DNA of 35,033 bases from NCBI GenBank assembly GCA_024401215.1, contig JAKSLL010000033.1:1-35033 (forward strand), given 5' to 3'. Numbering within the stretch: position 1 is the stretch's first letter; each line of letters opens with the position of its first letter. Under the pieces are notes generated by a model. It ran no database searches and had not been told where the DNA came from. It saw nothing but the letters and a program-made list of their open reading frames with translations. The stretch is from Bacteroidaceae bacterium (GTDB taxonomy: Bacteria; Bacteroidota; Bacteroidia; Bacteroidales; Bacteroidaceae). A program made the translations under genes and the position numbers. Below, one piece after another: positions 1 to 35,033 of this stretch.

Positions 1-85
1 CAAACTTAATCTCTGGATATTTCTTTGCGCTTACACCCAAGGCAAACACAAACAGCGTAAATAGAAGTAATAATTTCGTTTTCAT
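1..85 (-). CDS. 5' end of a secreted protein (partial, runs off the window)
   Basis: Reading the minus strand from the ATG at 85-83 gives 28 residues beginning MKTKLLLLFTLFVFALG and continuing to SAKKYPEIKF at the window edge. This is a lysine start, a hydrophobic core and a small-residue cleavage region, so it is a typical signal peptide. The mature protein starts near the edge, so its function cannot be told. The gene is divergent from pyrG. No stop or frame break occurs in the visible part. Confidence 0.6.
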   Translation of the reverse strand, partial: MKTKLLLLFTLFVFALGVSAKKYPEIKF

Positions 86-346
86 ACCAATTGTCTTATT
101 CAAAAAGAATAATGATTATTTTGTTTAGTTAAATGAGATATCATTCTGTATTGCACAGTTGCAGGTCGTACAGTAGCGCTGAGGCTTATTCGGCTATGCT
201 GTCATTGTGCTTTGAGCTATTATCTGGTTGAAGGCATCACCCGGCAGTAACCAAACCACTAAACTTCTAAACCACCAAACCGAAACTTGCATGATTTATT
301 ATTTAATTACAAAAGTAATACAAAAAGATAATATTTATATTATTAT
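86..346. other. Intergenic region between the divergent partial gene and pyrG
   Basis: No convincing gene is seen. A 69-codon open frame beginning at 228 has no recognisable protein character and runs into pyrG in another frame. Positions 248-285 hold a short run of the CCAAAC/CTAAACC repeat that is much more developed at 6263-6395. The stretch 290-346 is very AT rich and leads into the pyrG promoter. Confidence 0.5.
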
Positions 347-378
347 TTTGGACGAATTTATATTTTTTTGTAATTTTG
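347..378 (+). promoter_or_regulatory. pyrG promoter (Bacteroidetes type)
   Basis: TTTG at 347-350, a 20-base spacer, then TAATTTTG at 371-378. This fits the Bacteroidetes primary sigma factor consensus (-33 TTTG, -7 TAnnTTTG) exactly. Transcription would start near 384, giving a leader of about 25 bases before the pyrG ATG at 410. Confidence 0.75.
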
Positions 379-394
379 CACGATTTTTACATAA

Positions 395-2020
<1,626 letters not shown>

Positions 2021-2028
2021 AAAAGATA

Positions 2029-3921
2029 ATGAATAAAAACACGCTAACAGCCTTTGTTCTCATGGCACTCGTGTTTGTCGGATTCCTCTTCTACGAGAAT
2101 CACACACGCGCCAAGCAGAACGAAGAAATGCGCATCTTAGACTCCATCGCTTCGATAGAGAGAGTCAAAGAGGATGCAAAGAAGAAAGAGCAGAAAGCAA
2201 AAGCTGCAGAAGAAGCTAACGACACTCTCAACCCTCTCTACAACGCCTACAGGGGCAAGGAGAGCCAGACTGTGATAGAGAACGAGCTTCTCAAAGTCAC
2301 CCTCTCAAACAAGGGCGGACAGCTCTCAAAGGTTGAACTCAAGGACAGCACCTACAAGGGCAGGGAAGGCGGCAATGTCATCCTTTTCGACGCTAAGGAC
2401 CAGAACATGAACTTCACCCTCAAGGGCAAGATGTCTGACATCAAGACTGAGGAGCTTTTCTTCACTCCTACAGCACAGAAGGCTGGAGGCGTGACGATGT
2501 CTCTCCCTATAGCACAGGGTTCTTTCGACATCTCATATTCTCTCAAGCCAAACTCCTACATCCTCGACATGAGCGTGAAGGCTAACGGCATTGGCGACTA
2601 TCTGTCATCAAAAGGCAATGTGATACAGATTGACTGGCAGGAGAACATGAAGCAGCAGGAGAAAGGCTATGACTTCGAGACTCGCTACGCAACAATCACA
2701 TACCGCGACAAGGGTGGCAGCACTCACGAGCTCAACAACACTGGCGGCGATGATGAGGAGGATGAGTTTGAGGCGAAGACAAAGTGGATTGCATACAAGA
2801 CACAGTTCTTCAGCCAGGTGCTCATCGCTGACAATCCTATGGATGTGAAGAAGATGTCATCTGTAGCCCTCGAAAAGGGTTCTGGATACCTCAAGACATA
2901 CAACACTACATTCAATACAGATTTCGACACAGATGGCAGAGAAGTGACACAATTCCATCTCTACCTCGGTCCTAACGACTTCTCAACTCTCAAAGAGAAC
3001 GAGCAGCTCGTAAGCACAACCGACAACCTCGACCTCCAGTCGCTCGTATATCTCGGATGGCCTGTAGTGAAGTGGATCAACAGATTCATCTTCCTCTACG
3101 CCTTCGACTTCCTCACCGGACTCGGCCTTCCTATGGGTATCGTGCTTGTGCTCCTCACTATCGTGGTGAAGCTTGCCGTACTCCCTCTCATGAGGAAATC
3201 ATATCTGGCTTCTGCTAACATGCGCGTCCTCCGTCCAAAGATGGAGGAGATCAACGCCAAATATCCTAAGCCAGAAGACAGCATGCAGAAGCAGCAGGAG
3301 GTGATGAAGCTCTACAGCGAATATGGCGTAAGTCCTATGGGAGGCTGTCTGCCTATGGTCATCCAAATGCCAATCTGGATCGCCCTCTTCAACTTCATCC
3401 CTAACTACATCGCACTCCGCGGCGAGTCATTCCTCTGGGCTGACGACCTCTCCACATACGATGACATCATCTCTTGGGGATTCAACATCTGGGGTATCGG
3501 CGACCACATCTCCCTCTTCTGTGTACTCTGGTGTGTATCTACAGTAGCATCTTCATACATCTCACAGAAGCAGCAGTCATACTCTATGACTCCAGAGCAG
3601 CAGCAGCAGATGGGCATGATGAAGTGGATGATGTACCTCATGCCGCTCATCTTCTTCTTCTCGTTCAACTCATACAGCGCAGGTCTTAACTGGTACTACT
3701 TCATCTCTGGTATCTCAAGCGTGCTCATCATGTGGATCTTGCGCAAGACTACCGACGACGCGAAGCTCCTTGCCAAGCTCGAAAAGCGCCATGCAGAGCG
3801 CAAGGCTAATGCCAACAGCAAAAAGAGCTCTTCGTCTCTGATGGATCGTCTTCAGGCAATGCAGCAGAAGCAGCTTGAAATCCTCAAGCAGCAGCAAGAG
3901 GCGAATAAGAATAAGCAATAA
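2029..3921 (+). CDS. yidC: Membrane protein insertase YidC
   Basis: This 630-residue inner-membrane insertase helps fold and integrate membrane proteins, with or without the Sec translocon. An N-terminal membrane anchor (LTAFVLMALVFVGFLFYEN, about residues 5-23) is followed by a charged linker and a large periplasmic domain to about residue 340. The conserved Oxa1-like core (about 355-585) includes GLPMGIVLVLLTIVVKL, GGCLPMVIQMPIWIALF and FNSYSAGLNWYYF. The C-terminal tail is basic and glutamine-rich (KQLEILKQQQEANKNKQ), as in ribosome-binding YidC tails. It lies 8 bases downstream of pyrG. Length and order match other Bacteroidetes YidC proteins. Confidence 0.97.
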   Translation: MNKNTLTAFVLMALVFVGFLFYENHTRAKQNEEMRILDSIASIERVKEDAKKKEQKAKAAEEANDTLNPLYNAYRGKESQTVIENELLKVTLSNKGGQLSKVELKDSTYKGREGGNVILFDAKDQNMNFTLKGKMSDIKTEELFFTPTAQKAGGVTMSLPIAQGSFDISYSLKPNSYILDMSVKANGIGDYLSSKGNVIQIDWQENMKQQEKGYDFETRYATITYRDKGGSTHELNNTGGDDEEDEFEAKTKWIAYKTQFFSQVLIADNPMDVKKMSSVALEKGSGYLKTYNTTFNTDFDTDGREVTQFHLYLGPNDFSTLKENEQLVSTTDNLDLQSLVYLGWPVVKWINRFIFLYAFDFLTGLGLPMGIVLVLLTIVVKLAVLPLMRKSYLASANMRVLRPKMEEINAKYPKPEDSMQKQQEVMKLYSEYGVSPMGGCLPMVIQMPIWIALFNFIPNYIALRGESFLWADDLSTYDDIISWGFNIWGIGDHISLFCVLWCVSTVASSYISQKQQSYSMTPEQQQQMGMMKWMMYLMPLIFFFSFNSYSAGLNWYYFISGISSVLIMWILRKTTDDAKLLAKLEKRHAERKANANSKKSSSSLMDRLQAMQQKQLEILKQQQEANKNKQ

Positions 3922-3935
3922 ATACAAATATGAAG

Positions 3936-3987
3936 TCCTCTTCTGCCATCCTCATCCACTTATGGAGCTACGGGTGGCAGAAGAGGA
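3936..3987 (+). terminator. Strong hairpin downstream of yidC
   Basis: TCCTCTTCTGCCA at 3936-3948 pairs perfectly with TGGCAGAAGAGGA at 3975-3987 (13 bp, 26-base loop). It starts 15 bases after the yidC stop. No T-run follows, so it is not a classical intrinsic terminator. It could end or stabilise the pyrG-yidC message. The rest of the gap up to 4102 holds nothing recognisable. Confidence 0.45.
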
Positions 3988-4102
3988 TTCGCATATTAAC
4001 CAGCTCAAAACAAAAGCAGAGTGTCTATTACTAATTGTAATAACCAGAAAGCACAAATCTCCTATTATTATTAAATCTAAACTAAAACTCTAAGTCAAAA
4101 CT

Positions 4103-6262
4103 ATGTATAAAACTCTAATCACGGCTTCCATCCTTGCAGCATCAGCCATCGAAGCCGATGCTCAGACATTCATAGGGAGGCAAACGCCAAAGATAGAGAA
4201 CCGCACTCTCACCCCCGAAGCACTATGGGCAATGGGAAGAGTGGGCGGAGCAAGCGTCTCGCCTGATAACAAGCAGATTACATATAACGTATCGTATTAC
4301 AGTGTGGCAGAAAACAAGAGTCATACTGTAATTTATGTTTTAAATACGGACGGCACAGGCGAGAAACTGCTCACCGAAGCCAAGACATCAGAGATAGCGC
4401 CTAAATATATTGACGGCGGCAGACGAATAGCATTCCTGGGAGCAGACTCCGAAGGCAATATGCAGGTATTCTCCATGCTGTCCGACGGCAATGACCGCAG
4501 ACAGCTCTCCAATGAGCCAGAGGGTGTTGACGACTTCTCCTTCTCGCCCGACGAGAAGAAGGTGATACTCATCAAGACCATAAAATACGGCAAGCGCACC
4601 GCAGATTTGTATCCCGACCTCACAAAGTCTTCCGGACGCGTGATAACCGACCTCATGCATCGACACTGGGATGAATGGGTCGAGACAATACCTCATTCCT
4701 ATGTTGCCGACTATGACGGCGCAGCTATAACTGGCACAAAAGACATCTTGGAAGGCGAACCTTACGAATGCCCTATGAAGCCCTTCGGCGGCATCGAGCA
4801 GCTCGCCTTCTCACCTGACAGCAAGGAGATTGCCTACACATGCCGCAAACTGGAAGGCAAAGATTATGCCTGCTCCACAGATGCCGACATCTACATCTAT
4901 AATATAGAGACTGGCGAGACAAGGAATATCTGCAAGGGCGAAGGTTACAAGCGACCTGCCGTTGACTATACCGAATCGCTGAAAAACCAGAAGGTCAACG
5001 ACAGCAGCTACCCTGGCAACACCGTTTCAGGCTTCCTCCTTGCAGGCTACGACACAAACCCTTCATTCTCTCCTGACGGCAAGTATATCGCCTGGCAGAG
5101 CATGGAGCGCGACGGCTACGAGTCAGACAACAACCGGCTTCTCGTGATGGAACTTGCCACAGGCAGGATTCAGCAGCTGGCAGCGTCGCTCGACACTCCT
5201 GTTGACTCCTACACTTGGTCGGCAGACGGCAAGAGCATCTATTTCATCGCCACATGGCACGGCACAACACACGTCTATTCCGTCAACATGAAGGATGCTG
5301 TGAAGAAAATCACTGATGGGCAGTACGACTACAACTCTGTGAGCCTCTGCGGCAGGAATCTCCTCTGCGGCCGCCAGTCTATGTGCGAGAGCCGCGAACT
5401 CTACCTCGTTGACCCTTCGGGCAAGAAGCCTGTGGCACAGCTCACACACGAGAATCAGTACTTCTGCGACAATATCGACTGGGGCACTTGCGAGGCTCGC
5501 TGGACAAAGACCGTAGATGGCAAGGACCTCCACTCGTGGGTTATCCTCCCGCCGAACTTCGACAAGACAAAGAAGTACCCTACCCTCCTCTTCTGCGAGG
5601 GCGGTCCTCAGAGCCCTGTGAGCCAGTTCTGGTCATACAGATGGAACATGATGATTATGGCAGCAAACGGCTATGTCGTCGTTGCGCCAAACCGCCGCGG
5701 CCTCCCAGGCTTCGGCAAGGCATGGCTTGAGGAGATCAGCGAGGATTATGGCGGTCACTGCATGGACGACTACTTCTCTGCTATCGACGATGCAGCCAAC
5801 AACCTCCCATACGTTGACAAAAACCGCCTCGGATGTGTTGGCGCCTCATTCGGCGGATATTCAGTATATTGGATTGCTGGTCATCACGACAAACGCTTCA
5901 AGGCTTTCATCGCTCATGACGGCATCTTCAACATGGAACAGCAGTATCTCGAGACAGAAGAGATGTGGTTTGCCAACTGGGATATGGGTGGCGCCTACTG
6001 GAATGGCCACGACAAGACATTCAAAAACTCTCCGCACCGCTTTGTTGACAAGTGGGACACCCCTATCCTCTGCATCCAGGGCGAGAAGGACTACCGCATC
6101 GTCACATCACAGGCTATGTCGGCATTCAATGCTGCTCAGCTCCGCGGCATCCCTTCTGAGTTCCTCTGCTTCCCAGATGAGAACCACTGGGTGCTCAAGC
6201 CACAGAACGGCATCCTATGGCAGCGCAGATTCTTCAACTGGCTGGATAGATATGTGAAATAG
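4103..6262 (+). CDS. Exported S9 family dipeptidyl/oligopeptidase (DPP5-like)
   Basis: This 719-residue serine peptidase of the prolyl oligopeptidase (S9) family is probably periplasmic. A signal peptide (MYKTLITASILAASAIEADAQ) is followed by a beta-propeller (about 30-450) rich in FSPDGK-type WD40-like/TolB repeats, for example SFSPDEKKV and SFSPDGKYIAWQS. The C-terminal alpha/beta hydrolase domain has all three catalytic residues: Ser582 in GASFGGYS, Asp663 in GEKDYRI and His695 in DENHWV. The layout resembles S9C enzymes such as Porphyromonas DPP5, which releases dipeptides from the N-terminus of peptides; exact specificity cannot be read here. Two peptide transporters follow on the same strand, which fits a role in peptide feeding. 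Confidence 0.93.
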   Translation: MYKTLITASILAASAIEADAQTFIGRQTPKIENRTLTPEALWAMGRVGGASVSPDNKQITYNVSYYSVAENKSHTVIYVLNTDGTGEKLLTEAKTSEIAPKYIDGGRRIAFLGADSEGNMQVFSMLSDGNDRRQLSNEPEGVDDFSFSPDEKKVILIKTIKYGKRTADLYPDLTKSSGRVITDLMHRHWDEWVETIPHSYVADYDGAAITGTKDILEGEPYECPMKPFGGIEQLAFSPDSKEIAYTCRKLEGKDYACSTDADIYIYNIETGETRNICKGEGYKRPAVDYTESLKNQKVNDSSYPGNTVSGFLLAGYDTNPSFSPDGKYIAWQSMERDGYESDNNRLLVMELATGRIQQLAASLDTPVDSYTWSADGKSIYFIATWHGTTHVYSVNMKDAVKKITDGQYDYNSVSLCGRNLLCGRQSMCESRELYLVDPSGKKPVAQLTHENQYFCDNIDWGTCEARWTKTVDGKDLHSWVILPPNFDKTKKYPTLLFCEGGPQSPVSQFWSYRWNMMIMAANGYVVVAPNRRGLPGFGKAWLEEISEDYGGHCMDDYFSAIDDAANNLPYVDKNRLGCVGASFGGYSVYWIAGHHDKRFKAFIAHDGIFNMEQQYLETEEMWFANWDMGGAYWNGHDKTFKNSPHRFVDKWDTPILCIQGEKDYRIVTSQAMSAFNAAQLRGIPSEFLCFPDENHWVLKPQNGILWQRRFFNWLDRYVK

Positions 6263-6395
6263 GTGGGGTTGTGGTTTAGGGAATTGGTGGTTTAGTGGTT
6301 GGGGCGACAAACGACCAAACGGCTAAAACACCAAACAACAAAACGACCAAACGACTAAACCACCAAACGACTAAACCACCAAACAACGACAAAAA
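6263..6395. repeat. CCAAACGACTAAACC tandem/inverted repeat
   Basis: The gap between the peptidase and the first POT gene is filled by short degenerate units of CCAAAC, GACTAAA and CACCAAAC. The 16-base unit GACTAAACCACCAAAC is repeated directly near 6352-6386. The upstream GGTGGTTTAGTGGTTGG at 6287-6303 is complementary to later units, so RNA of this stretch could fold back. A smaller piece of the same repeat lies at 248-285. Function unknown. Confidence 0.75.
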
Positions 6396-6418
6396 AAATT
6401 AAAAACAAAAACAACTAT

Positions 6419-8023
6419 ATGGCACAAAAAGGACATCCAAAAGGACTCTATCTCTTGTTTGTGACAGAGATGGCAGAGCGCTTCTCATACTATGGAATGC
6501 GCGCACTCTTTACCCTTTACCTTGTAGCAGCCTTCTTCAACAGTGCTGATGCGAGTCAGATCTACGGTTCTTACACAGGACTTGTTTACCTCACCCCACT
6601 TCTCGGCGGCTACATTGCCGACCGCTACTGGGGCAATCGCCGTTCCATCATCGTTGGCGGCTTAGTGATGGCTATAGGCCAGTTCCTCATGTTCGCTTCT
6701 GCATGCTTCGTTCAGCAGTCCATCATGACAGAGGGCGGAGCTATCGACCCGTCAGTAAACAACAGTCTGTCGCTCACACTCATGTTTATCGGTCTTGGAG
6801 CCCTCATCATCGGAAATGGATTCTTCAAGCCAAACATCTCCACCATGGTGGGCGACCTCTATGACGCTCAGGACAAGCGCAAAGACTCTGCCTTCACAAT
6901 CTTCTACATGGGCATCAATGTAGGTGCATTCATCGCGCCGCTCATCTGCGGACCTCTTGGCAATGGCGACTGGACAAACCCTTCAGCTTTCAAGTGGGGA
7001 TTCTTCTGCGCAGGCTGTGCTATGATCCTCTCTGTTGTGGTGTTCTGGGCATTGAAGAACAAATACCTCAAGACACCTGACGGCCTTCAGATTGGCCTTG
7101 CACCAAGCAAGTCAGAACTTCGCAGTCAGAAAGATGCAGCAGAAGCAGAAAGCATCAAAGACAGCAAGACAGAAGAGGTCAAGAACTCACCTCTGCGCCT
7201 CTGGGGATGCGTCATTGCAGCAGTAGCAATGGTGGTAGGCTTCTCTTGGAATGCAGAAAACTTCAACGACTATATCTCAGCAGCCATCTACGCCATATCT
7301 ATCGCATTGCCTGTGTTCATCATCACAGACAAGGGACTTACAGGCGTCGAGAAGTCGCGCATCGGCGTCATCTACATCATCGCCGTGTTCGTCATCTTCT
7401 TCTGGAGTGCGTTTGAGCAGGCAGGTTCATCGCTCACCATCTTTGCCGACCAGCAATGCGACCGTCATATCGGCGACTGGGAGATGCCAACCACCTGGTT
7501 CCAGTCTATCAACCCTATCGTTGTTGTGACCTTTGCGCCAGTAATGGCTATGCTCTGGGAGTTCCTCCTCAAGCGCGGCATCGACGTGCCATCACCTATC
7601 AAGCAGGCTATCGGCCTTCTCCTCCTCGCCATTGGCTACATCGTGATTGCTGTTGGCACAAACGGTCTTGAGGGCAACGCAAAAGCTTCAATGTGGTGGC
7701 TCTTCATCCTCTACTTCATCCATACTCTCGGTGAGCTGTCACTCTCTCCTATCGGTCTGTCAATGGTCAACAAGCTCTCTCCTGCTCGTCTGGCATCACT
7801 CCTTATGGGTGTGTGGTTCATGAGCAATGCAGCAAGTAACATCCTTGCAGGCAACCTTGCCACGCTCCTTCCTACAGGCGGCGAACCAAAGTCATTCTGC
7901 GGTTTTGAGATTGCCACACTCACCGACTTCTTCACACTCTTCGCCGTAATGGCAGGTGTGGCAGCAGTAATCCTCTTCTGCCTTTACCCTGTGCTGAAGA
8001 AGATGATGAAGGGAGTGGAGTAA
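6419..8023 (+). CDS. POT/PTR-family peptide:H+ symporter
   Basis: This 534-residue proton-coupled di/tripeptide transporter belongs to the major facilitator superfamily and sits in the inner membrane. The family signature ExxERFSYYGMRALF (EMAERFSYYG, about residues 17-26) is at the end of the first helix, and KPNISTMVGDLY matches the PTR2 signature region. Many hydrophobic segments follow, consistent with 12-14 helices. A charged loop (about 225-260) separates the two halves. It sits 156 bases after the peptidase and 38 bases before a close paralogue (8062-9504). It probably imports peptides released by the exported peptidase. Substrate range is inferred from family only. Confidence 0.95.
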   Translation: MAQKGHPKGLYLLFVTEMAERFSYYGMRALFTLYLVAAFFNSADASQIYGSYTGLVYLTPLLGGYIADRYWGNRRSIIVGGLVMAIGQFLMFASACFVQQSIMTEGGAIDPSVNNSLSLTLMFIGLGALIIGNGFFKPNISTMVGDLYDAQDKRKDSAFTIFYMGINVGAFIAPLICGPLGNGDWTNPSAFKWGFFCAGCAMILSVVVFWALKNKYLKTPDGLQIGLAPSKSELRSQKDAAEAESIKDSKTEEVKNSPLRLWGCVIAAVAMVVGFSWNAENFNDYISAAIYAISIALPVFIITDKGLTGVEKSRIGVIYIIAVFVIFFWSAFEQAGSSLTIFADQQCDRHIGDWEMPTTWFQSINPIVVVTFAPVMAMLWEFLLKRGIDVPSPIKQAIGLLLLAIGYIVIAVGTNGLEGNAKASMWWLFILYFIHTLGELSLSPIGLSMVNKLSPARLASLLMGVWFMSNAASNILAGNLATLLPTGGEPKSFCGFEIATLTDFFTLFAVMAGVAAVILFCLYPVLKKMMKGVE

Positions 8024-8052
8024 AGCACCCCCTCCCAACCTCCCTGAGGGGA
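8024..8052. repeat. CCCCTCCC/GGGGAGG dispersed hairpin repeat
   Basis: The 38-base gap between the two POT genes contains CACCCCCTCCCAACC followed by GAGGGGAGG, an inverted repeat able to fold into a GC-rich hairpin. Its right arm (GGGGAGGAGAAAG) also supplies a Shine-Dalgarno-like purine run just before the next ATG at 8062. A related segment occurs in frame inside hsdR at 22421-22462. Confidence 0.5.
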
Positions 8053-8061
8053 GGAGAAAGA

Positions 8062-9504
8062 ATGACACTTGTTAATCACAAAAACATTCATTGTGTGAAA
8101 CATCCAAAAGGTTTATACCTGCTATTCATAACAGAAATGGCTGAGCGTTTCTCATACTACGGTATGAGAGCGCTCTTCACGCTATATATGGTGGCAGTCC
8201 TTTTCACTATGGAGGACGCATCAGAGATTTATGGCACCTACACCGGCCTTGTGTATCTCACTCCTCTGCTGGGCGGATATATTGCTGACCGCTATTGGGG
8301 CAACCGCCGCTCTATCATTGTCGGCGGACTTGTCATGGCTGTAGGACAGTTTCTGATGTTCCTCTCTGCGTGCCTCGTTCAGCAGAGCATATCAGCAGAA
8401 GGAGGCGCCATTGACGCGAGTGTGGACAATCAGGCATCCGTAATATTGATGTTCTGCGCTTTAGGCTGCCTCATCCTCGGCAACGGATTCTTCAAGCCCA
8501 ACATATCGACGATGGTGGGCGACCTCTACGATGCCCAGGACAAGCGCAAAGACTCTGCCTTCACAATCTTCTATATGGGCATCAACCTCGGTGCTTTCAT
8601 CGCCCCGCTGGTGTGCGGATGCTTTGAGGGAAACTTCTCCGACCCTTCACGTTTCCGCTGGGGATTTCTCATTGCCTGCTTGGCAATGATTGTCTCCGTC
8701 GTCATCTTCGCCTTATTCAAGAAACGCTACCTCGTCACTCCAAATGGCGAACCTATAGGACTCGCCCCTACGGCACAGCACAAAGAGAAGCATCAAGGTT
8801 CGCAGCCGCTCACCTCTCGCGAGAAGGCGCATATCGGTGTCATATTCATTGTCGCCACATTCGTCATATTCTTCTGGGCTGCATACGAGCAGGCAGGAGT
8901 CTCGCTCACATACTTCACAGACAGCCAGACCGACCGCACACTCTTCGGCTGGACAGTGCCAACATCTTGGTTTCAGAGCCTTCCTGCCATTTTCTGCGTC
9001 ATCCTCGCCCCTGTCATGGCAATGCTGTGGGAGATGCTTGGCAAATGCCGCATAGGCAGCAGCAAGAGCCTCGAACAGTCATCTGTGCAGAAGCAGGCTA
9101 TCGGTCTCGCCTTCCTCTCACTCGGCTACCTCGTCATAGCACTGGGAGTGAAGGACATCGACCCTACGACGAAAGTCAGCATGCTATGGATAACGAGTCT
9201 GTATTTCATTCACGAACTCGGTGAACTGTCGCTCTCGCCTATAGGTCTCAGCATGGTGAGCAAACTCTCGCCAAAACGTTTTGCCAGCCTCCTCATGGGA
9301 GTGTGGTTCATGTCAACGGCTGCCAGCAATTTCCTTGCAGGAAAGCTCTCCACGCTATACCCTGACGGTGGTGCTGCAAAGAGCTTCTTAGGCTATGAGG
9401 TGTCAGACCTCAACGACTTCTTCATGCTATTCGTCATAATGGCAGGAGTGGCGTCAGTACTCCTCTTTATCATAAGTCCTAAGCTGAACAAAATGATGAA
9501 ATAA
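8062..9504 (+). CDS. Second POT/PTR-family peptide:H+ symporter
   Basis: This 480-residue transporter is a paralogue of the upstream gene, with long identical stretches such as HPKGLYLLF and EMAERFSYYGMRALFTLY. It carries the same ExxERFxYYG and FFKPNISTMVGDLYDAQD signatures. It lacks most of the central charged loop and neighbouring hydrophobic segment of its neighbour, which explains its shorter length; the junction is near TAQHKEKHQGSQPLTSREKAHIG. The start at 8062 gives an N-terminal extension of about 8 residues compared with the first copy and is preceded by a purine-rich site. It is likely co-transcribed with the first copy after tandem duplication. Its substrates may differ. Confidence 0.95.
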   Translation: MTLVNHKNIHCVKHPKGLYLLFITEMAERFSYYGMRALFTLYMVAVLFTMEDASEIYGTYTGLVYLTPLLGGYIADRYWGNRRSIIVGGLVMAVGQFLMFLSACLVQQSISAEGGAIDASVDNQASVILMFCALGCLILGNGFFKPNISTMVGDLYDAQDKRKDSAFTIFYMGINLGAFIAPLVCGCFEGNFSDPSRFRWGFLIACLAMIVSVVIFALFKKRYLVTPNGEPIGLAPTAQHKEKHQGSQPLTSREKAHIGVIFIVATFVIFFWAAYEQAGVSLTYFTDSQTDRTLFGWTVPTSWFQSLPAIFCVILAPVMAMLWEMLGKCRIGSSKSLEQSSVQKQAIGLAFLSLGYLVIALGVKDIDPTTKVSMLWITSLYFIHELGELSLSPIGLSMVSKLSPKRFASLLMGVWFMSTAASNFLAGKLSTLYPDGGAAKSFLGYEVSDLNDFFMLFVIMAGVASVLLFIISPKLNKMMK

Positions 9505-9521
9505 ACAAAACAAGGCTCTAT

Positions 9522-9687
9522 TTGTTGGGGAGTTAAAGGGGGTTAAAGAGAAGTTAAAGGGGAGTTAAAGGGGAGTTAAAGTGACGAATGTCTGTATATG
9601 ACAAACGTCCCTTTAACTCCGAGCGAAGCGATAACTCCTCTTTAACTACCCAAACTGAGCAGTTGAAAACAAAGCGAAAGTTGAATA
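9522..9687. repeat. GAGTTAAAG fold-back repeat, copy 1
   Basis: Several GAGTTAAAG units point one way (9530-9580) and their complements (CTTTAACTCC) point the other way (9611-9650). The core from 9581 to 9646 (GTGACGAATGTCTGTATATG and following bases) is nearly identical to 12691-12756. It ends in AAAGTTGAATAA, as does copy 2. Inverted arms suggest a long hairpin. Other copies are at 12648-12806, 25685-25832, 27871-27953 and 34982-35033. Confidence 0.8.
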
Positions 9688-9700
9688 AACAATAACAAAT

Positions 9701-9877
9701 ATGGAACTACCACAAGACCCAATGATGCTTTTCAGCGTCATCAACATGAAACTACGTGACATCTACGCAAGTCTCGACGAACTATGCAGCAAAGAAGACC
9801 TCGACAAAGAGTTTATCATCGAGACTCTCAAGGCTGTCGGATTCGAATATTCAGAAGAGCATAACAAATTCTGGTGA
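9701..9877 (+). CDS. DUF4250 domain protein
   Basis: A 58-residue open frame begins MELPQDPMMLFSVINMKLRD and ends NKFW. The pattern LPxDPxMLxSxxNxKLRDxYxSLDELC, an acidic middle (KEDLDKEF), then GFEYSEEHN matches the small DUF4250 family found in Firmicutes and Bacteroidetes, whose function is unknown. Length is normal for that family. No signal peptide or membrane segment is seen, so it is probably cytoplasmic. It is preceded by a GAGTTAAAG repeat. Confidence 0.8.
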   Translation: MELPQDPMMLFSVINMKLRDIYASLDELCSKEDLDKEFIIETLKAVGFEYSEEHNKFW

Positions 9878-9878
9878 A

Positions 9879-9911
9879 TTTGCGAATAATGACAAAAAAT
9901 CATTAACTTTG
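9879..9911 (+). promoter_or_regulatory. Promoter for the 9936 gene
   Basis: TTTG at 9879-9882, a 21-base spacer, then TAACTTTG at 9904-9911. This is a good Bacteroidetes -33/-7 pair. It begins right after the DUF4250 stop and places the start of transcription about 20 bases before the ATG at 9936. Confidence 0.7.
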
Positions 9912-9935
9912 CACAGTAATTGAAGTTATTCGGAT

Positions 9936-10400
9936 ATGAAAAAACTTATCATTCTATTCCTGCTTACTGCAATGGCAGAATTTGTACAGGCACAGAAAAG
10001 CTATGTTACGGTGATTTTCCGGCATGACGAGTCTGTTGTCAATCTTTCGGGCGACCTGCCTGAAGGCATCGACGCATATTACTACTGCAGCACCTCAAAC
10101 GGCACACGCTACTACTCCATAGGAGACATCCTCAACATGCTCTCCAGCCATGGCTACGAAGTAGAGCAGATGGCAACACAGCCTCTCAGCACCAGCAACA
10201 AATTCGGCATCGTCTATCTCCTCTCCAAGCAGAAAGAGCCTAACAAGCCAAATGAGATCAAACGCATTACTGACGACACCAAAGAGGTCAAGGAAGTTGC
10301 ACGGTTCAATCTTCAGGGCATGCCTGTCAGCAAAACGGAGAAGGGCATACAGATTATTGTCTTTTCCAATTACACCACAAAGACTGTCATCGTAGAATAA
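9936..10400 (+). CDS. Small exported protein with a C-terminal sorting-like tail
   Basis: A 154-residue protein with a signal peptide (MKKLIILFLLTAMAEFVQAQ). The middle has no recognised domain. The last 35 residues (ARFNLQGMPVSK, then KGIQIIVFSN and KTVIVE) resemble the short beta-rich C-terminal tails of many Bacteroidetes secreted proteins, loosely like type IX secretion A-type tails (xNLxGxPV, KGIxII, KxVxV). Whether it is really a type IX substrate is inference. It has its own promoter and is followed by a MITE-like repeat, so it is probably monocistronic. Confidence 0.75.
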   Translation: MKKLIILFLLTAMAEFVQAQKSYVTVIFRHDESVVNLSGDLPEGIDAYYYCSTSNGTRYYSIGDILNMLSSHGYEVEQMATQPLSTSNKFGIVYLLSKQKEPNKPNEIKRITDDTKEVKEVARFNLQGMPVSKTEKGIQIIVFSNYTTKTVIVE

Positions 10401-10401
10401 T

Positions 10402-10621
10402 CAAGTATCTGGTCATAATTGTTTTTATAATCAAGAATGAAGAGAATAAGAGAATGCCTTCCGGATGACTTCTCTTAATTCCAATCGTAACGATTTAATT
10501 CTGAATTTTAAAGAACAGTTTGTACAAACTGAAAGAAGAAATCTCTAATTTGGCTACGCCGAGCTCTTCGAGGTTCTCTTCATTCTTGATAAATAAAAAA
10601 TAAATTTGATTACTTTACTTA
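10402..10621 (-). mobile_element. MITE-like element, copy A
   Basis: A 220-base element with imperfect terminal inverted repeats of about 30 bases: AAGTATCTGGTCATAATTG on the left and, read from the other strand, TAAGTAAAGTAATCAAATTT on the right. Inside are TTCTTGATAAAT-type segments and the palindromic AATCGTTACGATT. It is the reverse complement of the copies at 16407-16627 and 17626-17866. No coding potential. No clear target-site duplication was found. Confidence 0.65.
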
Positions 10622-10681
10622 GCAATGACAGACAAAGGAACTGGCACCCACAAACAAAGTAAATTTTAGAACATCTCAACA

Positions 10682-11635
10682 ATGAAAAAAATCATCCCAA
10701 CCATCTTCGCTCTGCTTATCAGCGTTATGGCAATGGCACAGATGCCAGAGCAGAGAAATCCTGTGTTAAACTTTCAGGTAGCAGGCCTGTCTTTCCCTGT
10801 TGAAAACGAACAAAGCACCATCGAGGCAAACGACCAGAGCATCACTTTTGGGCAGTTCGTAAATGGTGAAGGCGACCCAAACCTGCTCAACAACATCAAC
10901 TCTTTCAAGATACGCAATGACAACTATATGGTCACTGCATACATCATCAGATATTCACCAGAAGAGTTTGAGAATATGTCTGAGTCTTTCGTGTCATACC
11001 TCATGGAGCACATGAACGACTCTGTACCTAACTCACGCACATTGCAATACACAATAAATCCTGATCAGAACGAAATAAACCTCACCCACTCCTCATTGAT
11101 GTACAGCGGCTTCTTCAAAAACGAGGGGGTAGTTGACGAAACGGTGTATATGAGCTATAACTTCGTCTATCTGCGCACTTTGGGATATATGGTCGTCATG
11201 GAGATTTTTGGTAATCCACAGTATGCCGACTATATCAACAGCTATGCCTCTCGATGCGTCAATCTCGACAAAGATTTTGTCACAGGCGAATACCTCTCGC
11301 ACGCAGAACTTGCCTCTGCCGACGACGGAGTGGATTTCATTCAGAAGCTGCTTCTTAAAATGCAGAAATACAGCAAAGAAAGACTTTTCAAGATAAAAAC
11401 GGACGACACAATTGCTGGCGCCTACTACACTTACAAGCAAATGTTCGGCACCAACGCTCCGTCTTACAATGGCCAGGACAAGAGTCTCAGCAAAGAGGAG
11501 AAAAACTACATCCAAAAGACTGTTGAGAACCGCAAAATGGAAGCCTATGTCATCAAACAGAAGCAGGAGCTTGAACAGATGGGAGCAGAGCTCAACAGCA
11601 GACCTAAGGATGTGAAGACAGTAAAGAAGAAGTAG
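10682..11635 (+). CDS. Exported protein of unknown function
   Basis: A 317-residue protein with a signal peptide (MKKIIPTIFALLISVMAMAQ) and no membrane segment after it. No family is recognised. The middle contains aromatic-rich segments (YMVTAYIIRYSPEEFENM, YMSYNFVYLRTLGYMVVMEIFG). The C-terminal third is charged and probably helical, ending in a lysine-rich tail (KDVKTVKKK). It is convergent with the phytase-like gene, with only 6 bases between the two stops and a 7-bp hairpin over the junction. Confidence 0.8.
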   Translation: MKKIIPTIFALLISVMAMAQMPEQRNPVLNFQVAGLSFPVENEQSTIEANDQSITFGQFVNGEGDPNLLNNINSFKIRNDNYMVTAYIIRYSPEEFENMSESFVSYLMEHMNDSVPNSRTLQYTINPDQNEINLTHSSLMYSGFFKNEGVVDETVYMSYNFVYLRTLGYMVVMEIFGNPQYADYINSYASRCVNLDKDFVTGEYLSHAELASADDGVDFIQKLLLKMQKYSKERLFKIKTDDTIAGAYYTYKQMFGTNAPSYNGQDKSLSKEEKNYIQKTVENRKMEAYVIKQKQELEQMGAELNSRPKDVKTVKKK

Positions 11636-11647
11636 CCGACGCTACTT
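11630..11647. terminator. Small hairpin between convergent genes
   Basis: AAGTAGC and GCTACTT form a 7-bp stem around the loop CGAC, right across the two convergent stop codons (11635 and 11642). No T-run follows on either strand, so termination activity is uncertain. It is the only candidate terminator in the 6-base gap. Confidence 0.35.
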
Positions 11648-12649
11648 GCTCATTTTCATCACTCTCAGATAATCTTTAAGTCGATAAAGCGAATTTCCGT
11701 AACGCCCTTGGGAATCAGCAATCATAAACAATGTCTGACTGCCGTCAGCAAGCTGCGGTCCGAAACACATACCCTCGAAATTCGCAAAGTTATAACGGAA
11801 AAGGCTTATTCCTGTTTTGAACTCACAAAGCAGTCTCTTGTTCACAAAAGCTGAAGCTGGCAGCTGGACAAGAGACTGCTTTTCATTTATCTCCACAGCA
11901 CCATTGACATCCACCTCATACAGCTTTATCCTGCAGAAACTGCCGAAATATCTCCTTGCCACAAACGCCTCGCGCTCCATCACAATGAGACGTCCGTCAT
12001 CGGTGGCAAGCATCGATGGCACACCAAAGAAATACTGCCCCTTTTTCTTCTTCACCGTGGGTGCGTCCATCTCATAGGCATACATAGCATTGGGCTTCAT
12101 ATCCAATCCAAAAGACTGCAAACGAAGTCTGTTTCTTGTATCACGATGCTGCAGACTCGAACTCTCCCCGTCAGACTTCAGCGTCGATTCGGACGTAGTC
12201 CAGAAACGCTGAGTCACAGCATTATAAGTCAGCGATTCGAATCCGTAGTTTGACCTGATATTTTGCAGACTGAAACATTCTGGCACATCAAGTTTCGCTC
12301 CTGTGGGTTCGCCATCAAGTCCATACTCCAGAATCTGCTGGTCAGCCTCGCCCGACACAAACACAGCGCCACGCTGCTTGCAGAATGCCACACCTTCGTA
12401 ATCACGGGCAGCAACACTCTCCCCGCCCCTGACAGACGACTCCTTCATCGTAACCCCTATCACCTTCCCCTTCTTCTCATCAATGCTGATATTCAGCACC
12501 TTGAAAGCGTCATCCTTCGCTTTATCATCCACAATCACATACTCCTCCCCTCCCATAGGGGCTATACCGCTGTAGTTGCCTGCAGGTATGGCAAACAGCG
12601 CTAAACTTATCTGTGTAATAAAATCCATTGCTATACTATAACTATACAC
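11642..12649 (-). CDS. Phytase-like/esterase-like exported protein
   Basis: A protein of up to 335 residues that resembles the phytase-like (PF13449) beta-propeller family. Visible family features are NYSGIAPMGG near the N-terminus, RDYEGVAF, NYGFESLTYN with WTTSES, GVPSMLATDDGRLIVMERE, and FANFEGMCFGP near the C-terminus. The repeated E-G/S-hydrophobic strands are typical. It is probably periplasmic, with the hydrophobic start (FITQISLALFAIPA) serving as signal. Two starts are possible: 12649 (MYSYSIAM) and 12628 (MDFITQ); the second gives a tidier signal peptide. Substrate unknown. Confidence 0.8.
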   Translation of the reverse strand: MYSYSIAMDFITQISLALFAIPAGNYSGIAPMGGEEYVIVDDKAKDDAFKVLNISIDEKKGKVIGVTMKESSVRGGESVAARDYEGVAFCKQRGAVFVSGEADQQILEYGLDGEPTGAKLDVPECFSLQNIRSNYGFESLTYNAVTQRFWTTSESTLKSDGESSSLQHRDTRNRLRLQSFGLDMKPNAMYAYEMDAPTVKKKKGQYFFGVPSMLATDDGRLIVMEREAFVARRYFGSFCRIKLYEVDVNGAVEINEKQSLVQLPASAFVNKRLLCEFKTGISLFRYNFANFEGMCFGPQLADGSQTLFMIADSQGRYGNSLYRLKDYLRVMKMSK

Positions 12650-12806
12650 AAGTTTCGCTTCACTTGTTGTGGAGTTAAAGGGTAGTTAAAGTGACGAATG
12701 TCTGTATATGGCAAACGTCCCTTTAACTCCGAACGAAGTGATAACTCCTCTTTAACTCCACTTTAACTCCTAAAACTGAGCAAGTTGCAAACTTGAAAGT
12801 TGAATA
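12648..12806. repeat. GAGTTAAAG fold-back repeat, copy 2
   Basis: It opens with ACAAGTTTCGCTTCACTTG and GTGGAGTTAAAGGG, runs through a core almost identical to 9581-9646, and ends AAAGTTGAATAA next to the GH25 stop codon. Inverted GAGTTAAAG/CTTTAACTC arms allow a long hairpin. It separates two minus-strand genes and might affect transcription between them. Confidence 0.8.
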
Positions 12807-12807
12807 A

Positions 12808-14031
12808 CTATATCCTCTCTAAATATCTCACAAAAGCCTCATAATCACCTTTGAACTCGTCGATATCGACATCAGCATCACATCCCCTCACAAATCCTGA
12901 CCCTGAACGCTGCCATATCAGCCAGTTCTCGTCAACAGGTCTTTTCTGATACCTCGCAATCCAAAAGTCATACTTAGCGAAGCGTGAATCCTTCATATAG
13001 ACATTCTTGATATTCTCGCGCGTATAGATTATCGGACGGCAGCCCATAGACTCCTCCACCATCTCCAGCCATGTCAGTATGTCCTCGCTATATGTAGGAG
13101 GTATGTCGCCTCTTTCTGAATCGTTGAACTCCACATCAAGCATTGGCGGCATGTCGCCCCTCTGCCAGAGCATCGCTGTATTGAGGAAATGCTCTGCCTG
13201 GCTCTCAGGCGAACTCTTCAGCGTATAGAAATGATAGCTGCCTCTGGCTATATCGTGATTCTTCGCCTCACGCATGTACTCCTCATATCTTGCATCTTTG
13301 AATGTGTTGCCTTGGGTTGCCTTGACGTAAGCAAACATCACAGGCTGCGTCAGCGTTCTGCTGCGAGGCTCGCTATAATATGTCACGCCGTCCTTATCGC
13401 AATAGATGGCGAGCTTATCCCAGTTTATCTCACCCTGATGGTGCGACACATCGATGCCGAACACTCTCTCGCCATACTTGAATTTCAGTGCTTTGTTGGG
13501 TTTGAACACACCCTCAGCAAAACGACCGTAGCAGAAAGTGCCGTCATGCATCACCGCCTTTCCCTGACCTTCCTTCATGTCTTTGACCCACATTCCAGCA
13601 TAGCGTCTCACCACATCTTTTGCCTCCTTCCCGTCTCTGCACATGTTGTCACAGAATGCTTGCGAGTATTCTATCACGCCAAAACCGTCGAACTGCCCCT
13701 CCTCATTGAAATGCCCCCTGTATGTGTAGGTCTTGGCAGTCTTCACGCCTTCGCAGAAACGGTCTTGCAGCCAGCGTCCCTCCCACACCACGCTGTCGGG
13801 AGTCACCAGCGTGCCATCGCCATCTTTCTCGCCACGCCTCATCCATCCTTCATAATGCGAGCCATCGGCAAACAGGGTGTCAACGCGCACCCTTTCGCTC
13901 GACAGCGGCTCTGGCTCCGCACAGTGATGCAACATCATATAACATAGCAGTCCGCATGCGAACGACACAGCGCAACCTGCCACACCCCATCGGTGAGACA
14001 CAATCCAATCCTTTATATCTATATATTTCAT
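12808..14031 (-). CDS. Membrane-anchored MORN-repeat GH25 muramidase
   Basis: This 407-residue protein has a short cytoplasmic start and one membrane segment (about residues 15-34, GVAGCAVSFACGLLCYMM), then an outward-facing part. Residues about 55-180 hold MORN-type repeats (YEGWM, WEGRW with a GDGT turn, YRGHF, YAGMW, YGRF). Residues about 190-407 form a glycoside hydrolase family 25 domain: GIDVSHHQG with Asp194, YVKATQG, GSYHFY, and the active-site LDVEF with Asp299 and Glu301. GH25 enzymes cut the MurNAc-GlcNAc bond of peptidoglycan. The MORN plus GH25 pairing suggests a wall-remodelling enzyme with a positioning or binding region. The start ATG at 14031 gives a good anchor. Confidence 0.92.
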   Translation of the reverse strand: MKYIDIKDWIVSHRWGVAGCAVSFACGLLCYMMLHHCAEPEPLSSERVRVDTLFADGSHYEGWMRRGEKDGDGTLVTPDSVVWEGRWLQDRFCEGVKTAKTYTYRGHFNEEGQFDGFGVIEYSQAFCDNMCRDGKEAKDVVRRYAGMWVKDMKEGQGKAVMHDGTFCYGRFAEGVFKPNKALKFKYGERVFGIDVSHHQGEINWDKLAIYCDKDGVTYYSEPRSRTLTQPVMFAYVKATQGNTFKDARYEEYMREAKNHDIARGSYHFYTLKSSPESQAEHFLNTAMLWQRGDMPPMLDVEFNDSERGDIPPTYSEDILTWLEMVEESMGCRPIIYTRENIKNVYMKDSRFAKYDFWIARYQKRPVDENWLIWQRSGSGFVRGCDADVDIDEFKGDYEAFVRYLERI

Positions 14032-14051
14032 AAGCAGATAATCAAAACTAT

Positions 14052-14239
14052 TAAGTAGGTGATCAAAATTAGTTTTATAATAGATATACTCTATTTTGAT
14101 GCAGATTACTATCTTCAGATGAAGGAGCTATGCGGGCATAGTGACTGAGGATGAAGTAGTAAGGTGCGCAAAAGAGAGTATAGATATTAAGAACACACCT
14201 ACGAGGTTGAACATATAAATAATTTTGATTACCTACTTA
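14052..14239. mobile_element. MITE-like element, copy D (variant core)
   Basis: Ends are near-perfect inverted repeats: TAAGTAGGTGATCAAAATTA on the left and, from the other strand, TAAGTAGGTAATCAAAATTA on the right. The 188-base element shares only these ends with the other MITE-like copies. Its core has its own nested complementarity (ATATACTCT with AGAGTAT; ACTATCTTC with GAAGTAGT; CTATGC with GCATAG), so it folds into one long branched hairpin. No coding frame. Confidence 0.65.
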
Positions 14240-14587
14240 GTACTGACAAAGATAACGGTTTTAGTGTATAAACATGCAGAAACTAACAAATATTTTACGT
14301 CACCGCTGATTTTTTAACGATTTCTGTCGAACGAAACATACGTTTCCTTTTTCTCTTTGTGCCATTTGATAACAAGTAGTTACTCAACTGCGTAGCTATT
14401 CAGCGAAAGTCTTTCTAACAAAGATTGGCTTACGCCGAACTTCGGTTCTACCAATTTCCACCAAATTAGAGCCAATCCTTGTTAAAAATAGCACGGCTGA
14501 ACAATTACTCAACTGCCGACGAATCATAAAGTTTCATAAAAAACTCACATTGCAGAGTCTTTTTGTCAGCAATCTAATAATTTTTCA
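14240..14587. repeat. Intergenic region with GATTGGCTTACGCCGA repeat
   Basis: No gene is seen. From 14417 to 14442 lies a 26-base segment containing GATTGGCTTACGCCGA. It matches the reverse strand of 27968-27993 at 24 of 26 positions. A second, inverted piece (GAGCCAATCCTTGTT, 14469-14483) makes the area a fold-back. TTACTCAACTG is repeated at 14380-14391 and 14505-14515. Confidence 0.55.
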
Positions 14588-14595
14588 TACCTTTG
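14562..14595 (+). promoter_or_regulatory. Candidate promoter for the 14705 gene
   Basis: TTTG at 14562-14565 and TACCTTTG at 14588-14595, with a 22-base spacer that is slightly long. The -7 element is a full match. The leader to the ATG at 14705 would be about 100 bases. Confidence 0.5.
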
Positions 14596-14704
14596 CAGTC
14601 AAAGACCGCTTCTTCCTCCACACCTCGGCAATTCACACTGTTTGATTACTCTCTGTTAGGAGTGGGCAGCAAAGCAAATTTTGACATTCACATCAAGAAA
14701 TAGT

Positions 14705-16330
14705 ATGCAGAAGAAATTTTCATACCCCGTAGATATTGACCAGTTTGAGCAAATCATCAGACAGGGGAAAGTATATGTTGACAAGACGGACTTGATGTTC
14801 AATCTTGTGAGCAATTACACGTATGTCTTTCTTGCCCGGCCTCGCAGGTTTGGCAAGTCCCTTCTGTGCAACACCCTGCATGCATATTTTGACGGAAAGA
14901 AAGAGCTGTTTGAGGGGTTGAAGATTGCGGAACTGGAGAAGCAGTGGGACAAGCACCCTGTGCTTCATTTCATCATGAGCGGATTGAAAAACTGCACTAT
15001 AGCTGAGGCAAGGAGCACGTTGGAGAATTTCATTCATACCTACGAAAAGGAATACGGCAGAGATGAGATGGAGAATACTCCTGGTGCGAGATTCCGCGGA
15101 TTGATTCATCGCGCCTATGAGAAAACAGGCAAGAAGGTGGTCATCATACTCGACGAATATGACTCACCCATCACACGACTTCTGCATGAGCATAAGGATC
15201 TGGAGGAGATGCGAAGTCTGCTGAGAAATTTCTACCAGGTACTTAAGGACGAAGGTGAATACATCCGCTTTGTGTTCATCACAGGCATCACAAAGTTCTC
15301 ACAGCTCAGCATCTTCTCGGAACTCAACAATCTGAATAACATCTCGATGATTGATGACTACTCCGGTCTTTGCGGCATCACACAGGAAGAGCTCGACACA
15401 GTGCTCCGCCCTTGCGTGGAGGAGTTTGCTCAGAACATCGGCGTAAGCACAGAAGAAGCGTACAACTTGCTGAAGAAGCAATATGACGGTTATCATTTCA
15501 GCAAAAACAGTAAGGACGTGTATGCACCATTCAGTTTGCTGAAATGTTTGAATGACAGAGACCTCAACAACTATTGGTTTGAGGCAGGCACATCACTGTC
15601 TCTGCTGAAGTATCTGGAGCATTATCCACTTCGCAACGCCTTTGAATACGATGGCATAGAAGTTGATGTTGACGAGTTCAACATCCCATGTGAGGATGCA
15701 GAGACACCAATGCCACTTCTCTATCAGAGTGGTTACCTGAGCATTGACACCTACAGCAAGCGGTTCAACACCTACACATTGCGCATCCCGAACCGCGAGG
15801 TAAAGACCGGGCTCATCAAATGCCTTATGCCGATTTTGATGCATAGCACAACCAATGAGGGCAACACCACAATCACCAATATGGCGAAGGCGATAAGAAG
15901 AGGCGACCTCTCACAGGCGCTCGTCTGCCTTCGCTCTTACATCGCAGGAATACCATACGACATCATAACCAAGGAGGAATGGGACAAGAAGGAGGGTCGC
16001 GAGAATTTCTACAAACTCCTCTTATACCTTGTATTCTCACTGCTCAACTCAAAGGTGGATGTTGAGGTGAAGAGCATTCTCGGCCGTGCAGATGTTGTCG
16101 TGCAGACAGAGGATGATGTCTTTGTCATTGAACTGAAGGTTGACGACACCGTAAAGGCAGCTCTCGCACAGATAGACGAGAAGGATTACGCCATCCAGTG
16201 GAGTGCCGACGGACGAAAAGTGACAAAATGCGGTGTCAGCATCACCTCCGACAAGCGCAACATCACCCATTGGCGCATCACAGACGCTGACGGCAATGTC
16301 GTCGAAGACAAGAACTTCAAAGAGCAATAA
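14705..16330 (+). CDS. AAA-ATPase-like / PD-(D/E)XK nuclease-family protein
   Basis: A 541-residue protein of the PF09820 AAA-ATPase-like plus PF08011 PD-(D/E)XK type, a family greatly expanded in Bacteroidales. The start FSYPVDIDQFEQIIRQGKVYVDKT is typical. The Walker A-like RRFGKS is at residues 47-52 and the Walker B-like IILDEYD has Asp150-Glu151. The C-terminal nuclease-like motif shows Asp463 in GRADVVV and Glu476-Leu-Lys478 in IELKVD. Function is unknown; a nucleic-acid role is inferred from the folds. The ATG at 14705 is preferred over an upstream TTG at 14681 because family members start this way. A paralogue lies at 29857-31428. Confidence 0.9.
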   Translation: MQKKFSYPVDIDQFEQIIRQGKVYVDKTDLMFNLVSNYTYVFLARPRRFGKSLLCNTLHAYFDGKKELFEGLKIAELEKQWDKHPVLHFIMSGLKNCTIAEARSTLENFIHTYEKEYGRDEMENTPGARFRGLIHRAYEKTGKKVVIILDEYDSPITRLLHEHKDLEEMRSLLRNFYQVLKDEGEYIRFVFITGITKFSQLSIFSELNNLNNISMIDDYSGLCGITQEELDTVLRPCVEEFAQNIGVSTEEAYNLLKKQYDGYHFSKNSKDVYAPFSLLKCLNDRDLNNYWFEAGTSLSLLKYLEHYPLRNAFEYDGIEVDVDEFNIPCEDAETPMPLLYQSGYLSIDTYSKRFNTYTLRIPNREVKTGLIKCLMPILMHSTTNEGNTTITNMAKAIRRGDLSQALVCLRSYIAGIPYDIITKEEWDKKEGRENFYKLLLYLVFSLLNSKVDVEVKSILGRADVVVQTEDDVFVIELKVDDTVKAALAQIDEKDYAIQWSADGRKVTKCGVSITSDKRNITHWRITDADGNVVEDKNFKEQ

Positions 16331-16376
16331 AAGGTATATAGTTACTCGAAAATTTGCTCATACCAAATAAAAGCTG

Positions 16377-16408
16377 TACCACTATTTGTTATAGAATAAA
16401 TAGTGGTA
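16377..16408 (+). terminator. Hairpin downstream of the 14705 gene
   Basis: TACCACTATTT (16377-16387) pairs with AAATAGTGGTA (16398-16408), an 11-bp perfect stem with a 10-base loop. There is no T-run after it, and its right arm overlaps the left end of MITE-like copy B. It could be a weak terminator or a chance effect of the insertion site. Confidence 0.4.
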
Positions 16409-16627
16409 AGTAAGTAATCAAAATTATTTTTATATTTATCAAGAATTTAGAGAAAATAGAGATTTCATCTTTCAGTTTGTAGCAAACTGTTCTTTTTGAT
16501 TCAGAATTAAATCGTTACGATTGGAATTAAGAGAAGCCATCCGGATGGCATTTCTCTCATTCTCTTCATTGGCTTCGCCGAGGCTAAAGGTTCTTGATTA
16601 TAAAAAATAATTTTGATCAGACACTTA
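16407..16627 (+). mobile_element. MITE-like element, copy B
   Basis: The left end is TAAGTAAGTAATCAAAATTA and the right end, from the other strand, is TAAGTGTCTGATCAAAATTA. The core is nearly identical to copy C (17626-17866) and is the reverse complement of copy A. It holds the palindromes AATCGTTACGATT and GCCATCCGGATGGC. Copies B and C lie in the same direction on either side of the ParE-type toxin-antitoxin cassette. Confidence 0.7.
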
Positions 16628-16686
16628 CTTCTATATTTACAATAGTTCATTTTCGTCTGAATGATGATAACTGCTAATATCATATT

Positions 16687-16803
16687 CAAGAAATCGTCTC
16701 CATCCTCGACACCTTCGAGTCCCTTATTACCAACCTCAAACAAGAAATTGAAGCGAGGAAGAAGCAATACGAATACTATCGTGAGCTGCTGCTGACATTC
16801 TGA
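16687..16803 (+). pseudogene. Orphan 3' end of a type I specificity gene (hsdS)
   Basis: This 117-base stretch encodes [18 protein letters not shown] and onward to a stop, almost base for base the last 38 codons of the intact hsdS (20995-21111). The only visible differences are a handful of changes such as TTCGAG/TTTGAA and GAGCTGCTG/GAGCAGTTG. No start and no target-recognition region are upstream; sequence similarity stops just after the right end of MITE-like copy B. The match continues past the stop for about 40 bases to AACAAAAAAGTT. It is a fragment of a second hsdS, not an expressed protein. Confidence 0.85.
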
Positions 16804-16852
16804 TTATACCCTGCGCTCTTTGAATACTGAAAACAAAAAAGTTATCTAAAAG

Positions 16853-16884
16853 TTTGGAAGTACAATTTTATAATACTACCTTTG
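16853..16884 (+). promoter_or_regulatory. Promoter of the ParE-type toxin-antitoxin pair
   Basis: TTTG at 16853-16856, a 20-base spacer and TACCTTTG at 16877-16884. This matches the Bacteroidetes consensus. The antitoxin ATG is 20 bases after the -7 element. The promoter lies inside the inserted cassette, so the pair carries its own expression signal. Confidence 0.7.
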
Positions 16885-16903
16885 TGCCAAATCATTGAAT
16901 GAT

Positions 16904-17239
16904 ATGGCAAAGAAATACGATATAATAGAGGAAGAACCACAGATATCAAGTGAAGCAGCTGTGGCGTATGGCTATTCAGAAATTTCTCAACATGCACTAT
17001 TCAATACGGTGGTGGAGACTTCAAATTCAGAGAAGAAGAAATTTCTTAGAGATAATCTCCACGAAACTACAGTTTCGCTTCTTGAAACCGTTGATTGGAT
17101 GGAAAACAAGCCTTTTCCTGTGTATTCGGATTCCGATGACGATTCTTGGATAGATGATGCGGAAGCTGCGGATTATGCAGACATTGTTGATGATGCCGTA
17201 GTCAATAAGGACAGACAGGCATGGCTAAGCTTAAGATAG
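16904..17239 (+). CDS. Putative antitoxin partner of a RelE/ParE-type toxin
   Basis: A 111-residue acidic protein starting MAKKYDIIEEEPQISSEAAV. It is called an antitoxin from context: it lies directly upstream of a RelE/ParE-like toxin and overlaps it by 19 bases, so translation is likely coupled. No DNA-binding family is recognised with certainty. The C-terminal half is very acidic (YSDSDDDSWIDDAEAADYAD), suited to covering a basic toxin. The ATG at 16904 is chosen over a TTG at 16895 because it is a standard start and leaves a normal short leader from the promoter. Confidence 0.7.
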   Translation: MAKKYDIIEEEPQISSEAAVAYGYSEISQHALFNTVVETSNSEKKKFLRDNLHETTVSLLETVDWMENKPFPVYSDSDDDSWIDDAEAADYADIVDDAVVNKDRQAWLSLR

Positions 17240-17511
17240 TGTGGCATACAACAGCCTATAATCGTTATTCTGGCATTATTGCATGGTATGTCATGAATTG
17301 CGGAAACTCCTTTGCCAAGACATTTATTGAGGATGTTGATAAGAAACTTGAATTACTTTCGTTCATGCCAACATTAGGAAAGAAAAAACGTGTAGTTGGG
17401 AAAAAGAACTATGCAGAGTTTGTGTCTCATCCCAAAACAAAGATTAGATATTGGTATGATGAGAATGAGATTCACATCATAGATTTTAAGCCAACCCAAT
17501 CAACAAGATAG
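17221..17511 (+). CDS. RelE/ParE-family toxin
   Basis: A 96-residue basic protein: MAKLKIVWHTTAYNRYSGI at the start, a helical middle (FAKTFIEDVDKKLELLSFMP), then LGKKKRVVGKKNYAEFVS and a C-terminal strand pair (IRYWYDENEIHIIDF). That order (strand, two helices, P-x-x-G-K/R, then strands ending in a hydrophobic I-x-x-F) fits the RelE/ParE superfamily. ParE types inhibit gyrase and RelE types cut mRNA on ribosomes; the sequence does not decide between them. Its start lies inside the antitoxin gene. Its stop codon (17509-17511) falls exactly at the right edge of the inserted cassette. Confidence 0.8.
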   Translation: MAKLKIVWHTTAYNRYSGIIAWYVMNCGNSFAKTFIEDVDKKLELLSFMPTLGKKKRVVGKKNYAEFVSHPKTKIRYWYDENEIHIIDFKPTQSTR

Positions 17512-17607
17512 TTGAGGAAATGCTTTGCCATCTGGAAAGTTCACGTAATTTTGCAAAGTATTCCTTATCAGAGCTTAAAGGTATTCTTGCACATGATGGC
17601 AATGTTT
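17512..17607 (+). pseudogene. Truncated antitoxin remnant with promoter
   Basis: The stretch copies the start region of the antitoxin at 21219: TTTG at 17524-17527, TAATTTTG at 17546-17553, then an abrupt jump to GCAAAGTATTCCTTATCAG, which in the intact locus lies 191 bases further on. Both sides of the jump carry GCAA (21193-21196 and 21384-21387 in the intact copy), so the loss looks like a short-repeat deletion. The remaining codons cannot give a working antitoxin. The match fades near 17607. Confidence 0.75.
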
Positions 17608-17625
17608 GAAACACAGAGGAAATAA

Positions 17626-17866
17626 TAAGTAAGTAATCAAAATTATTTTTATATTTATCAAGAACCGTCAGCTCGGCGTAGCCAATTTAGAGAATTTAGA
17701 GATTTTTTCTTTCAGTTTGTCAGCAGACTATTCTTACTGATTCAGAATCTAATCGTTACGATTGGAATTAAGAGAAGGCATCCAGATGGCATTCTCTTAT
17801 TCTCTTCATTGGCTTCGCCGAGGCTAAAGGTTCTTGATTATAAAAATAATTTTGTACAGATACTTA
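17626..17866 (+). mobile_element. MITE-like element, copy C
   Basis: The left end is TAAGTAAGTAATCAAAATTA and the right end, from the other strand, is GTAAGTATCTGTACAAAATT. The core matches copy B and also has inner arms CTCGGCGTAGCCAAT and ATTGGCTTCGCCGAG that pair with each other. It starts right after the antitoxin remnant and ends just before the promoter at 17878. Confidence 0.7.
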
Positions 17867-17877
17867 CAAGCTAAAAA

Positions 17878-17909
17878 TTTGCTCATACCAAATAAAAGCA
17901 TTACTTTTG
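17878..17909 (+). promoter_or_regulatory. Promoter in front of the structured RNA region
   Basis: TTTG at 17878-17881, a 20-base spacer and TACTTTTG at 17902-17909, a full consensus match. No protein gene follows for over 470 bases, so the transcript from here would be the leader or non-coding RNA described at 17911-18319. The 26 bases around the TTTG (AAAATTTGCTCATACC and on) are repeated at 16349-16373, but there the -7 element is missing. Confidence 0.65.
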
Positions 17910-17910
17910 T

Positions 17911-18319
17911 CACGCATAGGGCGAGGAATTGTCCTGTGTGATTCTGTTTATTAGAAAAGCAGAAAGACTGCGACTTATCGCGATTGTATAACATAAAACA
18001 TTTATATACAAATTAGAAAGTTTGAGATAAAGAACATATTATAAAAATAGTAGCATCAGACTATCATTGTGGTCGTCAAAGAAATGAAGCGTAGGAAACT
18101 TATATTTCTCTCTGATAACATACCACAACAATGATGGTTGGCTTGTTCGTATAGGTGAATGCCTATGGAAGGACGAAGCCAGTCACGGATATGAAGATAG
18201 AAGGATGCCATACACTCAGTTATTGAGTGTGGGCATTATTCTTATATCCGTGAGAGGTCAGAGAAATTCCTACGCTTCAACCTCATGACGACCATAAGAA
18301 GAGAGTTCACACTCTTTTT
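17911..18319 (+). ncRNA. Candidate structured non-coding RNA upstream of hsdM
   Basis: About 400 bases with no coding frame but dense complementarity. The main domain is closed by TGGTCGTCA (18070-18078) pairing with TGACGACCA (18286-18294), a symmetric 6x6 internal loop, then TGAAGCGTAGGAA (18085-18097) with TTCCTACGCTTCA (18267-18279), continuing into ATTTCTCT/AGAGAAA. Two arms branch inside: GGCTT..ATAGG/CCTAT..AAGCC (18140-18180) and CACGGATAT..ACACTCA/TGAGTGT..ATATCCGTG (18184-18252). Upstream small hairpins lie at 17911-17940, 17959-17971 and 17984-18011. A consensus promoter lies just before and a terminator just after. The outer arms could also be read as inverted repeats of a MITE, but the inner branches favour RNA. 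No known RNA family was recognised. Confidence 0.55.
18299..18319 (+). terminator. Intrinsic terminator after the structured RNA
   Basis: AAGAGAGT pairs with ACTCTTTT (one G-U pair) around the loop TCAC, followed by a T-run. It comes only 5 bases after the closing stem of the structured RNA and before the hsdM promoter, so it would separate the RNA from the restriction genes. Confidence 0.65.
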
Positions 18320-18325
18320 GTGTCC

Positions 18326-18381
18326 GTACGTTGCCAGCATTATTTATTGATAGCTTTGACTACAACAAATAATGAACGTAC
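18326..18381 (+). promoter_or_regulatory. hsdM promoter element inside an inverted repeat
   Basis: The -7-like element TAGCTTTG lies at 18351-18358, 24 bases before the hsdM ATG; a clear TTTG at the right distance is missing. It sits between two perfect arms: GTACGTT (18326-18332) plus CATTATTT (18338-18345) and AAATAATG (18367-18374) plus AACGTAC (18375-18381). The right arm ends just before the ATG. The dyad could be an operator for a regulator or, in a longer transcript, a hairpin hiding the ribosome site. Confidence 0.5.
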
Positions 18382-18382
18382 C

Positions 18383-19942
18383 ATGAGCAAAGAACAAGAA
18401 CGTGCTGAGTTGCATCGCACCATCTGGCAGATTGCCAACGACCTGCGAGGCAGCGTTGATGGCTGGGACTTCAAGAACTATGTGTTGGGATTCCTTTTCT
18501 ACCGTTTCATTTCTGAGGATTTGACAGCTCACCTTAACAACGAAGAAGCTAAGGCAGGAAATGACGGTTTTGACTATGCCAAGGATGTGGCAGACGAAGA
18601 TATTGACGAAGATATTCGCAAACAAACTATCGATGAAAAAGGCTACTTCATCTATCCTTCCGAACTCTTTCATAATGTAGCTGCCAAAGCAGATAGCAAT
18701 GAAGACCTGAATGTCACTCTTTCCACAATATTCAAAAATATCGAAGGTTCTGCCATAGGCACGGAGAGCGAACAGGACATGAAGGGATTGTTCAGCGACA
18801 TTGATGTGAACAGCCCAAAGCTTGGCGCAACAACAGGCAAGCGCAACGAACTTCTCACAAAGATAATGATCAGCATCGAGCAGATGAACCTTGGCGGAGA
18901 CCTTCGCGATGCACAGATTGACGCCTTTGGCGATGCCTACGAGTTTCTTATGACAATGTATGCCAGCAATGCAGGCAAGAGTGGTGGAGAGTTCTTCACG
19001 CCTCAGGAGGTGGCAGAGCTGCTGGCTCGCATAGCTTGTGATGGAAAGAACCGTATTGCAAAGGTTTACGACCCAGCATGTGGTTCGGGGTCTCTGCTGC
19101 TCAAGTTCGCAAAAGTTTTAGGAGCAGAAAAGTCAAAGGCTGTATCTTTCTTTGGTCAGGAGCTGAACATCACCACATACAACCTCTGCCGCATCAACAT
19201 GTTCTTGCACCATGTGCCTTTCAACCAGTTTGACATTCAGCTGGGTGACACGCTCACAGAGCCAAAGCATCTTGCCGAAGAGCCTTTCGATGCCATTGTC
19301 AGCAATCCGCCCTACTCCACTCGATGGGCAGGCGATGACAATCCTTTGCTTATCAGCGACGACCGTTTCTCTCCTGCAGGTGTGCTTGCTCCAAAGACAA
19401 AGGCAGACCTCGCTTTCACCATGCATATTCTGAGCCATCTGGCAACCACAGGAACAGCAGCAATAGTCGAGTTCCCTGGTGTGTTGTATCGTGGCGGTGC
19501 AGAGCAGAAGATTCGTCAGTATCTTATTGAGAACAACTATGTTGACACTGTCATCCAGCTGCCAAGCAACCTCTTCTTTGGAGTGGGCATTGCCACCTGC
19601 ATCATTGTGCTGAAGAAGAGCAAGGCAGACAACTCGGTATTGTTTATTGATGCCAGTGAGGACTTTGTGAAAAACGGCAATAAGAACAAGCTGACGCAAG
19701 AGAATCTCGACACAATCTTTGGCGAATATCATAATCGTGAGGATGTGCGGTATAAAGCAAAGCTTGTCAGCAATCCAGATATTCTTGCTAACGACTGCAA
19801 CCTTTCTGTCTCTTCATACGTAGAGCAAGAAGACAAGAGAGAAAAGATTGACATTGAGGCGTTGAATGCAGAACTTGCAGAGATTGTAAAAGAGGGAGAT
19901 GAGTTGAGAAAGCGAGTGGATGAAATAATTGCTAATCTTTAA
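18383..19942 (+). CDS. hsdM: Type I restriction-modification DNA methyltransferase subunit
   Basis: A 519-residue modification subunit. It methylates adenine in the target site using S-adenosylmethionine, in complex with HsdS, and is also needed for cutting with HsdR. The N-terminal helical domain (WQIANDLRGSVDGWDFKNYVLGFLFYRFISE, given here as a region rather than a motif) covers about residues 12-42. Motif I DPACGSG begins at Asp230 and the catalytic NPPY is at 308-311. It belongs to the gamma-class N6-adenine type. The ATG at 18383 starts MSKEQERAELHRT, typical of the family; a GTG at 18320 would start inside the regulatory dyad and is not favoured. hsdS follows after 11 bases. Confidence 0.97.
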   Translation: MSKEQERAELHRTIWQIANDLRGSVDGWDFKNYVLGFLFYRFISEDLTAHLNNEEAKAGNDGFDYAKDVADEDIDEDIRKQTIDEKGYFIYPSELFHNVAAKADSNEDLNVTLSTIFKNIEGSAIGTESEQDMKGLFSDIDVNSPKLGATTGKRNELLTKIMISIEQMNLGGDLRDAQIDAFGDAYEFLMTMYASNAGKSGGEFFTPQEVAELLARIACDGKNRIAKVYDPACGSGSLLLKFAKVLGAEKSKAVSFFGQELNITTYNLCRINMFLHHVPFNQFDIQLGDTLTEPKHLAEEPFDAIVSNPPYSTRWAGDDNPLLISDDRFSPAGVLAPKTKADLAFTMHILSHLATTGTAAIVEFPGVLYRGGAEQKIRQYLIENNYVDTVIQLPSNLFFGVGIATCIIVLKKSKADNSVLFIDASEDFVKNGNKNKLTQENLDTIFGEYHNREDVRYKAKLVSNPDILANDCNLSVSSYVEQEDKREKIDIEALNAELAEIVKEGDELRKRVDEIIANL

Positions 19943-19953
19943 TACAAGAGTTT

Positions 19954-21111
19954 ATGGAGAAGATTAGTGAAATGATTGATAGGATGTGTCCTGAAGGTGT
20001 GGAAAGGGTACGTTTAGGTGGTACTGCAGAAATTGGTACAGGCTCAGGAAATAGACAAGACGCAGTTGATTGTGGCTCTTATCCATTTTTTGTTAGATCA
20101 AAAGAAGTATTAAGTAGCAACACATACGAATTTGATGAAGAAGCCATCTTAATACCAGGTGAAGGTGGAATTGGTGAAATATTTCATTATTTCAAAGGTA
20201 AATACGCCTTACACCAAAGGACATATAGAATACATCTTAAATCAAAGTATATAATCACTAAGTATTTGTTTTATTATTTGTCGGCCAATTTCAAGCCATA
20301 TATTCTACGAAAAGCCGTAGCCTCAACTGCAACATCAATAAGGAAACCAATGATAGAGGATTTTGAGACTCCCCTTCCGCCTCTCCCAATCCAGCAAGAG
20401 ATAGTTCGTATATTAGACACCTTCACTCAATTGCAATCTAATCTTGAAGCAGAATTGGCAGCAAGACAAAAGCAGTATGAGTATTATAGAGATAACTTAT
20501 TTTGTGAAGATGTAGAAACATTACAAAAAAGGACTGATTGTGATATAAAAACAATAGGAGAATTAGGAACTATTATAAGAGGAAAACGATTTGTTAGAAC
20601 TGACATTGTTGAAGAAGGTGTGCCATGTATTCATTATGGCGACATGTACACATTCTATGGATTAAAAGCAGAAAAGGCAAATACGCACATAACAAAAGAA
20701 AAGGCAAAATCAATGAGATTTGCGAAAAAAAATGATGTTGTGATTGTAGGTGCGGGCGAAAATGATTGGGATATAGGCGTGGGACTTGTTTGGTTAGGTG
20801 AAGAAGATGCTGCTATACATGATGCTTGTTATATTTTGAACCACGAACAGAATCCTATGTATATTTCTCATTTTCTACGTTCTACGGTTTATCATTTACA
20901 ACTTCGCAAATATGTTTCGTCTGGAAAGATAAGCTCATTTTCCGCAAAAGATTTAGGGAGAATATTAATTCCAATTCCCTCCCTCCAACATCAACAAGAA
21001 ATCGTCTCCATCCTCGACACCTTTGAATCCCTTATTACCAACCTCAAACAAGAAATTGAAGCGAGGAAGAAGCAGTACGAATACTATCGTGAGCAGTTGC
21101 TGACATTCTGA
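19954..21111 (+). CDS. hsdS: Type I restriction-modification specificity subunit
   Basis: A 385-residue protein that chooses the DNA target for methylation and cutting. It has the classic two-part layout: target-recognition domain 1 (about 1-145), a conserved helical spacer (QQEIVRILDTFTQLQSN to YEYYRDNLF, about 148-188), domain 2 (about 190-345) and a second conserved helix ([17 protein letters not shown] to YEYYREQLLTF, 348-385). The two helices are repeats of each other. The recognition domains are much more AT-rich than the hsdM and hsdR genes, as expected for exchanged segments. The last 39 codons and about 40 following bases have a near-identical orphan copy at 16687. The target sequence cannot be predicted. 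Confidence 0.95.
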   Translation: MEKISEMIDRMCPEGVERVRLGGTAEIGTGSGNRQDAVDCGSYPFFVRSKEVLSSNTYEFDEEAILIPGEGGIGEIFHYFKGKYALHQRTYRIHLKSKYIITKYLFYYLSANFKPYILRKAVASTATSIRKPMIEDFETPLPPLPIQQEIVRILDTFTQLQSNLEAELAARQKQYEYYRDNLFCEDVETLQKRTDCDIKTIGELGTIIRGKRFVRTDIVEEGVPCIHYGDMYTFYGLKAEKANTHITKEKAKSMRFAKKNDVVIVGAGENDWDIGVGLVWLGEEDAAIHDACYILNHEQNPMYISHFLRSTVYHLQLRKYVSSGKISSFSAKDLGRILIPIPSLQHQQEIVSILDTFESLITNLKQEIEARKKQYEYYREQLLTF

Positions 21112-21162
21112 TAATATACTGCGCTCTTTGACAAACTGAAAACAAAAAAGTTGAGGAAATGT

Positions 21163-21193
21163 TTTGCCATTTGGAAAGTTTGACGTAAGTTTG
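21163..21193 (+). promoter_or_regulatory. Promoter of the antitoxin-PIN toxin pair
   Basis: TTTG at 21163-21166, a 19-base spacer and TAAGTTTG at 21186-21193. This is a full Bacteroidetes consensus match, 25 bases before the antitoxin ATG. It lets the pair, and possibly hsdR behind it, be transcribed apart from hsdM-hsdS. Confidence 0.7.
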
Positions 21194-21218
21194 CAACGAA
21201 TAAGCTTATATATTAAAA

Positions 21219-21494
21219 ATGAAAGCAAAGGAACATATTGTGACTTATAAGTCAATGCCTTCCACTTCCATCATGCGAGGTAGGTTGATAGAGGCTTTAG
21301 AGAATGAAAATGATGATAATTTCATTCAGATGATGTATGTGATGATGGTTCAAATCAAGAATGACTCACAGCCAAAGGAACCAGCAAAGTATTCCTTATC
21401 AGAGCTTAAGGGCATTCTTGCACATGAAGACAGCAATGAATTGTCGTATGATGAAATGCGTATGGCGTACATGAAAGATAAGTATTCGCTATGA
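21219..21494 (+). CDS. Putative antitoxin of a PIN-domain toxin
   Basis: A 91-residue protein, MKAKEHIVTYKSMPSTSIMRG at the start. It is called an antitoxin because it directly precedes a PIN-domain toxin with the stop and start overlapping as ATGA (21491-21494). Residues about 52-91 (PAKYSLSELKGILAHEDSNE, then YDEMRMAYMKDKYSL) look like the helical toxin-binding tail of small antitoxins. The N-terminal half may bind DNA but no fold is recognised with confidence. Its promoter and part of its tail have a broken copy at 17512-17607, showing that this cassette has been duplicated. Confidence 0.75.
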   Translation: MKAKEHIVTYKSMPSTSIMRGRLIEALENENDDNFIQMMYVMMVQIKNDSQPKEPAKYSLSELKGILAHEDSNELSYDEMRMAYMKDKYSL

Positions 21495-21928
21495 AGATAT
21501 TTCTTGACACAAATGTAGTGATGGATTATCTTGCATCACGTGGAGATGTTGAATCCGTAAGCAAGATTTTCAATCAGATAGAAAATGGCGTCCATTCGGC
21601 GTCCATCTCAATAGGTTCTTTCTATACGATAACTTATCTTACTGAGATTTTTCTCAAAAGCAAAGGTCTTGAAAAATCTGAAAGGATAAAGATGCTCCGT
21701 GCCACATTGGAGTCCTTGCTGGTTTATATAAATGTGGCAGGTCACACCAAAGCACAATTATTGAAGGGTGTGAAGGATATAGAATTTCAGGATATAGAAG
21801 ATTCGTATCAGTATCAAGCAGCATTGACTGCCGAATGTGAATGTTTGATTACAAGTAATATAAAGGATTTTAGTGAATTGGAAAATCCATTGATAGATAT
21901 TGTATTACCGAAGGAATTCTGTAATTGA
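21491..21928 (+). CDS. PIN-domain toxin (VapC-like ribonuclease)
   Basis: A 145-residue PIN-domain protein. Acidic residues typical of the metal site are Asp6 in FLDTNVVMDYL, Glu52 in TEIF, Asp104 in IEDSYQYQAA and Asp126 in TSNIKDF. PIN toxins cut RNA (often tRNA or rRNA) when free of the antitoxin. The gene overlaps the antitoxin by 4 bases, a common sign of coupled translation. It lies between hsdS and hsdR and its stop is 39 bases before the favoured hsdR start, so it is embedded in the restriction operon. It may help keep the locus in the genome; this is inference. Confidence 0.88.
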   Translation: MKIFLDTNVVMDYLASRGDVESVSKIFNQIENGVHSASISIGSFYTITYLTEIFLKSKGLEKSERIKMLRATLESLLVYINVAGHTKAQLLKGVKDIEFQDIEDSYQYQAALTAECECLITSNIKDFSELENPLIDIVLPKEFCN

Positions 21929-21967
21929 TTTTTTTTGTTTTCAGTATGTCTCTTGGACGCAGAACAA

Positions 21968-24900
21968 ATGCAAACAATAACAAAACCAAGAGATATGATA
22001 TCTTATTACGACCTTATTTCAGAGAACGACGAGAGTACCGTCGTTTCCTATTTTGAGAAATCTTACACGGCAGGCGAACGTGCCTACATGTCGGAGAAAA
22101 GACTTGAAGACCAGTTTGTTCTGCAGCTGGAGCAACAGCAGTATGAGTATGTTGCCCTCACTTCTGAGGAGGAACTGATAAAGAACCTTCGCAGACAGAT
22201 AGAGAAACTCAACAAGGTCTCTTTCAACGACGGAGAGTGGAAACGATTCTTCACCACCAACATTGCCAAACCAAACGCTGGCATTGTGGAGAAGACACGC
22301 ACAATCCAAGAAGATCCCCGCTTCACATTCACTTTTGACGATGGCAAGATGCAGAACATCATGCTGCTCGACAAAACGCACATTCACGAGAACCATTTGC
22401 AAGTGATGCGTCAATATAAGGCACCCCTCTTATCCCCACAGGGAGGGAGGATTGAAGGTGGGAACAGGTATGATGTGACCATCCTTGTCAATGGATTGCC
22501 ATTGGTGCATGTGGAGCTGAAGCGTCCAGGCGTAGATATTCGTGAGGCATTCAACCAGATAAAGCGCTATAACAGAGATTCATTCTGGGCAGACAAAGGA
22601 CTGTTCGAGTATGTGCAGATATACGTGATAAGCAATGGCACATACACAAAATATTATAGCAACACCACTCGCGACCGGCATCTGAAAGAGGAGGATGAAA
22701 GGCAGAAAAAAGGACAGGTGGTAAGCAACTCGTTTGAGTTTACGTCGTGGTGGACAGACGCCCATAATAAGAAAATCGCCATGCTTGAGGACTTCACCTC
22801 AACATTCTTCGCAAAACACACCATACTGAATATACTGACAAGGTTCTGCGTGTTTACGGTAGATAAGCACCTTATGGTTATGCGCCCTTACCAGATAGCA
22901 GCTACTGAAAGGATATTGAACCGCATAAAGATGGCATACAACCAGAAAAAGTATGGTTCAATAGATGCTGGCGGCTATGTGTGGCACACCACAGGAAGTG
23001 GCAAGACACTGACATCATTTAAAACGTCGCAGTTGGCAAGCAAGCTTCCATATATCGACAAGGTTCTTTTTGTGGTTGATAGAAAAGACCTTGACTATCA
23101 GACAATGAGGGAGTATGACAATTTCCAGAAAGATGCTGCCAACTCAAACACAAGCGTGGCTGTGCTGGAGCGTCAGCTGAATGATCCTACATGCAAGATT
23201 ATAATCACCACCATTCAGAAGCTTTCTATCCTTGTGAGCAGAAAGATGGATTTGAATGTGTATAATCAGCATGTGGTGATGATATTTGACGAGTGCCATC
23301 GTTCTCAGTTTGGCGAGATGCATACAGCCATCATAAAGAAGTTTAAGAAATACTATATCTTTGGTTTTACTGGCACACCTATCTTTGCCGACAATGCCAA
23401 CACGAGCGGCAAGGCGAACTTGAGGACTACCAATCAAGTGTTTGGCGACAAACTCCACACATACACTATCATCAATGCCATCAACGACAAGAATGTGCTT
23501 CCTTTCCGTGTTGAGTATATCAGAACAATGAGGGAGAAGGATGGCGTGGAGGATATGCCAGTGACGGACATCGACCGCGAGAAGATAATGCGCGACCCTA
23601 AGTACATCAGCAATATCGTCACTTACATTATCAGGCATTTCGGTCAGAAGACAAAGCGCAACAGCACGTACCAAGTGAAAGACCAGCGCAAGCAGGGATT
23701 CAACTCTATCTTTGCTACCGCAAGCATAGACTTTGCAAAGCTTTACTACAGGGAGTTCAAACGGCAGATGCAGTATCTGCCAGAGGAAAAACGCCTGAAG
23801 GTAGCTATGATTTACAGCTATGGCGCGAATGACGAGGACCCGCTTGATGGCGAACTGTTTGATGAGAATCCTGAGGACCCTTCAACGCTGTCGCAGACCG
23901 ACAAGGATGCTCTGCAGGAGTGCATTGATGACTACAACAAGGAGTTTGGCCAAAATTTCGACCTCTCGTCAAAAGGATTCCAGAATTTCTATAAGGATAT
24001 GAGCGAGCGCGTGAAAAACAGGGAACTGGATCTGCTCATCGTTGTGAATATGTTCCTCACAGGTTTTGACGCAAAGACTCTCAACACGCTGTGGGTGGAC
24101 AAGAACCTGAAGATGCACGGATTGATTCAGGCATACAGCCGCACCAACCGCATCCTCAACAGCGTGAAGACTTTCGGAAATATCGTTTGTTTCCGCAATC
24201 TTGAGCAGGCAACAAACGATGCGATAGGACTGTTTGGCAATGAGGAAGCAAAGGGCTTGGTGCTTCTCAAGACTTTTGAGGATTATTATTGTGGATATAC
24301 AGATACGGAAGGAAGCTACAAGCCAGGGTATAAGGAGACAGTAGAGAGATTGCTTGAACAGTATCCTTTGGACAGAGAGATTATCGGCGAAGAGGCAAAG
24401 AGGGAGTTTGTGAAGACATACTCCTATGTGATGAGCCTGTTCAATATCCTGTCAACTTTCGATGCTTTTGAAGACAAGCAGATTCTCAGCGAGCAGGACA
24501 GGCAGCACTATGCAAGCGTTTATATTGAGCTGTATCATGAGTTCAAAGGACACAGAGGCGGCGACGCAGAGAATGTGAACGATGACATTGTGTTTGAGAT
24601 GGAGCTTATCAAGCAGGATGAGATAAGCATAGACAGAATCCTTGCCATCATTCAGGAGTATGCAAAGAATCACATGAATGACCTGACTGTCGTTCCAAGC
24701 ATAAGCAAAGCCATTGATGCGAGTCCTGACTTGAGGAACAAGAAGGAACTGATAGAGAAGTTCATTGCAGGCATGACCCCAGACAGCAATGTAGGCGAGT
24801 CATGGGCGGAGTATGTCAAGCAAAAGAAGAATGAGGAGTTGCAGAGGATTATCGAGGAGGAGCGGTTGAAGCCAGAAGAAACGCAACACTTCATGGAGAC

Positions 24901-25654
24901 AGCATTCAGAAACGGCTTCATCTCGATGTCGGGCACAGCGTTCTCACAGATTCTTCCTCCAATGTCCCGATTTGCGAAGGACGGAGCAAGAGAGAAGAAG
25001 CGCAATGACGTGTTTGAGAAGCTAAGCGCCTTCCTTGAAAAGTATAAGAATCTGATTACTGAAGAAGACGACGAAGAGCTGATTGACTTCGCTCCCGAAC
25101 CTCCGACAGCAGAAAAACCAGAAACTGTTCCAACAGACAAAGAACATAAGTTGAAGGGTGAAAAAGAGAGAGCTGTCTCTGTCGATTCAGCAAAGGATGC
25201 TGAAGGAAAAGAGGAAAGCGACACTCAAGAAGGTGTCATGAAGGCTCTCGCCATCCGCCAGCCTTGGGCAACTCTGATAGTGAAAGGAATAAAGGACGTG
25301 GAGTGCAGAGACAAGATGGTGCCGCCATGCAAGCGTTTCCTTGTAGCTGCAAGTGCGACGAAAGAAAAGTGGTCTGATTTGGATTCTTACACAAAAAAAA
25401 TTATCAAGGAATATCAGGCAAAGGGCGTCTTGCCTCCATACAATGAATGGCCTACAAAAGCAATACTCGGATATGTTGATATTGAGTCGTACCAGTATGG
25501 TCCAACGAAGTCTGTCTGGGGCAGGGACAACTATGGTATCAACTATCTGCTGACCAATGCTCATGAGTTTAAAGAACCTATCACAGGAAAGAACAAGGCC
25601 ACCCCTCTTTTCTACAATGTCGAGGGCTTAGACTTAGCTAACATCCAAGACTGA
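21968..25654 (+). CDS. hsdR: Type I restriction subunit with extra C-terminal ASCH domain
   Basis: A 1228-residue ATP-driven translocase and endonuclease subunit. The nuclease domain shows Asp169 in NRYDVTIL and Glu183-Leu-Lys185 in HVELKRPG. The SF2 motor has Walker A TTGSGKT (343-347 GSGKT), the DECH box at 441-444 and FGFTGTP. Helicase motifs near ARTNRIL-type (AYSRTNRIL) follow, then a helical domain. After a charged, low-complexity linker (about 1035-1090) comes an ASCH domain, residues 1091-1228 (MKALAIRQPWATLIVKGIKD, then ECRDK), not part of ordinary HsdR. Starts: ATG 21968 is favoured over the TTG at 21935; ATG 21995 is also possible. An internal ATG (25238) preceded by AAGAAGG could yield free ASCH protein. 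Confidence 0.95.
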   Translation: MQTITKPRDMISYYDLISENDESTVVSYFEKSYTAGERAYMSEKRLEDQFVLQLEQQQYEYVALTSEEELIKNLRRQIEKLNKVSFNDGEWKRFFTTNIAKPNAGIVEKTRTIQEDPRFTFTFDDGKMQNIMLLDKTHIHENHLQVMRQYKAPLLSPQGGRIEGGNRYDVTILVNGLPLVHVELKRPGVDIREAFNQIKRYNRDSFWADKGLFEYVQIYVISNGTYTKYYSNTTRDRHLKEEDERQKKGQVVSNSFEFTSWWTDAHNKKIAMLEDFTSTFFAKHTILNILTRFCVFTVDKHLMVMRPYQIAATERILNRIKMAYNQKKYGSIDAGGYVWHTTGSGKTLTSFKTSQLASKLPYIDKVLFVVDRKDLDYQTMREYDNFQKDAANSNTSVAVLERQLNDPTCKIIITTIQKLSILVSRKMDLNVYNQHVVMIFDECHRSQFGEMHTAIIKKFKKYYIFGFTGTPIFADNANTSGKANLRTTNQVFGDKLHTYTIINAINDKNVLPFRVEYIRTMREKDGVEDMPVTDIDREKIMRDPKYISNIVTYIIRHFGQKTKRNSTYQVKDQRKQGFNSIFATASIDFAKLYYREFKRQMQYLPEEKRLKVAMIYSYGANDEDPLDGELFDENPEDPSTLSQTDKDALQECIDDYNKEFGQNFDLSSKGFQNFYKDMSERVKNRELDLLIVVNMFLTGFDAKTLNTLWVDKNLKMHGLIQAYSRTNRILNSVKTFGNIVCFRNLEQATNDAIGLFGNEEAKGLVLLKTFEDYYCGYTDTEGSYKPGYKETVERLLEQYPLDREIIGEEAKREFVKTYSYVMSLFNILSTFDAFEDKQILSEQDRQHYASVYIELYHEFKGHRGGDAENVNDDIVFEMELIKQDEISIDRILAIIQEYAKNHMNDLTVVPSISKAIDASPDLRNKKELIEKFIAGMTPDSNVGESWAEYVKQKKNEELQRIIEEERLKPEETQHFMETAFRNGFISMSGTAFSQILPPMSRFAKDGAREKKRNDVFEKLSAFLEKYKNLITEEDDEELIDFAPEPPTAEKPETVPTDKEHKLKGEKERAVSVDSAKDAEGKEESDTQEGVMKALAIRQPWATLIVKGIKDVECRDKMVPPCKRFLVAASATKEKWSDLDSYTKKIIKEYQAKGVLPPYNEWPTKAILGYVDIESYQYGPTKSVWGRDNYGINYLLTNAHEFKEPITGKNKATPLFYNVEGLDLANIQD
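22421..22462 (+). repeat. Intergenic-type repeat inside hsdR
   Basis: GCACCCCTCTTATCC, CACAGGGAGGGAGG and ATTGAAGGTGGG follow one another in frame, encoding PLLSPQGGRIEGG. The CACCCC/GGGAGG arms recall the dispersed hairpin at 8024-8052. It lies just before the nuclease motif segment NRYDVTIL, where HsdR proteins usually have a short loop. The reading frame is kept. Confidence 0.45.
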
Positions 25655-25684
25655 ACGAATTATTTATTCAAGTTCTTAACTTGC

Positions 25685-25832
25685 TTACTTGTGGGGAGTT
25701 AAAGGAGTTAAAGAAGTTAGCTCCTTCGTCGCTTGGGGAAGTTAAAGACGATACCAACAGCGACAGTAACGTCTTTAACTCCTTTAACTTCTTTAACTTC
25801 CATATCAAGTGGAGCGAAACTCTTGAATAATC
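25685..25832. repeat. GAGTTAAAG fold-back repeat, copy 3
   Basis: GGGGAGTTAAAGGAGTTAAAG on the left and TCTTTAACTCCTTTAACTTC on the right form long inverted arms, with ends related to the other copies (TCAAGTGGAGCGAAACT, then TTGAATAA). It fills the 248-base gap between convergent hsdR and the LRR gene and could act as a two-way transcription barrier. The centre (GACGATACCAACAGCGACAG) differs from copies 1 and 2. Confidence 0.75.
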
Positions 25833-25902
25833 AAAAATATCGTATTTCCTCTATTAAGCCATCATAAAACTCACATATGGCACATGTAGAAAAACAATTC
25901 AT

Positions 25903-27702
25903 CTATCTATTAAGGATAACATCTACAACATACTTCAAGTCATTTAGATTAGTCACGCCATCCTTATTCACATCAGCCATTCCATTTGTATCTGACAAAG
26001 GCTTCCGCAACATCTCGACAAGACAAACCACATCAGCAATATCAACATTGCAATCGCCATTCAAATCTCCTTGAATAGAAGAATCTTTTACAAAAATAGA
26101 AGAAGCATAGTCTTTCCAACCCTCCGCTTTCTTATATTCTTCTACAGAACCCAATGGAACATAAATTGTCAAGCCATATGAAACTTCACACAAAGCTTCT
26201 GTAGTTATAGTTGGCGGCGTACTCGCCTCACAAACAATTGTAATGGGCTTTTTATACCACCCAGTAATGAAATAATCTCCTATTGACGTAACAGAATCGG
26301 GGATAGTGAAGTTCGTCAAATACTCACAATCATAAAAAGCACTTTCTTCAATAGATTTCAATGTGTTCGGAACAACGACATGTGACAAACGAGTACAACC
26401 TGCAAATGAGTATCTTTCAATCGTAACCACAGAATTAGGAATAACAACCTCTGTTAGTTTGGTGCAATCCATAAATGCAGCCATTTCTATTGTTTTGATA
26501 TTATTGGTAAATACAACTTCAACAAGCATCGAACAACCTTCAAAAGCTTCAGCCCCAATGCATGTCACAGAATCAGGTATTTTTATGCTTTTAAGACTTG
26601 TACAGTTTCTAAAAGCACTTGAGGGAATTTCATTCAATGAATTTGGCAAAGAAACAGATTCCAGACTTGAACAATTCAAAAAAATTCCCGAACCTATTTT
26701 CCTAACCGAATTAGGAATATCTATGCTAAAGAGATCTGTGTTGGAGAAAGCATTACTACCTATGGAAACAACCGAATTAGGAATATCTATGCTATAGAGA
26801 CCTGTGTTGGAGAAAGCATTACTGCCTATGGAAACAACCGAATTAGGAATATATATTTCAAATAGGTGTGAAATTTTATCAAACGCATCATTTCCGATAG
26901 TAGTAGGCAATCTATCCAATTCTATCACTCCTCCATATTCAAAATCATATTTATTGCTTATTATTTTGGCATCACCAAAAGGTTTTTCAACATTAGGTTC
27001 AACAATTCCATAACCTTGCGATTCGTAATAAATGAACGCATGCCCGCAAACTGTACAAATATATTCATTATTATTCTCAAAAGTATGTTCTACATACCCA
27101 CAGTCCCGACACTTGCAATTTAGAAATTTATGGAACACACATTCTGATCTTGTTGCATTCAGATAAAGAGCTGTACCTTCTGTGCCCTCATTAAGATTTA
27201 CCGATGTCAAAGAGGAACTTCCATTGTAGCCTCTTACACTTTTCTTAGAACTCGTGGTAATTGATAGACCCTTTACTTTACTATTGTTTTCATCACGAGA
27301 ATAAAACACAAAAATATAACTACCACCAGCTCCGTCATTAAGATCTCCTAAATCCGAATTTTCATCCTCATAAGGACAGAGATAATAGTCCATTCCTTCA
27401 TACTTTATCGGTGTTGTAAGGTACTTTTTATTCGAAAATTCTTTTCCTGTCACAATGATAACATCAGTAATTGCCTTTGATGGGTCAGATGTTAGCTTGT
27501 ACGACAAATAAACATAGCAACCACCTGCTTTCTCGTTGAGATCTCTATCAATGACAGTATAACCACCGCGAGCAGCATTATTATAGGAAGTAGTCTTGTC
27601 CTTACTTCCACCTCCAACTTTAATATCACTTATGTAAGTCTCTGCAAAAATACATAATACACAGAACATACTCACAATTAGCAGAACATATCGCTTTGTC
27701 AT
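25903..27702 (-). CDS. BspA-like leucine-rich repeat secreted protein with dockerin-like tail
   Basis: A 599-residue protein with a signal peptide (about 1-20). Residues about 22-185 hold three related segments with DLNxxAGGxYxxxxY (DLNEKAGGCYVYLSY, DLNDGAGGSYIFVFY, NLNEGTEGTALYLNA), which resemble a MABP-like beta-prism. Next is a CKCRDC..CTVC zinc-ribbon-like segment (196-219). Residues about 265-500 are treponemal-type (LRR_5) repeats of about 22-23 residues, with IPNSVVSIGSNAFSN units. The C-terminus (GDLNGDCNVDIADVV and ADVNKDGVTNLNDL) looks like a type I dockerin-like calcium-binding pair. It is probably a surface or secreted binding protein, as BspA-like proteins often are. Partner unknown. 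Confidence 0.88.
   Translation of the reverse strand: MTKRYVLLIVSMFCVLCIFAETYISDIKVGGGSKDKTTSYNNAARGGYTVIDRDLNEKAGGCYVYLSYKLTSDPSKAITDVIIVTGKEFSNKKYLTTPIKYEGMDYYLCPYEDENSDLGDLNDGAGGSYIFVFYSRDENNSKVKGLSITTSSKKSVRGYNGSSSLTSVNLNEGTEGTALYLNATRSECVFHKFLNCKCRDCGYVEHTFENNNEYICTVCGHAFIYYESQGYGIVEPNVEKPFGDAKIISNKYDFEYGGVIELDRLPTTIGNDAFDKISHLFEIYIPNSVVSIGSNAFSNTGLYSIDIPNSVVSIGSNAFSNTDLFSIDIPNSVRKIGSGIFLNCSSLESVSLPNSLNEIPSSAFRNCTSLKSIKIPDSVTCIGAEAFEGCSMLVEVVFTNNIKTIEMAAFMDCTKLTEVVIPNSVVTIERYSFAGCTRLSHVVVPNTLKSIEESAFYDCEYLTNFTIPDSVTSIGDYFITGWYKKPITIVCEASTPPTITTEALCEVSYGLTIYVPLGSVEEYKKAEGWKDYASSIFVKDSSIQGDLNGDCNVDIADVVCLVEMLRKPLSDTNGMADVNKDGVTNLNDLKYVVDVILNR
26697..26850 (-). repeat. 66-bp tandem duplication inside the LRR gene
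   Basis: Two adjoining units (TATGGAAACAACCGAATTAG starts at 26761 and again at 26827) are almost identical over 66 bases, which encodes one 22-residue LRR unit. Other LRR units in the gene have diverged at the DNA level. This marks a recent in-frame repeat gain. Confidence 0.75.
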
Positions 27703-27794
27703 AGCTGCATATATTTATTTAATCATATTTAGATAATCCAATCAAGCAACTGCACAAAATAAAATTACCATTTGTACATCATTATATTTAATCG

Positions 27795-27826
27795 CAAAGA
27801 TACGAAGAACATTTATATCTACCAAA
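27795..27826 (-). promoter_or_regulatory. Promoter of the LRR gene
   Basis: On the minus strand, TTTG (27826-27823) is followed after 20 bases by TATCTTTG (27802-27795), a full consensus match. The leader to the ATG at 27702 is about 85 bases. Confidence 0.7.
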
Positions 27827-27835
27827 CAATTATAT

Positions 27836-27853
27836 AAGTAGGTGTTCATAATC
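27836..27853 (+). repeat. Solitary MITE-like end
   Basis: AAGTAGGTGTTCATAATC resembles the terminal repeats of the MITE-like family (AAGTAGGTGATCAAAATTA) but no partner end was found close by. It may be a remnant. Confidence 0.4.
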
Positions 27854-27870
27854 ATTCAAATATTTGATAC

Positions 27871-27993
27871 GTTCTAACTTCTCTTTAACTACCCTTTAAC
27901 TCCACAACAAGTGGAGCTTGCGTTATCGCTTGCGCTTTCGCAGAAAGAAACTTGTATTTTTTAAACAAAGCTCGGCGTAAGCCAATCCTTGTT
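27871..27993. repeat. GAGTTAAAG repeat copy 4 and GATTGGCTTACGCCGA repeat
   Basis: 27871-27953 carries TCTCTTTAACTACCC, CTTTAACTCC and the hairpin CTCCAC/GTGGAG, the reverse orientation of copies 2 and 5. 27968-27993 is the reverse complement of 14417-14442 with two mismatches. No gene is seen between 27703 and 28036 apart from the LRR promoter. Confidence 0.6.
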
Positions 27994-28036
27994 TTAAGAT
28001 AATGCGGATGAGCGGTTACTATCAATTAGTCTGAAT

Positions 28037-28849
28037 TTATGAATAATTCTGGTTCAAATTCATTGTTTTTTGTGCCTTATCGGGCTTGTTTTCCTTTTTC
28101 TTCCTCTTTTTCTTGTGACGCTCGCTCATCTCTTCCATGTAGCCCGCTGTAAGGATGCCGGACGGCAAAGCAATGATTGCTATGCCGACAAGAGCAGACA
28201 CCATACTCACAGCTCGTCCCCACGCCGACTGTGGATAAATGTCACCATACCCCACCGTAGTGAGCGTGCATGTTGCCCAATATACCGCATCCCAATAGGT
28301 GTCAAAGAAATGGTTGTCACTGTTACTTTCATACTCTACATTGAACATCACCAAAGCAGTCAGCAAGATGTAGAACACAGCGAAGCATACAACGGTGAAC
28401 AGGACATCAGCCTTCTTGCGGAACACATCGATGACAACCTGAAGAGGCTCATAATATCGGAACAGCCTTCCAATTCTCAGCAGTCTTATTATTCGCCAGG
28501 AACGAAGCAACTTGAATGTTGGAGCAATAAGCATGAATAACGGCAGAATGCTGAACAAGTCGATAATAGCACTCAGGCGCAGAGGATAGAAAACAAAGGC
28601 TTTCCAACGCGGCACGCCCTTCTCCTCCCTGCCATTATAAGAGTAATCGGCAACCATCCACCTGAGCATGTAGTCAAAGATGAAAATGCCTGTCGTCACA
28701 TAATCTATGTACCTAAACAACGAGTATTCTTTGTGAGTTGTAAGAGGCAGAAGACTGATAAGGACAACGACAATCATTGTCCAATCATACCAGGCATGCC
28801 CCTTGTCTCTAATTGAAAAATTTACAATTCTGTTTATTTTCTCTCGCAT
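28037..28849 (-). CDS. Voltage-gated-type potassium channel
   Basis: A 270-residue inner-membrane ion channel of the six-helix Kv-like type. The selectivity filter TVGYGD is at residues 198-203 in a proper pore loop (WATCTLTTVGYGDIYP). An S4-like helix carries regularly spaced arginines (R116, R119, R122, R125, R128, R131), the voltage-sensor pattern. S1-S3 lie about 23-110, S5 about 149-170 and S6 about 212-236. The cytoplasmic tail is very basic (HKKKRKKKENK). No ligand-binding domain follows. It likely conducts K+ and influences membrane potential. It stands alone, with its own candidate promoter at 28895-28927. Confidence 0.94.
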   Translation of the reverse strand: MREKINRIVNFSIRDKGHAWYDWTMIVVVLISLLPLTTHKEYSLFRYIDYVTTGIFIFDYMLRWMVADYSYNGREEKGVPRWKAFVFYPLRLSAIIDLFSILPLFMLIAPTFKLLRSWRIIRLLRIGRLFRYYEPLQVVIDVFRKKADVLFTVVCFAVFYILLTALVMFNVEYESNSDNHFFDTYWDAVYWATCTLTTVGYGDIYPQSAWGRAVSMVSALVGIAIIALPSGILTAGYMEEMSERHKKKRKKKENKPDKAQKTMNLNQNYS

Positions 28850-28894
28850 AATAATTATGAGATATTGTCAATTCCTGCATGAATAAAGCAGGCG

Positions 28895-28927
28895 TAAAGA
28901 TAAGTTTTTTATTCTAAATCGACCAAA
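28895..28927 (-). promoter_or_regulatory. Candidate promoter of the potassium channel gene
   Basis: On the minus strand, TTTG (28927-28924) is followed after 21 bases by TATCTTTA (28902-28895), one mismatch from TAnnTTTG. The leader would be about 40 bases. Confidence 0.5.
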
Positions 28928-29410
28928 CAAAATTTGTAAAATCCGAAGTGTGACTTCAAAAAATATCGTAAAACTTGAAGTAGCACTCTAAATTTCACGA
29001 CATTTTCGATTCCAGTGGCGCAACATTAAACGAATGCCACTTCGTCATTGCGTGATAGAAAACTGTGACATTTCGCTGTTCGCTATTTCGTATTTTATGC
29101 CCTCGAAACGAGACGAGCTAAACACCAGATGCTTTAGCTCGTAAAGCATAGTTGCTTCGCCTCGTCAAGCATCTACACTCTAAAGGGCATTGTTTCTGGG
29201 GGCTGTTAGGCATGCGCTCTCACGCCCAAAGAACCAAGCATCTTCATACTAACTATTTAGGTTTGAGTGTATGAAAACCTTTATCCGCTGGAATTTGACA
29301 AGGATGGTTGGATCGTGGAAGAATAAAGTCCATGCCACTCTTTTGTACTAAGCATCACAAAAATAACCGCATTTCCCCTCCTTTTTCTTTTATAGTTATT
29401 TAAAATAACA
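28928..29410. other. Intergenic region with a self-complementary block
   Basis: No gene is seen. 29097-29190 has several nested and competing stems: ATGCCCT with AGGGCAT, GACGAG with CTCGTC, AGATGCTT with AAGCATCT, and CGAGCTAAA with TTTAGCTCG. The last three cannot all form together. It could be another fold-back repeat or an RNA; no copy was found in this window. Confidence 0.45.
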
Positions 29411-29418
29411 TAACTTTG
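29411..29418 (+). promoter_or_regulatory. Candidate -7 element for the DUF3791 gene
   Basis: TAACTTTG fits TAnnTTTG, but no TTTG is found 19-21 bases upstream. It lies 59 bases before the ATG at 29478. Confidence 0.4.
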
Positions 29419-29477
29419 CAAAAGTAAAAGTATGCACTCAAAGCAAGAACAAAACAAATAAGACATATTATATCATA

Positions 29478-29691
29478 ATGACAATAGAGGCTTACAAATA
29501 CAAACCATCAGTAGAAGAATGTAAGGCAATATTCGTTGCCTCATGCATTGAGACTACAGCAAAAGCCACTGGAGTGACTCCTGAGGCAATGTATCAACGT
29601 ATGGTGCGTATTAGTCTAATCAAAGACTATATTCTCCCGTGCTATAATGTGCTGCATCGTGGAAGATATTATTTCGGAACTCCGAAATTAA
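29478..29691 (+). pseudogene. DUF3791 protein gene, probably frameshifted
   Basis: The first 60 residues match the small DUF3791 family: CKAIFVASCIETTAKATGV, MYQRMVRISLIKDYILPCYNVLH. Then the frame changes. The expected family ending (I/V-EDIIxxL) appears in another frame as IVEDIISELRN and a stop at 29689-29691. In the original frame the reading runs to 29816 with an unrelated, unusual tail (HRGRYYFGTPKLRILTRQGF). A small deletion after the LH codons explains this. Family function is unknown; DUF3791 genes are often neighbours of DUF3990 genes, but none is seen here. Confidence 0.7.
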
Positions 29692-29802
29692 GAATACTCA
29701 CACGACAGGGATTTGCTATTTTTCTTGTGTGTTTTTTGTGTGGTAACTGCAACATACGAAAACATCTGCAGATAAAACGTACGACAATCCAACTTTTTCA
29801 CT

Positions 29803-29810
29803 ACCTTTGC
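29803..29810 (+). promoter_or_regulatory. Candidate -7 element for the 29857 gene
   Basis: TACCTTTG matches TAnnTTTG, 46 bases before the ATG. No TTTG lies at the right distance upstream, so the call rests on the -7 part only. Confidence 0.45.
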
Positions 29811-29856
29811 GACTAAAGGTCGCCAAGACCTCCAATACAACTAAAAAAAGCATCGT

Positions 29857-31428
29857 ATGGGCATATATATAAATAGAGGTAATTACGATTTTTCCCAGGC
29901 ACTAAACTCAACATTTGTTGACAAGTCTGGTCTTATCTCGATTATAAACAGAACACTGTTTACAGAGCAACGCCGCAGCTGTGTTACTCGTTCACGTCGC
30001 TTTGGAAAATCCATGGCGGCAAATATGCTTTGTGCCTATTATGACCGTTCTTGCGATTCTCGTTCTCTTTTTGAGAATCTGGAGATTTCTCACGACCCCT
30101 CTTTTGAAAAGTATCTGAATAAGTTTCCTGTAATCAAACTGGACATTACGGACTTTACCATGCGGTATAAAGATGACCCAAGCATCATAGGAAAAATGCA
30201 GGATGCATTAAAAGCTGATGTGAGAGAGGCGTATCCAAATATCGTTCCCGATGATTTCAACGATGATTTCATGGAAATGCTCATCAGAATCAATCAGGCG
30301 ACTGGCGATTCCTTCATCATGGTCATTGACGAATGGGATGCCATGTGCCGCGAATCGAGCGATGCTACGGTTGAGGCATATCTGAACTGGCTTCGCCGTA
30401 TGTTCAAAGGCAGTAACACCATCAGCGTTTTTGCTGGGGTCTATATGACGGGCATTCTGCCTATCAAGAAGTATAGCAAGCAATCTGCACTCAACAACTT
30501 TCTGGAGTATTCCGTAACTTCACCTATGGGTGAGGAGCGTTTTTTCGGCTTCACGCGTGAGGAGGTGAAAACACTCTGCGAAGAGCAAGGAAGAAGCTAC
30601 GATGAGTTTGCAAAATGGTACGATGGCTACAGCATAGGTCGTGAACCTTCGATATTCAATCCAAACTCCGTCATGCTTGCATTGAGAGCCGGTCGTTGTG
30701 GCAGTTTCTGGCAAGCCACAGCATCATACGAATTGGTTGCCACCTATATTGACATGAACTACGAAGGCTTGAAGGACGACATTATCCACATGCTCTCGGG
30801 TGGAAGATGTGAGGTGAACACCACAAATTTCAGCAACGACATGCACGATGTCAAGAGCAAGAACGAGGTCCTCACTGTTCTTATTCATCTCGGCTACCTT
30901 GCTTACGACTTCGAGGAGGAAGAATGCTACATACCAAACTACGAAGTGCGTCGTGAGATGGAGAATGCCGTGAAGAGTAGCGGTTGGCAAATCGCGTATG
31001 CTATCAGCAATTCGAAGAAACTTCTCAAAGAAACCCTTGCAGGCAATTCGGATTATGTTGCGGAAGTCATAGACAAGGCTCATGATGAGACTACAAGCAT
31101 ACTCTCCTACAACAACGAAAATTCACTTGCCTGTGTTCTGACCATAGCATATATCTATGCTCAAAACGACTACATTGTACATCGTGAACTCGCTACAGGC
31201 AAGGGCTATGCCGATCTCGTTCTTATTCCACGCAGGAATGTTGACAAGCCTGCTATTGTTCTCGAACTAAAATACAACAAGGAAGTAGATGCCGCAATTG
31301 CTCAAATAAAGCGTAAGAAATACGTGAGCAAGATAGAACAGTACACTGGTGACATTCTTCTGGTCGGAATCAACTACGACAAGAAAGAGAAGCTGCACAC
31401 CTGCACTATTGAAACTGTTACCAAATAA
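29857..31428 (+). CDS. AAA-ATPase-like / PD-(D/E)XK nuclease-family protein, second copy
   Basis: A 523-residue member of the same family as the gene at 14705. RRFGKS is at residues 47-52, as in the first copy. The Walker B-like MVIDEWD has Asp158-Glu159. The C-terminal nuclease-like motif shows Asp453 in GYADLVL and Glu470-Leu-Lys472 in LELKYN. The two proteins are distant relatives, sharing motifs rather than long identical runs, so this is not a recent duplication. The gene begins 166 bases after the DUF3791 pseudogene and ends 35 bases before the LytTR gene. Role unknown. Confidence 0.9.
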   Translation: MGIYINRGNYDFSQALNSTFVDKSGLISIINRTLFTEQRRSCVTRSRRFGKSMAANMLCAYYDRSCDSRSLFENLEISHDPSFEKYLNKFPVIKLDITDFTMRYKDDPSIIGKMQDALKADVREAYPNIVPDDFNDDFMEMLIRINQATGDSFIMVIDEWDAMCRESSDATVEAYLNWLRRMFKGSNTISVFAGVYMTGILPIKKYSKQSALNNFLEYSVTSPMGEERFFGFTREEVKTLCEEQGRSYDEFAKWYDGYSIGREPSIFNPNSVMLALRAGRCGSFWQATASYELVATYIDMNYEGLKDDIIHMLSGGRCEVNTTNFSNDMHDVKSKNEVLTVLIHLGYLAYDFEEEECYIPNYEVRREMENAVKSSGWQIAYAISNSKKLLKETLAGNSDYVAEVIDKAHDETTSILSYNNENSLACVLTIAYIYAQNDYIVHRELATGKGYADLVLIPRRNVDKPAIVLELKYNKEVDAAIAQIKRKKYVSKIEQYTGDILLVGINYDKKEKLHTCTIETVTK

Positions 31429-31463
31429 GTTGCACTACAAATTCTATTCGCATATTTATTGTT

Positions 31464-32288
31464 ATGTCTTTTCTTACTCGTAAATATCCTTTCAAGCAGA
31501 GCGGGCATTGGCTGAGAGAAAGCATTGTCTATGGACTTATCGTATGGGCGATACTCTATTTCATGCAGCCTTTCGGATTCGTCACATACCAGGGCAACAA
31601 ATGCCTTGTTGCTGGATTGTTCGGTTTAATAACTTTTGCCTGCACTGCCACCTACGTATGGATGACCATAAAACTCATTGTTCCACACGTTACGACCTGG
31701 CGCATCTGGCATCAGGGCTGTACGACATTAGGACTGATTGTGTTCATCGCTGTCTGCAATTTCTTTTACTATTCCTTGATAAATGAATATCCCCTCACAC
31801 TCGAGTTTTTCCTCATTTTCCTCTACTGGACAATGATTATCGGCATCATCCTTACCGCCTTGTCCACAGGAATCAGGTACAACAAAGCGCTAAAGGAGCA
31901 GATGAACGAACTGCTGCTCAACACCACCGAAGAGCAGAAGGACATTACAATCACCATCCACGATACGAATGTGCGCGGGAATGACCTCTCCATCCCCATC
32001 AACAGCCTGCTGTATATTGAGGCACAGAAAAACAACATCTCGGTATGCTACATCAAGGATGAGAAACCTATCAGCGTAGAACTCCACACCACCCTATCGA
32101 ACGCCATCGAAGAGCTCAAGGAGCATAAAAATATCCTGCAATGCCACCGTTCGTTTGTTATCAATGCAAACAACATCACTTCAGCGAAAGGCAATTCCAA
32201 CGGCTACCAACTCACGCTTGGCAACAGCACCAATATCATACCTGTTTCGCGCTCTTACGTGCCTCTGCTGAAGGCTCTAATCGCTTAG
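31464..32288 (+). CDS. Membrane-bound LytTR-family DNA-binding regulator
   Basis: A 274-residue transcription regulator. Four membrane segments (about 18-37, 46-68, 84-105 and 112-137) are followed by a linker and a LytTR DNA-binding domain (about 165-274) with the usual NSLLYIEAQKNNISVCY and ILQCHRSFVINANNI segments. LytTR domains bind direct repeats in promoters through beta-strands. Having membrane helices in place of a receiver domain suggests direct sensing at the membrane rather than phosphorylation. It lies 112 bases upstream of a TonB receptor gene on the same strand and is the obvious candidate to control it. Confidence 0.9.
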   Translation: MSFLTRKYPFKQSGHWLRESIVYGLIVWAILYFMQPFGFVTYQGNKCLVAGLFGLITFACTATYVWMTIKLIVPHVTTWRIWHQGCTTLGLIVFIAVCNFFYYSLINEYPLTLEFFLIFLYWTMIIGIILTALSTGIRYNKALKEQMNELLLNTTEEQKDITITIHDTNVRGNDLSIPINSLLYIEAQKNNISVCYIKDEKPISVELHTTLSNAIEELKEHKNILQCHRSFVINANNITSAKGNSNGYQLTLGNSTNIIPVSRSYVPLLKALIA

Positions 32289-32365
32289 TCATTCGTCCTT
32301 ATTTTTAGTCATTCATCCATCTAACTAGCTTTCTGTCAGCAATTTTAGCTGTCTGTCATAAGAAT

Positions 32366-32396
32366 TTTGTCAATTATGTTTCTTGCCTTACCTTTG
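32366..32396 (+). promoter_or_regulatory. Promoter of the TonB receptor gene, very close to the start codon
   Basis: TTTG at 32366-32369, a 19-base spacer and TACCTTTG at 32389-32396, a full consensus match. The ATG is at 32401, only 5 bases after the -7 element. Transcription would therefore begin at or near the ATG, implying a leaderless or nearly leaderless message. Confidence 0.65.
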
Positions 32397-32400
32397 CGGC

Positions 32401-34452
32401 ATGAAACATTTCTTTTTACATATCATTTTTCTATTATTCGCGGTCTGCAGCATCGAAGCACAGACAGTCGTTTCGGGTACAATCAGCGATGGCAATGAAC
32501 CACTCGCAGGCACCAACGTATTTATTATAGGTTCCATTGACGGGTGCTTGACCGACTCGCTGGGACGATTCTCGTTTACGACTACGATGACAGGCGAGGT
32601 AACCCTCAAGTCCTCTTTTGTCGGCTACGAAGATTTCTTCCTTACTGCAGATGCAGCCCAACTCACCAACCTCACCATCACAATGAACGAACAAGCCACT
32701 TCGATTGACGAAGTGGTAGTCTCGGCAAGCACCTACAGTTTCGGGAAACGCGACCATTTCAAGACCATGAACGCCCTGGATGTCGTGATGACCGGCAGTT
32801 CATGCGGAGACATCGTAGCAGCCCTGCAGGCATTGCCTGGCACACAGAAGGTGGGCGAAAACGGCAAACTCTATGTGCGTGGTGGAGAGAGCGAAGAGTG
32901 CCAGACTTTCGTGAATGGGATGCATGTCCTTGTACCCTACAGCACAAACATAGACAACTCAGCAGTGAGAGGACGCTTCTCTCCTTTCATGTTCAAGGGC
33001 ATCAACTTCTCGTTAGGCGGTTACAATGGAGAATACGGTCAGGCGCTTTCGGCTGTCCTGCCTATGGAAACCACCGATGCAGCGACAAGCGACAAGATGG
33101 GCGTGAGTGCCTCGCTGGTCGATTGGAACATAGGCGGCACCAAGGCTTATGAGAGCAGCAGCCTATCGTTCAATGCCGCAATGACCAGCATGGGACTGTA
33201 CGACAAGCTGTTTGAGGAAAGGTTCGACTTCAGTCGCCCGTACCTCAAAATATCGGGCGAATCCCAATATAAAAAGGAATTCAGACAAAAAGGTGTGATG
33301 AAAACCTATGTCGGCTACGACCTGACAACGGTAGGACAGCATATTGACGAACGCAGCCTTGATCTCTGCGAGCATAACGTCTATGCCAATGCCACATACA
33401 AGGTCTCTTTGGGCAAAGGCTACACTCTCTTCGGCGGCATTGCAAACTCATCGGTCATCAACGACATCTATGATGCGCTGCAGGCTGGCGACCACTACTA
33501 CAACTTCCGCAACGAGGTGCATCTCAAGACAGAGGTGCAAAAGGGGTGTACAAGTTGGCTGAAACTGTCGGCAGGTTCTGAGGATTACATTCGCAATAGC
33601 AAGATGGACTACGACGGCAAGGGCTACAAACTCAATTACAACTTGTTTGCAGCTCACGTTGACGCCCAATGCAAAGTCATCCCCCGGGTTTTTCTTAATG
33701 TGTCAGCGAGAACAGAAATCATGAACTCCGAATGGCTCATGATGCCACGAGCAACCCTGAGCTACCAGTCCAGCAAGCAGCTGCAGTTCACTGCCGTAGC
33801 AGGTCGCTACAGCCAAACATTCGCAGACGACTATCTGGCACAAAAGGCGGATGGCAGAAGTCAAAGCACCGCCGACCATGCCATCTTATCCATGCAATAC
33901 TCGACAGACAACACTCTTGTGCGCATCGAACCGTATTGTAAGAAATACCGCAGGCTGCCACTGCTGGAGAACGGCATCTACAGCTCCCATGGTTATGGCA
34001 CGAGCCGAGGCATAGACCTGTTCTGGGAAGACCATTCACTCTTCAAGAACCTCACCACAATCTGTTCCTATTCCTTGAACGTATCACGCCGTCTGTACCT
34101 CGACAATGCCGAACCTTGCACACCAGATTTCGCCTCACGCCACAATCTGAGACTGACAGCCAAATACTCTTTCGGCAAGGCAATTATCGGCATGACAGAG
34201 TCGTATGCAAGTGGACGTCACTTTGCAACAGGCACGACACCCCACTATAACAGCGTGGATGTGAATCTGACATATCTGTTGGCACCCAAGGTCATCATCT
34301 ATTCTTCTTTGAGCAACGTATTCGGCCGTAAGAACATCTTCCGCTATGACGCAAGCGGCAACCCTGTTCTTCCTTCCAATGACCGATTCTTTTACATTGG
34401 CATTTTTGTTTCACTTAAAAATAATAAAGCTTATGACATTTCAAATTTCTAA
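32401..34452 (+). CDS. TonB-dependent outer-membrane receptor
   Basis: A 683-residue protein with a signal peptide (MKHFFLHIIFLLFAVCSIEAQ). Residues about 22-100 form a carboxypeptidase-regulatory-like domain (VVSGTISDGNEPLAGTNVFI, SFVGYEDF), then the plug domain (about 105-215: ALQALPGTQKVGENGKLYVRGG). The rest is a beta-barrel of many aromatic strands ending FFYIGIFVSLKNNKAYDISNF. It is much shorter than SusC proteins and closer to ordinary TonB receptors, so it likely imports a small ligand or metal complex. No SusD gene follows. The ATG at 32401 lies just after a promoter. It overlaps the next gene by 20 bases. Confidence 0.92.
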   Translation: MKHFFLHIIFLLFAVCSIEAQTVVSGTISDGNEPLAGTNVFIIGSIDGCLTDSLGRFSFTTTMTGEVTLKSSFVGYEDFFLTADAAQLTNLTITMNEQATSIDEVVVSASTYSFGKRDHFKTMNALDVVMTGSSCGDIVAALQALPGTQKVGENGKLYVRGGESEECQTFVNGMHVLVPYSTNIDNSAVRGRFSPFMFKGINFSLGGYNGEYGQALSAVLPMETTDAATSDKMGVSASLVDWNIGGTKAYESSSLSFNAAMTSMGLYDKLFEERFDFSRPYLKISGESQYKKEFRQKGVMKTYVGYDLTTVGQHIDERSLDLCEHNVYANATYKVSLGKGYTLFGGIANSSVINDIYDALQAGDHYYNFRNEVHLKTEVQKGCTSWLKLSAGSEDYIRNSKMDYDGKGYKLNYNLFAAHVDAQCKVIPRVFLNVSARTEIMNSEWLMMPRATLSYQSSKQLQFTAVAGRYSQTFADDYLAQKADGRSQSTADHAILSMQYSTDNTLVRIEPYCKKYRRLPLLENGIYSSHGYGTSRGIDLFWEDHSLFKNLTTICSYSLNVSRRLYLDNAEPCTPDFASRHNLRLTAKYSFGKAIIGMTESYASGRHFATGTTPHYNSVDVNLTYLLAPKVIIYSSLSNVFGRKNIFRYDASGNPVLPSNDRFFYIGIFVSLKNNKAYDISNF

Positions 34453-34975
34453 ACAGCGAGTATTGTTCATTGCCCTCTTCATGATGGCATCAGTAGTTAA
34501 CTTTGCCCAGGCACAGCAGCCAAACATGCAGATGCTCATGGGGCAGTCGCTTTCCAAACTTCAGCAGCCCACACCAGAGGCTTTCCTCAATTGTGTTGCC
34601 GAGATGAAGCGCATTGATGCAATGTTTCCTGACAGCATTCAGCCTAAGTACCAGATGGCTCTGCAAAGCCTAAACTTTTCGGTTATGAATCCCCAAGCGC
34701 CACAGACAGAGAACCTTCTGACAGAGACCGAGAAGACCATCGCACAGATGGAGCAGATGAAAGATGCCGACATGTCAGATATCTGCACACTGCGAGGCTT
34801 CCTATACATGGTACGCATCGTACAGAATCCGGCGCAGAACGGACAGCGCTATTATATTGACGTAATGCAGAACTATGAGAAAGCGCTTAAAATCAACCCT
34901 GAAAATCAACTGGCAAAGCAATTGCAGCAGAAGTTCTTCGAGGGAATGCGTCAACACATGGGCAGTCAGGAATAA
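34433..34975 (+). CDS. Exported protein with a C-terminal TPR-like helix pair
   Basis: A 180-residue protein. After a short basic start (MTFQISKQR) comes a signal peptide (VLFIALFMMASVVNFAQAQ). The mature part is alpha-helical; YIDVMQNYEKALKINPENQLAK near the end fits one tetratricopeptide repeat. The ATG at 34433 lies inside the end of the TonB receptor gene, so the two are translationally coupled. The upstream in-frame region to 34346 lies within the receptor and lacks a signal, so 34433 is preferred. It is probably a periplasmic partner of the receptor; function unknown. Confidence 0.8.
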   Translation: MTFQISKQRVLFIALFMMASVVNFAQAQQPNMQMLMGQSLSKLQQPTPEAFLNCVAEMKRIDAMFPDSIQPKYQMALQSLNFSVMNPQAPQTENLLTETEKTIAQMEQMKDADMSDICTLRGFLYMVRIVQNPAQNGQRYYIDVMQNYEKALKINPENQLAKQLQQKFFEGMRQHMGSQE

Positions 34976-34981
34976 GACAAT

Positions 34982-35033
34982 ACAAGTTTCGCTCCACTTG
35001 TTGTGTAGTTAAAGGGTAGTTAAAGAGAAGTTA
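34982..35033. repeat. GAGTTAAAG repeat, copy 5 (cut by the window edge)
   Basis: ACAAGTTTCGCTCCACTTG, then GTTGTGTAGTTAAAGGG and AGTTAAAG, matching the left part of the copy at 12648-12806. The remaining arm lies beyond the window. Confidence 0.7.

Follow-up and report, generated by a model that had tools for sequence, protein, structure and literature searches.

The locus studied here raises the question of what occupies the region directly in front of a type I restriction operon, where no reading frame of at least 80 aa overlaps positions 17512–18319 of the window (the whole 35,033-nt stretch of Bacteroidaceae DNA that was analysed). An earlier note had described this region as a frameless structured RNA placed before a restriction locus, and both the lack of a frame and the position are borne out. 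Folded alone, the segment 17900–18330 reaches −153.7 kcal/mol, compared with −95.7 ± 5.4 kcal/mol in 100 dinucleotide shuffles, none of which was as good (z −10.8). Compensating base changes in homologues, which had been set beforehand as the check, were found; the observation of a structured RNA stands overall, the finding being larger than first stated, and the accompanying interpretation is partly supported, its suggestions of a role in guiding the RM proteins or sensing phage having gained no support.

The RNA unit itself spans window positions 18052–18320 (about 270 nt, just upstream of the start codon) and is a member of an RNA family that is absent from Rfam. In agreement with the earlier failure to recognise a known family, the window gave zero Rfam matches at gathering score and, at a relaxed E ≤ 5, six sub-threshold matches only, to unrelated families such as microRNAs; with Rfam 15 at curated thresholds, 20 further loci gave no match, and the sole match in 15 more was an abiF RNA outside the element. 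This abiF RNA (RF03085, L080:4676-4712) lies in the same locus as one member and suggests a defence island. Literature searches within open-licence PMC articles brought up no such RNA. The element could be among the thousands of unnamed candidate RNAs of gut bacteria reported from human-microbiome genomics (PMC8040213), the main text of which contains none of the words 'restriction', 'methyltransferase', 'defense' or 'hsd'. Judged by its compensatory changes, the promoter in front and the same-strand gene behind, the element is probably a cis-acting structured leader RNA.

Table 1. Window coordinates of the leader, its helices and the genes that follow
Feature	Position	Strand	Basis and remarks
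Bacteroidetes-type promoter	17878-17909	+	TTTG 17878-17881, 20-nt spacer, TACTTTTG 17902-17909; read from sequence
5′ hairpin	17913-17940	+	terminator scan match and fold; just after expected transcription start
5′ motif GCATC..CTATC	18053-18065	+	partner in P0 and P8, possibly of T2
P0	18061-18069 / 18129-18137	+	excludes P1
P1, outer closing stem	18071-18078 / 18286-18293	+	fold and covariation
P2	18086-18097 / 18267-18278	+	89% paired, 7/12 pairs change on both sides (close set)
P3	18109-18115 / 18258-18264	+	88% paired, 5/7 pairs change on both sides (close set)
P4, inner arm 1	18139-18181	+	fold; little covariation
P5, inner arm 2	18184-18252	+	base 18184-18192/18244-18252, middle 18205-18209/18232-18236, tip 18212-18218/18224-18230
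P8	5′ motif 18053-18065 / GATAG..GATGC 18196-18208 (arm 2, 5′ strand)	+	window scan
AT1	18225-18234 (arm 2, 3′ strand) / 18305-18314 (T1 region)	+	excludes P5 tip and T1
P6	18254-18258 / 18280-18284	+	judged spatially incompatible with P2/P3
T1, terminator-like hairpin and T run	18299-18320	+	laxer hairpin test
T2, long hairpin directly before hsdM start codon	18323-18382	+	fold −14.7 kcal/mol
hsdM, type I methylase	18383-19942	+	ATG at 18383; N6_Mtase 2.5e-110, HsdM_N 1.6e-18
hsdS	19954-21111	+	Pfam
ORF	21219-21494	+	operon in 19954-25654
PIN protein	21491-21928	+	Pfam
hsdR	21935-25654	+	Pfam

Homologues in Bacteroidales

BLASTN against 101 genomes (the window's own and relatives) yielded four clear matches beyond self, in three genomes. 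A search pattern built from two conserved stretches, which fixes P0, retrieved 58 stretches from a collection of genome contigs, that is, 43 full members, one short one (L043) and 14 chance matches. All 43 come from Bacteroidales groups (the carrier of L084, for example, is Parabacteroides distasonis An863), except one labelled 'uncultured bacterium'; together with the window, they make up the close set of 44 members. A covariance model of the 3′ half, R1, which leaves the 5′ half unconstrained, matched 13 of 45 genomes at the level of the genus (E ≤ 0.001); at E ≤ 0.01, it matched 12 of 393 from the order and 10 of 121 from one other family in it. Across the phylum, it matched a single one of 395 genomes, the window's own. 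All these tallies include known members and false matches. The R1 searches added 36 new loci which, judged by eye, were divided into 22 distant members, 6 representatives of a possible second class and 8 that were dropped as coding, truncated or unconvincing (L104, L105, L111, L113, L120, L121, L126 and L134). Distant blastn searches of plasmid and phage collections gave no match, and among viral contigs none of the 4 pattern matches had the 3′ half of the RNA.

The possible second class is shorter and comes from another Bacteroidales family (L101, L103, L107, L129, L130, L135). By eye, these loci keep AT1-like and TTCTTAT/ATAAGAA pairings; one genome (G331) has three copies, two of which precede proteins that are apparently secreted, and L130 precedes a type III methylase.

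Two alignments were used below: 42 close sequences, with L050 and L088 left out for an insertion in arm 1, and a mixed set of 36 that combines 14 of the 44 close members with all 22 distant ones. The insertion, hairpin-like and about 70 bases long, sits at the same point of the arm in both loci (L050:6254-6591 and L088:6553-6888).

Rod, arms and competing helices

The closing stem of the earlier description is present as P1 and P2 and is extended by a third segment, P3; both inner arms, P4 and P5, are present as well (Table 1). In the close set, 99% of the P1 cells are paired and 2 of the 8 pairs change on both sides, with exchanges between C-G, G-C and A-U (z −16 in the mixed set). The base of P5 is 87% paired, with all nine pairs changing on both sides, and its middle and tip are 92% paired, with changes on both sides in 5 of 12 pairs (both in the close set); the covariation of this arm reaches z −21 in the mixed set and −22.7 in the close set. 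For state A as a whole (rod, arm 2 and T1), 89.5% of the cells are paired across the 42 close sequences and 30 of 55 pairs have changed on both sides, the covariation being 0.350 against 0.144 after shuffling, a score that none of 500 shuffles reached; sliding the partners by 1–3 columns lowers the pairing to 36–44%.

Evidence of a second set of helices comes from a scan of 12-nt windows, in which the energy of pairing with the own partner is set against that with partners taken from other sequences; its permutations ignore relatedness, for which control pairs from the same alignment partly correct, and the helix list was fixed after seeing the data, P8 being picked from the scan itself. Among the 1326 window pairs of the mixed set, the strongest signals were those of P5, P1, P2, AT1, P3, P0 and P8, and the 1045 pairs away from the named helices never fell below z −4.9. 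In the close set, P5, P3, P2, P1 and AT1 beat all 1545 controls, and T1 was matched by 3 of them.

Three of the alternative helices tie the flanks of the rod to other strands. The competing pairing ATCATTGTGGT of the earlier note is present as P0 and is supported in the distant set (z −6.0 for the 22 distant members alone); in the mixed set of 36 it shows z −8.2, with 0 of 1045 control pairs as low, 88% of cells paired and 3 of 9 pairs changing on both sides, and in the close set, where P0 is fixed by the search pattern, 28 of 1545 controls are as low. P8 reaches z −7.5 in the mixed set, below all 1045 controls, and is moderately supported in the close set (z −4.7; 6 of 1545). In the close set, the 3′ half of which could not be biased by the search pattern, AT1 is 96.9% paired, with 6 of 10 pairs changing on both sides and z −9.4, a value that none of 1545 controls matches. 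Support for P6 in the close set is again moderate: z −5.4 (2 of 1545 controls as low), 93.8% pairing and G-C in place of A-U in 15 of 42 sequences. Two further candidates were demoted after the close-set scan, namely P7 (the 5′ strand of P3 with upstream sequence; 68% paired in the close set and 54% in the mixed set, 10 of 1545 close-set controls as low) and AT2 (188 of 1545 close-set controls as low). Because of the circularity of the searches, AT1, P5 and P1–P3 are judged here by the close set and P0 and P8 by the distant set; the distant-set support for AT1, P6 and AT2 is biased because R1 contained those pairs. By the scan results, AT1 is the alternative helix with the firmest support; P0 and P8 depend on the distant members, and the case for P7 and AT2 is weak.

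When these helices are combined into a state B (P8, P7, AT1, AT2 and P6), the 42 close sequences are 89.4% paired, with 16 of 41 pairs changed on both sides and covariation of 0.241 compared with 0.167 after shuffling (43–51% paired upon sliding); the corresponding values for the 36 mixed sequences, 82.3% and 26 of 41, are favoured by R1, which contains three of the helices. P0 and P7 together are 72.7% paired in the mixed set (covariation 0.201, shuffled 0.138), and two of the five measures fail against shuffles (both-side changes, 64/500; further pair types, 479/500). As a side observation, the lowest unnamed pairs of the close-set scan join arm 1 (18152-18163) to the 3′ strand of P2 (18268-18283), with z −6.8 and −6.5, the former outscoring P6, P8, P7 and AT2; arm 1 is in part similar to the 5′ strand of P2, and this is perhaps one more competing helix.

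The two sets draw on the same strands: AT1 uses one strand of the P5 tip and the T1 strands, P8 the other strand of arm 2, and P0 a strand of P1. Strands that have two conserved, mutually exclusive partners are as in a bistable leader RNA, and, with compensatory change on both sides of this exclusion, the switch between two shapes raised in the earlier note is likely. As a purely nested fold, state B is energetically poor and was rejected in that form: its mean of −69.0 kcal/mol compares with −91.3 for the rod, which was lower in all 36 sequences. With the nested form some 22 kcal/mol weaker, the second state would need help or a pseudoknotted version. As isolated duplexes, P8 plus AT1 average −27.2 kcal/mol, against −22.6 for the P5 tip plus T1, and are the lower of the two in 29 of 36 sequences; with the rod kept, P8 and AT1 amount to a double pseudoknot, whose loop costs these duplex energies leave out.

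These energies also bear on a reading without any switch, in which the RNA adopts a single compact pseudoknotted fold (made up of the rod, the P5 base and the tertiary-like helices P8 and AT1) and acts as a binding platform or in a ribozyme-like manner, P0, P6 and P7 being merely folding intermediates. The rod, the P5 base, P8 and AT1 indeed share no strands, the P8 and AT1 duplexes are the slightly stronger ones, and transient helices are known in folding pathways. The well-paired and covarying middle and tip of P5, however, exclude both AT1 and P8, and T1 is followed by a T run in 64 of 66 members; both points argue against this reading, which we regard as unlikely, though far from negligible. 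Since the middle and tip of P5 are conserved and yet exclude AT1 and P8, both helix sets are kept.

Could the pairing act in DNA instead, the block being a MITE or a recombination site? It is common to unrelated operons and chromosomal sites, and a real MITE-like repeat adjoins the RNA. The genome of the window, however, holds one real copy of the block, apart from a 17-base chance match, so the MITE reading that the earlier note had kept as an alternative is not supported; compensatory changes maintain two alternative folds, the promoter motif reads into the block, and G-U cells on the + strand outnumber A-C cells about 2:1 (140:65, 161:76 and 137:61). We consider a DNA element highly improbable. 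The adjoining MITE-like element, with 28-nt inverted arms, occupies window positions 17626-17866, directly upstream of the promoter; it has 76 matches in the same genome, many of them partial or arm-to-arm, and two further copies lie in the window at 10436-10621 and 16407-16628.

Ends of the leader, genes behind it and portability

The leader had been credited with its own promoter, and a motif that fits the Bacteroidetes promoter consensus is indeed read in the sequence and enriched across members. Of the 64 members whose upstream sequence is long enough, 43 have TAnnTTTG 40–230 nt upstream, compared with 8.2 ± 2.6 (maximum 14) in 40 shuffled sets; with TTG added at the right distance, the count is 18 of 64 against 1.25 in shuffled sequence. 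At the position of the 5′ hairpin, some other members have, by eye, hairpins of different sequence. A hairpin with a GAGAAA-type loop was seen just after the promoter motif in the distant members L116, L117, L118, L123, L127 and L131 (by eye).

The intrinsic terminator is the weakest of the earlier claims. A hairpin of at least 5 bp followed by at least 4 T is present in 64 of 66 members, compared with 30–35 of 66 in each of five shuffles, but a stricter terminator scan of the window was silent on T1, its only listed hairpin being that at 17913-17940; T1 is thus a putative terminator. Beyond T1, many RM-linked members have a long hairpin before the ATG, with GATAG in its 5′ strand and often a GATGC-like loop, the counterpart of T2 in the window; by eye, several distant members that precede non-RM or unclassified genes lack it. 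The T2 segment is complementary to the 5′ motif (mean −11.4, shuffled −4.4, in 55 members). Covariation between the two was looked for and not seen (z −2.2 in the 55 members, 0.2 in 14 distant and −0.3 in 41 close ones), because both are too conserved, and this pairing is retained as conserved complementarity only.

With a promoter motif and a terminator-like end of its own, and as a block common to unrelated operons, the element might instead be a free-standing small RNA that runs from promoter to T1, acts in trans and merely neighbours RM genes. Against this reading, a same-strand ATG frame begins 39–238 nt past the ACC that ends P1 in 42 of the 43 close members other than the window (counted on the same strand only; the slice of the 43rd locus ends early, and the frame in L086 is interrupted early), and 92 nt past it in the window; moreover, several homology blocks run past T1 through T2 to about the start codon, and T2 is complementary to the 5′ motif. 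We hold a trans-acting RNA to be improbable and keep to the leader reading.

The earlier tie to type I systems does not hold: the close members also precede RM genes of types II, IIG, III and others. In raw counts, 38 of the 44 close members have an RM-type first gene, with 24 methylases (HsdM, 3; EcoRI-type, 3; MmeI-type IIG, 2; type III or N6/N4, 6; Eco57I-/MmeI-related, 10) and 14 restriction-type helicases (DrmD-like SNF2, 5; SNF2, mostly with a PLD domain, 8; ResIII, 1); in four helicase-led loci, a methylase follows further down within the sequence slice (L036, L072, L081 and L084). Representatives were assigned with Pfam or PADLOC and the remaining genes through BLAST matches to these representatives, except that L068 and L086 were assigned by eye from short or interrupted frames and L072 by a 60-aa match. 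Two more close members precede other defence-like genes (a UvrD/GajB-like gene in L058; in L087, an IetA-like ATPase as the fourth gene), three do not (L041, with an HsdR_N-type gene second, L051 and L069), and L079 is unreadable. Among the 22 distant members, 12 stand before RM genes (EcoRI-type, 6; D12, 2; C5, 2; N6/N4, 1; and one SNF2-helicase fragment, L119, at 72% over 68 aa) and 10 before other or unclassified frames, among them those of a sulfatase, an acyltransferase, a radical SAM enzyme and a YbjQ protein. No reverse transcriptase family was detected at E ≤ 0.001 in the 20 window ORFs or the Pfam-scanned downstream genes; the element thus lacks the adjacent reverse transcriptase gene that is the criterion for a retron or DRT non-coding RNA. 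Two other gene types recur nearby: a gene for an ion channel of the voltage-gated type stands immediately after the leader in L041 (2749-3501) and another beyond the RM operon in the window (28037-28849), and two AAA-ATPase_like/PDDEXK_9 genes flank the region (window 14681-16330 and 29857-31428).

First genes that are mostly DNA methyltransferases or RM-type helicases would fit an ordinary riboswitch for a metabolite tied to methylation, such as S-adenosylmethionine. However, neither the window nor any of 35 loci matched a SAM or other riboswitch family at gathering score, and some first genes (the sulfatase, the acyltransferase, YbjQ) have no known tie to SAM; we consider a riboswitch of this kind quite improbable.

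Near-identical leaders precede unrelated RM operons, in line with the earlier suggestion that the element can travel as a unit. The leaders of L060 and L068 are 93–94% identical, and the genes behind them are type I and probably type III, respectively. Conversely, L060 and L089 have HsdM proteins that are 89% identical and leaders that agree at 54% (gaps counted) or 64% over aligned bases; these leaders can be aligned by blastn (80.7% over 1911 nt including the gene), and faster drift is an alternative to exchange for this pair. Of the 13 pairs compared, the 8 with unrelated first genes share homology that begins 14–144 nt upstream of the core, has its far end at +262 to +356 and extends at most a few bases into the gene (L048/L078, −87..+356; L070/L081, −144..+339; L069/L082, −54..+262), so that the 3′ limit of the block falls somewhere from the end of T1 to about the start codon. 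By eye, the genes upstream are not the same from one locus to another. Given these shared blocks that end near the start codon and the differing genes, the leader seems to recombine as a cassette that is portable between operons.

A possible switch and its place among known systems

The reading that we favour, and consider reasonably probable, is that the element is the 5′ leader of an RM mRNA, about 270 nt long, with two alternative folds, and gates the operon behind it. We infer a strand-exchange switch of the following kind. The nascent RNA would first make P0; once the 3′ half is made, P1–P2–P3 would displace P0 and the tip of arm 2 would close, leaving T1 free to form and thereby ending transcription or keeping the gene silent. 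In the alternative state, both rod flanks would move over to arm 2: its 5′ strand would be taken by the 5′ motif (P8) and its 3′ strand by the T1 region (AT1), an exchange that would remove T1 and let RNA polymerase enter the operon. T2, located at the start codon and complementary in its 5′ strand and loop to the 5′ motif, may be a second gate, at the level of translation. Because P8 and the T2 pairing share the 5′ motif, T2 might remain closed in the very state in which T1 no longer blocks the operon. Candidate cues for the balance are a metabolite, a protein, the speed of the polymerase or a phage event.

A broader proposal, tentative and in our estimate well short of probable, is that a single class of RNA sensor controls RM operons and related defence operons of almost all types in Bacteroidales, as a portable strand-exchange switch, a 'defence leader', driven by a ligand or an event. 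Control of restriction is mostly attributed to system-specific DNA-binding proteins or to phase variation; a single RNA family in front of type I, II, IIG and III and helicase-led systems would represent a shared layer of defence control. If so, a new RM cassette could be acquired behind a ready-made control element and released only on a common cue, for example, phage attack or entry into a new host, and the trigger of the leader could reveal what the carrier bacteria read as a threat.

Among known systems, control of RM genes by C (controller) proteins solves the same problem, the timing and level of RM expression, but is based on protein and DNA and is specific to each system, whereas the element is an RNA common to several system types. 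The AbiF RNA (RF03085) is likewise a structured RNA beside a phage-defence gene, although the element gave no match to it, either in the window or in the 35 loci scanned. In architecture, the element resembles transcription attenuators and the expression platforms of riboswitches, which also combine a long 5′ leader, helices that share strands, and a hairpin with a T run before the coding region; unlike these, the element has no family match, involves several strand swaps and precedes RM genes of many unrelated types. As far as can be tested on sequence, it appears to be in kind a leader-RNA switch, new as a family, in its complexity and in being shared by different restriction systems.
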